A stretch of 64,000 nucleotides of DNA from Saccharopolyspora rhizosphaerae (GTDB taxonomy: Bacteria > Actinomycetota > Actinomycetes > Mycobacteriales > Pseudonocardiaceae), in NCBI RefSeq assembly GCF_003931915.1, contig NZ_RSAA01000035.1:682001-746000 (forward strand), in the 5' to 3' direction. The notes beneath the pieces were generated by a model, which saw only the letters and a list, made by a program, of their open reading frames with translations, was not told the origin of the DNA and did not search any database. Position 1 is the first letter of the stretch. Each line of letters opens with the position of its first letter. A program made the position numbers and the translations under genes. Below, piece after piece: positions 1-64,000 of the stretch.

Positions 1-124
1 TTGCTCCATGAGGGTGGACGGTACGTGCCGGGACCGACAGGCCGGAAATCGCCCGGCCCTTCTATGGAAATCCCCACACGGCCGGCGGCGGGCCCCAGGT
101 GGGAAGATGCCCTGGGGAGGGTTG

Positions 125-739
125 ATGCGGACGATCAAGCGGTCGGGTGAGCACGAGATCGAGGTGCGCAAGTCGCGGTTCCTCTGCTCGCTGGCGCGGG
201 TGACCGAGGAGTCCGAGGCGCGGGAGTTCATCCAGCTCCAGCGCAAGAGCCACCACGACGCCCGGCACCACTGCTCGGCGTTCGTGCTCGGGGACTCCGG
301 CGAGATCCAGAAGTCCAGCGATGACGGCGAACCCGCGGGCACGGCCGGCGTGCCGATGTTGGAAGTGCTGCGCCGCAACGAGATCACCAACACCGTCGCC
401 GTGGTCACCCGTTACTTCGGCGGGGTGCTGCTGGGCGCCGGCGGGCTGGTCCGCGCCTACGGCGGCGCGGTGTCGGAAGCGCTCGAGCACGTCGGCACGC
501 TGGAGCGCCGACCCGTCCGCGTGCTGCTGGTCGAGACCGATCACGTGCTCGCGGGCAAGCTCGACAACGACATGCGGTCAGCCGGCTACCAAGTCGCGGA
601 CACGTCCTACGACGCCGCCGTCCGCTTCCACGTCAACGTCCCGGTCGAGCAGGTCGAGACCTTCCACGCCTGGCTCGCCGAGAACACCGGCGGCGCCGCG
701 CACGCCGCAGAAGGCCCCCTCATCCACGCCGAGCTCTGA
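125..739 (+). CDS. YigZ/IMPACT family protein
   Basis: A 204-residue protein of the UPF0029/IMPACT family (E. coli YigZ, mammalian IMPACT), whose biochemical role is unsettled but linked to translation control. The family signature is clear: SSDDGEPAGTAG at about 64-75 and TRYFGGVLLGAGGLVRAYG at 95-113. The N-terminal IMPACT fold is followed by a C-terminal ferredoxin-like DUF1949 region. I chose ATG 125 because GGGGAGG (114-120) stands at proper spacing and residues before it have no family resemblance; an in-frame ATG at 107 is the alternative. Monocistronic as far as can be seen. Family assignment is firm, function is not. Confidence 0.9.
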   Translation: MRTIKRSGEHEIEVRKSRFLCSLARVTEESEAREFIQLQRKSHHDARHHCSAFVLGDSGEIQKSSDDGEPAGTAGVPMLEVLRRNEITNTVAVVTRYFGGVLLGAGGLVRAYGGAVSEALEHVGTLERRPVRVLLVETDHVLAGKLDNDMRSAGYQVADTSYDAAVRFHVNVPVEQVETFHAWLAENTGGAAHAAEGPLIHAEL

Positions 740-824
740 GCCACTCCGGTCCGCGGATGAGCTGCTGTTCCCGGGGTGGGACTCCGCTCGCACCGCCACG
801 CAGACCAACTCCTTCGCAGGTGGC

Positions 825-1394
825 TCACGCAACGAGGCTTGCTCCTGCTGCCTTGGGTGAGGGCGGTGGTGGTGGGCGCTTGCCGCGGGGTTTGCTGGCG
901 AAGGCTGCGATCGTGCCGATGAGGGCACCGAAGAGGAGGCCGGCGATCACGTCGTGCGGGTAGTGCACGCCGATGAACACCCGCAGGAACGCCTCCAACA
1001 GGGCCACCACGGCGACGACGGCGGCGGCCCGGCGCCACAGCACCGCTGTGGTCACCGCGAACGCGGCCGCCGAGGCCGAGTGCCCGCTCGGCAGCGACCA
1101 GACCCCGACCTCGTCGCAGAGCTCGACCGTGCGCACCGGGTGGGCCCGGCACGGGCGCGCCTGCTTGAGGAGGTCCTTGACCGGGCCGGTGAGCACCCAC
1201 GCGGCGCCACCGGAGATCAGGATCGCCAGGAGGGCTCGTGCTCGCCGGTCCACCCGCCACCACACGAACCCGGCGACGGGGATGAACGCCAGCAGCAGGG
1301 CGTCGGTGAGGAAGAGGGCGAGGGCCTGCACCCAGCCGGGCGAGGCGGCGCCCCAACCGGCGATGAGGCGGTACAGATCAGCGCTGAGCTCCAC
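825..1394 (-). CDS. PAP2-family membrane phosphatase
   Basis: Integral-membrane phosphatase of the PAP2 superfamily, 189 residues, probably acting on lipid pyrophosphates or phosphatidate at the outer membrane face. All three signature blocks are present: K73...RP80-81, PSGH 102-105, and R138...H144...D148. Five or six hydrophobic segments flank them, and the tail is Arg/Pro-rich. An upstream GTG or ATG would extend it to 1442, but a -10 hexamer TAGGGT (1407-1402 on the minus strand) lies 7 nt before GTG 1394, the geometry of a leaderless mRNA, so I took that start. Could be a BcrC-type undecaprenyl-pyrophosphatase; the sequence alone does not settle the substrate. Confidence 0.85.
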   Translation of the reverse strand: MELSADLYRLIAGWGAASPGWVQALALFLTDALLLAFIPVAGFVWWRVDRRARALLAILISGGAAWVLTGPVKDLLKQARPCRAHPVRTVELCDEVGVWSLPSGHSASAAAFAVTTAVLWRRAAAVVAVVALLEAFLRVFIGVHYPHDVIAGLLFGALIGTIAAFASKPRGKRPPPPPSPKAAGASLVA

Positions 1395-1514
1395 CACATC
1401 CACCCTAGCGGGCGTCCACAGCGGTCCGCCGGAGCTGATCACCCCATCACACGATCCGGCAGCCGGTGCCGGGGTGTACTACTGGAACAGGTGATCTCGA
1501 CAGGAGGTTTCGCG

Positions 1515-2057
1515 GTGCGGTCGTTCGTCGTCGGTGTTGCTGTGGTGGCTGCTGTGCTCGGGCTCGGGGCTCCGGCTCAGGCCGAGGGAGCGCTCGACCC
1601 GCTGGTCGGGTCTGCCGCGGAGCGGGTGGTCCTGTCGGACCAGGTCGCGGCGGCGAAGTGGGGGACGGGTTCACCGATCGAGGACCCGGAACGGGAGCAG
1701 CAGGTGCTCGACGGGGTCGCTGCCCGTGCCGTGGAGCTGGGTCTCGACCCGGAGGAGGCGAAGCGGGTCTTCCGCGACCAGATCGAAGCCAGCAAGCTCG
1801 TCCAGCGGGGGCTGCACGCGCACTGGAGCGCTCACCCCGACGAGCAACCCACCGAGCGCCCGGACCTCGGCGAGATCCGGCCCGAGCTGGACCGCCTGGG
1901 CGAGGCGATCCTCGTGGTGCTCCGCGACACCGACGACCTGCGCGAGGGCGCCTCGTGCCCCGGTCTGCTGGTCAGCGCCTACGCCCACTCCGCACACGAC
2001 CTCGACGCGCTCCACCAGACGGCGTTGGGACGCGCGGTCCCGTTGATCTGCTCCTGA
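1515..2057 (+). CDS. Secreted chorismate mutase (AroQ-gamma type)
   Basis: A 180-residue exported chorismate mutase converting chorismate to prephenate outside the cytoplasm. It resembles the secreted M. tuberculosis enzyme Rv1885c. A signal peptide spans residues 1-23 and should be cut after AQA. The all-helical catalytic part carries the expected early block with Lys48 and the Glu/Arg-rich SPIEDPEREQQ stretch. Two cysteines (148 and 179) could form the disulfide known in the exported family. Start GTG 1515 follows AGGAGG (1502-1507) at ideal spacing. No aromatic-pathway neighbours, as usual for secreted AroQ. Confidence 0.85.
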   Translation: MRSFVVGVAVVAAVLGLGAPAQAEGALDPLVGSAAERVVLSDQVAAAKWGTGSPIEDPEREQQVLDGVAARAVELGLDPEEAKRVFRDQIEASKLVQRGLHAHWSAHPDEQPTERPDLGEIRPELDRLGEAILVVLRDTDDLREGASCPGLLVSAYAHSAHDLDALHQTALGRAVPLICS

Positions 2058-2061
2058 CCGG

Positions 2062-2757
2062 TCACCGCCGGAAGAGGGCGACGTGGAGGAAGTCCTCGCC
2101 GAACGTCGGTGACCCCGGCGGTTGGGCGCGCATGCGGCGGATCTCGACCGGGGTGAGGTCCGTGAAGATCGCGCGCAGCTCGTCCGAGGTGAACGCCAGC
2201 CCGCCGTGCACGGCACCGTCCCGGTAGAGCTGGTCGTCCGGCACCGCCGTCCCGGCGCGCTCAGCCCCTGCGGCGAAGCAGCTCATCGCCAGGTGCCCGC
2301 CGGGCGCCAACAACCGGTCGACGAGGTCGAGGTAGCTGATGCGCCGGTGCGGCGGCAGGTGGTGGAAGCAACCGGAGTCGTAGAGGAGGTCGTAGGGGCC
2401 GGTGAGGTTCGTGGTGAACACGTCACCCTGGCGGAAGCGAACCTCCGGCGCGCGCTCGCGCGCCCAGGCGATGGCGGCGGCCGACAGGTCCACGGCCTCG
2501 ACGTCGAACCCCTTCGACGCCAGGTACGCGGCGTTCCGCCCGGGCCCGCACCCGAGGTCCAGCGCTCGACCCGAGCGCAGCACACCAGCGTCCACGAAGG
2601 ACACCAGGCTCTCGTCCGGCTTGGCGACGAAGAACGGCACATCGCGGTCGCGGTCCTCGTAGAAGTGGTCCCAGAACGGTTCCGGAGACGGGAAGAGCGT
2701 GTCGAGCATCCGCAGCAGACCATCGACGTCGCGCACGTGGCGCGCGGACCCTCCCAT
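2062..2757 (-). CDS. Class I SAM-dependent methyltransferase
   Basis: Small-molecule or protein methyltransferase, 231 residues. Motif I is LDLGCGPGRNAAYLA, followed by the acidic AVDLS loop and a FxQGDVF motif, the normal order for a class I Rossmann methyltransferase. The YDLLYDSGCFHHLPP segment places it near the thiopurine methyltransferase/TehB-like group. ATG 2757 is preceded by TACCAT six bases upstream, suggesting a leaderless start; ATG 2778 is possible. It converges on the chorismate mutase gene with 4 bp between the stops. Substrate unknown. Confidence 0.85.
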   Translation of the reverse strand: MGGSARHVRDVDGLLRMLDTLFPSPEPFWDHFYEDRDRDVPFFVAKPDESLVSFVDAGVLRSGRALDLGCGPGRNAAYLASKGFDVEAVDLSAAAIAWARERAPEVRFRQGDVFTTNLTGPYDLLYDSGCFHHLPPHRRISYLDLVDRLLAPGGHLAMSCFAAGAERAGTAVPDDQLYRDGAVHGGLAFTSDELRAIFTDLTPVEIRRMRAQPPGSPTFGEDFLHVALFRR

Positions 2758-3210
2758 GGACCCATGGTACCGGAACATCCGGTGCAGCAGCGTCTTTCAC
2801 TTGATCGACTTCGAATTTACCCATCATGACGCAATTTTTCGTCGAGAACACCCTGAGCGCACCAGCCGCCTGTCAGGGAGATCACCGCCGCGGGCCACGA
2901 GCCGGGTCCGCGCGGACGTGGCAGAGCAGCGAGCACTCGCCGTTCGGCGGCGGTTTCGGCCGCGTCCGCCCGACCGCCCCCGCGCCACCAGAGCTGCGGG
3001 TCGACTCGCGCCGGAGCCCTTCCGGGATCACGCAGCCGCGCCCCCGCCGGAGCAGGCGGAGCAGGCGCACGCGAACCACTCGCCTCCGCGCCCGGGCAGC
3101 CCACCGCGCCGTGCGCAGGAGGCGCGGAGGCCACCCCGGTGACACCCCCGCCCGATTTGCCGCTACCACGAACGAGCAAGATCATCCGGACCTTGTAACC
3201 TTGGGCACGC
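2758..3210. other. Intergenic region, no gene recognised
   Basis: About 450 bp between the methyltransferase and the tRNA. Open frames here are products of high GC and resemble nothing. It must contain the methyltransferase and tRNA promoters; I see no repeat or structured RNA. Confidence 0.5.
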
Positions 3211-3286
3211 GGGGCGTTAGCTCAACTGGCAGAGCAGCGGACTTTTAATCCGCGGGTTCAGGGTTCGATCCCCTGGCGCCCCACCA
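3211..3286 (+). tRNA. tRNA-Lys (anticodon TTT)
   Basis: Full cloverleaf: acceptor stem 3211-3217 with 3276-3282, D-arm 3220-3235, anticodon stem 3237-3241/3249-3253 with loop CTTTTAA (anticodon TTT at 3244-3246), T-arm 3259-3275, and an encoded CCA at 3284-3286. The 3' half from the anticodon loop onward is repeated exactly at 7609, so this gene is the attachment site of an integrated element. The element leaves the tRNA itself intact. Confidence 0.97.
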
Positions 3287-3315
3287 CAACCCCAGGTCAC
3301 AGGCCTGGGGTTCTT
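3247..3315 (+). repeat. 69-bp direct repeat, tRNA-side attachment site (attL)
   Basis: The 69 bases from the 3' side of the anticodon loop through the tRNA terminator recur without a mismatch at 7609-7677. The element side begins immediately after with a truncated integrase 140 bp away. A perfect repeat inside a tRNA 3' end beside an integrase is the hallmark of tyrosine-recombinase integration. Confidence 0.9.
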
Positions 3316-3320
3316 TTTTT
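3288..3320 (+). terminator. Intrinsic terminator of tRNA-Lys
   Basis: Stem AACCCCAGG (3288-3296) pairs with CCTGGGGTT (3304-3312), followed by TTCTTTTTTT. Classical hairpin plus U-tract, and part of the 69-bp repeat, though the downstream T-run is missing in the second copy. Confidence 0.85.
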
Positions 3321-3456
3321 CAAGATCGCGTCCGACCTAAACCCTTCCGAAACGGCTGCCGGTGTTCCCCAAGCACAGCGAGCCGAAGGGCAGCGGCCGG
3401 CATAACGACGACCGGCCCCCAGTATGAGAGGAGGCCGGTCGTTGGCGAGTCCCGCG

Positions 3457-3672
3457 CTAGATGACGTGCTCCATGGCATCCGCAGCCTCCCGACTGACTG
3501 CCTTGCGGCCCATGTACACGTCCTGCGTCATCGACGGGCGCGAGTGGCCGAGCTGATCAGCGATCAGGCGCGGAGTGAGCCCCGCCTCATCCAGGATCGT
3601 CGCGGCCGTCTTCCGGAACACATGCGATGTCACCCAGGCGAAGCCCTCACCACCTCGGGTCTCGCGAAGCAC
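3457..3672 (-). pseudogene. Tyrosine integrase, C-terminal fragment
   Basis: Seventy-one codons encode the C-terminal catalytic end of a phage/ICE tyrosine recombinase. The box II residues are all readable: HVFR (His, Arg), LGH (second His) and the nucleophile Tyr in TQDVYMG. The N-terminal DNA-binding domain and the box I arginine are absent, so the remnant cannot catalyse integration. It points toward the tRNA attachment site, the usual place for int in actinomycete integrative elements. Upstream homology ends near 3670, exactly where the tail of a plus-strand regulator begins. Confidence 0.85.
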
Positions 3673-3938
3673 TCGACGTGTACCTAGCCGTACCGCTGTT
3701 CAAGCTCTACCTGATCAACCAGTTCGAAGCCTTCTTCGGCTACTACCCGGTCCGCGAGCACGTTGTGAACCTCGAAGGCGCCGATACACCGATTTGGGAC
3801 CTGATGGGCAAGGACGCCACCCTGTTCCACCATGCCGCCGAGCCTGATGAGGAGTCTCTGAGCTCGCTGTTCATCCAGCAGTCCCAGATGTGGTTCGACA
3901 GCATCTGGAACACGGTTGCGCGGGAGGTTCCTCGATGA
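3671..3938 (+). pseudogene. Regulator C-terminal fragment (XRE/DUF-type), 5' deleted
   Basis: A frame of about 88 codons begins inside the deletion junction near 3670 and reads LDVYLAVPLFKLYLINQ through to TGA 3938. It looks like the C-terminal ligand or response domain of helix-turn-helix regulators found in actinomycete integrative elements; no helix-turn-helix remains. The ATG of the HAD gene overlaps its stop (ATGA at 3935-3938), so both were one operon before decay. The family name is an inference from memory of similar layouts. Confidence 0.55.
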
Positions 3939-4607
3939 CCCAGGCAGCCGAAATCCTCGACCACAGCAAGGTTGTGCTGCTGGGACTTCGACGGACCGGC
4001 ATGCGCCGTGTTCGGCGGCCTGAGCAACCACGATGTTGCCGTCGAGCTCCGCGCGCTCTTCCCGGAGGCTCTGCCGGAAGGCATCGAGCAGAGCCCTGAC
4101 CCGTTCGATGTTCTTGAGCACGCCACCCAGTTTGGAGATCTGGCCACCCGGGTCGAGGAACGCCTGGGTCAGCTCGAAATTCGTGCCGTCGCAGCTGCCC
4201 CCGCCACCCCTGGGACAACCGATGTCCTCGACGTTCTCCAACGCCGGGGTGTATCGGTTGTCATCGTCTCCAACAACTCAGAGGCAGCAGTCCGCGCGTA
4301 CCTCAATACCACCAGTCTTGAAGCACTAGTCCAAGGCGTGTCCGCGCGGACAAGTGGCGAGCTCGCCGAGCTGAAACCGTCACCCTTCCTCCTGCAGCAG
4401 GCCATCACCAACATCAAGGCTGACGCAGCTGAATGCGTGATGATCGGCGACTCGACGACAGACATCCAAGCTGCGCACGCCGCAGGCACAGCCGTCATCG
4501 CCTATGTCAACAAACCGGGCAAGCGTGATCGGTTCACCCCGCACAAGCCGTCAGCGATCATCGAGCACATGACCGACCTTCTCGGGGACGAATCTGCACT
4601 GACATGA
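3935..4607 (+). pseudogene. HAD-superfamily hydrolase with frameshift
   Basis: A HAD phosphatase broken by one extra G. Reading from ATG 3935 gives MTQAAEILDHSKVVLL and then loses frame at 3982-3984. The other frame continues as DFDGPACAVFGG, the motif I loop with nucleophile and general-acid aspartates, then IVSNNSEA (motif II), a lysine in ELKPSP (motif III) and GDSTTDIQAA (motif IV). A single-base indel therefore separates the start from an otherwise complete enzyme of about 224 residues. A sequencing error is possible, but decay fits the surrounding relics. A second fragment of the same family lies at 7729-7841. Confidence 0.8.
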
Positions 4608-5359
4608 GTCAGCGGTCCGACCGGCGCATCTTCGCTCAGCTGCTCTGTGAGGTCATATACGTCCCACCGCTGGTGGCTCGCAGGTGTCACGAGCACAACT
4701 GCATGGCCTGGCACATCAACACACGCACCTGCCGACCTTGCTCCAGCGACTAGTGCTACAGCTGCCGGATGGCCGTTGACCTGCGGTATTGGCGTGCGTG
4801 TTTGAACTTTCTCCACTTCATCAAGGGCGGCCCCTGCGGGGCCGCCTGCCGCTGCATGCGAGCCAGGGTCGGAGCTGCCGACCTTCTTGTATGCGAGCCC
4901 GGTCAAGCGACCGCTAACCGTCCGGGCATGCGGCTCGCTGCGCTCGCCGGTCCCGGCGGCCACGGCCGCGACCGGGCGCAGGCGGAAAGGTCGGCAGCCG
5001 CACCCTGGCGCCAGCGGTGGCAGGCGCCCCCGCAGGACACGCCGGAAGCAGAGGAACTCAACCGCGGTTCTCTCACGACGGACCGGCACTCAGCTGGGCA
5101 GACTCAAGTTGCAGTGCTGGGCACGCTGCCAATGTGGTCGCCTCACCCCTCAAACAGGCGCGAAATGTGCCAGCAAGAAGGTGTGCACCCGCGTGTGGTC
5201 ACCAAACGAAGCCCTGACCCCTTCCGTCTGCCATGGCGCTGCATCGCTTCAAGCAAGCACTGCGCCGAGTCACGACCCGTCGAGCGAAGATGAAGCCGCC
5301 TCATGACGCTTTAGTCGAACCCAGGTTCGTAGTGGAATTGGGGAACGACGACTATCTGC
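4608..5359. other. Element interior without recognised gene
   Basis: About 750 bp. A 9-bp stem with a 3-base loop occurs at 4826-4846 (GGCGGCCCC/GGGGCCGCC) without a T-run. Overlapping frames in all phases have no recognisable protein features. A Cys-rich reading at 5110-5190 looked briefly like a zinc ribbon but is not convincing. Confidence 0.5.
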
Positions 5360-6472
5360 TCACCGCGCGCTCGGGCCGAACTGCGTTGCCAGGAAAGCGG
5401 TCTGGTCTCGTACCGCGCGCTCAAACAGATCGCCCACGTAGATGTCGAAGTGGTCGCCCTCGTAGCGGCTGACCTGGACGTGGTCCTGTTTGGCAGCGAG
5501 TCGGGTTGTGGTGTCGGCGGGCGCGGCCCTGTCGTCCTCGCACACGCACAGCAGGGTGGGTGCGGTGATTTTCGGCAGGTCCTTTCCCGGCCTATACAGC
5601 GGTAGCCGCAGCGCCAACCGAGCCGCGACCCCGTTCGCGCTGTCGGCCCCGCCGTCGGCCCCTTTGAGAACGCCCCAGAGGGTGTCGCGACCGACCCCTG
5701 TCTCGGCAGGGCGGAAGGAATCGTCACCGGTCTCGATGTTTCCTGACAGATCCCTCGCCAGCGACGACATCTTGGTCATGGCCGCGGAAGTCCTGGGGGA
5801 GAGCCGGGTTCCCGGGGGCAGCAGCCGCGAAGCGGCGGCGATCGCGGTGGGGGAGACGAGGTAGGCGGGCATCCACCACACGCCCACCACCGGAGCGAGC
5901 ACCGGCTTCGCGCCGAACAAGGACCCCACGGCGTCGAGCACCCCGGCAGCGACGAGCCACAGCATGCTCAACGGCGAGCTGCGGAGGCGTGAGAACAGCG
6001 ATGCCGGACCGTCGGTGAACGGGCACTGAGCCACCACGGCGGCCAGCTGATGGTCTTCACTCGCAATCCGCAGCGCGTGTCCCCCGCCGAACGAGGTTCC
6101 CCACACCGCGATCCGATCGGTGTCGACCCCTGGCAGCGACCGACCGTAGGCCAGTGCAGCTCGCCAATCGTCAAGCTGCTCATCAATGTCGAGCAGCTGT
6201 CGAGGCGAGCCCTCACTGGCCCCCAGGTACCGGTAGTCGAACACCAGCACCATCCATCCCTGCTCGGCGAACCGCTCCGCGAACGCGTCCAGCCGCCACT
6301 CCCGCACCGCACCGAGGCCGTGTGCCATGACCACCAGCGGTCGCAACCCATTCACTTCGGCGGGGGCGTATAGCCACGCCGCGCACTGCAGGCCACCCGA
6401 CTCGAACCAGACGTCGCGCCGCACGGTGGCGGCGCCCGGGTTCTGCCCTGATGTCGTCTCCATCGCCATCAT
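5360..6472 (-). CDS. Alpha/beta hydrolase (element cargo)
   Basis: A 370-residue alpha/beta hydrolase of the dienelactone-hydrolase/S9-like type. It has the oxyanion HG at 51-52, nucleophile elbow GTSFGGG (Ser127), an acidic CEDD segment near 320 and the catalytic His in GDHFDIY near 345. The insert between the elbow and the C-terminal lobe holds a hydrophobic stretch and forms a lid. It is divergent from a TetR gene, and a 19-bp inverted repeat (6487-6505) stands 15 bp upstream of its start, so it is very likely the TetR target. Substrate unknown; an ester, lactone or xenobiotic would fit. ATG 6463 is an alternative start. Confidence 0.85.
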   Translation of the reverse strand: MMAMETTSGQNPGAATVRRDVWFESGGLQCAAWLYAPAEVNGLRPLVVMAHGLGAVREWRLDAFAERFAEQGWMVLVFDYRYLGASEGSPRQLLDIDEQLDDWRAALAYGRSLPGVDTDRIAVWGTSFGGGHALRIASEDHQLAAVVAQCPFTDGPASLFSRLRSSPLSMLWLVAAGVLDAVGSLFGAKPVLAPVVGVWWMPAYLVSPTAIAAASRLLPPGTRLSPRTSAAMTKMSSLARDLSGNIETGDDSFRPAETGVGRDTLWGVLKGADGGADSANGVAARLALRLPLYRPGKDLPKITAPTLLCVCEDDRAAPADTTTRLAAKQDHVQVSRYEGDHFDIYVGDLFERAVRDQTAFLATQFGPSAR

Positions 6473-6486
6473 CAGCCCCTATCGCC

Positions 6487-6505
6487 TCTTGATTACCATT
6501 CAAGA
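6487..6505. promoter_or_regulatory. TetR operator copy 1
   Basis: TCTTGA-N7-TCAAGA, a perfect 6-bp inverted repeat directly upstream of the hydrolase start. Matches the copy at 6531 in 17 of 19 positions when that copy is read in reverse. Confidence 0.75.
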
Positions 6506-6530
6506 TCGGTTCGGAGGGAGGCTACGGCCC

Positions 6531-6549
6531 TCTTGAATGGCAGTCAAGA
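6531..6549. promoter_or_regulatory. TetR operator copy 2
   Basis: TCTTGA-N7-TCAAGA again, 44 bp from copy 1 (start to start), between the divergent hydrolase and TetR genes. Confidence 0.75.
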
Positions 6550-6672
6550 AGTGGCCCACTCGCTACCTACGCCCGGTGTTGGCGACAGCAGGGTGCGGAC
6601 ATGGAAGGTGCGACGTGGAACCGGCGGGCCCCTCCCGCCCTGCCGCGAAGCGGAGAAGCCATGTTGGCGTGT

Positions 6673-6691
6673 TCTTGAATACCTGCCAAGA
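6673..6691. promoter_or_regulatory. TetR operator copy 3
   Basis: TCTTGA-N7-CCAAGA, one mismatch in the right arm, ending 7 bp before the TetR start codon; fits autorepression. Confidence 0.7.
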
Positions 6692-6698
6692 TGCCGGT

Positions 6699-7265
6699 AT
6701 GGCTCGCAACCGCCGCCCGGTCCCCAAGGAGCAGAGACGCGACGAGCTGCTGGCCGCTGCAGCGAAACTGCTCGTGCTCGACGGCTACGAGGCCACCTCA
6801 ATGAGTCGACTCGCCCAACACGCCGGTGTCGCCCCGAACACGCTCTACTGGTACTTCCGCGACAAGGACGAACTGCTCGTAGCCGTCGCCGACCGGTATT
6901 TCCAAGCGCTGTTGCATGAGCACGCCTCGCTAGCAGACCGGCCACTCGCCGAGCAGTTCCTCTGGTTGATCGAGAGGCTCCGGCCAGTCAAGCACCTGGT
7001 CGCCACGGTCCATAGCCGCGTCACCGTCTCGGAGACCGTCCGCAAGTGGCATACCGGCTTCCATCAGAGCTTCGAGAACCTCTTCGAGCGACAACTCGCC
7101 GCCCCCCTAGCCGCCGAGCACCGCACCGCGGAATTCGCTGCCGCGACCTTCACCCTCGAAGGCGCGATCACCCACAGCCTCGACGAGGCCACCACGGAAC
7201 AACTCTGCGAGATCACTGCCGATCGCCTGCGCCGTGCAGCCGAAGCGAAGCTGAACGCGACCTGA
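6699..7265 (+). CDS. TetR-family transcriptional regulator
   Basis: A 188-residue TetR repressor. The N-terminal helix-turn-helix reads LLVLDGYEATSMSRLAQHAG then VAPNTLYWYFRDKDELL at about 24-60; the rest is the helical ligand-binding and dimer domain. I chose ATG 6699 because it gives the normal short arm before the DNA-binding domain; the longer open frame from 6537 runs through operators 2 and 3. Divergent from the alpha/beta hydrolase, with three copies of one inverted repeat in between, so it most likely controls both that gene and itself. Confidence 0.9.
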   Translation: MARNRRPVPKEQRRDELLAAAAKLLVLDGYEATSMSRLAQHAGVAPNTLYWYFRDKDELLVAVADRYFQALLHEHASLADRPLAEQFLWLIERLRPVKHLVATVHSRVTVSETVRKWHTGFHQSFENLFERQLAAPLAAEHRTAEFAAATFTLEGAITHSLDEATTEQLCEITADRLRRAAEAKLNAT

Positions 7266-7297
7266 GAAGACGCCAGGGTTCAGTCGAGGGCCAGGCG

Positions 7298-7447
7298 TGT
7301 CGCGACATCTCAGCCACCAGCCCCGGCATCCTGCTTGCTTGGCACCAGGCCTACGTCGGAGACTGGTGGGCACTTGCCACGTTCGAACCGAGGAACCGCT
7401 CGGGCGATCCCGGCTCGATGGTCACTCAACTGGTCCCGCGAAGGCCG
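7298..7447 (+). pseudogene. Relic of a 107-residue conserved protein
   Basis: A 50-codon stretch reads ILLAWHQAYVGDWWALATFE and ends in MVTQLVP. It is a clear homologue of the intact protein encoded at 12319-12642, which has VLVAWHQTSVGDWWALATFE and VVTQLVP. The N-terminal half is gone and no start fits. It sits at the distal end of the integrated element, near its right attachment repeat. Confidence 0.75.
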
Positions 7448-7608
7448 TCAACCTGCGATAGACGGCATCGTGCACCGTGCTTTTCCCTTCCAGAACAACC
7501 GGAAATGACCGGCACCGACCGTCCTGATCGGTCATAGGTCGAACTCGAAAACCTTGATACTGCAAGGCTTTCGCCAACATCAGGAGATAACAAGACACGT
7601 CGCCTCAG

Positions 7609-7677
7609 AATCCGCGGGTTCAGGGTTCGATCCCCTGGCGCCCCACCACAACCCCAGGTCACAGGCCTGGGGTTCTT
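7609..7677 (+). repeat. 69-bp direct repeat, distal attachment site (attR)
   Basis: Exact copy of 3247-3315: the 3' half of tRNA-Lys plus its terminator hairpin. The 5' half of a tRNA is absent, so this is not a gene. The T-run after the hairpin is not conserved (TTCTT then CAT), placing the repeat boundary precisely. Confidence 0.9.
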
Positions 7678-7728
7678 CATCGCCGAGCTCCGGTTGCCAC
7701 TTGATCACGCCGCGGAACACCGGTAGGG

Positions 7729-7841
7729 ATCGTCTCCAGCAACTCAGAGGCACTGTTCGCGCCTACCTTCACGCCAACGGCCTTGCAGTGCTCACCCAAG
7801 GCGTGCCCGCGAGGACTGGTGCAGAGCTCGCCGAGCTGTAA
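7729..7841 (+). pseudogene. Second HAD hydrolase relic, outside attR
   Basis: Reads IVSSNSEA, then after a one-base shift VRAYLHANGLAVLTQGVPAR and AELAEL before a stop. This parallels IVSNNSEA...VRAYLNTTSL...ALVQGVSARTSGELAEL in the HAD pseudogene at 3935-4607. The two differ too much to be a recent duplication. It lies beyond the right attachment repeat, so it descends from a different, probably older, insertion. Confidence 0.7.
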
Positions 7842-7950
7842 CTGACCACCTGCGGTCACAAGCGTCGCCTCTACGGCGCCCTCGCATGGCATGGCACGTC
7901 GAGCATGCTCACCTGTGCACACTCGCCTACCACCGACCCGGACAGCAGGA

Positions 7951-8403
7951 CTAGTAGTAGCCCTTGTCGCGGAACTGGTCCCGCAGTTCCTTGACCACTT
8001 CCCGGCGCTGCTCTTCGTCCGGCCACTGGCCGAGCTTGTAGGCGCGCAGTACCCGCCGCACGATGCTCGCGCCAGGCCGACTGGTGCAGCGCCCGCACAC
8101 CTGAGGAAAGACCCGCTTGGGGTTAGCCATCATGTCCAGCAGCTCAGCCGGGGTGAACACCCACGCGTCGCGACGCTCGTCGATGAACCGGCACGGTTCA
8201 TCGCGGTCGATCGGGTCGAACTCGGCGTGCACGGCCACGGTCAGGTTGCCGGGCTCGGAATGCTGCTGCAGCAGGAACCGTGGCGGGGTGGTGACCTGCC
8301 CACGCAGCCCCATCTGCCGCAGCTGGCGCTCCAGCACCTCACGCAGGTGGTTGATCTGCTGGTCGGAAATCTCGTCGACCACATCCACGCTGATTCGAGT
8401 CAT
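7951..8403 (-). CDS. Hypothetical protein with CxxC
   Basis: A 150-residue soluble protein that I do not recognise. It starts MTRISVDVVDEISDQQINHL, is rich in charged residues, carries VCGRC near 103 and ends in a basic/acidic helix with RDKGYY. TAGAGT stands 8 bp before the ATG, so a leaderless start is plausible. It lies between the element's outer relics and core genes and may itself be element-derived. The coding frame has the strong third-position GC expected of a real gene here. Confidence 0.6.
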   Translation of the reverse strand: MTRISVDVVDEISDQQINHLREVLERQLRQMGLRGQVTTPPRFLLQQHSEPGNLTVAVHAEFDPIDRDEPCRFIDERRDAWVFTPAELLDMMANPKRVFPQVCGRCTSRPGASIVRRVLRAYKLGQWPDEEQRREVVKELRDQFRDKGYY

Positions 8404-8551
8404 GGCGCCGGACTCTAGTCCGAACGGGTGAATGATCGGCAGGCCTGCGGTGCGAACCGGCCACTCCCAAGCTCAAGCCCGGGTTCTTCTTCGGCCTCCG
8501 CAGCGGGCTGAGCACCTCGCCTCCCGCACTGACCACGTCGCATGGTCGAGC

Positions 8552-9061
8552 TCAGTTCACCGAGCGGCCGACGAAGACGACGTCCTGGCCGAGACCGTCC
8601 AGGTCGGCCACGGCCGGGAGTCGTCCCCACTCTTCGAACCCGTGGGAGCGGAACAGCCGGATGCTGCGCTCGTTGCTGGCGAAGATCGTGGTGGCCAGAG
8701 TTCGCAGCCCCAGCTTCGGGGCGTGGGAGATCGCCTCGCGAAGGAGGTGAGCACGTTGCCCGCGGCCGCGGTGGTCAGGATGGAGGTAGAGCGCGAGGTC
8801 CGCGGTCACGTCGTAGCCGCGACGTCCGTTGAGGAAGGGCTCGAAGGACAGGTAGCCCGTGACGGTGTGCGGACGGCCGGGTTCGTGACCGACCCAGGTG
8901 GGACGGCTCCCCGGATCAGCCGCTTCGAACCACGCGATCCTGGAATCGACGGTCACCGGCTCCAGGTCGCACGTAGCGGACCTGCTCGGGATCGCGGAGT
9001 TGTCGATGTCGACGATCGCCTGCAGATCGTCGCGGGTGGCGAGCCTGTGGCAGTACGTCAC
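8552..9061 (-). CDS. GNAT-family N-acetyltransferase
   Basis: A 169-residue acetyltransferase resembling the phosphinothricin acetyltransferase group. The acetyl-CoA-binding motif A is LYLHPDHRGRGQRAHLL, followed by ATTIFASNERSIRLFRSHGFEEWG, the typical motif B. The Q-R in place of the usual G-x loop residues is a mild variation. Start GTG 9061 has GGGAGA just upstream. Stands alone; substrate cannot be read from sequence. Confidence 0.85.
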   Translation of the reverse strand: MTYCHRLATRDDLQAIVDIDNSAIPSRSATCDLEPVTVDSRIAWFEAADPGSRPTWVGHEPGRPHTVTGYLSFEPFLNGRRGYDVTADLALYLHPDHRGRGQRAHLLREAISHAPKLGLRTLATTIFASNERSIRLFRSHGFEEWGRLPAVADLDGLGQDVVFVGRSVN

Positions 9062-9404
9062 GGAGTCTCCCTGCGGCCGTCGGAGGGGTAGAGCGGCGGA
9101 GTTGAGCGCTACGTGCGGGCGGACCTCACCACTGCGGGCCGCTCCGACGACTAGATCAGTCCGGACGCATCCCGATCAACGTCGTCCTGCAGGGCCTGCG
9201 CTTCTCCATCCTGAAGCCTCCACCCCCAAGCACAGGGGCTCCTCGAACGGACTTGTCTCCTCCCGGCCGCCTCCCGTGCAGCCGAAACCTCGCGGTGAGT
9301 CGACCTGCGGCGTCGCGCCGTTGACGGGCGTCCGGTCTGCCCCCGACGCGCGGCACCCAGCACGTGCGCTGCTGGTCAGCCGGGCCGGCGCTAGCGTCGG
9401 GTTC
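9062..9404. other. Intergenic region, no gene recognised
   Basis: About 340 bp between divergent genes. Holds the promoters of the acetyltransferase (minus) and the kinase (plus; TAGCGT at 9392-9397). Nothing else is recognisable. Confidence 0.5.
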
Positions 9405-9938
9405 GTGATCGTGTGGCTCAACGGTGCCCATGGCGTGGGCAAGACGACGACCGGCGCGCTGCTTCAGGAGCTGCTCGCGAATGCTCGCGTGCTGGACGCC
9501 GAGAAGGTGGGCGAGACGCTCATGGACATCACGCCCGGCCTGCCCTGGACGGGGAACTTCCAGGACTGGCCGCCGTGGCGGCCGCTGGTCGTCGAAACCG
9601 CGCGCCACGTCCTCGATCACACCGGTGGCGCCCTCGTGATGCCGATGACCGTGCTGGTCGAGGAGTACTGGCGCGAGGTCTCCTCGGGGCTCGCCCACCA
9701 CGGCATTCCCGTACGGCACTTCGTGCTGCACGCCGACCTCGACACGCTCCGCGGGCGCATCGAGGGAGACACCGCCCTGGGGCCCTCCTCGTTCCGGCCG
9801 CGCCACCTCGAGCCCTACGCCGACGCGGCGCGCGCCTGGCTCCACCGGGAGGCTGAGGTCGTCGACACCACGCTTCTGACGCCCGCCGAGGTCGCAGCGC
9901 GTATCGCGGAGGTCGTGCGGTGCTGGGAACCGCTGTAG
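9405..9938 (+). CDS. P-loop kinase-like NTPase
   Basis: A 177-residue ATP-binding protein with Walker A GAHGVGKTT at 7-15 preceded by the hydrophobic VIVWLN strand. It continues like small-molecule kinases (AAA_33/chloramphenicol phosphotransferase-like), with a Trp-rich substrate segment and a lid with RGRIEGD. Start GTG 9405 sits 7 nt after TAGCGT, a leaderless layout; upstream in-frame sequence shows no homology. A convergent terminator (9966-9992) follows. The substrate is unknown. Confidence 0.75.
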   Translation: MIVWLNGAHGVGKTTTGALLQELLANARVLDAEKVGETLMDITPGLPWTGNFQDWPPWRPLVVETARHVLDHTGGALVMPMTVLVEEYWREVSSGLAHHGIPVRHFVLHADLDTLRGRIEGDTALGPSSFRPRHLEPYADAARAWLHREAEVVDTTLLTPAEVAARIAEVVRCWEPL

Positions 9939-9965
9939 CGCAACGGGTTCGGTGGTCGCGAGAGC

Positions 9966-9992
9966 GGCCGCCGCTGTGCGGCAGCGGCGGCC
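9966..9992. terminator. Bidirectional hairpin
   Basis: GGCCGCCGCT (9966-9975) pairs with AGCGGCGGCC (9983-9992) between the convergent kinase and RibD-like genes. Confidence 0.6.
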
Positions 9993-10022
9993 CTCCTCGG
10001 TCCGGTCGTGCGAGGACCTCGG

Positions 10023-10757
10023 TCAGCTCTGCACGAGGTAGCGCATCATCATCGCCCCTTCTTCCGAGACGACCGACGCGAGTTCCAGTTCGAGGGTGTC
10101 GAAGAGCTCGCCCGTGGCGATCCGCGAGTGGGAACCGCTCACGAGCATCGGGGACACGGTCAGCCTGAGCTCGTCGACGAGGCCCGCGGCCAACAGCCCG
10201 CCGAACAGGTGGGGCCCACCCTCGCAGTCCACGTGACGCAGACCTCGTTCGGCGAGCGACTTGGTGGCCGTGGCGAGGTTCACGCTCCCCATTCCGGTGA
10301 TCAGCAGGTCCGCTCCGGCCTCCCGCCAGGCGTTGAGCTTCTCCCCTGGGGCCGTGGCGCAGGTGATCACGATGGTGGGTGTTTCGGCTTCGGTGATGAC
10401 CGGTGCGTCGGCTGGGAGCGAATCGCCGGACGTGACCACTGCCGTCGGGGGCACTTCGGACAGGCCGTGCCGGAGACGCCGCTCCCGGGTGGCGGTGTCC
10501 GGGTGCTTGCCGCGGAAGCCTTCGGCCATCGCTGTCGTGGCGCCGACCAGCATCACGTCCGCGAGGTCGCTGCCGAGCTTGAGCACCTCCTGGTCGGCGG
10601 GCGTGGAAAGCCCGCGCGCGGTGCCGTCCAACTCGACGGCTCCATCAGCGCTCGAGACGAAGTTGACGACGAGCCACCGCTCGTCAGCGGGGTAGGTGTA
10701 GAGGTCCTCCAACTGCCGGTCGTCGAGGGTCGCGGCGTCCGGCCAGAGCTGTCTCAT
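10023..10757 (-). CDS. RibD C-terminal/DHFR-like reductase (copy 1)
   Basis: A 244-residue NADPH-dependent reductase of the RibD C-terminal family, which shares the dihydrofolate reductase fold. It contains NFVSSADGAVEL, the LADVMLVGATTA substrate strand, CEGGPHLFGGLL (the GGP nucleotide loop) and LVDELRLTVSPML. There is no deaminase domain, so it resembles M. tuberculosis Rv2671, a stand-alone RibD-like enzyme reported to have some dihydrofolate reductase ability. A close paralogue lies at 13420-14163. Monocistronic. Confidence 0.85.
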   Translation of the reverse strand: MRQLWPDAATLDDRQLEDLYTYPADERWLVVNFVSSADGAVELDGTARGLSTPADQEVLKLGSDLADVMLVGATTAMAEGFRGKHPDTATRERRLRHGLSEVPPTAVVTSGDSLPADAPVITEAETPTIVITCATAPGEKLNAWREAGADLLITGMGSVNLATATKSLAERGLRHVDCEGGPHLFGGLLAAGLVDELRLTVSPMLVSGSHSRIATGELFDTLELELASVVSEEGAMMMRYLVQS

Positions 10758-10958
10758 CAGAACGCCCGTTCCGAGGCCGTCGAATGTCCAGTTCCGGGCG
10801 TGCAGGCGAACACCTCAACGGTCCACCGAGCACGCGTTGCAAGATCGAGGAGTGCCGTCATGCACTACCTCTACCCGGGTTCGGGCAGAACCATGCCCGT
10901 CCTGCCGAGATTTCTCGATTCACCTCTGAGCTGGGGAGATTCGTCACCTCAGGCGTGG

Positions 10959-11506
10959 TCACCCTCGGTGCCGGACTCGGTTCCCAGCGTCAACCGCGGC
11001 CGGTAGTCGGTAGACCACTTCGGGGCGGCCACCGCTGACCCGTTCCACGTGGCGGTCGAACCCGAGCCTCTCGGCCAGCCGCACGCCGGCCCGTTGTCCT
11101 CGTCCGTCACGATCAGCACGGGCTTGTCGGGGCGGTGACGACGAGCCCAGTCCAGCGCGGCCTGGGCCATCTCCCGCGCGTAGCCCTGGCCCCACGCCTG
11201 CGGCCAGAAGCGGTACGCGAGGTTCAGCACCGGCTCGCCGTCCTCCACCCACGGCCGCAGACCGCCGAAGCCGATCACGCCCTCCGCGCCGTGGAGCCTG
11301 ACCAACCAGTACCCGATGCCGTCCGGTTCCCAGCTCGTCATGAACCTGTCGAACGCCACGAGGGCCTGGTCAGGGGTCTTCCGGACGTGCGGGTCGAACG
11401 GATGGGTCTCCGCAGCGGTGGACAGGGCGACGAACGCGTCCACATCGGAGCGCCGCAAGGCGCGGAGGACCAGTCGACGGGTGCGCATCTCTTCCGGTTC
11501 CTGCAC
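10959..11506 (-). pseudogene. GNAT acetyltransferase with C-terminal frameshift
   Basis: An acetyltransferase of the RimJ type: TRRLVLRALRRSDVDAFVAL, then the acetyl-CoA motif RFWPQAWGQGYAREM. Near 11083-11088 one base appears missing. The open frame runs on as meaningless CGWPRGSG to 10949, while the neighbouring frame gives the expected VRLAERLGFDRHVERV and ends at 10959. The start is uncertain (GTG 11506 or ATG 11488). Either a recent inactivation or a sequencing error. Confidence 0.7.
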
Positions 11507-11592
11507 CCCGCACACGCTATTCCCCTTCGCCGTCCCGAGCACTCGAATTCCGGCCGAGCGCGGTTCGAGGAGCCAGCGGCGACCTGCGGTGA

Positions 11593-12147
11593 TCAACCGC
11601 TGGTGAGCACGCGCCGGACGAACGCCGACTTCTCAGCGGTGTACGCCTCACGTTCGTGCGGGTGCCGTGCGGCCGCCGCGACTTCAAGCCGGGCGTACTC
11701 GTCGGCCAGGGCGGGCGATGCGCGGAGCCGATCGCGGAAGGCGAGCTGCTGGTCCCACCGCGGTTCGTCCGGCTTCATGAGGTGCAGGTGGGCCAGGCGA
11801 TGTCGACCGGTCGGATCGGCGCGGACGACGAACCGGCGCCACGCACGCAGGTCGAGTTCTCGAGGCACGACGAACCAGGACGCGGCGGCCATCGCCGCCT
11901 GCGCAGCCGCGATCGCCGAGTCCGGGTCCTCAGCGCGGGCCTGCAGGTCGACGATGGGCTTGGCGAGGAGGCCGGGGACCGCGGTGGAGCCGATGTGGAG
12001 GACCGGCTCCGTCAGCGAGGCCCCGAGCAGAGCCCGCGCCTCCGCGGCGAAGGCATCCGCCCATCCCGGCCAGGCGGGGTCGGGGTCGGCGAGGTGGACG
12101 TCCTCGACGGCCCACGCAGGCGGCCTGGCGGCGTCGTCCGCTGACAC
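11593..12147 (-). CDS. GrpB/UPF0157 nucleotidyltransferase-fold protein
   Basis: A 184-residue GrpB family protein with the DPAWP start and the nucleotidyltransferase-like GSTAVPGLLAKPIVDLQ motif. It then has HLHLM and WDQQLAFRDRLRASP, both typical. Function is not established for bacterial GrpB domains (some fused to CoaE). GTG 12147 follows CAGACT by six bases, a leaderless geometry. Two-base spacing patterns with neighbours do not suggest an operon. Confidence 0.9.
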   Translation of the reverse strand: MSADDAARPPAWAVEDVHLADPDPAWPGWADAFAAEARALLGASLTEPVLHIGSTAVPGLLAKPIVDLQARAEDPDSAIAAAQAAMAAASWFVVPRELDLRAWRRFVVRADPTGRHRLAHLHLMKPDEPRWDQQLAFRDRLRASPALADEYARLEVAAAARHPHEREAYTAEKSAFVRRVLTSG

Positions 12148-12190
12148 GCCGCCAGTCTGACAGCGGTGAGCGGCCCGAACTGGCGATCAT

Positions 12191-12206
12191 TCGCACGGGT
12201 GTTCTA
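12191..12206. promoter_or_regulatory. SOS-box-like sequence
   Basis: TCGCACGGGTGTTCTA matches the actinobacterial LexA consensus TCGAAC-N4-GTTCGA at 10 of 12 defined positions. It lies 113 bp before the start of the small conserved gene at 12319 and 44 bp from GrpB. Confidence 0.4.
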
Positions 12207-12318
12207 ACCTTCGGGTGCTGGGCCGGAGGATGGGGAAGATCCGGGAGGTCGAGCACGGGTCGGTCGCTGCACCCCCTCTGGCCGACCCGACCACACTTCA
12301 CGTCAGAGCGGGCACCAG

Positions 12319-12642
12319 GTGGCGAACGACGGTGGCGATGGTTGGCAGGGCACGCGGCGACGACCGCACACCCCGCTCCCCATCTGGGTCCACCTGGCAC
12401 GAGCGCTGCCGCCGCAGCGCGGCATCGGCTACGGCCGCACGCCGCTGCGCGTGCGAGCCGGCGGCATCGACATCGCCGCGACCGTGCCGGGCGTCCTCGT
12501 CGCCTGGCACCAGACGTCCGTGGGCGACTGGTGGGCACTCGCGACGTTCGAGATGACCAACCGGACCGGCAAGCCCGCCGTCGTCGTGACCCAGCTGGTG
12601 CCCGCCGCGGCCGTCAGCCCCCGCCAGGGGGACCCGCGGTGA
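12319..12642 (+). CDS. Conserved small protein of unknown function
   Basis: A 107-residue protein with a basic N-terminus, PLPIWVHLARALPPQRG and a Trp-rich core AWHQTSVGDWWALATFEM, ending with a VVVTQLVPA strand. I do not know its function. A truncated homologue lies at 7298-7447 at the edge of the integrated element, so the family seems associated with mobile DNA. Start GTG 12319 is tentative: the ribosome site is weak and a second frame from ATG 12230 overlaps it. An SOS-like box stands upstream. Confidence 0.65.
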   Translation: MANDGGDGWQGTRRRPHTPLPIWVHLARALPPQRGIGYGRTPLRVRAGGIDIAATVPGVLVAWHQTSVGDWWALATFEMTNRTGKPAVVVTQLVPAAAVSPRQGDPR

Positions 12643-12737
12643 GCCCCCCCACGTGCGCCGACGGTCCACCGTGGCCTGACGGGTGGGCGGCTCCGGCAAC
12701 GGCCTTCACGCGGACGGACCGGACAGGCGAGCGCGGC

Positions 12738-13352
12738 TCATCGCCCTGCGCCGGCCGTGCGCTTCTCGATGCGGTTGACGGTGGCGTGGGCGGGGATCAG
12801 CAGGAGCCAGCACAGGGGCGTCCACGTGGGAGCGAACAGCGCCACCGGAGCGGACAGGGCGAAGACGACGATCGTGACCGCCGAGGGCGCGTACGCCGGG
12901 AAGGCGGCCCTGCCCGGCCGGAAGCTCCCGGTTCGGCGGGCGACGCCGACGATGACCAGCTGGAGCGCCGCGATCATCGCGACGTTCGCGGCGTAGCCGA
13001 GCACCGCGACCGGCTCGTCCCCGTAGTTGGCCAGCAGCGACGAGGGGAACGGCAGCAGCGCGACGAAGCCCAGCAGCACCACGTTCACCGCGGCGACCGG
13101 AGGCTCGGCGCGGTAGACGTCGGTGAACAGCTCGCGGTGGCCCATCCACAGCACGCCGATCACCAGGAACGCGATCGCGTAGCCGACGATGTCGGGCGTC
13201 AGCTCGAGCAGCGCGTCGTGCAGACCGCCGGTGCTCAGCCCTTCCGGCACGCGGATGTCGAGCGCGAGCAGGGTGGCCGCGATCGCGAAAACACCGTCGG
13301 ACAGGGCGAGCACCCGCCCGTCCTGCCCCACGTCGTCGTCCCCGGCCACCAC
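12738..13352 (-). CDS. TMEM175-type potassium channel (DUF1211)
   Basis: About 204 residues with six hydrophobic helices and the first-helix signature RVLALSDGVFAIAATLL, the prokaryotic TMEM175 hallmark (usually R-x-x-x-FSD; here Leu replaces Phe). Prokaryotic TMEM175 proteins form tetrameric K+ channels with selectivity set by hydrophobic residues of this helix, so a Phe-to-Leu change sits in an interesting place. GTG 13352 has CAGTCT six bases upstream; the longer TTG start at 13370 is possible. Confidence 0.85.
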   Translation of the reverse strand: MVAGDDDVGQDGRVLALSDGVFAIAATLLALDIRVPEGLSTGGLHDALLELTPDIVGYAIAFLVIGVLWMGHRELFTDVYRAEPPVAAVNVVLLGFVALLPFPSSLLANYGDEPVAVLGYAANVAMIAALQLVIVGVARRTGSFRPGRAAFPAYAPSAVTIVVFALSAPVALFAPTWTPLCWLLLIPAHATVNRIEKRTAGAGR

Positions 13353-13419
13353 ACCCCGAGACTGGCTCAAAACCGGCCCTCGGGCACGATGACCTTGGAA
13401 CCGCCGGGCCGAGGGCAGA

Positions 13420-14163
13420 TCAGCGCTGGACCAGGTACCGGATCATCAGCGTGTCGTCCTGGGCCAGCACCGAAGCGAGCTGGAGCCGCGCGGGTTCGAT
13501 GCCGGCGCCCTTCGCGATCCGGTCCGCCGCGCCGGAGACCAGCATCGGCGAGAGCGTCAGGCGCAGCTCGTCGACGAGACCTGCTTCGAGCAACGAGCCG
13601 AACAAGCGCGGTCCGCCGTCGCAGTGGATCCGCCGGAGTCCCCGCTGCGCCAAAGCCCCTGTCGCCGCGCGGAAGTCGACCTCCTCGTCCCCGGCGACCA
13701 GAACCTCGGCACCGGCGGCCGCCCACTGCTCCCGCAGGCTCGCAGGGGCCGCAGCGCAGGTGATCACGACCGTCGGCACGTGGACGTCGGTGAGCACCGG
13801 CGCGTCCGGAGGCAACGTCCGCCCGGTGGTGACGACGGCGATCCGGGGGACCGGGGCCAGGCCGTGCCGCTCGCGGAGCGCGGCGTGCTCCGCATCGGGG
13901 TCGACACCGCGGAACTCCTCGACGACCGCCGTGTTCGCCCCGACCAGCAGGACGTCAGCGAGCCGGCTGCCCAGCGGGTAGACCTCTCGGTCGGCGGCGT
14001 TGGACAGGCCGCGGGAGCGCCCGCCGAGCTCCACCGCGCCGTCCACGCTGCTCACGAAGTTCATCGCCAGCCACTGGGGCGGACCGTCGGGGTAGCCGTA
14101 GAGGCGTTCGAGTTCCGCGCGGTCGACGTCCCCCGCCTCGTCGGGCGGCCACAGCTTGAGCAT
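13420..14163 (-). CDS. RibD C-terminal/DHFR-like reductase (copy 2)
   Basis: A 247-residue paralogue of the protein at 10023-10757, with the same NFVSSVDGAVEL, LADVLLVGANTA, CDGGPRLFGSLL and LVDELRLTLSPML blocks and the same RYLVQ ending. Its ATG overlaps the stop of the upstream folP-like gene (TGATG at 14165-14161), so the two are translationally coupled. The pairing of a DHFR-fold reductase with a dihydropteroate-synthase-fold protein suggests a shared pterin or related pathway. That is inference; riboflavin-type chemistry is the alternative. Confidence 0.85.
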   Translation of the reverse strand: MLKLWPPDEAGDVDRAELERLYGYPDGPPQWLAMNFVSSVDGAVELGGRSRGLSNAADREVYPLGSRLADVLLVGANTAVVEEFRGVDPDAEHAALRERHGLAPVPRIAVVTTGRTLPPDAPVLTDVHVPTVVITCAAAPASLREQWAAAGAEVLVAGDEEVDFRAATGALAQRGLRRIHCDGGPRLFGSLLEAGLVDELRLTLSPMLVSGAADRIAKGAGIEPARLQLASVLAQDDTLMIRYLVQR

Positions 14164-15029
14164 CAGTCCAGGTACCTCACCACGCGCGACGGCTTCCGGA
14201 GGCCACCGATGCTGGCGACCATCTCGAGGGTGTGCCGGGTTTCGCGGACCTGGTGCGCCCGGAACATCACCGCGCCGGCTTGAGCCGCCAGCGCGGTGGC
14301 CGCGAGCGTGCCCGTCACGCGGTCGTCCAGCTCCACGTCGAGGGTTTCGCCCACGACGTTCTTGTTGCTCATCGCCATGAGCACCGGCCAACCGGTGTCG
14401 ACCAGCTCCGACAGGCGGCCGAGGACCTCCAGCGACTGGTAGGTGTTCTTGCCGAAGTCGATCGTCGGGTCGATCAGCACGCCTTCGCGCGGGACTCCGA
14501 GGGCGACGGCCCGCTCGGCCAGCGCCGTGGTCTCCTCGACCACGTCGGCGACAACGTCGTCGTACTGGGGCCGGGTGGGGTCGGTCCGCGGTTCCAGCCC
14601 GCCGGTGTGCGAGCAGACGTACCCGGCGCCGTACTTCGCGGCGACCTCCAGCACCTCCGGGTCGTGGCCCTGCCACGTGTCGTTGAGCAGGTCGGCACCC
14701 GCCTGGCACACGACGTCGGCGACCTCGTGCCGGTAGGTGTCGATGCTGATGACCAGGTCGGGGAACTGCTCACGGGTCCACTCCAAGGTGGGCAGGACGC
14801 GGCGCAGCTCCTCCTCGACGGTCACCTCGGGCCCGGGGCTCGCCGGGATCCCTCCGATGTCGAGGACGTCGGCGCCTTCGGCGACGGCTGCGGAGATCGC
14901 CGCCTTCGCCCGGTCCTCGTCGAACGTCGCACCGTGGTCGTAGAACGAGTCCGGCGTGCGGTTGACGATCGCCATGATGAAGGCTCGATCGCTGGTCACC
15001 TTTCGGCCCCGGAAGGCCAGCTCAGGCAT
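14163..15029 (-). CDS. folP2: FolP2-like dihydropteroate synthase homologue
   Basis: A 288-residue TIM-barrel protein of the dihydropteroate synthase family: MAIVNRTPDSFYDHG, the DVLDIGG strand, ISIDTYRHEVA, LLNDT and IDFGKN. It departs from classical enzymes: the usual G-E-S-T-R-P loop reads GIPASPG, and the usual S-R-K of the last catalytic strand reads MSNKN. The M. tuberculosis FolP2 protein shows similar changes and is thought not to make dihydropteroate, so I expect a different pterin-related role. Start ATG 15029 follows AGGAG by five bases. First gene of a two-gene operon with the RibD-like reductase. Confidence 0.85.
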   Translation of the reverse strand: MPELAFRGRKVTSDRAFIMAIVNRTPDSFYDHGATFDEDRAKAAISAAVAEGADVLDIGGIPASPGPEVTVEEELRRVLPTLEWTREQFPDLVISIDTYRHEVADVVCQAGADLLNDTWQGHDPEVLEVAAKYGAGYVCSHTGGLEPRTDPTRPQYDDVVADVVEETTALAERAVALGVPREGVLIDPTIDFGKNTYQSLEVLGRLSELVDTGWPVLMAMSNKNVVGETLDVELDDRVTGTLAATALAAQAGAVMFRAHQVRETRHTLEMVASIGGLRKPSRVVRYLD

Positions 15030-15126
15030 CCACACTCCTAGCTGCGGCGATCCGTCACTCCTGCCCGAGCCTACCGAACCGGTTGGCTCGGTCCCGCTGC
15101 TCGCGGGCCGGCAGTACGGTGTCCTC

Positions 15127-15501
15127 GTGATGGAGATCTGGGTCAACCCCGCGTGTTCCAAGTGCCGGTCCGCTGTGAGCGAGCTCGACGCAGCCGGAGC
15201 CCAGTACACCGTGCGGCGGTACCTGGAGGAGCCTCCGTCGGTCGCGGAGCTGGAATCCGTGCTGGAGCGCCTGGGCCTGGAGCCGTGGGACGTCGCGCGG
15301 ACCGGCGAGGCCATGGCGAAGGAGGTCGGGCTCCGCGAGCTGCCCAGGGACGCCGAGCACCGGCAGGACTGGCTGCGCCTGATGAGCGAGAACCCGAAGC
15401 TTGTCCAGCGACCGATCATCACCGCCTCCGACAGCACGACCGTCGTCGGCCGTGACCCGGAGTCGGTCAGCCGCGTCCTCGACGCCGAGAAGAACGCGTG
15501 A
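15127..15501 (+). CDS. ArsC/Spx-family thioredoxin-fold protein
   Basis: A 124-residue ArsC-family protein (YfgD/Spx group). The N-terminal active loop is NPACSKCRSAV with Cys residues three apart, and the C-terminal half has the RPIITA and VVGRDPESV blocks seen in arsenate-reductase-like proteins. With no ars genes nearby, glutaredoxin-like or regulatory use is as likely as arsenate reduction. GTG 15127 is six bases after TACGGT (15115-15120), a leaderless layout; ATG 15130 is the next codon. Confidence 0.8.
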   Translation: MMEIWVNPACSKCRSAVSELDAAGAQYTVRRYLEEPPSVAELESVLERLGLEPWDVARTGEAMAKEVGLRELPRDAEHRQDWLRLMSENPKLVQRPIITASDSTTVVGRDPESVSRVLDAEKNA

Positions 15502-15532
15502 CGGCAGGGGCTTCCACCGCAAGCTCGTGGGC

Positions 15533-16033
15533 ATGAGCGACGCGCGCATCGAGGCGACCCGGACGATGGCCGCCACCCCGGCGGCGATCTTCGAGGTCCT
15601 GCGCGACCCGGAGGGGCACGTGGCGATCGACTCCTCCGGCATGCTGCAGTCCGCCGAGGGTGCCCCGGTGAGCGCAGTTGAGGAGAGCTTCGTGGTGCAC
15701 ATGGACCGCGAGGCGCTCGGCGATGTTCCGCTGGGCCACTACGACGTCGAGGTCGTCTTCACGAAGGTCGCCGAGCCGACCGAGATCGAGTGGACGATCC
15801 ACGGCACGATCACACCGCCGCTCGGGCACGTGTTCGGCTACCTGCTCGAACCGCTCGAGAACGCGGACGGCGGACCGGCCACCAAGGTCACGTCCTACTG
15901 CGACTGGAGCGACGTGCACCCGGACTGGCTGCCGATCTTCCCGGTGATCGACCAGAAGGCGTTGCGGGCGACGCTCGGCGTCCTGGAGCGGACCGTGAAG
16001 CGCGGGTACCCGCGGATCAGCCTCGGCGGCTGA
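15533..16033 (+). CDS. SRPBCC-family protein
   Basis: A 166-residue polyketide-cyclase/START-like (SRPBCC) protein: ATRTMAATPAAIFEVLRDPEGH at the start is the classic first strand and helix, and the long C-terminal helix ALRATLGVLERTVKRG closes the cavity. These proteins bind hydrophobic ligands; the ligand here is unknown. It overlaps the convergent gene downstream by 17 bp at their 3' ends. Confidence 0.85.
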   Translation: MSDARIEATRTMAATPAAIFEVLRDPEGHVAIDSSGMLQSAEGAPVSAVEESFVVHMDREALGDVPLGHYDVEVVFTKVAEPTEIEWTIHGTITPPLGHVFGYLLEPLENADGGPATKVTSYCDWSDVHPDWLPIFPVIDQKALRATLGVLERTVKRGYPRISLGG

Positions 16034-16316
16034 GCTTCTCGCCGAGCTGGATGATGCGTTCGCCGACGTCCTCGGCGAGGCCGCTGGTGGCGGTGGCGAG
16101 CTTCTCGGCAGCGGACCGGCTCGCCTCCGCGGCCTTGGCCGCGGTGTCCTCTGTGAACTCGGCCGTCGCCGCACCTGCCTGGTCCGCCCACCCGGCGGCG
16201 CGGCCGGAGAAGCGCGCGACGTGCTCCCCAGCGTCCTCGCGGACCTGCTCGTAGAACTGCGCGGTCTGCGCGACCGTCGTGTCGACCAGCTTCGAAAGCA
16301 CTCCAGGAACCGGCAC
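16017..16316 (-). CDS. Ala-rich helical small protein
   Basis: Around 99 residues, almost entirely predicted helix, with heptad-like runs (AAKAAEASRSAAEKLATATSG) and a basic end. I do not recognise a family; apolipoprotein- or phasin-like amphipathic proteins look similar. GTG 16316 has GGAGGAGG five bases upstream; the frame opens at GTG 16337. It converges on the SRPBCC gene. Confidence 0.6.
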   Translation of the reverse strand: MPVPGVLSKLVDTTVAQTAQFYEQVREDAGEHVARFSGRAAGWADQAGAATAEFTEDTAAKAAEASRSAAEKLATATSGLAEDVGERIIQLGEKLSRRG

Positions 16317-16745
16317 CGCGACCTCCTCCGGGGACACCGAGCGAACCTGTTACTTCGAGTAACACCTTAAAGCGGGTTGCCCACCACCGCAACGTCCTCG
16401 GTGCGGTGCGAGCGGACCTCCGGCCCGCACTCGCGCGTGCGCGCAGGGTGCACGCGAAGTCCACTGAGGACTCTCTCCCGTAACGATTGCGATCACGTGA
16501 CGAGGATCGCCCTCGAGACCTGCTTGATCGTGCTGATCAGCGAAGATCGTCCTCGTGATCCGGATGGGGAACGTCCGCGTGGCCGCGACGATGCCGGAAC
16601 GCGACCTGGGGCACTTAGGATCAACCACCCAGGGAAGGGAATGCCCGCGCAACGGCTGGACAGGCGCAGACCTGACCGCGCCACAACACCTCGTGCGGGC
16701 AGCAACGGCAGCCGACACCTCGGCAACCACTAAGGACAGGTACTC
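16317..16745. other. Intergenic region upstream of sodC
   Basis: About 430 bp, divergent spacing between the small Ala-rich gene and sodC. AAGGACAGG precedes the sodC ATG. No recognisable operator or RNA. Confidence 0.5.
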
Positions 16746-17372
16746 ATGCTTCAGCAGCGGACGCGACTGTTCGGTTCGATCGCGGGCCTGTGCACGGCCG
16801 GCGCACTGCTCGCCGGTTGCGGCGGGGGGGACTCGGGCGAGCAGGCGCAGAACCAGCCCGCTCCGCAGGCTCCCGCTCAGGGGCAGTCCGCTGCGGGCAA
16901 GCAGACCTCGGGTGCGTTCGAGAACTTCTCGCCGACCGCCAAGGCGGTCACCTACAAGCCGGACCAGGTGCCGGTGGGCGGGCACATCACCGTGTCCTCC
17001 ACCAACGCCGACGGCAAGTCCAAGGTGACCGTCGAGGTCAAGGGCCTGCAGCCGAACCGCCCCTACGGTGGGCACGTGCACGTCAAGCCCTGCGGTGCCA
17101 CCGGTGAGGACGCGGGCTCGCACTTCCAGGAGAAGGCCGACCCGGTGAAGCCGTCGGTCGACCCGGCCTACGCCAACCCGCAGAACGAGGTGTGGCTGGA
17201 CTTCCACACCGACGCCCAGGGCAACGGCACCGCCACCGCCGAGGGCAACTGGTCGTTGGCCACCCGCGACGACGCCCAGTCGGTGGTCATCCACGAGACC
17301 CACACGCACTCCGAGCCCGGCAAGGCCGGCTCCGCGGGCGGGCGCCTGGCCTGCATCTCCGCGGACTTCTGA
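16746..17372 (+). CDS. sodC: Cu/Zn superoxide dismutase lipoprotein
   Basis: A 208-residue exported lipoprotein with lipobox LLAGC (Cys25), a Gln/Pro/Ala-rich linker (30-55) and a Cu/Zn superoxide dismutase domain. Visible copper-site histidines are H110 and H112 (GGHVHV), H126 (GSHF) and H183 (VVIHE); C116 and C203 should form the conserved disulfide and R200 the catalytic arginine. The zinc loop is rearranged, as in other actinobacterial SodC. It would dismutate superoxide at the outer face of the membrane. A strong hairpin terminator follows at 17386-17418. Confidence 0.9.
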   Translation: MLQQRTRLFGSIAGLCTAGALLAGCGGGDSGEQAQNQPAPQAPAQGQSAAGKQTSGAFENFSPTAKAVTYKPDQVPVGGHITVSSTNADGKSKVTVEVKGLQPNRPYGGHVHVKPCGATGEDAGSHFQEKADPVKPSVDPAYANPQNEVWLDFHTDAQGNGTATAEGNWSLATRDDAQSVVIHETHTHSEPGKAGSAGGRLACISADF

Positions 17373-17385
17373 GCCGCGCGGACCC

Positions 17386-17418
17386 CGAGGGCGCTCGCCG
17401 ACCAGGCGGGCGCCCTCG
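17386..17418 (+). terminator. Hairpin terminator after sodC
   Basis: A 14-bp stem, CGAGGGCGCTCGCC with GGCGGGCGCCCTCG, loop of five bases, no long T-run; begins 14 bp after the sodC stop. Confidence 0.7.
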
Positions 17419-17497
17419 TCGCGTCCCGGGAGGCCGGGAGCGGCCCGCGACGCAGGTCACGGGTGATCGCGGTTCGCCGTCAGGGACAATGGCAGCG

Positions 17498-18652
17498 ATG
17501 ACCGCTCTGGACCTGCCCGCCGCGACGGGCACCACGACGCTGCGGATCGGCCCCTACGAGGTCGACCCGCCGGTGGTGCTCGCCCCGATGGCCGGGATCA
17601 CCAACGTCGCGTTCCGGCGGCTGTGCCGGGAGTACGGGGCCGGGTTGTACGTGTGCGAGATGATCACCAGCCGCGCGCTGGTCGAGCGGCACCCGAAGAC
17701 CCTGGAGATGATCACCTTCGACGACGACGAGCGCCCGCGCTCGATGCAGCTCTACGGCGTCGACCCGGTGACCATGGGCCAGGCTGTGCGCATGATCGTC
17801 GACGAGGACCTCGCCGACCACGTCGACATGAACTTCGGCTGCCCGGTGCCCAAGGTCACCCGCAAGGGCGGCGGCTCGGCGCTGCCGTACAAGCGGCAGC
17901 TGTTCCGCGAGATCGTCCGCGCCGCGGTCACCGCCGCCGAGCCCGCGGGCGTCCCGGTGACCGTGAAGTTCCGGATCGGCATCGACGACGAGCACATCAC
18001 CTACCTCGACGCCGGGCGCATCGCCGAGGAGGAGGGCGCCAAGGCGGTCGCGCTGCACGGCAGGACCGCCTCGCAGCGCTACTCCGGCACCGCCGACTGG
18101 TCGGCGATCCGCACGCTCAAGGAGCACGTCACCTCGATCCCGGTGCTGGGCAACGGTGACATCTTCAGCGCCGACGACGCGCTGCGGATGGTGGCCGAGA
18201 CCGGGTGCGACGGCGTGGTCGTCGGCCGCGGTTGCCTCGGGCGCCCGTGGCTGTTCCGCGACCTGCAGGCCGCCTTCAGCGGTGAGCCCGTCCCCGACGG
18301 CCCCCACCTGGGTGAGGTCGCGCGCGTCCTGCGGCGGCACGCCGAACTGCTCGCCGACCACATGGGCGAGGAGAAGGGCCTCCGGGACCTGCGCAAGCAC
18401 ATGTCGCAGTACCTGCGGGGCTTCCCGGTGGGGTCGGACCTGCGGCAGGGCTTCGGGCTCGTCTCCAGCCTCGCCGAGCTCGACGACCTGCTGGCCCAGC
18501 TCGACCCGGACGTGCCCTTCCCGGCCGACGCCGAAGGACCCCGCGGGCGGCAGGGCTCGGCGGGAAAGGTCGTGCTGCCGGAGGGGTGGCTGGACGACCC
18601 GGACGACGCGACCGTGCCCACCGGCGCGGAGATCGACTCCAGCGGCGGCTGA
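17498..18652 (+). CDS. dusB: tRNA-dihydrouridine synthase DusB
   Basis: A 384-residue flavoenzyme reducing uridine to dihydrouridine in tRNA D-loops using FMN and NADPH. It shows LAPMAGITNVAFRRLC at the barrel start, MNFGCPVPKV with the catalytic Cys115, GGGSAL, TVKFRIG, LHGRTASQRYSG and the phosphate-binding GNGDI and VVGRGCLGRPW. It matches M. tuberculosis Rv0823c in type and position. ATG 17498 lies 7 nt after GACAAT (17485-17490), which fits a leaderless start; ATG 17489 is in frame. The lipoprotein gene starts 4 bp after its stop. Confidence 0.92.
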   Translation: MTALDLPAATGTTTLRIGPYEVDPPVVLAPMAGITNVAFRRLCREYGAGLYVCEMITSRALVERHPKTLEMITFDDDERPRSMQLYGVDPVTMGQAVRMIVDEDLADHVDMNFGCPVPKVTRKGGGSALPYKRQLFREIVRAAVTAAEPAGVPVTVKFRIGIDDEHITYLDAGRIAEEEGAKAVALHGRTASQRYSGTADWSAIRTLKEHVTSIPVLGNGDIFSADDALRMVAETGCDGVVVGRGCLGRPWLFRDLQAAFSGEPVPDGPHLGEVARVLRRHAELLADHMGEEKGLRDLRKHMSQYLRGFPVGSDLRQGFGLVSSLAELDDLLAQLDPDVPFPADAEGPRGRQGSAGKVVLPEGWLDDPDDATVPTGAEIDSSGG

Positions 18653-18655
18653 TCC

Positions 18656-19057
18656 GTGCGCGTGGTCTGGGTGCTCGTGGCCGCGCTGTGCTTGAGCGGG
18701 TGCGCCTCGGCACCGCCGCAACCGGACCTCCGCCAGTACTTCGCGGACAACAACGCCGCAGCGGCGGCGGGGCCGCGAGCGCAGGAGGAGTTCTTCCGCC
18801 GCACGCAGCACCCCGATTTCGCCGACAGCACGTGCGAACTCGGCGATCTCACCGTCCACCTCGATCCTGCCTGGAGCACGCTGCGCCCGGACCCCGGGTT
18901 CGCCGCCGGCGGCGTGGTTCCGCGCGGCGAGATCTGGGCTGTCGGTGTCGAGGTCACCACCCGGGCGAACGGCAGCGCCACCGGTCATCAAATCGGGTCA
19001 CAACACCTCGTAGTGCTCGACGGGCGCACGTTCGGCTTCGCACCCTGTCCTCAATAA
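18656..19057 (+). CDS. Putative lipoprotein
   Basis: A 133-residue exported protein with a short signal peptide and lipobox LSGC (Cys16). After that come a helical Ala-rich stretch and a beta-rich C-terminal half with two further cysteines (CELGDL and APCPQ) that may pair. No family recognised. GTG 18656 is four bases after the dusB stop, so it is probably co-transcribed. Confidence 0.7.
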   Translation: MRVVWVLVAALCLSGCASAPPQPDLRQYFADNNAAAAAGPRAQEEFFRRTQHPDFADSTCELGDLTVHLDPAWSTLRPDPGFAAGGVVPRGEIWAVGVEVTTRANGSATGHQIGSQHLVVLDGRTFGFAPCPQ

Positions 19058-19330
19058 CCGAAAACCCGCGTCGTGCGGGGAAGATCACCCAGCCCACGTG
19101 CGGGGTCGGCGATGTGGAACGAGAACTGGTCTGCTCGTCCGTGCGGGTGGGTCCGAACCGATTCGCTTCCACATCCGCCCCCTCGCCCGGTACACACCTA
19201 GGAGCCGAAGGCTCGGTCTCCCCATCACCGAGATGTAACCCGATCGCGCGAATCGAGGTACGGGGCGAGTCGAAACGGCATGATCGTTCCGTCACAACCG
19301 ACGACAGCGCGCGGACGGGAGGTGGTCGAC

Positions 19331-20185
19331 ATGATCCGCAACGGATTTGCCGGGCAGGACCCGCACTCCGGTGGTGGGGACGTGCCGCAGCCGCCGACAC
19401 CCCGCAGCCGTGAGGAGCTCGCCAACGGCACGGGCATGGCGGAACTGCACGAATCCATCGCGCGGTTGCTGGCCTCGCGCGGGCAGTGGCGCCAGGCCTA
19501 CCACCACCTCCGCTCCGCGCTGGACATGATGTCGTCGGACAAGCCCGCGGTCCCCGAGCAGTTGCGCAGCGAGGTCGAACTGCTGCGCAAGGAGCACGCC
19601 AAAGCTCGCGAGGACAGCCTGCGGGACAGCCTCACCGCCAGCTACAACCGTCGGTACCTCGACGAACGGCTTGCGGACCTGGTAGCCGAGAACGCCATGA
19701 CCGGGGAGGGCCTGGCCGTGGCGCTGATCGACCTGGACTGGTTCAAGCTCGTCAACGACACCTACGGCCACCTCTTCGGGGACCGGGTGCTGCAACGCGT
19801 CGTCGACCTGCTGCAGGAGGCGCTGCCGGACGGGGCGTTCTGCGCCCGCTACGGCGGCGAGGAGTTCGTGCTGGTGCTGCCGCACATCCTGCCCAACTCG
19901 GCGGCCCAGGTGTGCGAGGCGGCCCGGCAGCGGGTCGAGCACTTCGAGTGGGGGACCATGGCACCCGGGCTCGGTGTGACGATCAGCATCGGCGTCGCGC
20001 ACGAACAGGGCACCGGTGCACCCGTCTCGGGCGAGCAGCAGCTCATCGCGTCCGACGCGCTGCTGTACGCGGCGAAGCGGGCCGGCCGGAACGCCGTCGC
20101 CTACCGGAAGGGCACCGAAGTCCGGTTGGCCGGGGCCGCCGCGGAACGCGTCGTCGAAGCGGGGAGCCGCGTCGCCGGTTACTGA
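19331..20185 (+). CDS. Soluble diguanylate cyclase (GGDEF)
   Basis: A 284-residue cytoplasmic protein without membrane helices. Residues 35-100 are helical (TPR-like SRGQWRQAYHHLRSALD); then comes a complete GGDEF domain: DSLTASYNRRYLDERL, the metal-binding IDLDWFKLVND, and GGEEF at 175-179 (RYGGEEF). The I-site arginine position is not obvious. It should synthesise c-di-GMP from GTP. ATG 19331 has GGGAGGTGG upstream; ATG 19280 is in frame but has no ribosome site. In the same window are an RsiG-like c-di-GMP effector (41838) and a GGDEF-EAL protein (56276). Confidence 0.88.
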   Translation: MIRNGFAGQDPHSGGGDVPQPPTPRSREELANGTGMAELHESIARLLASRGQWRQAYHHLRSALDMMSSDKPAVPEQLRSEVELLRKEHAKAREDSLRDSLTASYNRRYLDERLADLVAENAMTGEGLAVALIDLDWFKLVNDTYGHLFGDRVLQRVVDLLQEALPDGAFCARYGGEEFVLVLPHILPNSAAQVCEAARQRVEHFEWGTMAPGLGVTISIGVAHEQGTGAPVSGEQQLIASDALLYAAKRAGRNAVAYRKGTEVRLAGAAAERVVEAGSRVAGY

Positions 20186-20438
20186 TGGCGATCACGCGAA
20201 AACACACGGTGCAACCAGATTTCGAGCATACCGGTCATCTGGATTAGCACGGCTAGTCGCAACAGACCAGCCAGGCGGTAGGATCGTGCACTGATTGTGA
20301 AGAAATTGTCGGCGCTATCGTCAGTTCGGGCGATCCGCCGTACTATCTCCAAGGCGCCACGCGATACATGTCGGGGAGTATCGAGCGCGTCAGCACGGTT
20401 CGCAGACGATGACTGAGGCAGGTTGGGAGGGAACACGC

Positions 20439-22808
20439 GTGCCGCAAGACCCCCGGCATGGCGACTTCGGGCACCGGCGTACCCGCCCCGACGAGACCGC
20501 CGATGCCACCGGTCAGGCGAGTGGTGGACGGCGCCGACGCGCGCTGTCCGAGGACGGCACCGGTGGCACTCGCGTCATCGACCTGCTGTCCAAGCACGGC
20601 AAGAGCCCCGGCACCTCCGGTCACCGCCGCGCGGCCGAACCGGAAGCACCCTCGGCACCGCAGTCCCCCCAGACCGGACCCCGCCGGACAGCACCGGACC
20701 CGCCGCAGGCCTGGACCTCACCCGAGCCCTCGGGCCGCCGCGCCCGGCAAGCCCCTCCGAGCCGGCCGATGCCCAACCCGCCGGCTCCGCCGATCAACCC
20801 GGCTCCCCCGGCCGGCTGGACGCCGCCGAGCACCGGCCCCCGCCCGGTGCAGCAGCCGCCCGCCGGCCCGGTGTCACCGCCTTCCGGCCGCAACCAGCGG
20901 CCGACTCCGCCTCCGCCTTCCGCTCCGGGCGCCGCCGCCGCGTTCGCCGGTGGCGCCGCCGCGCGCCCCACGCGGCGCAACCCCGAGCCACCCGGCGAGG
21001 AGGCCACCCGCATCAGCCAGGCGTTGAGCGCCGATGCTCCGCAGCGCGTCTCGCCGCCGTCCGGGCGCAACCCGCGTCCGGGCCCCGCGCGCCCGCCGGC
21101 TGACATGGACGCCACCACCCAGCACCCGCGCGTCCCGGCTGCTCCTCAGCAGCCCCAGCAGCCCCAGCAACCGCAGCCCGGCTCGCAGCAGCAGCCCCAC
21201 CCGCAACACCAGGGCGGTCCCCAGCAGCTGGGCGGCCCCCAGCAGCAGGGCCAGCAGGCCGCGAAGCCCTCAGCGCCGCCGGTCGAGCGCGCCGAGGAAA
21301 CCGCGATCGTGGCGCCGGCCGACGGCTACTCCGAGCTCGACGAGTACGCCGAGCTCGATGAGTACGGCGAGCTGGAGGAGTACAGCGAGCTCGGCGACGA
21401 GGAGTTCGACGACTCCGGCGAGCGCAAGAACGACATCGAGCAGATCGACCTGACGCTGGCCCGGTTCTCCGCGGTGCACGACGAGATCGCCGCCGAGGAG
21501 GCCAAGCGCCGCAAGCGCTACGCGTGGCTTCCCGGCCACAAGAAGGAACCGGAGCTCGGCAGCGACATGCCGTTCGACTTCCACGAGGACCGCGGCGGCG
21601 CGTCGCGCGTGGAGTGGAAGAAGAAGCAGCGCAAGCGCCGCACGAACCTGATCGTGATGGCCGTGGCGGTCGCCGCGTCGCTGACGGTGTTCCTGTCGCT
21701 GGGCTTCGCCTGGGGCGCCACCACGCTGTTCGGACCGCCGTCGGTGCTGGCGCTGGACCCGAACTCCCGCGACATCAAGGACGTCGCCAACCAGGCTGGC
21801 GACCAGAACTTCCTGATGATCGGCTCGGACACCCGCGCGGGCGCCAGCGCCGCCGACGGCGTCGGGTCCGAGGCCGACGAGCCGGGCGCGCGCTCGGACA
21901 CCACGATGATCGCCCACATCCCGGCCGACCGGAGCCGCGTGGAGCTGGTGTCCTTCCCGCGCGACCTGCAGGTGAACATGCCCGCCTGCGAGCGCTGGGA
22001 CCCCAAGACCGGCCAGTACAGCAACGAGGTCGTCCCGCCGAAGGAAGGCGCGCGGCTCAACGAGGCCTACGCCGTCGGCGGCCCGCTCTGCACCACCAAG
22101 GTCATCCAGCAGGTCTCCGGCCTGCGGATGGACAGCTTCCTCGGCATCGACTTCAACGGCTTCAAGTCCATGGTCGACGCGGTGCACGGCGTCGAGATCT
22201 GCACCCCGAAGCCGGTCGTGGACTCCACGCTGGGCACCGTGATCCCCGAAGCCGGACGGCACACCCTCACCGGCGACCAGGCCCTGACCTACGTCCGGGC
22301 CCGTCACGTCGAGGGCGACCCGACCTCGGACTACGGCCGGATGCAGCGCCAGCAGATGTTCCTGTCGTCGCTGCTGCGCAAGACCATGTCCAGCCAGGTG
22401 CTGCTGGACCCGCGCAAGCTCAGCGACTTCGTCAAGGCCGTCAGCGCCAACACCTTCGGCGACAACGTCAGCGCCGACCGGCTGATGGGCCTCGGCCAGC
22501 AACTGCAGGGCCTGGACCCGAACAAGGTCACCTTCGTGACGGTCCCGACCACCGGCTACGCCAACGAGGAGGGCAAGGAGGTCCTTCGCGAGGACGCCGC
22601 GAAGTCGCTGTTCCAGTCGATGATCGACGGTGCTCCGGTGTCGACCGGCAGCGCTCCGCGGCAGGTCGCGCAGTCCACGCCGACCGGTGGTTCGGGCGGT
22701 TCCGGCGGTGCGTCCGGAGCGGGCCGGGTGCTGCACCAGCAGCCCGCCGCCCCCTCCCTGCCGGACGACCTGCGAACCGTGAACGCCGGCACCGACACCT
22801 GCGGCTGA
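20439..22808 (+). CDS. LytR-CpsA-Psr cell-wall ligase with long disordered N-terminus
   Basis: A 789-residue membrane protein. Residues 1-290 are Pro/Gln/Arg-rich and disordered; an acidic Y-x-E-L-D-E-Y repeat lies at about 297-325; a transmembrane helix follows near 405-427 after a Lys/Arg cluster. The extracytoplasmic LCP domain then has FLMIGSDTR, ARSDTTMIAHI, SFPRDLQV, RLNEAYAVGG and YVRARHVEGDPTSDYGRMQRQQ. LCP enzymes attach arabinogalactan or teichoic polymers to peptidoglycan. The match in type and place is Rv0822c. GTG 20439 has GGGAGG eight bases upstream; ATG 20409 is alternative. A PHO box and phoU follow. Confidence 0.9.
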   Translation: MPQDPRHGDFGHRRTRPDETADATGQASGGRRRRALSEDGTGGTRVIDLLSKHGKSPGTSGHRRAAEPEAPSAPQSPQTGPRRTAPDPPQAWTSPEPSGRRARQAPPSRPMPNPPAPPINPAPPAGWTPPSTGPRPVQQPPAGPVSPPSGRNQRPTPPPPSAPGAAAAFAGGAAARPTRRNPEPPGEEATRISQALSADAPQRVSPPSGRNPRPGPARPPADMDATTQHPRVPAAPQQPQQPQQPQPGSQQQPHPQHQGGPQQLGGPQQQGQQAAKPSAPPVERAEETAIVAPADGYSELDEYAELDEYGELEEYSELGDEEFDDSGERKNDIEQIDLTLARFSAVHDEIAAEEAKRRKRYAWLPGHKKEPELGSDMPFDFHEDRGGASRVEWKKKQRKRRTNLIVMAVAVAASLTVFLSLGFAWGATTLFGPPSVLALDPNSRDIKDVANQAGDQNFLMIGSDTRAGASAADGVGSEADEPGARSDTTMIAHIPADRSRVELVSFPRDLQVNMPACERWDPKTGQYSNEVVPPKEGARLNEAYAVGGPLCTTKVIQQVSGLRMDSFLGIDFNGFKSMVDAVHGVEICTPKPVVDSTLGTVIPEAGRHTLTGDQALTYVRARHVEGDPTSDYGRMQRQQMFLSSLLRKTMSSQVLLDPRKLSDFVKAVSANTFGDNVSADRLMGLGQQLQGLDPNKVTFVTVPTTGYANEEGKEVLREDAAKSLFQSMIDGAPVSTGSAPRQVAQSTPTGGSGGSGGASGAGRVLHQQPAAPSLPDDLRTVNAGTDTCG

Positions 22809-22848
22809 CCTGCGGGTACGTCCGGTTCGGACCTGCCGATCACGTCGA

Positions 22849-22866
22849 GTTCACCGCCGGTTCACC
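22849..22866 (+). promoter_or_regulatory. PHO box upstream of phoU
   Basis: GTTCACC-GCCG-GTTCACC: two perfect 7-bp direct repeats with an 11-bp period, the PhoP-binding unit known in Streptomyces. It ends 44 bp before the phoU ATG. Confidence 0.75.
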
Positions 22867-22910
22867 ACAGGTCATTCTGTCCGATTCCGCGGCGAAGTAC
22901 GCTGGGTGAC

Positions 22911-23558
22911 ATGCGCGAGGTCTACCAGGAACAGCTAGGCATGCTCACCGACGTTCTCGCCTCGATGTCGGCGATGGTCGGGACGGCGATGGAGCGGGCC
23001 ACCAAGTCGCTCCTGGAGGCCGACCTGACCCTGGCCGAGCAGGTCATCGACGAGGACGCCCTGGTCGACGAGGCCCGCTCGCGCGCCGAGGAGTACGCCT
23101 TCGGCCTGCTGGCGCTGCAGGCCCCGGTCGCCGGTGACCTGCGCAGCGTCATCGCCACCATCCACGCCGCCGAGGACATGGAGCGGATGGGCGACCTCGC
23201 GCTGCACGTCGCCAAGGCCGCCCGGCGCAGGCACCCCAACGCGGTGCTGCCCGACGACGTCTCCGCCTACTTCGCCGAGATGGGCCGCATCGCGGTGAAG
23301 CTGGCCAACCAGGTCAGCACCGTGATCCGCACCCACGACGTGGAGGCCGCGCGGCTGCTGGAAGAGATCGACGACGAGATGGACGACCTGCACCGGCACC
23401 TGTTCACCGTGCTGATGAGCCCCGACTGGGAGCACGGGGTCGCCACGGCCGTCGACGTCACGCTGCTGGGCCGCTTCTACGAGCGCTTCGCCGACCACGC
23501 CGTCGCGGTCGCCCGCCGCGTCGAGTTCATCGTGACCGGAAAGATGCCGTCCCGTTGA
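22911..23558 (+). CDS. phoU: Phosphate-signalling protein PhoU
   Basis: A 215-residue PhoU (M. tuberculosis PhoY2 type), two tandem three-helix bundles. Metal-site motifs occur once per half: [14 protein letters not shown] near 84-97 and [15 protein letters not shown] near 190-204. It relays the state of the Pst transporter to the phosphate sensor kinase, keeping the regulon off when phosphate is plentiful. It is not adjacent to pst here but shares a PHO-box promoter type with pstS. The start follows the LCP gene by about 100 bp. Confidence 0.93.
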
Positions 23559-23691
23559 TCCGTCCTCGCTGGTCAACGGCGATCTGGTGCGGAAAGTACT
23601 AATAGTCGGTCTCAGCACTCGATGTTGTGATCATCGTGTGCCATCCTCTTTCGGGTGAGAAGCGACCGAACTCGTACCGATGGGGGGCGCG

Positions 23692-24552
23692 GTGGGTAAG
23701 AGTCCGACCGTGCACCGACGTCGACTGGGCAGTGAACTGCGGCGCCTCCGCGAGATCGCCGGCCGTACGCACCGGGAGGTCGCCGCCCACCTGGACTGCT
23801 CGCAGGGCAAGATCAGCCAGATCGAGCTGGGCCGCGTTCCGGTGCGCACCTCCGACGTGCGCCTGATGGCCGAGTTCTACGGCGCGTCCGGCGATCAGCT
23901 CGAGGCGCTCATCGACTTGGCCCAGGACTCCAAGCAGCGTGGCTGGTGGCAGCAGTACCCGAGCACCGCGCAGCGTCCCGGCCTGCAGACCTACTTGGGG
24001 TTGGAGACCTCCGCGAAGGCGGTCAGCTGCTTCGGCAGCGACCCGCTGCCGGAGCTGCTGCAGACCACCGACTACACGCGCGCACTGCTGACCTCCGACT
24101 CGCAGGTGTTCACCGACGACGAGATCGCCGAGCGCCTGCAGGTGGTCTCCACCCGGCAGCAGCGGTTGCTGGGTGAGCAGCCCCTGGAGCTCTGGGCGGT
24201 CCTCGACGAGTCCGCGCTGCGGCGCTGCGTGGGCGGCCCGGGCGTGATGCGGCAGCAGTTGGAGCACCTGGTGCTGCTGGGCTACCGGCGCAACGTCACC
24301 ATCCAGGTCCTGCCGTTCGTCGTCGGTGCCCACCCGCTGATGGGCGACCGGGCGGCGGTGTTCTCCTTCGCCAACGAGGCGGATCCGCAGGTGGTCCACC
24401 TGGGAGACTCGGCCAACTCCCGCTTCTTGGACAAGGCCGCCGACACCGCCGACTACCTCAAGGCCTTTGAGCAGGTGTGCACGAGCGCCCTGGGCCCCAA
24501 GGACTCCAGCGCTTTCATCTCTGCGGTGGCGGACGAGCTCCCAGCGCAGTGA
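23692..24552 (+). CDS. XRE-family regulator with DUF5753
   Basis: A 286-residue regulator: an N-terminal helix-turn-helix (SELRRLREIAGRTHREVAAHL then CSQGKISQIELGRV) and the large DUF5753 domain with GLETSAKAVSCF, LPELLQTTDYTRAL and VQVLPF-like TIQVLPFVVG. These regulators are expanded in filamentous actinomycetes and often pair with a small DUF397 protein; none is adjacent here. GTG 23692 has a G-run just upstream; ATG 23680 is four codons earlier. A terminator hairpin follows at 24594-24624. Confidence 0.88.
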   Translation: MGKSPTVHRRRLGSELRRLREIAGRTHREVAAHLDCSQGKISQIELGRVPVRTSDVRLMAEFYGASGDQLEALIDLAQDSKQRGWWQQYPSTAQRPGLQTYLGLETSAKAVSCFGSDPLPELLQTTDYTRALLTSDSQVFTDDEIAERLQVVSTRQQRLLGEQPLELWAVLDESALRRCVGGPGVMRQQLEHLVLLGYRRNVTIQVLPFVVGAHPLMGDRAAVFSFANEADPQVVHLGDSANSRFLDKAADTADYLKAFEQVCTSALGPKDSSAFISAVADELPAQ

Positions 24553-24593
24553 GGACCTGCACCCTCGGCCCGGCACGACCCCGGGACGACGTG

Positions 24594-24624
24594 GAAGAGG
24601 GCCTCCTGCAGCGAGGCCCTCTTC
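24594..24624 (+). terminator. Hairpin terminator
   Basis: GAAGAGGGCCTC pairs with GAGGCCCTCTTC over a 7-base loop, between the convergent XRE and crotonase genes. Confidence 0.75.
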
Positions 24625-24658
24625 TGCTCGCGCGAGACTTGCTGCACAACAGCGCTTG

Positions 24659-25447
24659 TCAGGGTTCGGGCCGGGAGAAGGTGCCGTGGCGACCCTCGCC
24701 GGAGGCGAAGCGAGCTGCCCCGCCGACGCCGTCGCTGGTGTAGGACTCCACGCCGACGGCGTACTCGAAGGCCATGGCCTCGGATTCCGAGCGGCCGAAC
24801 TGCTCGTGCACCGACCGGCGATCGTTGCGCAGGCAGGTTTGCGGGAACCGGGTGAGCTGCCGCGCCAAGTATTCGGCGGCCTCACGGCTGCTCCCCGGTT
24901 CGACGACGCGGTTGGCCAACCCGAAGTCGAGCGCTTCCGCCGCCTCCACCGGCCGGCCGGTCAGAACCATGTCCAGGGCTCGGCTCGTACCGATCAACCG
25001 CGGCAACCGGACGGTGCCGCCGTCGACGAGCGGCACTCCCCAGCGCCGGCAGAACACTCCGAACACCGCATCGGACGCAGCGACGCGCAGATCGCACCAG
25101 AGGGTCAGCTCCAGGCCGCCGGCGACCGCGTGGCCTTCCACAGCGGCGATGACGGGCTTGGACAAGGTCAGGCGAGTCGGGCCCATCGGTCCGTCGCCGT
25201 CCTCGCTGAGCACGTTCATCTCGTCGGTGCCCAAGGCTTTGAGGTTCGCCCCGGCGCAGAAGGTGCCTCCTTCGCCGTGGAGCACGGCGACATCGGCGTC
25301 GGGATCGGCGTCGAACGCCTTGAAGGCGTGGGCGAGTTCCGCTGCCATCGGACCGTCGACGGAGTTGCGGCGCTCAGGGCGAGCCAGGACCACGGTCGTC
25401 ACCCGCTCCCGCGTCTCCACCCGGATCGACTCGTACTGCGTCGTCAT
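24659..25447 (-). CDS. Crotonase-family enoyl-CoA hydratase
   Basis: A 262-residue crotonase fold enzyme: FCAGANLKAL (oxyanion strand), AAVEGHAVAGGLELTLWCDL (second oxyanion Gly and the first Glu region) and RRWGVPLVDGGTVRLPRLIG. The second catalytic Glu of true hydratases is not at its usual place (FCRRWGVP instead of P-E-x-x-x-G), so hydration may not be its reaction. ATG 25447 follows GGAGG; the frame opens at 25468. Stands alone beside a long repeat region. Confidence 0.87.
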   Translation of the reverse strand: MTTQYESIRVETRERVTTVVLARPERRNSVDGPMAAELAHAFKAFDADPDADVAVLHGEGGTFCAGANLKALGTDEMNVLSEDGDGPMGPTRLTLSKPVIAAVEGHAVAGGLELTLWCDLRVAASDAVFGVFCRRWGVPLVDGGTVRLPRLIGTSRALDMVLTGRPVEAAEALDFGLANRVVEPGSSREAAEYLARQLTRFPQTCLRNDRRSVHEQFGRSESEAMAFEYAVGVESYTSDGVGGAARFASGEGRHGTFSRPEP

Positions 25448-25689
25448 GCCTCCGCCTCCTGGTTCCACAACGGCTCCCGCAACGCACGCCGGAGAACCCC
25501 CGGCCCCACCCTCCCCGGCCGGCCCGGCTGATCACTCCCAGTCGACCGAATCCCACCCCGGAAAGCAACAACGCCGTCCGCTCAAGCAGGACAGCACGCA
25601 GGGACGCTGGAGTCATCGCTCAACACGGACGAGCAACCGCCACCACCCAACGAGCGCACCAACGCAGCCGAAGGCGACAAGCTCCACCC
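25448..25689. other. Promoter-side spacer before the repeat array
   Basis: About 240 bp holding the crotonase promoter and low-complexity GC-rich sequence; no gene recognised. Confidence 0.45.
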
Positions 25690-26885
25690 GTGCCCCCAAA
25701 GCCACTGCGCCAAGCGACGTTCCCCCCCACAACCCCCACTCGAACTTCGCGCGGATGTCGAACGGTAACCCTCGGAGCAGCCCAGGCACGCCGGAGTTCC
25801 CGACACCCCCGCGCGTCAGCCCGACCACGGCGGCGCCGCCCTGCACGAGCAACGTCCAGCCCCGTCGGATCTCGCGCGAAGATCGACAAAGCCCCGCACA
25901 CCAACGCTCTGCGCTGCACAGACACGTCCGGGCTCAGGGAACGCCCTCGCGCGTCCGGGAACAGGAAGTTGCGACCAGGCGCCAAGCCGCGCACAGCCCC
26001 ACACTCGAGCTTGGCGCGAATGTCGAACTGGAGGCCTCGGAGCAGGCCCAACACGGCGGAGATCACGGAGCGGCCCCGGGCGCGTCGGGCGGTGGCATCA
26101 CCCTCTCCGCGCGAAACACCGCACCGCCCGGTCGAAACCCGCGCGAGGTTGGACGCTCTGCGCTGCACTGACACACTCGGCCTCAAGATCCGCCGTCGCG
26201 TGTCGGGGCCGAAGAAGTCACGACCTTCTCGCGCCTAGCTGCGCCCAGCCCTCGCTCGAACTCCGTGCGAGATTCGAACGGTAACCCTCGGACCAGGCCA
26301 GACACACCGGGGGCCACGAAGCACCCGGGCACGGCGGGCGATGGTCACAACCTCCTCGCGCGAAACACCGTCCCACCCGGTCGAAATCCGCGCGAAGTTC
26401 GACAAGGCCCCCCGCACACCAACGCTCTGCGCTGCACAGACACACTCGGCCTCAAGATCCGCCGTCGCGTGTCGGGGCCGAAGAAGTCACGACCTTCTCG
26501 CGCCTAGCTGCGCCCAGCCCTCGCTCGAACTCCGTGCGAAATTCGAACGGTAACCCTCGGACCAGGCCAGACACACCGGGGGCCACGAAGCACCCGGGCA
26601 CGGCGGGCGATGGTCACAACCTCCTCGCGCGAAACACCGTCCCGCCCGGTCGAAATCCGCGCGAAGTTCGACAAGGCCCCCCGCACACCAACGCTCTGCG
26701 CTGCACAGACACGCTCCGGCTCAGGATGCGCACTCGCTGGTCGGGCTGAGAGGGTCACGACCTTCTCGGGGCAGGCTGCGCCTAGCGCTCAGTCGAAGTT
26801 CGCGCGAAGTTCGAACTGCAGGCCTCGGAACAGGGCAGACACGGCGGAGACCACGGAGCGGCCCCGGGCGCGTCGGGCGAAGTGA
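25690..26885. repeat. Palindromic tandem-repeat array (269-bp unit)
   Basis: Units A (26172-26440) and B (26441-26709) are 269 bp each and differ at only two positions. A diverged third unit runs on to about 26885, and two more diverged units extend left to about 25690. Each unit carries two copies of a core resembling TTCGAANTTCGCGCGAANTTCGAA (for example at 26253, 26388, 26523, 26656 and 26803), about 130 bp apart, plus GACACNC boxes. No protein reading is convincing. A lone copy of the same core lies at 44632. Confidence 0.85.
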
Positions 26886-27033
26886 CAGCGTCGCACCGGC
26901 TGAGCAACCGGCACCGCCGTGGGCTCGCGGAGGTTCTTTGGGCAGGACAGTCGTGGCAGGTTCAGGACCCGTAAGGCGTTGGGGATCTCCCCCTAGCCGC
27001 ACCGGGTTCTGCAGGACGACCACCAGGCCCTCA

Positions 27034-27062
27034 GTGCGGGCGAGCCGGAGGCTCGCCCGCAC
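27034..27062 (-). terminator. Hairpin terminator of the pst operon
   Basis: GTGCGGGCGAGCC pairs with GGCTCGCCCGCAC over a 3-base loop, 38 bp beyond the pstB stop. Confidence 0.75.
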
Positions 27063-27099
27063 GACATCGCGGCTCACCCACGGGGAACCCGAACGAGGA

Positions 27100-27876
27100 T
27101 CAGCCGAAGCGGCCGGAGATGTAGTCCTCCGTGGCCTTCTGAGCGGGGTTGGAGAAGATCTTCCCGGTCTCGTCGATCTCCACCAGCTGGCCGGGTTCCC
27201 CGACCGCGCGGAGGTTGAAGAACGCGGTCTGGTCGCTGACGCGGGCGGCCTGCTGCATGTTGTGGGTGACGATGACGATCGTGTAGTCCTGCTTGAGGTT
27301 CGCGATGAGGTCCTCGATCGCCAGGGTCGAGATCGGGTCGAGCGCGGAGCAGGGCTCGTCCATTAGCAGCACGTCGGGGCGCACCGCGATGGCGCGGGCG
27401 ATGCAGAGGCGCTGCTGCTGACCGCCGGAGAGGCCGCCGCCCGGCTTGTTGAGCCGGTCCTTGACCTCTTCCCACAGGTTCGCGCCGCGCAGCGCCTTCT
27501 CGGCGACCTCGTCCAGGTGCGCCTTGTTCTTCTCGCCCGCGAGCTTCAGGCCGGCGACCACGTTGTCCCGGATGGACATCGTGGGGAACGGGTTGGCGCG
27601 CTGGAAGACCATGCCGATGGTCTTGCGGACCTGCACCGGGTCGACGTCGTCGGCGTAGATGTCCTCGCCGTCGAGCATCACCTTGCCCTCGACGCGGGCA
27701 CCCGGGATGACCTCGTGCATCCGGTTCAGCGACCGCAGCACGGTGGACTTGCCGCAACCGGAGGGACCGATGAAGGCGGTGACGCTGCGGGCGGGCACCT
27801 GCAGGGTCACGTCCTGCACGGCGTGGAACTTGCCGTAGTGGAGGTTCAGGTCTTTGATGTCGAGACGCTTGGCCAT
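27100..27876 (-). CDS. pstB: Phosphate ABC transporter ATPase PstB
   Basis: A 258-residue ABC ATPase: Walker [11 protein letters not shown]-loop in [11 protein letters not shown], signature LSGGQQQRL, Walker [14 protein letters not shown] and switch His in VTHNMQ. The PstB-type substrate contacts and [12 protein letters not shown] ending are typical. Last gene of pstSCAB, 12 bp after pstA. It hydrolyses ATP on the inner face to drive high-affinity phosphate uptake. Confidence 0.96.
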
Positions 27877-27888
27877 GTCGAGAAGTCC

Positions 27889-28803
27889 CTACTTGGTCTT
27901 GATCGCGAAGATCTTGGACAGACCGGTGGCAGCGAGGTTGATCAGCATGATGACGAGGACGAGGGTCAGCGCCGCCCCCCACATCCGGTAGTCGCCGGCC
28001 GCGGTTCCGGTGCTGCGCTCCATGAAGATGGTCAGCGGGAGAGAGGCCATCTCCCCGTTGAAGAGGTCGAAGTTGATCGCCGAGGAGTACCCGACCAGGA
28101 TCAGCAGTGGTGCGGTCTCACCGAGCACACGCGCCAGGCCGAGCATGATGCCGGTGAGGATGCCGGACAGCGCGGTCGGCAGCACGATCCGCACGATGGT
28201 CTTCCACTTCGGCAGGCCCAGCGCGTAGGCCGCTTCGCGCAGTTCGTTCGGCACGATGAGCAGCATCGTCTCGGTGACCCGGACGACGACCGGCAGCATC
28301 AGCAGCAGCAGCGACAGCGCCACCGCGAAGCCGCTGCGGGTCATGCCGAAGGTGGTGATCCACAGCGCGTAGATGAACAGGCCCGCCACGATCGACGGCA
28401 AACCGCTCAGGATGTCCACCATGAAGGTGGCGGCCTTGGCCAGCTTCGACTGCTGCCCGTACTCGACGAGGTAGATCGCGACCATCACGCCGAGCGGGAC
28501 CGCGAAGACCAGGCAGACCAGGCCTTCGAAGACGGTGCCGACCAGGGCGTGGTAGATGCCGCCGCCGAAGTCGGTGGGCAGCAGGCCCTTGAACGAGTGG
28601 GACCACCACACGGTGCTGAGGAGGGGCCGGAGGCCGCGCTCGAACAGCGTCCACAGCACCCACAGCAGCGGGATGACCGCGATCACGAAGGCCGCCGCGA
28701 ACAGGACGGTGGCCAGGTTGTCCTTGAACTTCCGGCCGAAGCCGATGCTCTGGAAGGCCGGCGCGGTGGCGAGCTGCTCCACGTCGGCGGCGTCGGTCCT
28801 CAT
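27889..28803 (-). CDS. pstA: Phosphate ABC transporter permease PstA
   Basis: A 304-residue inner-membrane permease with about six transmembrane helices. The coupling helix EAAYALGLPKWKTIVRIVLPTALSG is the EAA loop that contacts PstB. Its ATG overlaps the pstC stop (ATGA at 28803-28800), so translation is coupled. N-terminal cytoplasmic extension of about 30 residues. Confidence 0.95.
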   Translation of the reverse strand: MRTDAADVEQLATAPAFQSIGFGRKFKDNLATVLFAAAFVIAVIPLLWVLWTLFERGLRPLLSTVWWSHSFKGLLPTDFGGGIYHALVGTVFEGLVCLVFAVPLGVMVAIYLVEYGQQSKLAKAATFMVDILSGLPSIVAGLFIYALWITTFGMTRSGFAVALSLLLLMLPVVVRVTETMLLIVPNELREAAYALGLPKWKTIVRIVLPTALSGILTGIMLGLARVLGETAPLLILVGYSSAINFDLFNGEMASLPLTIFMERSTGTAAGDYRMWGAALTLVLVIMLINLAATGLSKIFAIKTK

Positions 28804-29855
28804 GACTTCCCCTCAGCGCCGGCCGCGCTCTCGATCCAGCGCGCGAGCGCGTTGACTGCGAAGGTGATGACGAACAGCACCAGGCCGGCCGAGATGTAGG
28901 CCCCGACCTGCAGGTTGTTGTTGAACTCGGCGGACCCGAGGGCGATCTTGGAGGCGAAGGTCGCCCCGCTGTCGAAGATGCTGTACCCGGGTGCCGCGGA
29001 GGTGCCGCTCAGGATGATGGTCAGCGCCATCGTCTCGCCCAGGGCGCGGCCGAGACCGAGCATGGAGCCGCCCACGAAGCCGTTGCGGCCGAAGGGCCAC
29101 ACCGTGGTCTTGATGACCTCCCAGCGGGTCGCGCCGAGGGCGAGCGCACCCTCGATCTGCGCGGCCGGGGTGCGGGAGAAGACCTCGCGGGTCACACCGG
29201 TGATCGTCGGGATGATCATCACCGCGAGCACGATCCCGGCGGTGAAGACGTTGGCGCCGGAGTCGACCTGGCTGATGTTGCCCTGGGCGAAGATCGGGAT
29301 CCAGCCCAGGTTCTCGTTCAGCCAGTTCGCCACGGGCTTGAGGAACGGCCCCAGCACCAGGAAGCCCCAGAGGCCGTAGACGACCGAGGGCACCGCGGCC
29401 AGCAGGTCGACGACGTAGGCGAACGGGCGGGCCAGGATCCGCGGCGCGTACCGGGTGAGGAACAGGGCGATGCCGCCGGACAGCGGCATCGCGATCACCA
29501 GCGCGACCAGCGAGCTGGCCACGGTGATCCACGCGAGGTCGATGATCCCGAAGCTCATGTCGTTCGGGTCGCCGGTGTCCCACTCCCTGCTGAACAGGAA
29601 GTTCACCTGGTTCACCTGCAGGGCGGGGACCGCGCGGACGAGCAGGAAGATCGCGATGGCCGCGATCACCGCCACCACGAACGCCCCGGACGCGGTGGCG
29701 AGCGAGGAGAACAGCTTGTCGCCGAGTCGGGAGGTTCTGCCCGCGGGTTTCAGTGGAGCGGAAATGGGAGCCTCCGGTCCGGAATGCGCCGAGGCGTCCC
29801 GCTGGGCACCGCTGGTGCTCGCGGGCCGCGCTTCGGTTCTCGTCGAGTCGGTCAC
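28800..29855 (-). CDS. pstC: Phosphate ABC transporter permease PstC
   Basis: A 351-residue permease with a Ser/Thr/Arg-rich cytoplasmic tail of about 55 residues, then six or seven helices. The EAA loop reads EGALALGATRWEVIKTTVWP. I prefer GTG 29855, giving TDSTRTEARP as N-terminus; the open frame reaches 29903. It overlaps pstA by four bases and starts 73 bp downstream of pstS. Confidence 0.93.
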   Translation of the reverse strand: MTDSTRTEARPASTSGAQRDASAHSGPEAPISAPLKPAGRTSRLGDKLFSSLATASGAFVVAVIAAIAIFLLVRAVPALQVNQVNFLFSREWDTGDPNDMSFGIIDLAWITVASSLVALVIAMPLSGGIALFLTRYAPRILARPFAYVVDLLAAVPSVVYGLWGFLVLGPFLKPVANWLNENLGWIPIFAQGNISQVDSGANVFTAGIVLAVMIIPTITGVTREVFSRTPAAQIEGALALGATRWEVIKTTVWPFGRNGFVGGSMLGLGRALGETMALTIILSGTSAAPGYSIFDSGATFASKIALGSAEFNNNLQVGAYISAGLVLFVITFAVNALARWIESAAGAEGKS

Positions 29856-29928
29856 TGCGATTCGCAGCCTCTCATCTTCTCCGGTGGACCAGGGGGTCCG
29901 CACGAATCTCGAGCGGCCCCGGTCACGC

Positions 29929-31044
29929 TCACGAGATTGCGTTGACGGCTTCCAGGACCTTGCCCTTGAAGGACTCGGGCAGCGGGACGTAACCCGACTT
30001 CTCGAGGTCCTCCGGGTCGGCGTTGGCCGCCACGGTGAGGAACGACTTGACCGCCTTGGTGGTCTCCGGGTCGTAACCCTTCGAGCAGACGATCTCGTAG
30101 GTGTTCAACACGATCGGGTAGACGCCGGGGGACTTGTTGCCGTAGATCGACTTGAGGTCGACCTTGAGGTCGTGGCCTTCGCCCTCGATCTCGGCGGCTT
30201 CGATGCCCCGGCCGACGTTCGCGGTGCTGAGCTCGACGGGGCCGGAGCCGCTGTCGATCTTGGCGACGCCCAGGCCCAGGTTCTTCGGGAAGGACCACTC
30301 GACGTAGGTGAAGGCACCCTCGGTGGCCTTGACCGACTGCGCGACCTGGTCGGAGCCGTCGCGGCCCTGGCCGACGCCCTGTCCGCCTTGGAAGGTCTTG
30401 CCCTCACCGGTGAAGGCCCCGCCCGTCGCGGTCTTGAGGTACTTCTGGAAGTTCTCGGTCGTGCCCGATTCGTCCGAGCGGTAGAACGGCACGATCTCGA
30501 TCCCGGGGAGCTGGGCGTTCGGGTTCAACGCCTTGATCGCCGGGTCGTCCCACTTCTTGATCTCACCCTTGAAGATCTTGCTGATCACGTCGGGGGTGAG
30601 GGTCAGGGCGGGGTTGCCCGGGAGGTTGTAGGAGATCGCGATCGGGCCGAACACCATCGGGATGTTCCAGGCCGGGTTGCCCTGGCAGCGCGCAGCCGCC
30701 TCGGCGACCTCGCCCTTCTCCTCCTTCAGCGCGGAGTCCGAGCCGCCGAAGTCGACCTGTCCGGCGGTGAAGGCGGCGACGCCTTTGCCGGAACCGGACT
30801 TCGTGTAGTTCACGGTCTGGTCGGGGCACTTGATGCCGTAGTCGCGGGCGAAGACGTCCACAGCGTTCTTCTGCGCCGACGATCCCTCGCCGGAGACCGG
30901 CTTGGTGCCGCAGTCGACCTGCAACCCGGCGAGCGCGGGGTTGATGCCGCCCTCCGGGATGTTGTAGTCCGTACCGCAGCCGGCGAGCACAAGCGCGCCC
31001 GCAGCGAAGACGGCCCATGCAGCGCTGTGCCGCTTGATTCTCAC
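29929..31044 (-). CDS. pstS: Phosphate-binding lipoprotein PstS
   Basis: A 371-residue lipoprotein with lipobox LVLAGC (Cys23). The phosphate-binding fold shows EGSSAQKNAVDVFARDYG, KSGSGKGVAAFTAGQVDFGGSD, FYRSDESGTTENFQKYL and NVGRGIEAAE. It captures phosphate outside the membrane for PstCAB. GTG 31044 has GGAGG seven bases upstream; the open frame to 31209 runs through the promoter. A PHO box lies 115 bp upstream. Confidence 0.95.
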   Translation of the reverse strand: MRIKRHSAAWAVFAAGALVLAGCGTDYNIPEGGINPALAGLQVDCGTKPVSGEGSSAQKNAVDVFARDYGIKCPDQTVNYTKSGSGKGVAAFTAGQVDFGGSDSALKEEKGEVAEAAARCQGNPAWNIPMVFGPIAISYNLPGNPALTLTPDVISKIFKGEIKKWDDPAIKALNPNAQLPGIEIVPFYRSDESGTTENFQKYLKTATGGAFTGEGKTFQGGQGVGQGRDGSDQVAQSVKATEGAFTYVEWSFPKNLGLGVAKIDSGSGPVELSTANVGRGIEAAEIEGEGHDLKVDLKSIYGNKSPGVYPIVLNTYEIVCSKGYDPETTKAVKSFLTVAANADPEDLEKSGYVPLPESFKGKVLEAVNAIS

Positions 31045-31158
31045 TTCGGTCCTCCACCCAAGGGACGAGCTTGCGGGTCGCGGCCGAGCGTGCACGCTCG
31101 TGCTCGGTTCCGCTGGGGGCGACGCTAAGCAGCCAGGGTGGCCTGTCCTCGCCATCGA

Positions 31159-31176
31159 AGTGAACGGAAGGTGAAC
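31159..31176 (-). promoter_or_regulatory. PHO box upstream of pstS
   Basis: On the minus strand GTTCACC-TTCC-GTTCACT: two direct repeats with an 11-bp period, the same unit as at phoU. It places pstSCAB under the phosphate response regulator. Confidence 0.75.
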
Positions 31177-31265
31177 AAGGCACACTGAGTAAGCAGAACC
31201 ACATTCCAACGGGCGAAATCGAGGCGGAGGTTCCGATCTTGCCGTGACTCAGCGCAGCTCCGCGG

Positions 31266-32219
31266 TCAGCGCCCGAATTGCACGTCGCTGTCCAGCTTGG
31301 CGAAGCCCAACCGCTGGTAGACCTTCACCGCGGGGACGTTGTCCGCCTCGACGTAGAGGATGACGTGGCTGCGCCCGGTGTCGCGCAGGTGCCGCAGGCC
31401 GGCCACGGTCAGTGACTTCCCCAAGCCGCCGCCCTGGGCGTGCGGGTCAACGCCGACGACGTAGACCTCGCCCGTCCCGTCCGGGTGCACCTTCGTCCAG
31501 TGGAAGCCGAGCAGCTCGCCGGAGGCGTCCACCGCGAGGAAGAAGCCCGCCGGGTCGAACCAGTCCTCCTGCTCCTTGGTGCGCAGGTCCTGCTCGGTCA
31601 TGTCGCCCTGCTCCGGATGCCAGACGAACGCGCGGTGGTTCACCCGCACCACGTCGGCCTCGTCCTCGCCCGGTCGGAAGGTGCGCAGCGTGACGCCCTC
31701 CGGTGGCGGCGCCTCGGGCAGCTCGGGTTCGGTCAGCGGACGACCCATCCGCCACAGCTCCCGCGGCCGGTGGAAGCCGTAGCGCTCGGCCAGCCGCACC
31801 GCACCCGGGTGCTCGCCGTGCGACCAGGTCCTCAGCCGGCCGGTGTCGATGTCGGGATCGGTGCCGAGCTCGGCGCGCTCCAGCAGCGCCTCCACGAGCC
31901 TGGTGCCCGCGCCCTGACGGCGGTGGTCGGGGTGCACGGCCAGCTCGGCGACCAGTTGGCCGGCGTCGGGCTCGTGCTCGGTGTCCAGGTGCGCGTACCC
32001 GATCAGCGCGCCCCCGGAGTCGCGCAGGACGAAGTGCTCGGAGCGCACGTCGGCCTGCACCGGCTCGATCTGGTGCACGACGTCGCGGTGCGCCTTGAGC
32101 CGCAGGATCACGTGCTCGCCGACCGGGGCGACGCCGTCCGCCTTCTCGGTCTCCTCGAGCAGGGCCATCACTTCGGCCAGCTCGCCCTCGTCCAGTCCGT
32201 TCCGCCAAGTCAGCTGCAC
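31266..32219 (-). CDS. mshD: Mycothiol synthase MshD
   Basis: A 317-residue acetyltransferase with two GNAT domains, the last enzyme of mycothiol synthesis (acetyl-CoA to Cys-GlcN-Ins). N-terminal domain motif LAVHPDHRRQGAGTRLVEAL; C-terminal active domain VVGVDPHAQGGGLGKSLT and YVEADNVPAVKVYQRLGF. GTG 32219 is 7 nt after TAGGGT, a leaderless start; GTG/ATG 32237 is possible. Gene order glnR, mshD, pst matches M. tuberculosis Rv0818-Rv0820. Identifies the organism as a mycothiol producer. Confidence 0.93.
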   Translation of the reverse strand: MQLTWRNGLDEGELAEVMALLEETEKADGVAPVGEHVILRLKAHRDVVHQIEPVQADVRSEHFVLRDSGGALIGYAHLDTEHEPDAGQLVAELAVHPDHRRQGAGTRLVEALLERAELGTDPDIDTGRLRTWSHGEHPGAVRLAERYGFHRPRELWRMGRPLTEPELPEAPPPEGVTLRTFRPGEDEADVVRVNHRAFVWHPEQGDMTEQDLRTKEQEDWFDPAGFFLAVDASGELLGFHWTKVHPDGTGEVYVVGVDPHAQGGGLGKSLTVAGLRHLRDTGRSHVILYVEADNVPAVKVYQRLGFAKLDSDVQFGR

Positions 32220-32247
32220 GCCTCTGACCCTACCCACCCGAGCACGA

Positions 32248-32279
32248 CGAAGCCCCCGATCCGATGATCGGGGGCTTCG
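32248..32279 (-). terminator. Hairpin terminator after glnR
   Basis: A 14-bp perfect stem (CGAAGCCCCCGATC/GATCGGGGGCTTCG) with a 4-base loop, 17 bp past the glnR stop. Confidence 0.8.
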
Positions 32280-32295
32280 GCCGTCGAACTCGGTG

Positions 32296-33057
32296 TCAAG
32301 CGTTGACGTTCGACCGCCCCAGGGACTCCGCTGCCGCTTCCGCCTCGGCGGCTTCGGCGACCTCCGCGGCCACCGGCGAGGTCGTGCCGCCGCGGTTCGG
32401 GCGGACGAACTTGTAGCCGACGTTGCGCACGGTGCCGATCATCGCGTCGTGCTCGGGGCCCAGCTTGGCGCGCAGCCGCCGGACGTGGACGTCCACCGTG
32501 CGGGTGCCGCCGAAGAAGTCGTACCCCCAGACCTCCTGCAGCAGCTGAGCACGGGTGAACACCCGGCCCGCGTGACCGGCCAGGAACTTCAACAGCTCGA
32601 ACTCCTTGTAGGTCAGTTCGAGCGCGCGCCCCCGCAGCCGGGCCGTGTAGGTGGCCTCCTCGATGACCAGGTCGCCGACCGTCAGCGAGCCGTCACCGCC
32701 GGAGGAGGCGCTGCTGCGCCGCGAGACCAGCAGCCGCAGCCGCGCGTCGACCTCGGCCGGGCCGGTGCTCGGCAGCAGGATGTCGTCCACGCCCCACTCG
32801 GCGTTGACGGTCACCAATCCGCCCTCGTTGACCAGGGCGATCACCGGGACGTCACCGGCGGAGAGCAGGCGGCACAGGTCGCGGGCGCCCGCCAGGTCGG
32901 TGCGGGCGTCGACGATGACGACGTCGTGGGCACCCCCGGACAGGATGGCTCCGGGGTCGGCGGGGAGGATTCGGACTCGGTGCGGCAGCAGGGCCAGCGA
33001 CGGCAGGACCGCGTCGCAATCGGACTCACCGGTCAGCAGGAGCAGTTCGGAGCTCAT
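32296..33057 (-). CDS. glnR: GlnR-type OmpR-family regulator
   Basis: A 253-residue regulator: a receiver-like domain (1-115) with DVVIVDARTDLAGARDLCRLL and a winged-helix effector (LELTYKEFELLKFLAGHAG, TRAQLLQEVWGYDF, VDVHVRRLRAKL, VRNVGYKFVRP). In actinobacteria GlnR is an orphan regulator of nitrogen assimilation acting without a cognate kinase; the position equals M. tuberculosis Rv0818. The C-terminal Ala/Glu-rich tail is dispensable-looking. Start ATG 33057. Divergent from the alpha/beta hydrolase gene. Confidence 0.9.
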   Translation of the reverse strand: MSSELLLLTGESDCDAVLPSLALLPHRVRILPADPGAILSGGAHDVVIVDARTDLAGARDLCRLLSAGDVPVIALVNEGGLVTVNAEWGVDDILLPSTGPAEVDARLRLLVSRRSSASSGGDGSLTVGDLVIEEATYTARLRGRALELTYKEFELLKFLAGHAGRVFTRAQLLQEVWGYDFFGGTRTVDVHVRRLRAKLGPEHDAMIGTVRNVGYKFVRPNRGGTTSPVAAEVAEAAEAEAAAESLGRSNVNA

Positions 33058-33171
33058 CTGGGGGGCCTCCATCTCCAGGCGCGAACAGCCGAGGGCCGTG
33101 GCTCGGGCGTCACCCGCAGTGGTCGGATGACTCGGCGTCGTTGCCTGTGGATGCCAAGGAGAATAACCGAC

Positions 33172-34038
33172 ATGCGCCGGAAAAACCCAGGTCCCGCCGA
33201 GGGCGTCACATTTGTGAACAGCAGGCGACCTCGTGTTTCGCCCACGTTTCGCGATGGGGCTGTCACGTTGCGCGCAGAAGACGGTACGCGGTTGCGCGGT
33301 GTGCTGGACCCCGGTCCCGGGCTGCCCGCGCCCCTGGGTTTCGTCGTCGGCCACGGTTTCACGAACCACATCCGCAAGCCCAGCGTGCGCGTTGTCCTGC
33401 AGCGGTTGGCGACTCACGGACCGGTGCTGGCGACCGACTTCCGCGGGCACGGCCGTTCGGGCGGGCGGACCACCGTGGGGCCGAACGAGGCGATGGACAT
33501 CGACGCCGCCGTCGCGCACCTGCGGTCGCTCGGGTGTGAGCGGGTCGTCACCATCGGGTTCTCGCTGGGCGGCTCCGTGGTCCTCCGCCAAGCCGCGCTG
33601 GGAACCCCGCCGGACGCCGTGATCTCGGTGAGCAGCCCGGCGCGCTGGTTCGTCCGCGAGACGCCGGCGATGCGCCGGGTGCACTGGCTGCTCGAACAAC
33701 CCCACGGCCGGCTGGCCGCGCGGCTGCTCGGCGTGCGGCTCGCGCCTCCGTGGCCTCGGGTTCCGATCTCGCCGCTCGAACTCGTGACCCGCGTCGAGAT
33801 CCCGCGGCTGGTCGTGCACGGTGCCGAGGATCACTACTTCCCACCCACGGACGCGCGCGCCCTCGCCGAGGCGGGAGACGCCGAGTTCTGGCTGGTCGAG
33901 GGCATGCGGCACGCCGAGAGCTCCACGTCGCCGGAGCTGGTGGACCGGATCGTGGCCTGGGCGGTGGATATGGTGGTGCCACCCGATCGTGCCCGGTCGG
34001 ACCGCCGGTGCCCCGACAGAACGGAACGCGCGGAGTGA
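33172..34038 (+). CDS. Alpha/beta hydrolase
   Basis: A 288-residue serine hydrolase: oxyanion VVGHGFTNH near 58-66, TDFRGHGRSGG, nucleophile GFSLGGS (Ser131), catalytic Asp in VHGAEDHYFPP and His in EGMRHAESS. First gene of a three-gene operon: its TGA overlaps the GTG of the DUF2993 gene. ATG 33172 has AAGGAG upstream; GTG 33214 is alternative. Lysophospholipase- or lipase-like; substrate unknown. Confidence 0.88.
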   Translation: MRRKNPGPAEGVTFVNSRRPRVSPTFRDGAVTLRAEDGTRLRGVLDPGPGLPAPLGFVVGHGFTNHIRKPSVRVVLQRLATHGPVLATDFRGHGRSGGRTTVGPNEAMDIDAAVAHLRSLGCERVVTIGFSLGGSVVLRQAALGTPPDAVISVSSPARWFVRETPAMRRVHWLLEQPHGRLAARLLGVRLAPPWPRVPISPLELVTRVEIPRLVVHGAEDHYFPPTDARALAEAGDAEFWLVEGMRHAESSTSPELVDRIVAWAVDMVVPPDRARSDRRCPDRTERAE

Positions 34039-34838
34039 AGAAGCTCGCGATCACGCTCGTCCTCGTGATCGGCCTCCTGGTCGCCGCCGACTTCGGCTCG
34101 GCCGCGGTCGCCGAGTACCAGGTGTCGAAGAAGGTCGGCCAGCAGCTCAAGCTGCCGGAGCAGCCGGAAGTCTCGATCAACGGCTTCCCGTTCCTCACCC
34201 AGGTCGTGGCCGGGAACTACCGCGACGTGCAGCTGGTCGCCAACGCCGTGCCGGTCGGGCCGTTCAACGAGGTGGGCATCGAGGCCGACCTGCACGGGGC
34301 GAAGGTCGCCGCCTCCGAGGTCATCGCCGGGACGGCCGACGAGTTCACGGTGGACCAGCTGGTGGGCCGGGTGAAGCTGAAGGCCTCCGACGTGGCGCGG
34401 CTGATCGGGATCCAGGACCTGACCATCGAACCAGCCGCCCCGGACGCGCTGGCCGACGACGAGGGCAACGTCAGTCAGGCCGACGAGCAGCTGGCCCAGG
34501 GCGGCGACGACCAGCGGGCGCTGGTCCAGCTCGACGGCACCGTGAACATCGCGGGCTCGGACAACAAGGTCCGGGTGATCGCGGTGCTGGCGTTGGTCAA
34601 CGGCAAGATGGAGATCGAGCCGCGCAAGCTGGAGCTGAACAACAGCGCGCTGGGCCCGATCGACCTGCCGCCGATCTTCGAGCAGTCGGTGCTCAAGCAG
34701 TTCAACACCACCCTGGACCCGGGCATGCTGCCGTTCGAGGTGCAGCCCACGGCGGTGCGCGCGGAACGCGGCGCGCTGGTCATCGAGGGCACCGCGGACA
34801 ACGTGACCATCAGCGGGAACGGGGTGTCCACGCGATGA
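34035..34838 (+). CDS. DUF2993 lipid-binding-like exported protein
   Basis: A 267-residue protein with an N-terminal signal anchor (LAITLVLVIGLLVAADFG) and an extracytoplasmic DUF2993 domain (VSINGFPFLTQVVAGNYRDVQL, PFEVQPTAVRAERG). DUF2993 proteins are thought to form elongated lipid-binding tubes. It corresponds to M. tuberculosis Rv0817c. Overlaps both neighbours by four bases, so the hydrolase, this protein and the thioredoxin are one translational unit. Confidence 0.85.
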   Translation: MKKLAITLVLVIGLLVAADFGSAAVAEYQVSKKVGQQLKLPEQPEVSINGFPFLTQVVAGNYRDVQLVANAVPVGPFNEVGIEADLHGAKVAASEVIAGTADEFTVDQLVGRVKLKASDVARLIGIQDLTIEPAAPDALADDEGNVSQADEQLAQGGDDQRALVQLDGTVNIAGSDNKVRVIAVLALVNGKMEIEPRKLELNNSALGPIDLPPIFEQSVLKQFNTTLDPGMLPFEVQPTAVRAERGALVIEGTADNVTISGNGVSTR

Positions 34839-35275
34839 GCCCAGGCGTGATCGCGCTGCTGGTCGTGGTCCCGGTGGCGCTGGTGATCGGCCTGGTGTGG
34901 CAGGCCCGGCAGGGCAAGGTGCGCAGCAGCGGGGGTGAGGAGATCGTGACCGACCACTTCCCGGACGGCCTCAAGCAGCAGCTCGCCGACGCGCCCGACC
35001 CGGACGCGCAGGTGACGTTGCTGCAGCTGTCGACGACCTTCTGCCAGCCGTGCCGGCACACCCGCATCCTGCTCGCCGACTTCGCGGGCAAGAACGACCA
35101 CGTCCGGCACGTCGAGGTCGACCTCACCGACCACCCCGAGTGGTCCACCCCGCTGCGGGTGCACACGACCCCCACCACGCTGGTCCTCGACCGCGACGGT
35201 CGCGAGCTCTTCCGCGTCGGCGGCGTCCCCCGGCCGCAAGCCCTCGCCGAAGCCATCGAGCCGCACGTGTCGTGA
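34835..35275 (+). CDS. Membrane-anchored thioredoxin-like protein
   Basis: A 146-residue protein: an N-terminal transmembrane helix (1-22), then a thioredoxin fold with Cys70-x-x-Cys73 (FCQPCRHTR) and the cis-proline in TTPTTLVLDRDG. Equivalent to M. tuberculosis ThiX (Rv0816c). The unusual Q-P dipeptide between the cysteines sets the redox potential apart from classical W-C-G-P-C thioredoxin. ATG 34835 overlaps the upstream stop. A 24-bp tandem duplication begins at its stop codon. Confidence 0.88.
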   Translation: MSPGVIALLVVVPVALVIGLVWQARQGKVRSSGGEEIVTDHFPDGLKQQLADAPDPDAQVTLLQLSTTFCQPCRHTRILLADFAGKNDHVRHVEVDLTDHPEWSTPLRVHTTPTTLVLDRDGRELFRVGGVPRPQALAEAIEPHVS

Positions 35276-35318
35276 CGAAGGTCCGCATCCCACTCGTGAC
35301 GAAGGTCCGCATCCCACT
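35271..35318 (+). repeat. 24-bp perfect tandem duplication
   Basis: CGTGACGAAGGTCCGCATCC-CACT occurs twice head to tail. The first copy includes the thioredoxin stop codon TGA (35273-35275). Confidence 0.9.
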
Positions 35319-35354
35319 GTATGAACGTTCTTCCCGGCGATCGGTCCATCCGGG

Positions 35355-35360
35355 TAGCCT
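35355..35360 (+). promoter_or_regulatory. -10 element for the leaderless leader-peptide mRNA
   Basis: TAGCCT ends six bases before GTG 35367, so transcription should begin at the start codon itself. Confidence 0.6.
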
Positions 35361-35366
35361 CTAGGC

Positions 35367-35432
35367 GTGCATGTACTGCTGACCCGAAGGCGCGCGGTTG
35401 ATCTCTGCCGCGTGGGTAGCAGCCTGTGTTGA
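35367..35432 (+). CDS. Cysteine-containing leader peptide
   Basis: A 21-codon open frame reading VHVLLTRRRAVDLCRVGSSLC then stop. The HVLLTRRRAVDLCRV pattern is that of short leader peptides annotated ahead of sulfur genes in many actinobacteria; in mycobacteria, leaderless cysteine-rich short frames before cysA2 act as cysteine-responsive attenuators. Here cysteines are codons 14 and 21 (last). It lies 128 bp upstream of the DUF4395-cysA2-sseC genes. Ribosome stalling when Cys-tRNA is scarce would alter the downstream RNA. Too short for ordinary gene calls. Confidence 0.75.
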   Translation: MHVLLTRRRAVDLCRVGSSLC

Positions 35433-35560
35433 TGGCACTGACCGGGCGGTAGTACGCGCGTGAGCACGGCCTCGTCATGCCTTCATGGCCTCGCCGGCGT
35501 GCGCCCCACCGCCTGACGGACTCGGCAGACCCAGTCCACATCGTCAGGAGGCCTTCGAAG

Positions 35561-36004
35561 ATGTCTGCCACGACGCTCGATCCGCGTGGCGTCCGGTTCA
35601 CAGCGGCGATCACCAGCGCGATCCTCGCGCTGGGCCTCGTCACCACGAGCTGGCGCGTGATGGCGGCCCAGATGGTGTTGTTCGGTCTGTGCGCGTTCAT
35701 CGGAATGCAGCTCAACCCCTGGGGCGCGCTGTACCGGAGCGCCGTGCAGCCCAAGCTGGCGCCGGTCGCCCCGGAAGACCGCGAGGACTCCGCGCCCGTG
35801 CGCTTCTCGCAAGGGGTGGGCTTCGCCTTCGCCCTCGTGGCCACCATCGGCTACGCGGCGGAGCTGACCACCCTCGGCATCGTGGCCAACGCCTTAGCCC
35901 TGGTAGCGGCACTGCTGAACGCGGTGTTCGGCTACTGCCTCGGATGCCAGATGTACTTGGTGCTCCGCCGGTTCGCACCGGCCGGGGCGTCCACAGCAGA
36001 CTGA
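35561..36004 (+). CDS. DUF4395 membrane protein
   Basis: A 147-residue integral-membrane protein of DUF4395 with about four helices, the RFTAAITSAILALGLV start and a late FGYCLGCQMY with a CxxC pair. DUF4395 genes often stand beside thioredoxins and rhodaneses, suggesting a sulfane-sulfur or disulfide role at the membrane. ATG 35561 follows AGGAGG. First full gene after the cysteine leader; cysA2 starts 34 bp on. Confidence 0.85.
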   Translation: MSATTLDPRGVRFTAAITSAILALGLVTTSWRVMAAQMVLFGLCAFIGMQLNPWGALYRSAVQPKLAPVAPEDREDSAPVRFSQGVGFAFALVATIGYAAELTTLGIVANALALVAALLNAVFGYCLGCQMYLVLRRFAPAGASTAD

Positions 36005-36038
36005 AGTCAAGTTCGAAGATCAACGAAGGAGTCGCTCG

Positions 36039-36878
36039 ATGAGCCGCGCAGAGGTCCTGGTCTCCACCGAGTGGGCCGAAGAGAACCTGAACACCGACGG
36101 GGTGGTGTTCGCTGAGGTGGACGAGGACACCACCGCCTACGACGGCGGCCACATCCCCGGGGCCATCAAGCTGGACTGGAAGAACGAGCTGCAGGACCAC
36201 GTCCGCCGTGACTTCGTCGACCGCGAGGGCTTCGGAAAGCTGTTGTCCGACAAGGGCATCAGCAACGACGACACCGTGGTGCTCTACGGCGGCAACAACA
36301 ACTGGTTCGCCGCCTACGCCTACTGGTACTTCAAGCTCTACGGCCACCGCGACGTCAAGCTGCTCGACGGCGGTCGCAAGAAGTGGGAGCTCGACGGTCG
36401 CGAGCTGACCAAGGAGGAGCCGAACCGCTCCGCCACGACCTACAAGGCGCAGGAGCCGGACACCTCGATCCGCGCCTTCCGGGACGAGGTCGTGGACGCC
36501 ATCGGCAAGAAGAACCTGGTCGACGTGCGGTCGCCTGACGAGTTCTCCGGCAAGCTGCTGGCCCCGGCGCACCTGCCGCAGGAAGCCGCCCAGCGCGGTG
36601 GCCACATCCCGAGCGCGATCAACGTGCCGTGGAGCAAGGCCGCGAACGAGGACGGCACCTTCCGCTCCGACGAGGAGCTCAAGGAGATCTACGGCGACGC
36701 CGGGCTGGACACCAGCAAGGACACCATCGCCTACTGCCGCATCGGCGAGCGCTCGTCGCACACCTGGTTCGTGCTGCGCGAGCTGCTCGGCCACCAGAAC
36801 GTCAAGAACTACGACGGTTCCTGGACCGAGTACGGCTCTCTGATCGGCGTGCCGATCGAGAACCCGTCCGAGGCCTGA
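36039..36878 (+). CDS. cysA2: Thiosulfate sulfurtransferase (rhodanese) CysA2
   Basis: A 279-residue tandem rhodanese. The inactive N-terminal domain carries GHIPGAIKLDWKNEL; the C-terminal domain has the active Cys233 in YCRIGERSSHTW. It transfers sulfane sulfur from thiosulfate or 3-mercaptopyruvate to acceptors. Orthologue in type and position of M. tuberculosis Rv0815c. Sits between DUF4395 and sseC downstream of the cysteine leader peptide. Confidence 0.95.
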   Translation: MSRAEVLVSTEWAEENLNTDGVVFAEVDEDTTAYDGGHIPGAIKLDWKNELQDHVRRDFVDREGFGKLLSDKGISNDDTVVLYGGNNNWFAAYAYWYFKLYGHRDVKLLDGGRKKWELDGRELTKEEPNRSATTYKAQEPDTSIRAFRDEVVDAIGKKNLVDVRSPDEFSGKLLAPAHLPQEAAQRGGHIPSAINVPWSKAANEDGTFRSDEELKEIYGDAGLDTSKDTIAYCRIGERSSHTWFVLRELLGHQNVKNYDGSWTEYGSLIGVPIENPSEA

Positions 36879-36913
36879 TCCACCCCGGTATCCCCGAACA
36901 AGGAGTTTGTGTC

Positions 36914-37213
36914 ATGAGTGGATGCGGAGCGCCGCAGCAGTCGGCAACCGCGGTCGACGAGGCCACTGACCAGGTCGTCGTGGCCGGCAAGGTGCGGGCC
37001 GGGGAGTCGCCCGTCGGCGGGGCTTTCGTCCGCCTGCTGGACTCCTCCGGTGAGTTCACCGCGGAGGTCGTGACCTCCGAGGAGGGCGACTTCCGGTTCT
37101 ACGCCGCGCCCGGCGATTGGACCGTCCGCGCGCTGCACCGCAGCGGCAAGGGCGAGTCGACGGTCTCCCCGAGCGGCACGGGCGTGCACTCGGTGGACAT
37201 CGCGGTCGCCTGA
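36914..37213 (+). CDS. sseC: SseC/DUF1416 protein
   Basis: A 99-residue DUF1416 protein starting MSGCGAPQQ, with a Greek-key, transthyretin-like beta fold (VVAGKVRAGESPVGGAFVRLLD, FRFYAAPGDWTVRALH). It always travels with cysA2 in actinobacteria and may be a sulfur-carrier partner; the N-terminal Cys4 is the obvious candidate site. ATG 36914 follows AAGGAG. A 16-bp hairpin terminator follows. Confidence 0.92.
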   Translation: MSGCGAPQQSATAVDEATDQVVVAGKVRAGESPVGGAFVRLLDSSGEFTAEVVTSEEGDFRFYAAPGDWTVRALHRSGKGESTVSPSGTGVHSVDIAVA

Positions 37214-37225
37214 TCGCTGATCTGA

Positions 37226-37261
37226 CGAAGGGCCGGCACCTCTGGAGGTGCCGGCCCTTCG
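37226..37261 (+). terminator. Strong hairpin terminator
   Basis: A 16-bp perfect stem (37226-37241 with 37246-37261), loop CTGG, between sseC and the convergent methyltransferase. Confidence 0.85.
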
Positions 37262-37290
37262 TCGTCCCAGGTGAGGGCTGCTGCCGGGGC

Positions 37291-38034
37291 TCACGCCTTC
37301 CGCGAGCGCAGGAGGGCGAACGCGCGTTCGTCGCGGTCCGGGGTGCGGGGGTCGGAGTCCTCCTGGCAGCCGACCGTGGTGAAGTCCACGACGTCCCAGC
37401 CGGTGCGGTCGAAGAGGCGGCGGAGACCGGTCTCGCTGAAGATCCAGAAGTTGGTGGCGTCGTCGTTGGCCTCCGCAGGGTCCAGCAGGTAGGCGACCGG
37501 CTGCTCGGCGATGCGGGTGCCGTCCGGGGTGACCTGGGCGATGCGAGTCGAGACGAAGCACAGCTCGGCGCGCTCGGCCAGCCGATCCAGCACCAGGAAC
37601 GGGTTCTTCAGGTGGTAGAGCAGGCCGAGGAAGAACACCGCGCCGTAGTGCTCGGCGGGCAGCCGGAACTGGGCGTCGAGGTCGATCTCGTGCACCTGCG
37701 CCCGCGACCGCAGCTCCTCGACGAGCCGCCGGGCACCGCGCAGGCCGTTGAAGTTCGTGGGCGCGTTGTCGACCAGGTCGACCTCGCAGCCCAGCTCGTC
37801 CTCCAGGAAGAACCCGAAGTCGCCGTCGGCGGCGCCGATGTCGGCGATGCGGGTGCCCGCGATGCGGTCGAAGACCTGCCGCTGCGGCCCGCTGAGCAGC
37901 GCGTCCAGGTGGAAGATGTTGGCCATCGTGTCGTAGGGGTACCAACCGAAGTCCGCCGTAACGATCTTGTCCTTGCGGGCCAGCAGCTCCTCGCGGTAGG
38001 CCAGCGCGCGCTCACGCAGCGTCTCGAAGTCCAT
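37291..38034 (-). CDS. Class I methyltransferase (CmoB-like)
   Basis: A 247-residue methyltransferase: Rossmann motif IADIGAADGDFGFFLE, acidic VDLVDNAP, and FFLGLLYHLKNPFLVLDRLAE, the block shared with CmoB/tRNA carboxymethyluridine enzymes and some natural-product methyltransferases. The N-terminal helix region has WYPYDTMANIFHLDALL. I chose ATG 38034; the open frame to 38151 overlaps the promoter of the small membrane protein. Substrate unknown. Confidence 0.8.
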   Translation of the reverse strand: MDFETLRERALAYREELLARKDKIVTADFGWYPYDTMANIFHLDALLSGPQRQVFDRIAGTRIADIGAADGDFGFFLEDELGCEVDLVDNAPTNFNGLRGARRLVEELRSRAQVHEIDLDAQFRLPAEHYGAVFFLGLLYHLKNPFLVLDRLAERAELCFVSTRIAQVTPDGTRIAEQPVAYLLDPAEANDDATNFWIFSETGLRRLFDRTGWDVVDFTTVGCQEDSDPRTPDRDERAFALLRSRKA

Positions 38035-38153
38035 GTGATCCTCGTCCCGGCTCTGACGTTCCTGGTGTTCAGCGGCCTGCTCCGACCGCGCACCACGCCG
38101 ATCATGCCGCACGCCACACCCAGACCGGGCGTCGACGTGGTTATCCTTCACGC

Positions 38154-38264
38154 GTGGAACTCCTGGACTTCATGCACTACGGCCTCGTCACGCTCGTCGG
38201 ACTCGCTGCGGTCGCGACCATGTGGTTCGCCTTCTACGTGGTGTACCGCCTGTACAACGACTGA
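38154..38264 (+). CDS. 36-residue single-span membrane protein
   Basis: VELLDFMHYGLVTLVGLAAV and on to FAFYVVYRLYND: one hydrophobic helix of about 20 residues between short polar ends. TATCCT (38142-38147) lies exactly six bases before the GTG, a leaderless layout, and 27 bp separate it from the nitrobindin gene. Too short for ordinary gene calling, but composition and promoter argue it is real. Function unknown. Confidence 0.6.
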   Translation: MELLDFMHYGLVTLVGLAAVATMWFAFYVVYRLYND

Positions 38265-38291
38265 TCAGCGCCTCGTTGTAGCCTCGTGGAG

Positions 38292-38933
38292 ATGACTGCA
38301 ACGCCGAACGAACCGCAGCCGGGCAGCGGCGACGCCGCAGTTGCCGCTGCCGCCGAACGCGCCAAGATCACCCGGGACGTCAACGTCCCGGAGTTCGACG
38401 ACCTCCCGGGCGAGGGCGACACCGCGAACCTGCGGGTGGGCCCCTCGCTCAATGACGCCTGCCTGTCGCTGCTGCCTCTGGTCGGCGTGTGGCGCGGCGA
38501 GGGCGAGGCTTCGCACCCGTCGATGGACGAGACCTACCGGTTCGTCCAGCAGGTGACGATCTCCCACGACGGTCGCCCGTTCCTGGTGTACGCCAGCCGC
38601 GCCTGGCGCCTGGACGGCGAGGGCGGCACGGTCGTCGCGCCGGCCTTCCGCGAGTACGGCTTCCTGCGCCCGCAGCCGGACGACAGCATCGAGCTGCTGC
38701 TGATGCACTCGACCGGTGTGACGGAGCTGTTCATCGGCACCCCGCGCAACACCACGACCTGGGAGTTCGGCACGGACGCCGTGCTGCGCACCCCGAGCGG
38801 CGAGGACGTCACCGCCGCCAGCCGCCTCTACGGCGTGGTCGACGGCGCCCTCGCCTACGTCGAGGAGCGGGCCACCTCCGAGCACGAGATCCAGCCGCGC
38901 CTCTCCGCGAAGCTCGACCGCATCGCCGGCTGA
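38292..38933 (+). CDS. Nitrobindin-like heme-binding beta-barrel protein
   Basis: A 213-residue FABP-like protein of the nitrobindin family (M. tuberculosis Rv0813c type): the GVWRGEGEA motif (G-x-W-x-G-x-G) starts the barrel, and a C-terminal SEHEIQPRLSAKLDRI motif closes it. Nitrobindins bind ferric heme through a C-terminal His and react with nitric oxide or peroxynitrite. ATG 38292 is 7 nt after TAGCCT; GTG 38286 is in frame. Confidence 0.9.
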   Translation: MTATPNEPQPGSGDAAVAAAAERAKITRDVNVPEFDDLPGEGDTANLRVGPSLNDACLSLLPLVGVWRGEGEASHPSMDETYRFVQQVTISHDGRPFLVYASRAWRLDGEGGTVVAPAFREYGFLRPQPDDSIELLLMHSTGVTELFIGTPRNTTTWEFGTDAVLRTPSGEDVTAASRLYGVVDGALAYVEERATSEHEIQPRLSAKLDRIAG

Positions 38934-39066
38934 GGACGTCCAGCGAGCAACGCAGCCGCTTCCTCTCCACCCACCTGAGCACCTCGCACAGCCCCGGGGG
39001 CAGCGGCGTCATGACGAGCACGCCGCGACGCCGTGTGCAGGCGCTGAGCAGCGCGACCGCGGGACC

Positions 39067-39921
39067 TCAGGCTCGGTAGTTCGATTCGTAGAGGTCGACC
39101 ACTTCGGCGTGCAGCGCGTCGTCGGCCTTGATCGAGGTGCCGTCGATGGAGCGCACCTGGGTGATGCGGCGGAGGCTGGAGGCGAGCCAGACGCCGTCGG
39201 AATCGAAGAGCGCCGAGGTGGGGAAGTTGACCACCTCGGTCCGCCAGCCCGCCTGCTCGGCCGCGCGGAACAGCGCACCTTGGGTGGTGCCTTGCAGGAC
39301 TCCGGCGGCGGGCGGCGTGGTCAGCAGCGTGCGCCCCTGAGCCAGCACGACCGTCGAGGTGGGGCCTTCCAGCACGACCCCGTCGTCGGCCGTGAAGACC
39401 ACCTCGTCCGCGCCGCGCGATTCAGCCTCGCGCAGCGCGGCCATGTTCACCGCGTAGGACAGCGTCTTCGCCGACAGGAGCAACCAGGGGGCGCGTTCCA
39501 TCAGGTCGGAGGAGTACCCGCGTTCCAGGGTCACGACCTCGACACCGCTGTCCCGCTTGCGCCGGGTCTCCGGACCGACGTCCATGCCCATCGCGAAGCC
39601 GTGCGGGGTGCCGTCCCCGCCGTCGACACCGCGGGTGCAGACCAGCTTGAGCCCCATCTCGGTCTCGGACTCCCACGGCCAGGCGTCGATGACCGCCTGC
39701 GCTGCGCGTTCCCAGGCCTCGCGCTCCGGCAGGGGCATCTGCATAAGCCGTGCGGAGCGCTCCATCCGCTCCAGGTGGGCGCCGAGCTCCCGCGGTGCGC
39801 GGTCGACGACCAGGATCGTCTCGAAGCAACCGTCGCCTCGCATCACGCCGAGGTCGTCGGCCCGGAACAGCGGGGCCTCGGGGTCGGCGAGCGTCCCGTC
39901 CAGAAGTGCCAGTACGCGCAT
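39067..39921 (-). CDS. Class IV aminotransferase (aminodeoxychorismate lyase-like)
   Basis: A 284-residue PLP enzyme of the branched-chain-aminotransferase/PabC fold. It has GDGCFETI at the N-domain, the catalytic Lys in LSAKTLSYAVNMAALREAE, GADEVVFTADDGVVLEGPTS and the phosphate-binding GVLQGTT. The equivalent in this gene order is Rv0812, assigned as aminodeoxychorismate lyase (p-aminobenzoate for folate). Start ATG 39921 with TACGCT six bases upstream, leaderless. D-amino-acid transaminase is the alternative. Confidence 0.88.
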   Translation of the reverse strand: MRVLALLDGTLADPEAPLFRADDLGVMRGDGCFETILVVDRAPRELGAHLERMERSARLMQMPLPEREAWERAAQAVIDAWPWESETEMGLKLVCTRGVDGGDGTPHGFAMGMDVGPETRRKRDSGVEVVTLERGYSSDLMERAPWLLLSAKTLSYAVNMAALREAESRGADEVVFTADDGVVLEGPTSTVVLAQGRTLLTTPPAAGVLQGTTQGALFRAAEQAGWRTEVVNFPTSALFDSDGVWLASSLRRITQVRSIDGTSIKADDALHAEVVDLYESNYRA

Positions 39922-40016
39922 GACGCGAGCGTAGAGCGTCCCAATCCGGCGGTGCCGCCCGGAGGTTACGATCGAAGAGGATTTCCATCCGAGCGCGCCG
40001 AGCACGGGAGCGGGCA

Positions 40017-40445
40017 TTGAGCGACCAGGGATCGCTGCGCAGCACCTTGCACCAACGTGGCATGCGCATGACGCCGCAACGCCAGCTGGTGCTGGACGCC
40101 GTGCGCGAACTGGGCCACGCCACGCCCGAGCAGGTCTGCAAGAAGGTGCAGGAGACCGCGCCGACGATCAACATCACGACCATCTACCGGGCGCTCGACC
40201 TGCTCGAGCAGCTCGGTCTGGTGCGGCACACGCACCTCGGCCACGGCGCGCCGACCTACTCGGCCGAGGAGCACGAGCACGTCCACCTCGCCTGCCACCG
40301 GTGCGGGCGCATAGACGAGGTGGCCACCGAGACGATGGACGACCTGGCGGAGCGGTTGCGCCGCGAGCACGGCTTCGCGCTCGACGCCACGCACCTGGCG
40401 TTGTCCGGCACCTGCCGGGAATGCCAGGAAGCCGACATCGGCTGA
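40017..40445 (+). CDS. Fur-family regulator
   Basis: A 142-residue Fur protein: winged helix (MRMTPQRQLVLDAVREL; INITTIYRALDLLEQLGLV) and a metal-rich C-domain with H86, H88, H90, and two CxxC pairs (C93/C96, C133/C136) that should bind structural zinc. Iron, zinc or peroxide sensing cannot be told apart from this. The start is TTG 40017, behind GGGAG. It precedes ygfZ by 38 bp and may be co-transcribed. Confidence 0.9.
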   Translation: MSDQGSLRSTLHQRGMRMTPQRQLVLDAVRELGHATPEQVCKKVQETAPTINITTIYRALDLLEQLGLVRHTHLGHGAPTYSAEEHEHVHLACHRCGRIDEVATETMDDLAERLRREHGFALDATHLALSGTCRECQEADIG

Positions 40446-40483
40446 ACCCGGTGTCGCACGAGCACGACCTTCGAGGAGCGCTG

Positions 40484-41626
40484 ATGGTTTCACCCCTGCT
40501 GGACCTGCCGGGCGCGGTTCCCGCGCCGGAGGAGTCGGTGGACGTCGGCGTGCCCTGGCACTTCGGTGACCCCTTCGCCGAGCAGCGCTCGGCCGCGCGT
40601 TCCGCGGTGCTGGTGGACCGCTCGCACCGCGAGGTCATCGCCGTGCCCGGCGAGGAGCGGCTGAGCTGGCTGCACCTGGTGCTCTCGCAGCACCTCACCG
40701 AGCTGCCGGCGGGCCAGGGCACCGAAGCGCTGGTGCTGGACACGCACGGCCGGGTGGACAGCCACATGCTGGTCGCCCACCACGACGGTGTCGTCTACCT
40801 GGACACCGAGAAGGGCGCGGAGGCCACCAGCGCGCTGCCCACCATCGGCGTGGACGGCAGGCAGACGCTGCTCGAGTACCTGGACGCGATGCGCTTTTGG
40901 TCGAAGGTGGAGCCGCGTGACGCCACCTCCGAGCTCGCGGTGCTGACCGCGATCGGCCCGGACGCCGCCGGCATCCTCGCCGGCTTCACCGAGGTCCCCT
41001 CCGGGGCCTACGAGGTGCGCGGGCTCCCGGGCGGCGGGTTCGTGCGCAACGTGCCGTTCCGCGCGCTGCAGACCTACGACCTGCTGGTCCCGCGCGAGTC
41101 GCTGGTGGACTGGTGGCTCAAGCTCACCGACGCCGGCATCCGCCCCTCCGGGACGATGGCGTTCGAGGCGCTGCGCGTGGAAGCCCTGCGGCCACGGGTC
41201 GGGCTGGACACCGACGACCGCGCCATCCCGCACGAGCTCGGCTGGATCCACCTCGCCGCGCACGTGGCCAAGGGTTGCTACCGCGGCCAGGAGACGGTCG
41301 CGAAGGTCCACAACGTGGGCAAGCCCCCGCGCCGGATGGTGCTGCTGCACCTGGACGGCTCGGTGGAGGTCACGCCCGAGACCGGCGACCCGGTCCACCA
41401 CGGCGACCGCAAGGTCGGTCGGGTGGGCAGCGTCGTGCAGCACCACGAGCTCGGCCCGGTGGCGTTGGCCCTGCTCAAGCGCTCCGCGCCGGTCGACGTG
41501 GAGTTGATGGCGGGCGACCCGGCGGAGGAGCGAGCGGTGGCCGCGGCGGTCGACCCGGACTCGGTCCCGCCGGACACCGGTGAGCCACCCGGTCGGCTGG
41601 CCGCTGAGCGGCTGCGCGGGCGCTGA
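40484..41626 (+). CDS. ygfZ: Folate-binding YgfZ protein
   Basis: A 380-residue GcvT-like protein supporting iron-sulfur cluster enzymes, probably with tetrahydrofolate. The diagnostic KGCYRGQETVAKVHN motif is present with Cys265. N-terminal GcvT fold (RSAVLVDRSHREVIAVPGEER, WLHLVLSQHL) and a C-terminal barrel. ATG 40484 follows GAGGAG. Equivalent to Rv0811c in position. Confidence 0.93.
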   Translation: MVSPLLDLPGAVPAPEESVDVGVPWHFGDPFAEQRSAARSAVLVDRSHREVIAVPGEERLSWLHLVLSQHLTELPAGQGTEALVLDTHGRVDSHMLVAHHDGVVYLDTEKGAEATSALPTIGVDGRQTLLEYLDAMRFWSKVEPRDATSELAVLTAIGPDAAGILAGFTEVPSGAYEVRGLPGGGFVRNVPFRALQTYDLLVPRESLVDWWLKLTDAGIRPSGTMAFEALRVEALRPRVGLDTDDRAIPHELGWIHLAAHVAKGCYRGQETVAKVHNVGKPPRRMVLLHLDGSVEVTPETGDPVHHGDRKVGRVGSVVQHHELGPVALALLKRSAPVDVELMAGDPAEERAVAAAVDPDSVPPDTGEPPGRLAAERLRGR

Positions 41627-41837
41627 GGAGTGAGATGCGCTGACGATCCTCAAGTTCGGCGCGTCGAGTGACGTCGGCATTTGACAGGGCCGGTATGCCT
41701 TGAGGCGTGCCGACCGCCCGATCAGGGTCGTTCACGAACACGGGGAACGCTGATCGACCGCTCGGCGTCACACCGTTGTCGTAACGACATCACCCGAAAT
41801 GTTGGCGAGCTCGACCGAATTGCCGGAGGATGGCCAC

Positions 41838-42398
41838 GTGATCGAAGTCCGCCCGGGTGGACGGCGCCGCATCGACAGGGTCCTGTCCCCGGACTACACC
41901 AGTGGCATCGAACAGCACGCGCTGGGTGGTGTGCGCGCGCTGCGGGACGAGGCCGCTCAGGAGGAGACCGACCTGTCCTACCTGCGGCGGGTCCTGCACG
42001 CGCGCATCGACATCGTGCGTGCTGAGAAGCGCCGCCGGCGCGAGGACGGCTCCCGGTCGGTGGTCGAGCAGCTGGTCAACATCCTGTCCGACAACGCCGT
42101 GGGACCGGCGACCGGCTCGGGCCGCTACCAGGCCACCGAGCCCTCGCGCGCCGAGGCGCACCGCAGGCACGTCGAAGCGCTGGTCTCGGACGTGGACCTC
42201 TCCGACGTCATGTCGCTGTCCGACGAGAAGCTGGACCAGGCGCTGAGCGCCTACACCGCCGAGGAGGACTCGGTGTCGCAACGTCGCCGCGAGGTCCAGC
42301 AGGTCGTGGACCGGCTCAACGCCGAGATCGCCCGCCGCTACCGTGAGGGCGCGGCTTCGGTGGACGACCTGCTGGCCGAGGAGCGAGACCGCAGTTGA
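41838..42398 (+). CDS. rsiG: RsiG/AmfC-like c-di-GMP-binding anti-sigma protein
   Basis: A 186-residue coiled-coil protein. Streptomyces RsiG binds a c-di-GMP dimer through two helices each carrying E-x3-S-x2-R-x3-Q-x3-D and sequesters the sporulation sigma factor WhiG. Both copies are visible: E43-S47-R50-H54-D58 (His where Gln is expected) and a perfect E143-S147-R150-Q154-D158. The homologue is often annotated as an aerial mycelium formation protein. GTG 41838 follows GGAGGA at eight bases; the open frame starts at 41799. The asparaginase start overlaps its stop. Confidence 0.85.
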   Translation: MIEVRPGGRRRIDRVLSPDYTSGIEQHALGGVRALRDEAAQEETDLSYLRRVLHARIDIVRAEKRRRREDGSRSVVEQLVNILSDNAVGPATGSGRYQATEPSRAEAHRRHVEALVSDVDLSDVMSLSDEKLDQALSAYTAEEDSVSQRRREVQQVVDRLNAEIARRYREGAASVDDLLAEERDRS

Positions 42399-43312
42399 CC
42401 TCTCCCGTCCCCCTCGTCGAGGTCGTCCGAAGTGGACTCCGAGAGGGCCTGCACCACGGTTCCGCGGTGGTGGTCGATCCGCAGGGTGGACCACTGCTGT
42501 CGCTGGGCAGCACCACCGCTCCGATGTACCCGCGCTCGTCGCTCAAGCCCGCGCAGGCGACCGCGATGCTGCGCTGCGGGCTCGACCTCCCCTCCGCCGA
42601 CCTGGCCCTCGCCGCGTCCTCGCACAGCGGCGAGCAGGACCACGTGCGGCGCGTCGCCGCGCTGCTGGAGCGCTTCTCGCTGACCGAGGACGACCTGCGC
42701 TGCCCGCCGGACCTGCCGATGGACGAGACCGCGCGACGGGGCGCCTCGGTGGAGCGGCGGATCACGATGAACTGCTCCGGCAAGCACGCCGCGATGCTGG
42801 CGACCTGCGTGATCAACGGCTGGTCGACGGCGGACCACCTGGACCCGAAGCACCCGCTGCAGGTCGCGATCGCCGACACCGTCGTGGAGCTGGCCGGCGA
42901 GCCGCTGGCGGGCACGGGGGTCGACGGCTGCGGCGCTCCGCTGTTCGCGATCTCGCTCACCGGCTTGGCCCGGGTGTTCCAGCGGGTGGTCGGCACACCG
43001 GTCGGGGCCGCGATGCGCGAGCACCCGTGGCTGGTCGCGGGGACTGACCGGCAGGACACCTACCTGATGGCGGCCGTGCCGGGATTGATCAGCAAGATCG
43101 GCGCCGAGGGCGTCTTCGCCTTCGCGCTGCCGGACGGACGGGCCGCGGCGATCAAGGTCGCCGACGGTGCCGGTCGCCCGCGGCTGCCGATCGCCGTGGG
43201 CCTGCTCGACCGCCTCGGGATCACGGGCCTGGAGCACCTCGCCGAGGAACCGGTCCTCGGCGGCGGACGCCCGGTCGGCTCTGTCCGCCTCATCCCCGGC
43301 GCCCTGGGCTGA
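42395..43312 (+). CDS. L-asparaginase II family protein
   Basis: A 305-residue protein of the asparaginase II family (PF06089), first described in Rhizobium AnsA. It shows YPRSSLKPAQATAML, SHSGEQDHVRR, the NCSGKHAAMLATC block and GVDGCGAPLFA. It would hydrolyse L-asparagine to aspartate and ammonia in the cytoplasm. The TTG start (42395) overlaps the rsiG stop by four bases, so the pair is translationally coupled, an interesting link between nitrogen supply and development. Start codon choice is moderately sure. Confidence 0.88.
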   Translation: MTSPVPLVEVVRSGLREGLHHGSAVVVDPQGGPLLSLGSTTAPMYPRSSLKPAQATAMLRCGLDLPSADLALAASSHSGEQDHVRRVAALLERFSLTEDDLRCPPDLPMDETARRGASVERRITMNCSGKHAAMLATCVINGWSTADHLDPKHPLQVAIADTVVELAGEPLAGTGVDGCGAPLFAISLTGLARVFQRVVGTPVGAAMREHPWLVAGTDRQDTYLMAAVPGLISKIGAEGVFAFALPDGRAAAIKVADGAGRPRLPIAVGLLDRLGITGLEHLAEEPVLGGGRPVGSVRLIPGALG

Positions 43313-43406
43313 GCGCTCTTCTGCCGTTCTGGGGTTCTCGCCTGCACCTCGCCCGCGATAAGCTCATATCGCGGAACTGATTTCCCACATCACGGGATGG
43401 TGAGCG

Positions 43407-44213
43407 ATGGGCGCCCAGGACACCTACACGCACGGACACCACGAGAGCGTGCTGCGCTCCCACCGGTGGCGGACCGCGGAGAACTCCGCCGGCTACCTGC
43501 TCGGCGACCTCCGCCCCGGCGTCCAGGTGCTGGACGTGGGCTGCGGGCCGGGAACGATCACGCTGGACTTCGCCGAGCGCGTCGCGCCGGGCCGGGTGCT
43601 GGGCATCGACAACGTCGAGGACCCGCTGGAGATCTCCCGCGCCGGCGCCGCCGAGCGCGGGCTGGACAACGTCGAGTTCGAGGTCGCCGACGTCTACCGG
43701 CTGCCCTACGCCGACGACTCCTTCGACGTCGTGCACGCCCACCAGGTCCTGCAGCACCTCACCGACCCCGTCGCCGCGCTCCGCGAGATGCGCCGGGTGT
43801 GCCGCCCCAGCGGTGTCGTCGCCGCCCGCGACGCCGACTACGGCGGCATGCGCTGGTCCCCGGACAACCCCGGTCTGGACCGCTGGCTGGAGCTCTACCG
43901 CTCGGTCGCCCGGCGCAACGACGCCGAACCGGACGCCGGCAAGCACCTCAAGACCTGGGCCCTGCAGGCCGGGTTCACCAACGTCGAGTGCACGGCCTCG
44001 GCCTGGTGCTTCGCCACCCCCGAGGAACGCACGTGGTGGGGCGACCTCTGGGCGGACCGCATCCGCCGGTCCGCCTTCGCCACCCAAGCCACCGGCTACG
44101 GCCTCACCACCGAGGACGAGCTCGAAACCCTCGCCGAGGCCTGGCACGCCTGGCGCGACACCGAGCAGGGCTGGTTCGGAGTCCTCAACAGCGAGATCCG
44201 CTGCCACCCCTGA
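43407..44213 (+). CDS. UbiE-like methyltransferase
   Basis: A 268-residue class I methyltransferase: VLDVGCGPGTITLDFAE, GRVLGIDNVEDPL, FEVADVYRLPYADDSFDVVHAHQVLQHL and LREMRRVCRPSGVV, the UbiE/Methyltransf_11 order. The C-terminal third (TPEERTWWGDLWADRI) is a helical cap. Probably acts on a small molecule. Monocistronic, followed by a repeat region. Confidence 0.88.
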   Translation: MGAQDTYTHGHHESVLRSHRWRTAENSAGYLLGDLRPGVQVLDVGCGPGTITLDFAERVAPGRVLGIDNVEDPLEISRAGAAERGLDNVEFEVADVYRLPYADDSFDVVHAHQVLQHLTDPVAALREMRRVCRPSGVVAARDADYGGMRWSPDNPGLDRWLELYRSVARRNDAEPDAGKHLKTWALQAGFTNVECTASAWCFATPEERTWWGDLWADRIRRSAFATQATGYGLTTEDELETLAEAWHAWRDTEQGWFGVLNSEIRCHP

Positions 44214-44254
44214 CCCTCGACCACGGCCAGGCGCGCAACGACACACCCGAGTAC

Positions 44255-44480
44255 CCCAGCCCAGCCCCGACTCCAGCCCCGACTCCAGCCCCGGCTCCGG
44301 CTCCGGCTCCGGCTCCAGCCCCAGCCCGGCTCCAGCACCAGCCCGGCTCCAGCACCAGCCCCAGCCCGGCTCCAGCACCAGCTGCGGCTGCGGCTTCGGC
44401 TTCGGCTGCGGCTTCGGCTTCGGCTTCGGCTTCGGCTTCGGCTTCGGCTGCGGCTTCGGCTTCGGCTTCGGCTTCGGAAA
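44255..44480. repeat. Hexanucleotide microsatellite (GGCTTC/GGCTCC)
   Basis: About 225 bp built of GGCTTC units (right half) and degenerate CCAGCCCCGGCT-type units (left half). Reads as Ser-Ala or Ala-Glu repeats, but no start, ribosome site or domain supports a protein. Confidence 0.9.
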
Positions 44481-44499
44481 GCGAAGAACTCGAACTCGA

Positions 44500-44786
44500 G
44501 GCCCACAACTACAACCTCGCGAAATGCCCGCCCACTTCCCCTTCGGATTCCGCGCGAATTTCACCAGCAACCCACTCACCTGAACAGACACGCCGAATCC
44601 TCGAACCGCCCGTGTGCGTCGGGGGAGGACATTCGAAGTTCGCGCGAAGTTCGAAGCCGTGGTGGCGGACTCGAACTTCGCCCGAATTCTGACAAAGCAG
44701 CGCTTTGACCTGGCCAGACACGCCGGATGCCGCGAGGGGTGCGCGTGTGCCGGGGTGGGAGGGCGGGTTCGGGGTCGGGGTCTCGG
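44500..44786. repeat. Dispersed palindromic repeat, lone copy
   Basis: The core at 44632-44655 reads TTCGAAGTTCGCGCGAAGTT-CGAA, near-perfect palindrome, with GACACGCCG boxes at 44588 and 44716. Same family as the array at 25690-26885, where GACACACCGG and TCGAANTTCGCGCGAA recur. Confidence 0.75.
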
Positions 44787-45674
44787 TCAGTTGTGCTGTT
44801 CTCTGGCTGCGAATTCTGCCCAGAAGTCCCGCAGCTGCTCGTAGCGGGCGGCGACCTCCTCGGCGTCGTCGCTCTCCATGGCGTCGACGATGGCGTGGAC
44901 GTCCTCCGCCGAGGTGTCGGCCTCGAGGTCGGCCGGAGTCATGAGCTGCACCAGCCCGCCGTAGTCGAGCTCGACCGCGCTGTGCGGGTGGAAGCGCTCC
45001 AGCCAGCGGCCCGTCTCCTTGAGGATCTTGGTCGGGCCGTCCTCGCCGATCGACTGCTTCGCGACCGAGTGCGCGCGGGCCACCCGGCGACGGGCATCGG
45101 CCATCGCGACCCGCCAGCAGACGCGGCGGCGTCCGGGCTCGGTGAACACGCAGCGCTCCGTGGGGTCCACCACGACGAACCAGGGCAGCGGGACCGTCCA
45201 CGTCGAGGACAACACGTGCACCGCGCCACCGGCCAGCTCGCTGACCACCGCGCCCGCGCGCGAGCGCGCCGTCTCCGCCGAGTCCGCCAGAGCGGCCGTG
45301 CGCAGCGGGATCTCGGCATCGCCCAGGAAGCCCACCAGCGCCGCAGCGGCACGCCCCCGCACGTCCAGCGGGCACACCAAGGTCCCCGGGCCGACGGTCG
45401 CGGCGGGCGCGGTGGGCACGTCCTCCGGTTCCAGCACGAGGACTCCGCCCAAGCCCTGGACCTCGCCCTTGGCGTTCTCCCCGGGCAACAACCGGGGTGG
45501 GGCGGCGAGCTGGCTGCGCAGCCACAGCTGCTGCTCCCACTGCCCCGCGTCGAACGGGTCCACGGTCCCCCGCTCCACCGCGGCTTCGACTTCCTCGCGC
45601 AGCGGTGGCTCGAACGACGACAAGGGCTCGTAAACCCTCAGGTAGGCGACGAACGGCTCTGGCACAGCGAGCAT
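44787..45674 (-). CDS. Conserved actinobacterial protein of unknown function
   Basis: A 295-residue cytoplasmic-looking protein that I cannot assign. Blocks that look conserved: PFVAYLRVYEPLSSF near the start, TWTVPLPWFVVVDPTER in the middle and AMADARRRVARAHSVAKQSIGEDGPTKILKETGRWLERFHP toward the end. No membrane segment or nucleotide motif. Divergent from DUF3073. ATG 45674 is the first Met consistent with the conserved start. Confidence 0.75.
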   Translation of the reverse strand: MLAVPEPFVAYLRVYEPLSSFEPPLREEVEAAVERGTVDPFDAGQWEQQLWLRSQLAAPPRLLPGENAKGEVQGLGGVLVLEPEDVPTAPAATVGPGTLVCPLDVRGRAAAALVGFLGDAEIPLRTAALADSAETARSRAGAVVSELAGGAVHVLSSTWTVPLPWFVVVDPTERCVFTEPGRRRVCWRVAMADARRRVARAHSVAKQSIGEDGPTKILKETGRWLERFHPHSAVELDYGGLVQLMTPADLEADTSAEDVHAIVDAMESDDAEEVAARYEQLRDFWAEFAAREQHN

Positions 45675-45911
45675 GGTGTCATGTCGGGTGGGAGCGCCAT
45701 CGCGCGACTCACGAGCTCGTCCGATCCGCCCCGGCGACGTGATCAGATCGAGCGAGGGACACATCACCCAAGACACGGCCGCCAACTCGCGGCACCACGT
45801 CGCGTTCAACCGCCTCGACACGGTACGGTAGTTACAGGAAAAGTTGTCGAGATCATGCGGGGCCGGCTTTCCCCTGTCCGCCCCGCACACCCTGTGCGAG
45901 GGGGTCGAGCC

Positions 45912-46100
45912 ATGGGGCGCGGCCGGGCTAAGGCCAAGCAGACGAAGGTGGCCCGCGAGCTTAAGTACAGTTCCCCGTCCATGGACATAGAGGCGCTGCA
46001 GCGCGAGCTGTCGACCTCTGAGTCCGGCGAGTGGTCCAGCGAAGACCGCGATGACTCGTACGACGACGGGTACGACGACTACGACTACGGTCGACGTTGA
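45912..46100 (+). CDS. DUF3073 small protein
   Basis: Sixty-two residues starting MGRGRAKAKQTKVARELKYS and ending in an acidic Asp/Tyr-rich tail. This is the DUF3073 family, found across actinobacteria next to purM (M. tuberculosis Rv0810c). Function unknown; the basic head and acidic tail suggest nucleic-acid or ribosome association. Followed by two strong hairpins. Confidence 0.92.
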   Translation: MGRGRAKAKQTKVARELKYSSPSMDIEALQRELSTSESGEWSSEDRDDSYDDGYDDYDYGRR

Positions 46101-46195
46101 CGCATTCCTCCAGCGAGAACAGCGGTTGAACGCTGTTCGCTCGATGGGCGGCGTGCGTCGCTGAGCTCGCAGGACCCAACAGGAGCACGGCGTGG

Positions 46196-46229
46196 AGTGG
46201 CGCCGCCGGTTGCGACCGGCGGCGCCACT
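46196..46229 (+). terminator. Hairpin after DUF3073
   Basis: A 15-bp perfect stem with loop TGCG. Confidence 0.75.
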
Positions 46230-46255
46230 CACGTGTGCGTGCACCCTGATAGCGA

Positions 46256-46296
46256 CACGAGGGGCGGTGCGGGAACTCCCCGCACCGCCCCTCGTG
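46256..46296. terminator. Second strong hairpin
   Basis: An 18-bp perfect stem with a 5-base loop, 27 bp after the first. Confidence 0.7.
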
Positions 46297-46650
46297 CTGC
46301 GCGAACGCGGCCCTCCAACGGGTGATCGCCGGTGCGCCGGGAATCCTCGGCGGGGTCCGCTCGTTGTAAGGGGTGCCGGCGTCGTGCGCGTGCCCCCGGG
46401 CTCCAACCACCGCCTGCTGGGAATACCGTTCGGCTGGAGCCCATCAGTGCCACCCGCCGAGAGGCGGCCCGCACGCGCCGGCCCTTCTTGCAGGCCCACG
46501 GTCAGGGCCGAACCTCACGCACCCGCCACCGGGCTCGAGCGCTGCCTGCAGCGACGACGAGCGTGCCCGGGCTGCGTGGAAGAAGCCTCTCCTGACCGGC
46601 GTCAGGTCGACCGGTCACCGACCTGACCGGCGGGCTTCCAGGTGGAGACG
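46297..46650. other. Intergenic region, no gene recognised
   Basis: About 350 bp between terminators of DUF3073 and purM. GC-rich frames look random; no repeat found. Confidence 0.5.
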
Positions 46651-46685
46651 ACGAGGCGCGGCACGCCACGCGTGCCGCGCCTCGT
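46651..46685 (-). terminator. Hairpin terminator after purM
   Basis: A 15-bp perfect stem (46651-46665 with 46671-46685), ten bases past the purM stop. Confidence 0.8.
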
Positions 46686-46694
46686 CCTCGTTCG

Positions 46695-47819
<1,125 letters not shown>

Positions 47820-47889
47820 ATCTAGTGCGATTTGCGATTCGCCGGACGCGCAATCCTGGCACGGCCAACGCTACGCGGCGACGGCGAGG

Positions 47890-49491
47890 TCAGGGCCGTT
47901 GCAACGCGTCTTCCGCCCCGTAACCGCTGGGCAGCACGGGCTCGGCCGGCCCGGCCACACCGCGCTCCTCGCCGAGGCCTTCGAGCAGGTACTTGCCGAG
48001 CCGCGCGTCGTCCGGCAGCGGGATCGGGTACTCGCCGTCGAAGCACGCCGCGCACAGCCGGTTGCTGGGCTGCTCGGTCGCGGCGATGAGGCCGTCCAGC
48101 GAGACGTAGCCGAGGCTGTCGGCGCCGACCGAGCGGCGCACGCCGTCGTCGTCGAGGCCGTTGGCGATCAGCTCCGCGCGGGAGGCGAAGTCGATGCCGT
48201 AGAAGCAGGGCCACTTCACCGGCGGCGAGGCGATCCGCACGTGCACCTCGACGGCTCCGGCCTCGCGCAGCATCCGCACCAGCGCGCGCTGGGTGTTGCC
48301 GCGCACGATGGAGTCGTCGACCACGACCAGCCGCTTGCCGCGGATGACCTCGCGCAGCGGGTTGAGCTTGAGCCGGATGCCGAGCTGGCGGATCGTCTGC
48401 GAGGGCTGGATGAACGTCCGGCCCACGTAGGAGTTCTTGACCAGGCCGGTGCCGTACGGGATGCCGGAGGCCTGGGCGTAGCCGACCGCGGCCGGCGTGC
48501 CCGACTCGGGGACCGGGATGACCAGGTCCGCGTCGACCGGGTGCTCCTTGGCCAGGCGACGACCGATCTCCACGCGGGTGCCGTGCACCGTGCGACCGGC
48601 GATGGTGGTGTCCGGGCGCGCCAGGTAGACGTACTCGAAGATGCAGCCCTTGGGCTTCGGGCTGGCGAACGACTGCGAGCGCAGCCCGTCGGCGTCGATG
48701 GCCAGCAGCTCGCCCGGCTCGACCTCGCGGACGAACGACGCTCCGACGATGTCCAGCGCTGCGGTCTCGCTGGCGACCACCCAGCCGCGCTCGAGGCGGC
48801 CGAGCACCAGCGGACGCACGCCCTGCGGGTCGCGCACCGCGTAGAGGGTGTCCTCGTCGCAGAAGACCATCGAGAACGCACCGGAGACGGTGGGGAAGAG
48901 CTCCATCGCGGCCTGCTCCAGGCCGATGTCCGCGGCCTTGGCCGCGAGCATCCCGGTGACCAGGTCGGAATCGCTGGTGGCGCGGTCGCAACCGTTGGCG
49001 GGCGATGAGAGGTTGCCGCCGTCGACGCGGCCGTACTCGTCGGCGCGGTCCAGCAGCTCGGCGGTGTTCACGAGGTTGCCGTTGTGGCCGAGCGCGAGGC
49101 CGCTGCCGGTGCCGGTGGTGCGGAACGTCGGCTGCGCGTTCTCCCACGAGCCCCCACCGGTGGTGGAGTAGCGGCAGTGCCCGACGGCGACGTGGCCGTG
49201 CAGCGACGCGAGGGTCTGCTCGGTGAACACCTGGCTGACCAGGCCCAAGTCCTTGTAGACGACCACCTGGGAACCGTCGCCGACGGCGATCCCGGCGGCT
49301 TCCTGGCCTCGGTGCTGGAGGGCGTAGAGCCCGTAGAACGAGAGCTTGGCGACTTCCTCACCAGGGGCCCACACACCGAAGACGCCGCACTCCTCGTGCG
49401 GAACATCGCGTTCGAGGGCTGCCGGGGTGTCGAAGGTCGGGAAGGGAAGGTCCGTTGTCGTGCTGGCATGTGCCGGACGGTCGGTGACCAC
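47890..49491 (-). CDS. purF: Amidophosphoribosyltransferase PurF
   Basis: A 533-residue enzyme for the first committed purine step (PRPP plus glutamine). The propeptide (1-34) precedes the N-terminal nucleophile Cys35 in EECGVFGV. The glutaminase domain has HRGQEAAGI and GHCRYSTTG. The phosphoribosyl domain has the PRPP loop VVVDDSIVRGNTQ and cysteines near the C-terminus that may hold the iron-sulfur cluster of the Bacillus-type enzyme. GTG start behind GGGAG. Confidence 0.96.
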   Translation of the reverse strand: MVTDRPAHASTTTDLPFPTFDTPAALERDVPHEECGVFGVWAPGEEVAKLSFYGLYALQHRGQEAAGIAVGDGSQVVVYKDLGLVSQVFTEQTLASLHGHVAVGHCRYSTTGGGSWENAQPTFRTTGTGSGLALGHNGNLVNTAELLDRADEYGRVDGGNLSSPANGCDRATSDSDLVTGMLAAKAADIGLEQAAMELFPTVSGAFSMVFCDEDTLYAVRDPQGVRPLVLGRLERGWVVASETAALDIVGASFVREVEPGELLAIDADGLRSQSFASPKPKGCIFEYVYLARPDTTIAGRTVHGTRVEIGRRLAKEHPVDADLVIPVPESGTPAAVGYAQASGIPYGTGLVKNSYVGRTFIQPSQTIRQLGIRLKLNPLREVIRGKRLVVVDDSIVRGNTQRALVRMLREAGAVEVHVRIASPPVKWPCFYGIDFASRAELIANGLDDDGVRRSVGADSLGYVSLDGLIAATEQPSNRLCAACFDGEYPIPLPDDARLGKYLLEGLGEERGVAGPAEPVLPSGYGAEDALQRP

Positions 49492-49605
49492 CGAGAACTC
49501 CCTGGATGACGGAGCCGGAGTTACACCTCAGTGTAAGGCTCGTGAAACCTGCACGAACCCCACCCGATGCGTGTCAGCCATCTCATCACCGCACGTGACG
49601 TGCGG

Positions 49606-49998
49606 TCACCCGACCCGCTCGAGGCGGACCAGAGGCAGCCACTGGGACACGTCGGAGCGCGGCCCCGAGGCGGTGAGCCGGCCGCTGTCGACGGCTTCGC
49701 CCCAGGTCACGTGGCCGGTGGCGAGCTGCAGCCAGGTTCGCGGGTCGGTCTCGACGACGTTGGGCGGGGTGCCGCGGGTGTGCCGCGGGCCTTCGACGCA
49801 CTGCACCGCGGCGAACGGCGGGACGCGCACCTCGACGCTGCCCCCGGGCGCGATCTGCTCCAGCGTGCGCAGGCTCAGGCGTACGGCTTTGGCGAGATCG
49901 GGACGGGCCGGGCGGCGCTCGGGGTCCTCGAGCCAGTCGCGGAGGGCGGTGACCGCCGCGCGCATCTCCCCGGGGTTCACAGCACCGCGCTTCGCCAT
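49606..49998 (-). CDS. Sterol-carrier-family protein
   Basis: A 130-residue small protein of the actinobacterial sterol-carrier-like group next to purF (M. tuberculosis Rv0807 position). VEVRVPPFAAVQCVEG and TWLQLATGHVTWGEAVDSGRLTASG are the SCP2-like strands. Ligand unknown. ATG 49998 chosen; the open frame to 50118 lacks support. Confidence 0.85.
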   Translation of the reverse strand: MAKRGAVNPGEMRAAVTALRDWLEDPERRPARPDLAKAVRLSLRTLEQIAPGGSVEVRVPPFAAVQCVEGPRHTRGTPPNVVETDPRTWLQLATGHVTWGEAVDSGRLTASGPRSDVSQWLPLVRLERVG

Positions 49999-50519
49999 AC
50001 CAGGGATTTTAGTGCGAAGGCCTGTTCGGGCTTCGCACGGCGGTACCGGTGGCGGAAACCACCGTGCGGGAACGCATCGGCTCCCTGGACGCCGCCACTC
50101 CTGGTCCACGCCGCGCACCGCGGTGCGGTGTCCTCATCACGAAGCCGCTCGAAACGTGCGGCGGCGGCTGAGTCCTCACGGTCGGCACGCGGCGTCCGTC
50201 GACACGCGGCGTCGCGGTGTCCTCGCCACCGAGCCGTCTGCAGCGGCGGCCTGGCCCCCACCTTCGAGTTCTCGGGATGGATCGAAGAGTCCGACGTTCC
50301 CGTTCGAAGTTCTCGCGGAGTTCGGCGGGGCTCCGCGCCGCAGAGAGCTGGACAGCGGTCCGCCGCCTTCGCGGTTGTCGCCGCTCCTGCACCGGGATGT
50401 GCGGCTTCGCCGCGTGGTGGACGGCTCCGCGCGGTCGGCACGGCCGGGACGACCGCGCGCCTCGGTTCCGGTGCGGTGACCGGGGCCGAGGCGCCTCATC
50501 GATCCGCCCGCGGGCGGTG
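49999..50519. other. Intergenic region with a degenerate palindrome copy
   Basis: About 520 bp. A weak match to the dispersed palindrome occurs near 50310-50330 (GTTCGAAGTTCTCGCGGAG). No gene is recognisable. Confidence 0.4.
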
Positions 50520-51320
50520 TCACAGCCAGCCGAGCTTGACCGCCTGCATGCCGGCCTGGAACCGGGTCTCGACGCCGAGCCGTGAGATGAGCTCGCGCAC
50601 CCGCCGGTGCGCCGTGCGGGCGCTGAAGCCCATCAACCTTCCTATGGTGTCGTCGGTCGCGCCCGAGGCCAGCAGGGAGAGGATCCAGCGCTCCTCCTCC
50701 GTCGGCCTCAGCTCGTTGCCGTCGAGGTCCTGGTTGGCCGTGAACGGCGCCGCGTAGCGCCACAGGTCCTCGAAGATGCGGGCGACCGCCGCCAGCATCG
50801 CCGAACTGCGCACCACCACCGCGCTCTCCACCGACGTCTCGGTGACGGTGAGCGGCAGCAGCGCGATCTCGTTGTCGACCATGATCAGCTTGGTCGGCGC
50901 CACGTGGATCACCCGCGCCTGCTCGCCCATCGCGACGAGCTTCGTGGTGATGTCCAGCTGCGGTGGCCGGGCGAGCGCCGAGCGGTCGTAGAGCACCTGG
51001 TAGCGCACGCCCTCGGCGAGCTTGCGCGATTCCAGGGAGTCCAGCGTTCCGGTCTGCGCGTACGGCGGTTTGGCGACGCCCTGGACCAGGTGGGTGGCGG
51101 CGGCCTGCAGCTCGTAGGCGGCCCAGCCGACCCGCTTGGCCCCGTGCACGACTTGCAGCACTCCGCCGCTGCCCGCCTGCGTCCGGGCCGCGCGGGTGAC
51201 CGACGCGACCTGCGCTTGGACGGTGCGCTGGCTGATCTGCTCCGGTGCGGTCGACTCCCCGCCCGGTTCGGCCACCTCGGTCGGCGCCTTGGTCAATTCC
51301 TCGGTGTATCCGGGTAACAC
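50520..51320 (-). CDS. LuxR-type/TrmB-like regulator
   Basis: A 266-residue regulator. The C-terminal LuxR helix-turn-helix is ERWILSLLASGATDDTIGRL then MGFSARTAHRRVRELISRLG. The middle (residues 95-190) resembles the phospholipase-D-like domain of TrmB-type regulators (VRYQVLYDRSAL, ARVIHVAPTKLIMVD). The N-terminus has a helix-turn-helix-like VQGVAKPPYAQTGTLDSLESR. GTG 51320 follows GGAGGG. It lies downstream of the subtilisin gene, a possible target. Confidence 0.82.
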   Translation of the reverse strand: MLPGYTEELTKAPTEVAEPGGESTAPEQISQRTVQAQVASVTRAARTQAGSGGVLQVVHGAKRVGWAAYELQAAATHLVQGVAKPPYAQTGTLDSLESRKLAEGVRYQVLYDRSALARPPQLDITTKLVAMGEQARVIHVAPTKLIMVDNEIALLPLTVTETSVESAVVVRSSAMLAAVARIFEDLWRYAAPFTANQDLDGNELRPTEEERWILSLLASGATDDTIGRLMGFSARTAHRRVRELISRLGVETRFQAGMQAVKLGWL

Positions 51321-51530
51321 GGCACATCCCTCCTCGATGTGCCCCGGCGGAACCCGGCCCGCACGGGCGCGGGAACCGCAATGGACACTGAGCTCCCCCT
51401 GTTGATTGGCAAACGTAACCACCGGGAACCACCGCCGGAACCGACTTCGGAAAGCCGGCACGGGCAACCCCAGCAGGTCAGCCCGATCGGCCGAGTCCCA
51501 GCACCCCCGAACGCAGCAGCGGTGAAGCAC

Positions 51531-51567
51531 CGCGGGCCCTCCCTGAAGCGCTCAGGAAGGGCCCGCG
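51531..51567 (-). terminator. Hairpin terminator after the subtilisin
   Basis: A 16-bp stem with one mismatch and a 5-base loop, 22 bp past the stop. Confidence 0.75.
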
Positions 51568-51589
51568 ACGGCTCTCTCGCTTCAGGCGA

Positions 51590-52762
<1,173 letters not shown>

Positions 52763-53075
52763 GCGTTCCCCTCCTTCAGAACGGTTCCGCTCGGGTGGGG
52801 CCGAGCGGAGGTGTTGCAGAGCGGAACGTAACCAGCGAGGACACTCGTACGGGCGACGTTGGCGATTTTGCGCCACACAATCGGACGTTGGGGTCAACGT
52901 ATTCCCAGGGAAGCCCGTCCTACCGGGAATGAGCAGCTGAAACCGGGGCAGGCGCAAGGGGCCGAACAGCCCGCCGATCGCCGGATTTCCCAGTTGTTAC
53001 CGGCAAGTAGAGGTAACAGTCCGTACTCGATGTGGCGAACGGTGTGGACGCCTTGGGGCGTTCCTCGAACGTGCT
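52763..53075. other. Intergenic region with an inverted repeat
   Basis: About 310 bp. TGTTACC (52995-53001) and GGTAACA (53012-53018) form a 7-bp inverted repeat with a 10-bp gap, about 230 bp before the protease start and close after the PRC-barrel stop; a possible operator or terminator. Confidence 0.45.
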
Positions 53076-53492
53076 CTAGCGGGTGGCGGCGACCCAGCGC
53101 CGCAGCCGCAGCCGGACCGATTCGACGTACTCGTCCGACTGCTCGCCATCACCGTCGTCGACTCCGGGGTCGACGCCGTAGGTCATCCCGTAGTAGCGGT
53201 ACAGCGCGCGCTCCGTCGCCAGCGGGAGGTCGCCCTGCTCCAGGTCGACCCGCGGCGCCAGGCGCACCGCCTCCTTGCCGACCGAGACGGTCAGCGTGTC
53301 GCCGTCGAACGCGGCGCCGTCCAGGGGGACGAAGCTCTCGTTGGTGCCGAAAAGACCGGTTTGGACCGTGATCCACGCGGGTTGCTCGGTGTCGTCGTCG
53401 ATGAACAGCTGTCCCACGATGCCGATCCGCTGACCGGCCGGGTCGAAGACCTCGCATCCGAACATCCGCAACGCTTCACGCTGACCGATCAT
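53076..53492 (-). CDS. PRC-barrel domain protein
   Basis: A 138-residue PRC-barrel protein: FGCEVFDPAGQRIGIVGQLFIDD and AWITVQTGLFGTNESFVPLDG are the first and middle barrel strands, followed by an acidic linker and a basic end. Often a stress or RNA-maturation accessory domain. ATG 53492 follows GGGGAGGGG. Confidence 0.88.
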   Translation of the reverse strand: MIGQREALRMFGCEVFDPAGQRIGIVGQLFIDDDTEQPAWITVQTGLFGTNESFVPLDGAAFDGDTLTVSVGKEAVRLAPRVDLEQGDLPLATERALYRYYGMTYGVDPGVDDGDGEQSDEYVESVRLRLRRWVAATR

Positions 53493-53678
53493 CGAACACC
53501 CCTCCCCCGAAGACCCGGGAACCAAGTCTCCCCCTTCAGCGGTCGGGATGGCACCTCAGAACGGCGGACTGACCTCTTCGGACCACTCCGGGCCAGAAAT
53601 GGGACCCTTTCCACGGGAACGCTCGGCAGTCGCGGGGCGTGTTCTTTGTCCAGCCGAGTAACGGGAGCCTCGAACCCC

Positions 53679-54251
53679 ATGACCGAACCCACGCCGCCGA
53701 TCACCGACGAGATGCGCGCGCACGCCAAGGAGAACCCGAACACCTGGCTGTACATCGCCGATCCGGGTTACGCGCAGGACGAAGCCGGCGACATGCCGCC
53801 GGAGGGCGTCGTGGGTGCGTACCGCATCGACGAGAACGGGGAGATCGACGAGGAGTTCCAGTTCAACGAGCAGTACATCCCCTCGGACCTGATGCTGCAC
53901 CGGCCGGAGCCGAGCAACGACCTGGAGCGCGTGCTCGACGAGATCGCCGACGGCGAGCGCCCGGAGGACGACCTGCCCAGGGCGGTGCTGGCCGGTGAGG
54001 TCATGCTCTACGCGCCTTCGGCCGAGGACCGCAACATCTACACGGCGGAGATGTCCGACGGTTCCACCCTCGTCCCGGCCTGCACCTCGGCGTCCCGGGT
54101 GCCCCAGGACTGGCCCGGCTACCGCACGATCCCGGGTTCGTGGCTGCCCGACGTCCTCGGCGGCTACGACCTCGGCCTCAACCTCCACGAAGCGGTCCAG
54201 GCGGTCATCCCGAACGCGGTCCTCGTCCAGTTCGCCGAAGAAGGCGAGTAG
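53679..54251 (+). CDS. Type VII secretion-associated-like protein
   Basis: A 190-residue acidic protein: TPPITDEMRAHAKENPNTWL then VVGAYRIDENGEIDEEFQFN, EPSNDLERVLDEIADG, and SEDRN-like phrases. The layout matches proteins annotated as type VII secretion system-associated in Pseudonocardiaceae and Streptomyces. No ESX gene is nearby, so the name is tentative. Confidence 0.6.
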   Translation: MTEPTPPITDEMRAHAKENPNTWLYIADPGYAQDEAGDMPPEGVVGAYRIDENGEIDEEFQFNEQYIPSDLMLHRPEPSNDLERVLDEIADGERPEDDLPRAVLAGEVMLYAPSAEDRNIYTAEMSDGSTLVPACTSASRVPQDWPGYRTIPGSWLPDVLGGYDLGLNLHEAVQAVIPNAVLVQFAEEGE

Positions 54252-54316
54252 GACGAGCACTCCACCACCGCGGCGGAGGTGCGAGCTTCAGCCGACACCG
54301 CGGTTCCTCGCTCGAC

Positions 54317-54360
54317 CGGGCGGGGGCGGACATGTCGCGCGACATGTCCCTCCCCGCCCG
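54317..54360. promoter_or_regulatory. Long imperfect palindrome with perfect 22-bp core
   Basis: The core 54328-54349 (GGACATGTCGC/GCGACATGTCC) is a perfect palindrome; outer arms CGGGCGGGG and CCCCGCCCG extend it to a 44-base hairpin with one 2-bp mismatch. It lies between the T7SS-associated-like gene and the GH15 gene. Confidence 0.8.
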
Positions 54361-54429
54361 ATCAGGTGGCTCCGGAGCAGCGAGACGTGACGCTGGCCGC
54401 TGATCCCGCTCGAACGTAAGGTCGGCAGG

Positions 54430-56298
54430 GTGAGCGGACCGGGACCGATCGAGGACTACGCGCTGCTGTCCGACCTGCGGACCGCGGCGCTCGTCGGCAA
54501 TGACGGCTCCCTCGACTGGCTGTGCTTCCCGCGGTTCGACGCGCCCGCCTGCTTCAACCGGTTGCTCGGCGACGCGGGCGACGGGCACTGGTCGATCGCT
54601 CCGACCGGTCCGGTGCGCGAGGTCCACCGCCGGTACCGGGACAACTCGCTGGTCCTGGAGACCGAGTTCCACACCGACGACGGCGTGCTGCGGCTGATCG
54701 ACTTCATGCCCCCGCACGAGATGAACCAGCACGGCGAGACGTGCGTGGTGCGGATCGTCGAAGGCGTTTCCGGCGAGGTCGACTTCCAGCTGGACTGGGT
54801 GCTGCGCTTCGACTACGGCCACTCGGTGCCGTGGGTGCGGCGGGTCCGCGAGACGAACCCGGTGCTCGACGAGTACATCCTCGCCATCGCCGGCCCGCAC
54901 ACCGCCGTGCTGCGCGGCGAGGAACTGCCCCACCGCGTCGACGACGAACGCGCGCACCGCTACACGGGGACGATCTCCGCAGGGGAGCGCATGGCGTGGG
55001 TGCTGCAGTGGGCGTCGGACCCCGACGCCCTGCCCGCGCCGATGAACCCCGAGCAGGAACTGCTGGAGTGCGAGCAGTACTGGGCCGAGTGGTCCGGCAA
55101 GATCGTCTACGACGGGCCGCACGCCAAGGCCGTGCACCGCTCGCTGGCCACCCTCAAGGCGCTCACCTACGCACCGACCGGCGGGATCGTCGCCGCCCCC
55201 ACCACCTCGCTGCCGGAAGCCGTTCCCGGCGACCGCAACTGGGACTACCGGTACTGCTGGCTGCGCGACGCGACGCTGGTGCTGCTCGCCCTCGACGACC
55301 TCGGGTGCACCGCCGAAGCCCAGGCGTGGCGCCGCTGGCTGGTCCGCGCGGTCGCGGGCGATCCCGCCGACGTGCAGATCATGTACGGCATCGGCGGCGA
55401 GCGGCACCTCATCGAGTGGGAGGTCGACTGGCTGGCGGGTTACCGCGGTTCCAAGCCGGTCCGGGTCGGCAACGCCGCCTACCGGCAGACCCAGCTCGAC
55501 GTCTACGGCGAGGTGATGGACGTCCTGCACCTGGCCCGCGAGCGCGGGTTGCTGGAGAGCGAGGAGTCCTGGGCGGTGCAGCGCGGCATGCTCAGCCACC
55601 TGGAGCACATCTGGCAGCGCCCGGACCGCGGGCTGTGGGAGGTGCGCGGACCGGACCGCTACTTCACGCACTCGCAGGTGATGGTGTGGGTCGCCTTCGA
55701 CCGCGCGGTGCGCGGCGCGGAGGAGGACGGGCTGCCGGGGCCCGTCGACCACTGGCGGGAGCTGCGCGAGCAGGTCCGCGACGAGGTGCTGCAGTGGGCC
55801 TGGAACCCCGAGATCGGCGCGTTCACCCAGTACTACGGGGGTACCGAGCTGGACGCCTCGGTCCTGCTGCTGCCCTCGGTCGGTTTCCTGCCCGGTTCGG
55901 ACGAGCGGATGCGCAGCACCGTGGACGTCATCCAGCGCGAGCTGCAGCACGGCGTGCTGGTCGACCGCTACACCACCAGCGACGAGCCGAACGAGGTCGA
56001 CGGCCTGAGCGGTCGCGAGGGTTCGTTCTTGGCGTGCTCGTTCTGGATGGTCGACGCGCTGGCGCACTGCGGTCGCCAGGAGGAAGCGGAGCGGATGTTC
56101 ACCGAGCTCGTCGGCATGGCCAACGACGTCGGCCTCTACGCCGAGGAGGTCGACCGCGACACCGGGTGCTTCGTGGGCAACTTCCCGCAGGCCTTCAGCC
56201 ACCTCGCGCTGGTCAACTCCGCTGCGGTGCTGCACGGCGGCAGGACGCGCGGCCAGAAGTCCCGCCGCAACGGGCTCATCCCAGGTGGTCGGCGATGA
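54430..56298 (+). CDS. Glycoside hydrolase family 15 enzyme
   Basis: A 622-residue GH15 glucoamylase/trehalase-like protein. The N-terminal beta domain (IEDYALLSDLRTAALVGNDG, WLCFPRFDAPACF) precedes the alpha/alpha barrel with NWDYRYCWLRDA, YGEVMDVLHLARERG and, near the end, the catalytic block EEVDRDTGCFVGNFPQAFSH. No signal peptide, so it is cytoplasmic; related mycobacterial enzymes hydrolyse trehalose. TAAGGT is 7 bp before GTG 54430, leaderless. It overlaps the convergent GGDEF-EAL gene by 23 bp. Confidence 0.92.
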   Translation: MSGPGPIEDYALLSDLRTAALVGNDGSLDWLCFPRFDAPACFNRLLGDAGDGHWSIAPTGPVREVHRRYRDNSLVLETEFHTDDGVLRLIDFMPPHEMNQHGETCVVRIVEGVSGEVDFQLDWVLRFDYGHSVPWVRRVRETNPVLDEYILAIAGPHTAVLRGEELPHRVDDERAHRYTGTISAGERMAWVLQWASDPDALPAPMNPEQELLECEQYWAEWSGKIVYDGPHAKAVHRSLATLKALTYAPTGGIVAAPTTSLPEAVPGDRNWDYRYCWLRDATLVLLALDDLGCTAEAQAWRRWLVRAVAGDPADVQIMYGIGGERHLIEWEVDWLAGYRGSKPVRVGNAAYRQTQLDVYGEVMDVLHLARERGLLESEESWAVQRGMLSHLEHIWQRPDRGLWEVRGPDRYFTHSQVMVWVAFDRAVRGAEEDGLPGPVDHWRELREQVRDEVLQWAWNPEIGAFTQYYGGTELDASVLLLPSVGFLPGSDERMRSTVDVIQRELQHGVLVDRYTTSDEPNEVDGLSGREGSFLACSFWMVDALAHCGRQEEAERMFTELVGMANDVGLYAEEVDRDTGCFVGNFPQAFSHLALVNSAAVLHGGRTRGQKSRRNGLIPGGRR

Positions 56299-58441
56299 AG
56301 TCGGTGACGGCGTCGGGGTTGCTGGGCTTCGCCCAGAGGTAGCCCTGGCCGGTCTCGCACCCGATCTCGGCCATCCGGCGGGCTTGGGCCTCGGTCTCGA
56401 CGCCTTCGGCGGTGACCGTGAGGCCCAGCGTGTGGGCGAGGTCGACGAGGGTTCCGACGATCCGGGCGTCGACCGGGTCGGCGCGCTCCGCGTCGCGCAG
56501 TCCCTCCATGAACGACCCCGCGATCTTGAGCTCGTGCACGGGAAGGTGCCGCAGGTAGGCGAGGTTGGAGTAGCCCGTGCCGAAGTCGTCGATGGCGATC
56601 CGCACGCCCATCCGGGACAGCGCGCGGAGCTTGTCCAGCGGCTCGTCGGCGGTGGACATGATCGCGCTCTCGGTCAGCTCCAGCTGCAACCTGTGCGGGG
56701 CGAGCCCGGTCTCGTCCAGGATCGCGGCCACGTCCTGGACCAGGTTCGAGTCGCGTGATTGCCGGACAGCGAGGTTCACGCTGACGAACGGCGCCCCGTC
56801 GCCGAACCGGTCCTGCCACCGCTTGGCCTGCTCGCAGGCCTTGCGCAACACCCACCGGCCGAGCGGGACGATCAGCCCGGTCTCCTCGGCGAGCCCGATG
56901 AACTTGTCCGGACCGAGCCTGCCCAGGTCCGAGTGCAACCAGCGCACGAGGGCTTCGACTCCCACGACCGAGCTGTCCCGCAGCCCGATCAGCGGCTGGT
57001 AGTCGACGAAGAACTCCTCGCGCTCCAGCGCGGCGGGCATCGACGCGGCCAACTGCAGCCGGGCGACCTCGTTGGCGTTGCGCTCGGGGTCGAACTGCGC
57101 CCAGCGGTTCTTGCCGTCGGACTTCGCCCAGTACAGCGTCACGTCGGCGTCGCGCATCAGCTCGGCCGCGGTCTGCCCGTCGACCTCCCGCTCGACGATG
57201 CCGATGCTGGCCGAGACGGTGAGCTCGTGGCCGTCGATGCGGACCGGCTCGTCGATGGCGGCCAGCACCCGGTCGGCGATCTCCACGGCCTCCTCGGTGC
57301 CGGCGGAGTTCTGCAGCAGGATGACGAACTCGTCGCCGCCCATCCGCGCTACCAGCCGGTCCTCGCCCTGCACCACCGAGGCCAACCGCTGGGCGACGGT
57401 GATGAGCAGGTCGTCGCCGACGTGGTGGCCGAGGCTGTCGTTGATGACCTTGAACCCGTCGAGGTCCATGTAGCACAGGGCGATCCGGTCCGCGGGGTCG
57501 TGCTGCTGCAGCACGGCTTCGAGGCGGTCGAGGAACAGCGCCCGGTTCGGCAGCGCCGTCAGCGGGTCGTGCTGCGCCTGGTAGCGGAGGCGTTCCTGGA
57601 GTTCGCGCCGGTCGGTGACGTCCTCGATCAACGCCACCTGGTACAGCGGTTTGCCGTCCTCGTCGCGGATCAGGGAGACGAAGAGCTCGGTCCAGACGGT
57701 CTTGCCGCTGGGGCGGGAGAACTGCTTCTCGACCCGGAACTGGTCACGTTCGCCGCGCAGCAGCTCCTCGTAGAGCCGCCAGGTCCGCTCCGGGTCGTCG
57801 GGGTGGACCATGTCGGCGACCTGCATCCGGTGGATGTCGTCGACGGAACGGCCGAGGATGCGTGCGAGCGAGCCGTTGACCTCGAGTATCCGGCCCTCGA
57901 TGTCGGCGATGCCGATGCCGATCGCGGCTTCCGAGAAGATCGCGCGGAACCGCGCTTCGCTGGTGCGCAGCGCCAGCTCCACGGCGTCGCGCGCGTCGAG
58001 CACCGCCTGCCGGATGGCCTCCTGCTCGTCGAGGGTGCGCTTGCGCGCGGCCTGGACGAAGCCGGAGCACAGCGCCGCCTGCAGCGCGGCGACCCGGCCG
58101 CGCCACACCGGGTCGTCGCCGAGGCGCAGCACGTCGAGGACCTCGTCGCCGATGAGCTCCACGGTGCGCGCCAACGACTCCGCGCTGGTGAAGTGCACGC
58201 CGACCAGGTCGGTGCCGACTTCCCGCGCGGGCGAGGCGTCGAAGGGTTCTCCCACCAGTGCGTCGACCAGGCGATCGGTGTAACCCTGCAGCCGACCTTC
58301 GACCTCCGCGCTGGTCATGGGCACGTAGCTGGTCCCCATCAAGGCCTGCGCCCAGACCGCGGCGAAGCGTCGTCGGTCGGTTCGGTTCACCTTCGCGGCC
58401 ACCTCGTGAGCGCTGGGCACCGGCGCGGTCCAGCCAGTCAT
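56276..58441 (-). CDS. PAS-GGDEF-EAL cyclic-di-GMP protein
   Basis: A 721-residue soluble protein: helical sensor-like region (1-155), PAS domain (165-285), GGDEF (290-455; GGDEF at 368-372 and MDLDGFKVIND) and EAL (465-715). EAL residues E496, N556, E588, D618, D619, K639, E679 and Q699 are present, but the aspartate normally following K-I is Ala641 (LKIAGSF). The cyclase half looks active and the phosphodiesterase half probably impaired. ATG 58441 chosen; the open frame to 58534 lacks support. Confidence 0.9.
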   Translation of the reverse strand: MTGWTAPVPSAHEVAAKVNRTDRRRFAAVWAQALMGTSYVPMTSAEVEGRLQGYTDRLVDALVGEPFDASPAREVGTDLVGVHFTSAESLARTVELIGDEVLDVLRLGDDPVWRGRVAALQAALCSGFVQAARKRTLDEQEAIRQAVLDARDAVELALRTSEARFRAIFSEAAIGIGIADIEGRILEVNGSLARILGRSVDDIHRMQVADMVHPDDPERTWRLYEELLRGERDQFRVEKQFSRPSGKTVWTELFVSLIRDEDGKPLYQVALIEDVTDRRELQERLRYQAQHDPLTALPNRALFLDRLEAVLQQHDPADRIALCYMDLDGFKVINDSLGHHVGDDLLITVAQRLASVVQGEDRLVARMGGDEFVILLQNSAGTEEAVEIADRVLAAIDEPVRIDGHELTVSASIGIVEREVDGQTAAELMRDADVTLYWAKSDGKNRWAQFDPERNANEVARLQLAASMPAALEREEFFVDYQPLIGLRDSSVVGVEALVRWLHSDLGRLGPDKFIGLAEETGLIVPLGRWVLRKACEQAKRWQDRFGDGAPFVSVNLAVRQSRDSNLVQDVAAILDETGLAPHRLQLELTESAIMSTADEPLDKLRALSRMGVRIAIDDFGTGYSNLAYLRHLPVHELKIAGSFMEGLRDAERADPVDARIVGTLVDLAHTLGLTVTAEGVETEAQARRMAEIGCETGQGYLWAKPSNPDAVTDFIADHLG

Positions 58442-58852
58442 GCCTGGGCGCCCTCCACTCGTCGTCCTACCTGGCTGTTCTCGTTCGGAGCATACGACCT
58501 GCTCAGCCTGGTGGTCGAACATCAAGTACGGCACCCGGAGCAGTCGTCACACCGGTGTGGGACGGCCAACGGCGTGGCCCCGCCCAAATTACCGCTACCG
58601 TCCGCGATCAGTCCGGAAGAACGGCGGCGGAGTTCGATCCCCCTTGTTGGACGCTCAACCCACCTCGGGAGGTTGCGCTGGCGGATCTTCGCCAAAACCC
58701 CTGTTCGTGAGCCCCCAGCGGTACGGATTGAGCCGATCCGGTCAAAAACTAACACAGCATCTTCTGCTTTCGGAAAGCGTTCGCCACACTTTCGGGGCAA
58801 CGATGCGTAGTCACTCAACACCATCCGCGACTATCCGTGATGCGAGGCCACG
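58442..58852. other. Intergenic region, no gene recognised
   Basis: About 410 bp, divergent promoters of the GGDEF-EAL and lysozyme genes. I looked for a c-di-AMP (ydaO) riboswitch before the lysozyme and did not find its conserved loops. Confidence 0.5.
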
Positions 58853-59644
58853 ATGACGATGCGCGGTCCCCTGGCCCTGGTGATGATGGTGGCTCTGGCG
58901 TGCACGACGCTGACCGCCGCGGCCCAGGCGAACCCGGACACCACCGACGAACCCAACGCGACGATGGGCTCGCAGATCCGCCGCTTCGAACCCGTCAACC
59001 CGCTCCCGCAGCTGCCGAACCTCGAACCGCGCGCGACCGTGCCCGGCATGGACGTGGCCAGCTACCAGGGAAACGTGGACTGGGCCCACTGGTACGGGCA
59101 GGGCAAGCGGTTCGCCTACGTCAAGGCGACCGAGTCGGTCAGCTACACCAACCCGTACTTCGCGCAGCAGTACAACGGTTCCTACGCCGTCGGCATGATC
59201 CGCGGCGCCTACCACTTCGCGATCCCCAACGCCTCCAGCGGCGCCGACCAGGCGAACTACTTCGTCGACCACGGCGGCGGCTGGTCGGCCGACGGCCGCA
59301 CCCTGCCGGGTGCGCTCGACGTGGAGTACAACCCCTACGGCGAGACCTGCTACGAGATGAGCCAGGACGCGTTGACCGCGTGGGTCGAGGACTTCAGCGA
59401 CACCTACCACGCCCGCACCGGCCGCTACCCCGTGATCTACACCAGCACCAGCTGGTGGAACCGGTGCGTCGCGGGCTCCTTCAGCACCACCAACCCGCTC
59501 TGGGTCGCCCGCTACGCGGACAGCCCCGGCGAACTCCCGCACAACTGGCTCGTCTGGACCTTCTGGCAGCACACCTCCGACCCGCTGGACCAGGACCTCT
59601 TCAACGGTCCGGTGGAAGGGCTCCACGCCCTCGCCCGCGGCTGA
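58853..59644 (+). CDS. Secreted GH25 lysozyme
   Basis: A 263-residue exported muramidase: signal peptide ending near AQA (about residue 26), a linker to 60, then the GH25 barrel with PGMDVASYQGNVDW (Asp67), GAYHFAIPNASSG and LDVEYN (Asp156, Glu158). It would cleave the MurNAc-GlcNAc bond of peptidoglycan. Two cysteines may pair. Start ATG 58853 (or 58859). Confidence 0.93.
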   Translation: MTMRGPLALVMMVALACTTLTAAAQANPDTTDEPNATMGSQIRRFEPVNPLPQLPNLEPRATVPGMDVASYQGNVDWAHWYGQGKRFAYVKATESVSYTNPYFAQQYNGSYAVGMIRGAYHFAIPNASSGADQANYFVDHGGGWSADGRTLPGALDVEYNPYGETCYEMSQDALTAWVEDFSDTYHARTGRYPVIYTSTSWWNRCVAGSFSTTNPLWVARYADSPGELPHNWLVWTFWQHTSDPLDQDLFNGPVEGLHALARG

Positions 59645-59691
59645 CGGCCGTGGGAGACAGGTGGTGATCGTCCCGGGCACAATCACCGGAC

Positions 59692-60687
59692 GTGGGTGAG
59701 CGCAAGATCGGGTTGGTGCTGACGATCGCGGTGGCGGTCGTGGTCCTGTGCGGGGTCAGCACCGGGTTGCTGGTGTTCGACCCACGGTCCACCGGGGCCG
59801 ACGCGCTGCGGACCGGAGGGCTCGCGGCGGGGTCGGTGGTCGCGCTGTACGCGCTGTGGCTGAACGACCGGCGACGCCGGGTCGAGGAGCAGCGGCAGAC
59901 GTTGGAGAGCCGGCGTGCGGAGCTGGACCGCGACCGCGTCGCCGACGAACGCTTCGCCCGCGCTGTCGAGCTGCTGGGGCACGAGACCGACCAGGTCAGG
60001 GTGGGTGCGCTGCACGCGCTGGCCGGTCTGGCCCGCAGCAACCCCGGCCACAACCAGACCGTCCTCGACGTGCTCTGCTCCTACCTGCGCCGGCCCTTCC
60101 AGCACCCGCGCTACTCCCCGTCGAAGCGCTTCACACCGGAGCAGGAAGACGAGGCCGAACGCCACCTGCAGGTGCGGCTGACCGCGCAGCGCCTCATCAC
60201 CGAGCTGCTGCCGGGGCCGCAGGACGTGGGCGCACCGGTCTACGACCTGGACCTGACCGGAGCGACGCTGGAGTACTTCGACCTCTCCGACCGCACGGTC
60301 GGCACCGTGCTGCTGCGCTACGCGCAGCTGTTCAGCAGCAACAACCTCAGCCGCAGCACTTTCCACGGCCACGTCTACTTCACCGGCAGCACCTTCGGGA
60401 CCGGGCGGCTCAGCGGCCGGTTCCGCTGCGACGACGCGGTGTTCCACCGCCGCGCCTGGTTCAGCGGCGTGCACTTCGGCGGCCCGGTGCGCTGCGAGCG
60501 CACCACCTTCCGCGGGCCCGCGAAGTTCGCCGACAGCACCTTCCTCGACGAGGCGTCGTTCGCGGGCACGACTTTCGAGGGGAGTGCGGACTTCGACGGG
60601 GTGGTCTTCGAGCGCGACCCGGACCTCACCGGAACGTCGGGGGTGGGGGAAGTCGTGACGACTTCCCCCACCCCCGACGCGAGGTGA
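59692..60687 (+). CDS. Membrane pentapeptide-repeat protein
   Basis: A 331-residue protein: two N-terminal membrane helices (IGLVLTIAVAVVVLCGVSTG and GGLAAGSVVALYALWL), a charged helix (RRVEEQRQTLESRRAELDRDR), an Arg/Leu-rich helical middle, and a C-terminal pentapeptide-repeat helix (ATLEYFDLSD, STFHGHVYFTGSTFGTGRLSG, TFRGPAKFADSTFLDEASFA). Common in actinobacteria; function unknown. CACAAT lies 8 bp before GTG 59692. It converges on purL. Confidence 0.85.
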   Translation: MGERKIGLVLTIAVAVVVLCGVSTGLLVFDPRSTGADALRTGGLAAGSVVALYALWLNDRRRRVEEQRQTLESRRAELDRDRVADERFARAVELLGHETDQVRVGALHALAGLARSNPGHNQTVLDVLCSYLRRPFQHPRYSPSKRFTPEQEDEAERHLQVRLTAQRLITELLPGPQDVGAPVYDLDLTGATLEYFDLSDRTVGTVLLRYAQLFSSNNLSRSTFHGHVYFTGSTFGTGRLSGRFRCDDAVFHRRAWFSGVHFGGPVRCERTTFRGPAKFADSTFLDEASFAGTTFEGSADFDGVVFERDPDLTGTSGVGEVVTTSPTPDAR

Positions 60688-60696
60688 CGGTCCCGC

Positions 60697-63006
60697 TCAG
60701 CCGAACAGCTTCAGCAGGGTGCCTTCCCACGCCTCGCGCAGCTCCGGCAGCGGGATCTCCGCGACGTCCTGGATGTCCAGCGAGTCGGATCCGGCGTCGG
60801 CGACACCGACCTTGGCCCACGGCAGGCCCCGGGCGGTGCACATGTCGGTGAACCGCAGCTCCTCCGAGCGCGGGACCGCGACCAGGACCCGACCGGCCGA
60901 TTCGGAGAAGAGCTGGACGAACGGGTCCGAGCCCTCCGGCAGCACCACGCGGGCACCGCACTCGCCGATCAGCGCCGTCTCGACCAGCGCCTGCGCCAAG
61001 CCACCCTCGGACAGGTCGTGCGCAGCGGAGATCATCCCGTCGCGGGAACCCGCGAGCAGGATGTCGGCCAGCAGCTTCTCGCGTGCCAGGTCGACCACCG
61101 GCGGCGTGCCGCCGAGGTGGTCGTGGACCACGCGAGCCCACTCCGAACCGCCGAACTCCTCGCGCGTCTCGCCGAGCAGGACCAGCGTCTCGCCCTCCTC
61201 GCCACCGATGCCGGTGGGGATGCGGCGGGTGACGTCGTCGATCGTGCCCAGCACGCCGACCACGGGCGTCGGCAGGATCGCCTGCTGCCCGGTCTGGTTG
61301 TAGAAGCTGACGTTGCCGCCGGTCACCGGGATGCCCAGTTCGCGGCAGCCGTCGGCCAGACCGCGCACCGCCTGCTGGAACTGCCACATCACGCCCGGGT
61401 CCTCGGGCGAACCGAAGTTCAGGCAGTTGGTGACGGCCGTCGGGGTGGCACCGGTGGTGGCCACGTTCCGGTAGGCCTCGGCCAGCGCCAGCTGGGCGCC
61501 CTGGTACGGGTCGAGCCGGGTGTAGCGGGCGTTGCAGTCGGTGGAGACCGCGATGCCGCGACCGGTCTCCTCGTCGATGCGCAGCACGCCGCCGTCGGAC
61601 GGCTGGGCCAGCACGGTGTTGCCGCGGACGTAGCGGTCGTACTGGTCGGTGACCCACGCGCGCGAGCACAGGTTCGGCGAGGCGGCCATGGTCAGGATCG
61701 TGTTCCGCAGCTCGTCCGGGGTGGACGGGCGGGCCAGCGTGTGCGGGTTGTCCGCGGCGATCAGGTCCTGCTCGCCCGGACGCTCGACGGGACGCTGGTA
61801 GACCGGGCCGTGGTGGGCGACGGTGCGCGGCGGCACGTCGACGACCAGCTCGTCCTGCCAGTAGATCTCCAGGTTCTCGCCGTCGGTGACCTCACCGATG
61901 ACGCTGGCGTTGACGTCCCACTTGCGGCAGACCCGCATGAAGTCGTCCACCTTGGACGGTTCCACGACGGCGCACATGCGCTCTTGGGACTCGCTGGAGA
62001 GGATCTCCGCGGCGTTCATGCCGGTGGCGCGCAGCGGCACCTCGTCGAGGTCGACGCGCATGCCGCCGTCGCCGGCCGCCGCCAGCTCGGAGGTCGCGCA
62101 GGACAACCCGGCACCGCCGAGGTCCTGGATGCCCACGACCAGGCCCGAGTGGTACAGGTCCAGGCAGCACTCGATGAGCACCTTCTCGGCGAACGGGTCG
62201 CCGACCTGCACGCTCGGCAGCTTCTTGCGGCCGCCCGCGCTCTCGTCGCCGTCGAAGGTCTCCGAGGCGAGCACGGACACACCGCCGATGCCGTCGAGAC
62301 CGGTCCGGGCACCGAACAGGATGATCTTGTTGCCCTGGCCGGAGGCGTGCGCGAGGTGCAGGTCCTCGGTCTTCATCACGCCCACGCACATGGCGTTGAC
62401 CAGCGGGTTGCCCGCGTAGGTCTCGTCGAAGACGACCTCACCGCCGATGTTGGGCAGCCCCAGGCAGTTGCCGTAACCGCCGACACCGGCGACCACGCCG
62501 GGCAGCACGCGCTTGGTGTCCGGCGCGTCAGCCGGACCGAAGCGCAGCGGGTCGGCGACCGCGACCGGGCGCGCGCCCATCGCCATGATGTCGCGGACGA
62601 TGCCGCCGACACCGGTGGCCGCGCCCTGGTAGGGCTCGACGTAGGACGGGTGGTTGTGGCTCTCCAGCTTGAACGTGACCGCCCAGCCGTCGCCGATGTC
62701 GACCACGCCGGCGTTCTCGCCGATGCCGGCGAGCATCTTGCCGCGCATCTCCTCGGTGGTGGTCTCCCCGAAGTACTTCAGGTGCACCTTGGAGGACTTG
62801 TAGGAGCAGTGCTCGCTCCACATCACCGAGTACATCGCCAGCTCGGCCTCGGTGGGCCGGCGGCCGAGGATCTCGCGGATCCGCTGGTACTCGTCGTCCT
62901 TCAGACCGAGTTCGCGGAACGGCTGGTCGAGGTCCGGGGAGTTCTTCGCCGTGTCGACGGTGTCGATGTGGCCAGCACCGTCGGCGGCGTTGGTCTTGTC
63001 GGTCAC
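60697..63006 (-). CDS. purL: FGAM synthase large subunit PurL
   Basis: A 769-residue small-type PurL acting with PurQ and PurS to make FGAM. Visible: [73 protein letters not shown] and [15 protein letters not shown] 63006 overlaps the purQ stop by four bases. Last gene of purS-purQ-purL. Confidence 0.97.
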
Positions 63007-63680
63007 GCTGCCACCAAGGAATCCAGAACGGACAGGAACATGCCGAGGCCGTCGTCGGTGGGCCCGGTCAGCGGGTCGATCGCGTGCTCGGGGTGCGGCA
63101 TCATGCCGGCGACGCGCCCCCGCGCGTCGGTGATGCCCGCGATGTCGCGCCGCGAGCCGTTCGGGTTCTCCCCGGCGTAGCGGAACAGCACCCGGCCTTC
63201 GCCCTCGAGCTGGTCCAGCACGGCCTCGTCGGCCACGTAGTTGCCCTCGCCGTGCTTGACCGGGATGAGCAGCTCGGCACCCGCGTCGTAGCGCGTGCTC
63301 CAGGCGCTGGAGTTGTTCTCGACCTTCAGCCACTGGTCGCGGCACACGTAGTGCAAGCCCGCGTTGCGGGTGAGCACGCCGGGCAGCAGCCCGGACTCGC
63401 ACAGGATCTGGAAGCCGTTGCACACGCCCAGGACCGGCATCCCCTTGCCCGCGGCGATGATGACCTCGGTCATCACCGGAGCGAACTTGGCGATCGCGCC
63501 GCAGCGCAGGTAGTCGCCGTAGGAGAAGCCGCCGGGCACGACCACGGCGTCGACGCCCTTGAGGTCGTGGTCGCCGTGCCAGAGGGCGACGGGCTCACCA
63601 CCGGCGCGGCGGACCGCGCGGGTGGCGTCAACGTCGTCGAGGGTTCCGGGGAAGGTGATGATGCCGATCTTCGCGCTCAT
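63003..63680 (-). CDS. purQ: FGAM synthase glutaminase subunit PurQ
   Basis: A 225-residue class I glutaminase supplying ammonia to PurL. Cys nucleophile in [20 protein letters not shown] oxyanion segment, and His/Glu of the triad in [12 protein letters not shown]. The ATG overlaps the purS stop by four bases. Confidence 0.97.
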
Positions 63681-63916
63681 GCTTCCACCCGGCGCACGAC
63701 GAAGTCCTCGATCACGGGGTTGGCCAGCAGGGTCTCGGCGATGTTGGCGAGCGTGTCGTCGTCGACGTCGTCGGCGACCTCCAGCTCGAACCGCTTCCCC
63801 TGGCGGACTTCGGTGATCCCGTCGAACCCGAGACGGGGCAGCGCGTTGGCCACCGCCTGTCCCTGCGGGTCGAGGATCTCCTGCTTGGGCATGACGTCGA
63901 CAACGACTCGGGCCAC
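63677..63916 (-). CDS. purS: FGAM synthase subunit PurS
   Basis: A 79-residue Pur[33 protein letters not shown] and [14 protein letters not shown] endings. Dimeric bridge between PurQ and PurL. GTG start; first gene of the purSQL operon, whose promoter lies in 63917-64000. Confidence 0.95.
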
Positions 63917-64000
63917 GGGTGCTGCTCCCGGTTTCCGTGCAGATCCGCCGGTGCGGCGGATGGCCAGCAGTACTTGCGCAGCGTAACTGACCTGCGGGTT

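Follow-up and report, generated by a model that had tools for sequence, protein, structure and literature searches.

The tRNA-Lys(TTT) gene near the start of the window, a 64,000-nucleotide stretch of the Saccharopolyspora rhizosphaerae genome, carries what is very probably the remnant of a pSAM2-type AICE, whose core was lost in a deletion with a microhomology at its junction. On its sequence, the locus would fall into the CIME class, which an excerpt of the literature on ICE-derived islands defines together with the accretion of such elements (PMC5704250). The features of the locus are as follows (other genomes are given by G numbers).

3211..3286, plus strand: tRNA-Lys(TTT), the integration target (ARAGORN; Rfam RF00005 gives 3211-3283).
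3247..3315, plus strand: attL, the tRNA 3' part with the terminator hairpin (69/69 identical to 7609-7677).
3457..3672, minus strand: C-terminal tyrosine integrase stub (residues 311-385 of 385; homology 3460-3684; PF00589; intact Int of G016).
3660..3935, plus strand: C-terminal fragment of an AICE GntR-type regulator, residues 190-281 of 281 (GntR domain of intact relative).
3677..3681, no strand: deletion junction, where the int-side and GntR-side parental sequences overlap by 5 bp (against G016).
3890..4589, plus strand: HAD-type hydrolase gene, frame shifted near 3966-3988 (two tblastn frames; Pfam HAD_2 for ORF 3972-4607).
4825..5036, no strand: long, conserved hairpin that may serve as a single-strand origin or another cis element (folding z-scores and covariation).
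5360..6472, minus strand: alpha/beta hydrolase, 370 aa, an open reading frame, cargo (ORF and domain matches).
6687..7265, plus strand: TetR-family regulator, oriented divergently to the hydrolase, cargo (PF00440 in ORF 6537-7265; TetR-type models for 6687-7265).
7262..7438, plus strand: remaining C-terminal part of a small protein (61% in an alignment of residues 43-95 out of 107).
7609..7677, plus strand: attR of the first element, also the left att of the next putative remnant (repeat identity).
7678..7706, plus strand: putative left end of a second element with another integrase type (7609 to 7699-7705 is 89-90% identical to the attL and adjoining left end in G007, G009, and G015).
7707..7851, plus strand: HAD gene fragment of the putative second element (73-80% to 4241-4386; 7708-7837 is 80% identical to the G015 HAD gene).

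The first-pass annotation had reported identical direct repeats around an element whose means of movement were gone or broken, and both statements held. The repeats agree at 69 of 69 nucleotides (3247-3315 against 7609-7677), with a spacing of 4362 and 4.3 kb between them. Because the tRNA gene occupies 3211-3286, the left repeat begins just 3' of the anticodon and spans the terminator hairpin. We infer that a tRNA end matched exactly over 69 nt beside an integrase stub did not arise by chance. The insertion has the placement expected of an AICE, site-specific at the 3' end of a tRNA gene and bordered by direct repeats. As in a CIME, attL and attR are both kept, the integration and transfer genes are reduced to the integrase stub without a Rep or FtsK/TraB-like gene, and derivation from an integrative conjugative element is indicated by pieces that are colinear with those of G015 and with the intact AICE of G016. 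The int, rep, and FtsK/TraB-like tra genes that define a functional AICE are present in G016 and not in the window copy, and the truncated integrase also excludes an integrative and mobilizable element with its own functional integrase.

The nature of the losses became clear from the search for full-length integrase relatives that had been suggested earlier. The stub, which matches the C-terminus of PF00589 (E 2.6e-8) and keeps about 75 of 385 residues, aligned at 91% with residues 311-385 of the intact 385-aa Int of G016 (Saccharopolyspora endophytica), where an intact pSAM2-type AICE occupies the same tRNA and encodes, besides Int, RepSA (PF20199, E 1.9e-154), FtsK_SpoIIIE, and GntR proteins. 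With the core proteins of the G016 element as tblastn queries (E up to 1e-5), the first 16 kb of the window yielded neither RepSA nor an FtsK/TraB-like gene nor any further core gene. In the rest of the genome, RepSA had no match, FtsK had two weak matches (31-32%), and no close integrase was present, the best four others being 30-49% identical (E 2.9e-14 or weaker). Relative to G016, about 8 kb (int-rep-tra) is missing. The comparison shows a deletion, marked by 5 bp of microhomology at its junction, that took away int residues 1-310 of 385, the entire rep and tra genes, and, from the 281-residue GntR regulator, residues 1-189; the HAD gene lost its reading frame. This decay left attL, attR, the integrase stub, the long hairpin, and the open hydrolase/TetR cargo pair; self-excision would be impossible, and movement would occur only through the integrase of an incoming relative, that is, as a CIME. 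A shared deletion hotspot within int was also considered, since the stubs of G000, G006, G008, and G033 start near residues 303-311; however, the exact breakpoints and partners differ, and the partial integrase matches, both within the family and among named genomes, begin anywhere from residue 129 to 359 (among the matches listed), and the idea was therefore set aside.

The same site in relatives supports an insertion. Among 22 genomes of the genus, tRNA-Lys was accompanied by a full-length integrase in eight, by a C-terminal stub in six, and by no detected integrase in eight. An empty site, which the first-pass annotation had asked for, was found within the genus: G011 has one att copy and continuous local flanks, and the same point holds a 2.26-kb insert in G013 and a 14.6-kb tandem insert in G002. 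The comparison was built on these three genomes because G001, which also has one att copy, differs from the right flank of the window over the next 5.7 kb and was rejected as an empty site; no clean empty site was found among the closest relatives of the window. Duplication of the tRNA end, or a prophage or plasmid scar formed without an integrase, would accord with repeats that span the tRNA end and with the missing full-length integrase. This explanation is nevertheless extremely improbable, given that the stub lies in its normal place and orientation, the AICE pieces are in order, element-type-specific end sequences adjoin both repeats, and the series of empty and occupied sites contradicts it. 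Among the Pfam matches of the 10 ORFs scanned, there were no phage structural or lysis families. The flanking GNAT gene, here on the right of the element, sits on the left side of the tRNA in five other genomes of the genus (the G015 copy is truncated); thus, the locus underwent another, unexplained rearrangement.

The interval 3247..7677 does bracket one element, as first annotated; however, the right repeat also belongs to a putative second remnant, which continues to at least 7851. Because the right repeat and its flank equal the attL and left end of type-2 elements, a second element in tandem is suggested, on about 29 + 145 bp only, and the locus, so read, is an accretion array whose site was invaded more than once. 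A candidate third att at the far end was rejected, as local scores in 7700-13430 peaked at 20, compared with a mean of 22 and a maximum of 28 in 30 shuffles.

The length of the repeat had been considered unusual, which the comparison with other multi-att loci did not bear out. Homology through the terminator is common, being found at 7 of the 12 other multi-att loci (64-71 aligned nt in G002, G007, G008, G009, G013, G016, and G017), and the 69-bp block is therefore not odd; the homology extends over 53 nt in G010 and does not go beyond the tRNA 3' end in G006, G014, G028, and G034. An exact run of 69 nt is rarer and ranks second among 13 loci, within the range of the others (71 in G002, the only longer one, then 63, 55, 53, 53, 52, 41, 40, 38, 36, 35, and 13 nt). 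The 69-bp match corresponds to the att core plus terminator, as in much of the family. In excerpts of the published work, AICE direct repeats range from 'several nucleotides to hundreds' (PMC9513070), and an 81-bp attL is given for a Frankia AICE (PMC3218068).

The identity of the repeats would be explained either by an event recent in the lineage or by gene conversion that homogenised the copies. A sequence variant private to the two window att copies (2 of 40 in the genus) favours either gene conversion or an event that took place within this lineage. That an old remnant had its att copies held identical by conversion with the essential tRNA gene is possible, though the less likely course. 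Consistent with it, 16 of 18 non-tRNA-proximal att copies (four on other contigs) carry the acceptor-stem type of their own host, of three types, and the G017 remnant is also near-identical (70/71); however, integration from donors of the same type explains the matching equally well, and conversion is not general, because other remnants have diverged (G008 68/71, G013 65/72, G006 46/74, and G014 55/74 columns). Identity to G015 is 90% in the HAD stretch and mostly 88-90% in the left chromosome flank, with two stretches at 81-82%. This equal divergence of element and backbone, which taken alone would also suit an old element retained by vertical descent, agrees with conversion; as the two are alike, dating by divergence alone was abandoned and does not decide the age.

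What was least expected at the locus is the hairpin. The region 4777-5080 folds with z-scores of -6.1 (RNA) and -4.6 (DNA), covariation was detected, and the structure is common to intact and decayed copies, with no match in Rfam or plasmids. Of 74 pairs, 72 form in the window and 73 in the G008 remnant, compared with 71, 73, and 72 in G009, G015, and G016; two elements with full-length integrases form 59 (G018) and 61 (G002). Relative to G009, G015, and G016, the window differs at 12 of 69 unpaired columns and 5 of 74 pairs, two of the five changed pairs being broken. Candidate TraB-binding tandem repeats amounted to just four short, low-score arrays in the element. The identical att copies with their private variant, the well-kept pairing, and the bias of changes towards unpaired columns would agree with a selected, non-autonomous mobile unit that keeps its cis parts (attL and attR with flanks, and the origin-like hairpin), is moved by an entering type-1 AICE, and has identical repeats through recent movement; a Frankia AICE with a truncated int still excised, according to an excerpt of that report (PMC3218068). 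We regard this as quite unlikely. The window junction was not found in any of the 21 further genomes of the genus, where each match covers one side only, and therefore no spread of the short form is seen; moreover, the genome has no close helper integrase, two changed pairs are broken, the constraint may predate decay, and the poorer pairing in G018 and G002 means that good pairing is no mark of remnants. Slightly more doubtful still is a MITE-like, trans-mobilized AICE derivative, in which attL, attR, and a covarying hairpin of ~210 nt, acting as an undescribed single-strand origin or transfer locus, would suffice for related AICEs to move a cargo carrier.

The decayed AICE that we prefer has clear counterparts. 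The G016 AICE shares its tRNA, integrase lineage, order of common pieces, and kind of end sequences, but is complete for int, rep, and tra, and its genome has no relative of the window hydrolase (E 1e-20); relatives 74-75% identical sit elsewhere in G001 and G009. The G009 and G016 elements also carry the small protein of 7262..7438 at their right ends, and the window has a full copy at 12319-12642. CIMEs, as excerpted from PMC5704250, likewise lose integration and transfer genes, keep attL and attR, and lie in tandem with a further element at the shared site, whereas the window remnant derives from a pSAM2-type AICE in Saccharopolyspora and its cis-mobilization is putative. Decayed AICEs and accretion sites of Streptomyces similarly combine different integrases at one tRNA, but belong to another genus and, in the portion of PMC9513070 concerned, to tRNA-Arg or a glycosyltransferase gene rather than tRNA-Lys. 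In Frankia, an excerpt of PMC3218068 describes Fean5518 and Fean5534 as tandem AICEs in a tRNA-Lys gene; these were seen to excise, unlike the window copy without int, rep, and tra, and the 81-bp attL of that paper belongs to a different element. A surface-level literature search found no described Saccharopolyspora element at tRNA-Lys.

Taken together, the remnant is an ordinary, well-explained genomic fossil of a known kind. Its hairpin is a candidate cis replication or transfer site of the AICE family and is directly testable. The genus presents a series from the empty tRNA-Lys site through the intact AICE and tandem arrays to stubs, which would make it possible to measure how fast and by which routes AICEs decay.

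The 4.3-kb stretch between the two 69-bp direct repeats at tRNA-Lys(TTT) is a real and well-explained remnant of an actinomycete integrative and conjugative element (AICE), of the cis-mobilizable (CIME) kind, lying in an accretion array. The CIME class is defined in PMC5704250, and decayed AICEs of Streptomyces show the same anatomy as this remnant (PMC9513070). The host genome comprises 5.82 Mb in 34 contigs.

Features of the remnant (window coordinates)
3247-3315 and 7609-7677: exact repeats of 69 nt
3211-3286: tRNA-Lys(TTT); the left repeat is its 3' part plus the terminator hairpin
3457-3672, minus strand: tyrosine integrase stub adjoining the left repeat (E 2.6e-8 to PF00589, the match covering positions 126-166 of the 172 in the profile)
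Inside the repeats, after the integrase stub: GntR-regulator C-terminus, then a HAD-type hydrolase gene with a frame change near 3966-3988
After the HAD gene: non-coding stretch with a long hairpin; open alpha/beta hydrolase gene; divergent TetR gene; small-protein remnant
4825-5036: the long hairpin, with compensatory changes; AICEs of the family carry it whether intact or decayed

The insertion was traced by comparing tRNA-Lys loci. A single attachment (att) copy with continuous local flanks was observed in G011 (L045). In G013 (L047; right flank matching for ~480 bp, with further differences beyond) the same flanks are separated by a 2.26-kb insert with an att copy at either end. In Saccharopolyspora kobensis (G002, L036; right flank match ~960 bp) the insert measures 14.6 kb and three att copies are present, its distal part being 92% identical to the G013 insert. 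Because the same flanks are continuous in G011 and parted in G013 and G002, we identify the tRNA-Lys end as attB. The complete element of S. kobensis lies nearest the tRNA, as if it had been the last to insert there. Across 22 genus genomes, surveyed from the tRNA to about 19.5 kb (integrase match at E 1e-5; stretch shortened by contig ends in G005, G014, G015, G017, G018, and G019), eight (G002, G005, G007, G009, G010, G015, G016, and G018) had an integrase whose alignment covered 356 or more of 385 residues, six (G000, which is the window's genome; G006, G008, G013, G017, and G021) had a C-terminal stub no longer than 83 residues, and in eight (G001, G003, G004, G011, G012, G014, G019, and G020) no integrase was detected. 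A second att occurred within the surveyed stretch in 11 of the 22, counting weak copies of G006 and G014.

The 13.1-kb element after the same tRNA in S. endophytica (G016), with a second att at its end, is a pSAM2-type AICE. Its proteins included a 385-aa integrase, a GGDEF protein, a GntR regulator, a HAD hydrolase, a pentapeptide protein, RepSA (PF20199, E 1.9e-154; its score against the narrower NCBIfam model fell short of that model's cut-off), an FtsK_SpoIIIE protein (PF01580; TraB match weak), and an SCO3933-like protein scoring under its model's cut-off. Four window pieces (3134-3681, 3677-4588, 4796-5150, and 7303-7703) were colinear with it, and ~8 kb between int and GntR was absent from the window. 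At the deletion junction (3677-3681), five bases are common to both parental sequences; this junction was absent from the other 21 of the 22 genus genomes compared, and thus spread of the shortened form was not seen. No relative of the window hydrolase was found in G016 at E 1e-20; relatives of 74-75% occurred at other sites in G001 and G009, in both near TetR relatives of 47-48%. Separately, the G015 and G016 elements (L049, L050) encode GntR regulators that were 100% identical as proteins, whereas their integrases shared 40% and their HADs 73%, which we read as module exchange between AICEs.

A second remnant adjoins the first. We labeled two integrase lineages type 1 and type 2 (at least 70% versus about 41% identity to the G016 integrase). 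Window 7609 to 7699-7705 was 89-90% identical to att plus the left end of type-2 elements (G007, G009, and G015), and a HAD fragment at 7707-7851 was related to the G015 HAD. Judged by eye, the sequence bordering the right repeat on its inner side resembled the type-1 end of G016, G002, G010, and G017, whereas the type-2 end differs. Since its outer side matches type-2 left ends and its inner flank the type-1 end, we consider the right repeat common to two elements. The GNAT gene right of the element (8552-9061) lies directly left of the tRNA in G001, G007, G009, G015 (truncated), and G016; in G001, G009, G015, and G016 it is accompanied by a ~400-aa gene, to which the leftmost 5 kb of the window gave no close match. 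Two RibD-like reductase genes (10023-10757 and 13426-14163; 56% identical) are situated in the interval that separates the remnants from the conserved backbone on the right.

In the rest of the host genome no similar integrase was found, the four other matches being 30-49% identical at E 2.9e-14 or weaker; an FtsK search gave two weak matches, and RepSA gave none in a search run without a positive control alongside, the same protein having matched relatives by tblastn. A truncated integrase can be compatible with excision, as described for Faln1739 (PMC3218068). Elsewhere in the host genome, another integrase C-terminal remnant (C29:99152-99304, L191; 49% to residues 333-384) adjoins tRNA-Met(CAT) at C29:99387-99463 and is probably a second decayed element.

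The region 4777-5080 folded better than 100 of 100 shuffles (z -6.1 as RNA, -4.6 as DNA). Among eight homologues, 95.7% of hairpin cells were paired, and 16 of 74 pairs showed double-sided changes (shuffled mean 7.4, 0/500 as high; slid controls 1-6), the structure being derived from the same alignment as the count; further pair types were not in excess (24 versus 21.9 in shuffles, 108/500). Pairing was weaker in S. subtropica (G018, 59/74) and S. kobensis (61/74), and Halosaccharopolyspora lacisalsi was mostly gapped. The 18-base core was counted 53 times across the 297 family genomes, 28 of which contain it (reversed control 0). Set against the integrases among the matches listed, it lay about 8-12 kb from one in at least G203, G234, G174, G096, G001, and G021; neither copy in G161 lay so. 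A shorter hairpin class also folded (7/38 pairs double-changed). The hairpin matched no Rfam family at E 1 and no plasmid, and neither a literature search nor a word search within PMC3218068, a thin basis, returned a description. Its position and shape suggest a candidate single-strand origin.

The first-pass annotation had regarded the identity block of the repeats as unusually long; its length proved ordinary, att homology extending through the terminator in 7 of the 12 other loci with at least two copies. Between the tRNA-proximal and next att at these loci, matching columns numbered 71/71 in G002 (71 nt compared), 70/71 in G017, 69/72 in G009, 68/71 in G008, 68/73 in G016, 66/72 in G007, 65/72 in G013, and 63/73 in G010, with G006, G014, G034, and G028 least alike (46-55 of 73-77); the window, with its 69-nt exact run, thus stands at the upper end in perfection, without being unique. 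Both window copies carry CCACCACAACCCC at the tRNA/terminator border, the only two among 40 genus copies listed, a few of which (such as G003, G004, G014, and G019) have unrelated DNA after the tRNA and are unable to show it. This sharing argues against a recent acquisition from a different sampled species that has an att sequence of its own, and in favor of either gene conversion or an event within the lineage, the two being inseparable here. Genus-wide, tRNA-Lys(TTT) loci have three acceptor-stem types, GGGGCG, GGGTCG, and GGGCCG. Because 16 of 18 non-tRNA-proximal att copies agree with the host type by our own count, the tRNA may restrict which donors' elements integrate.
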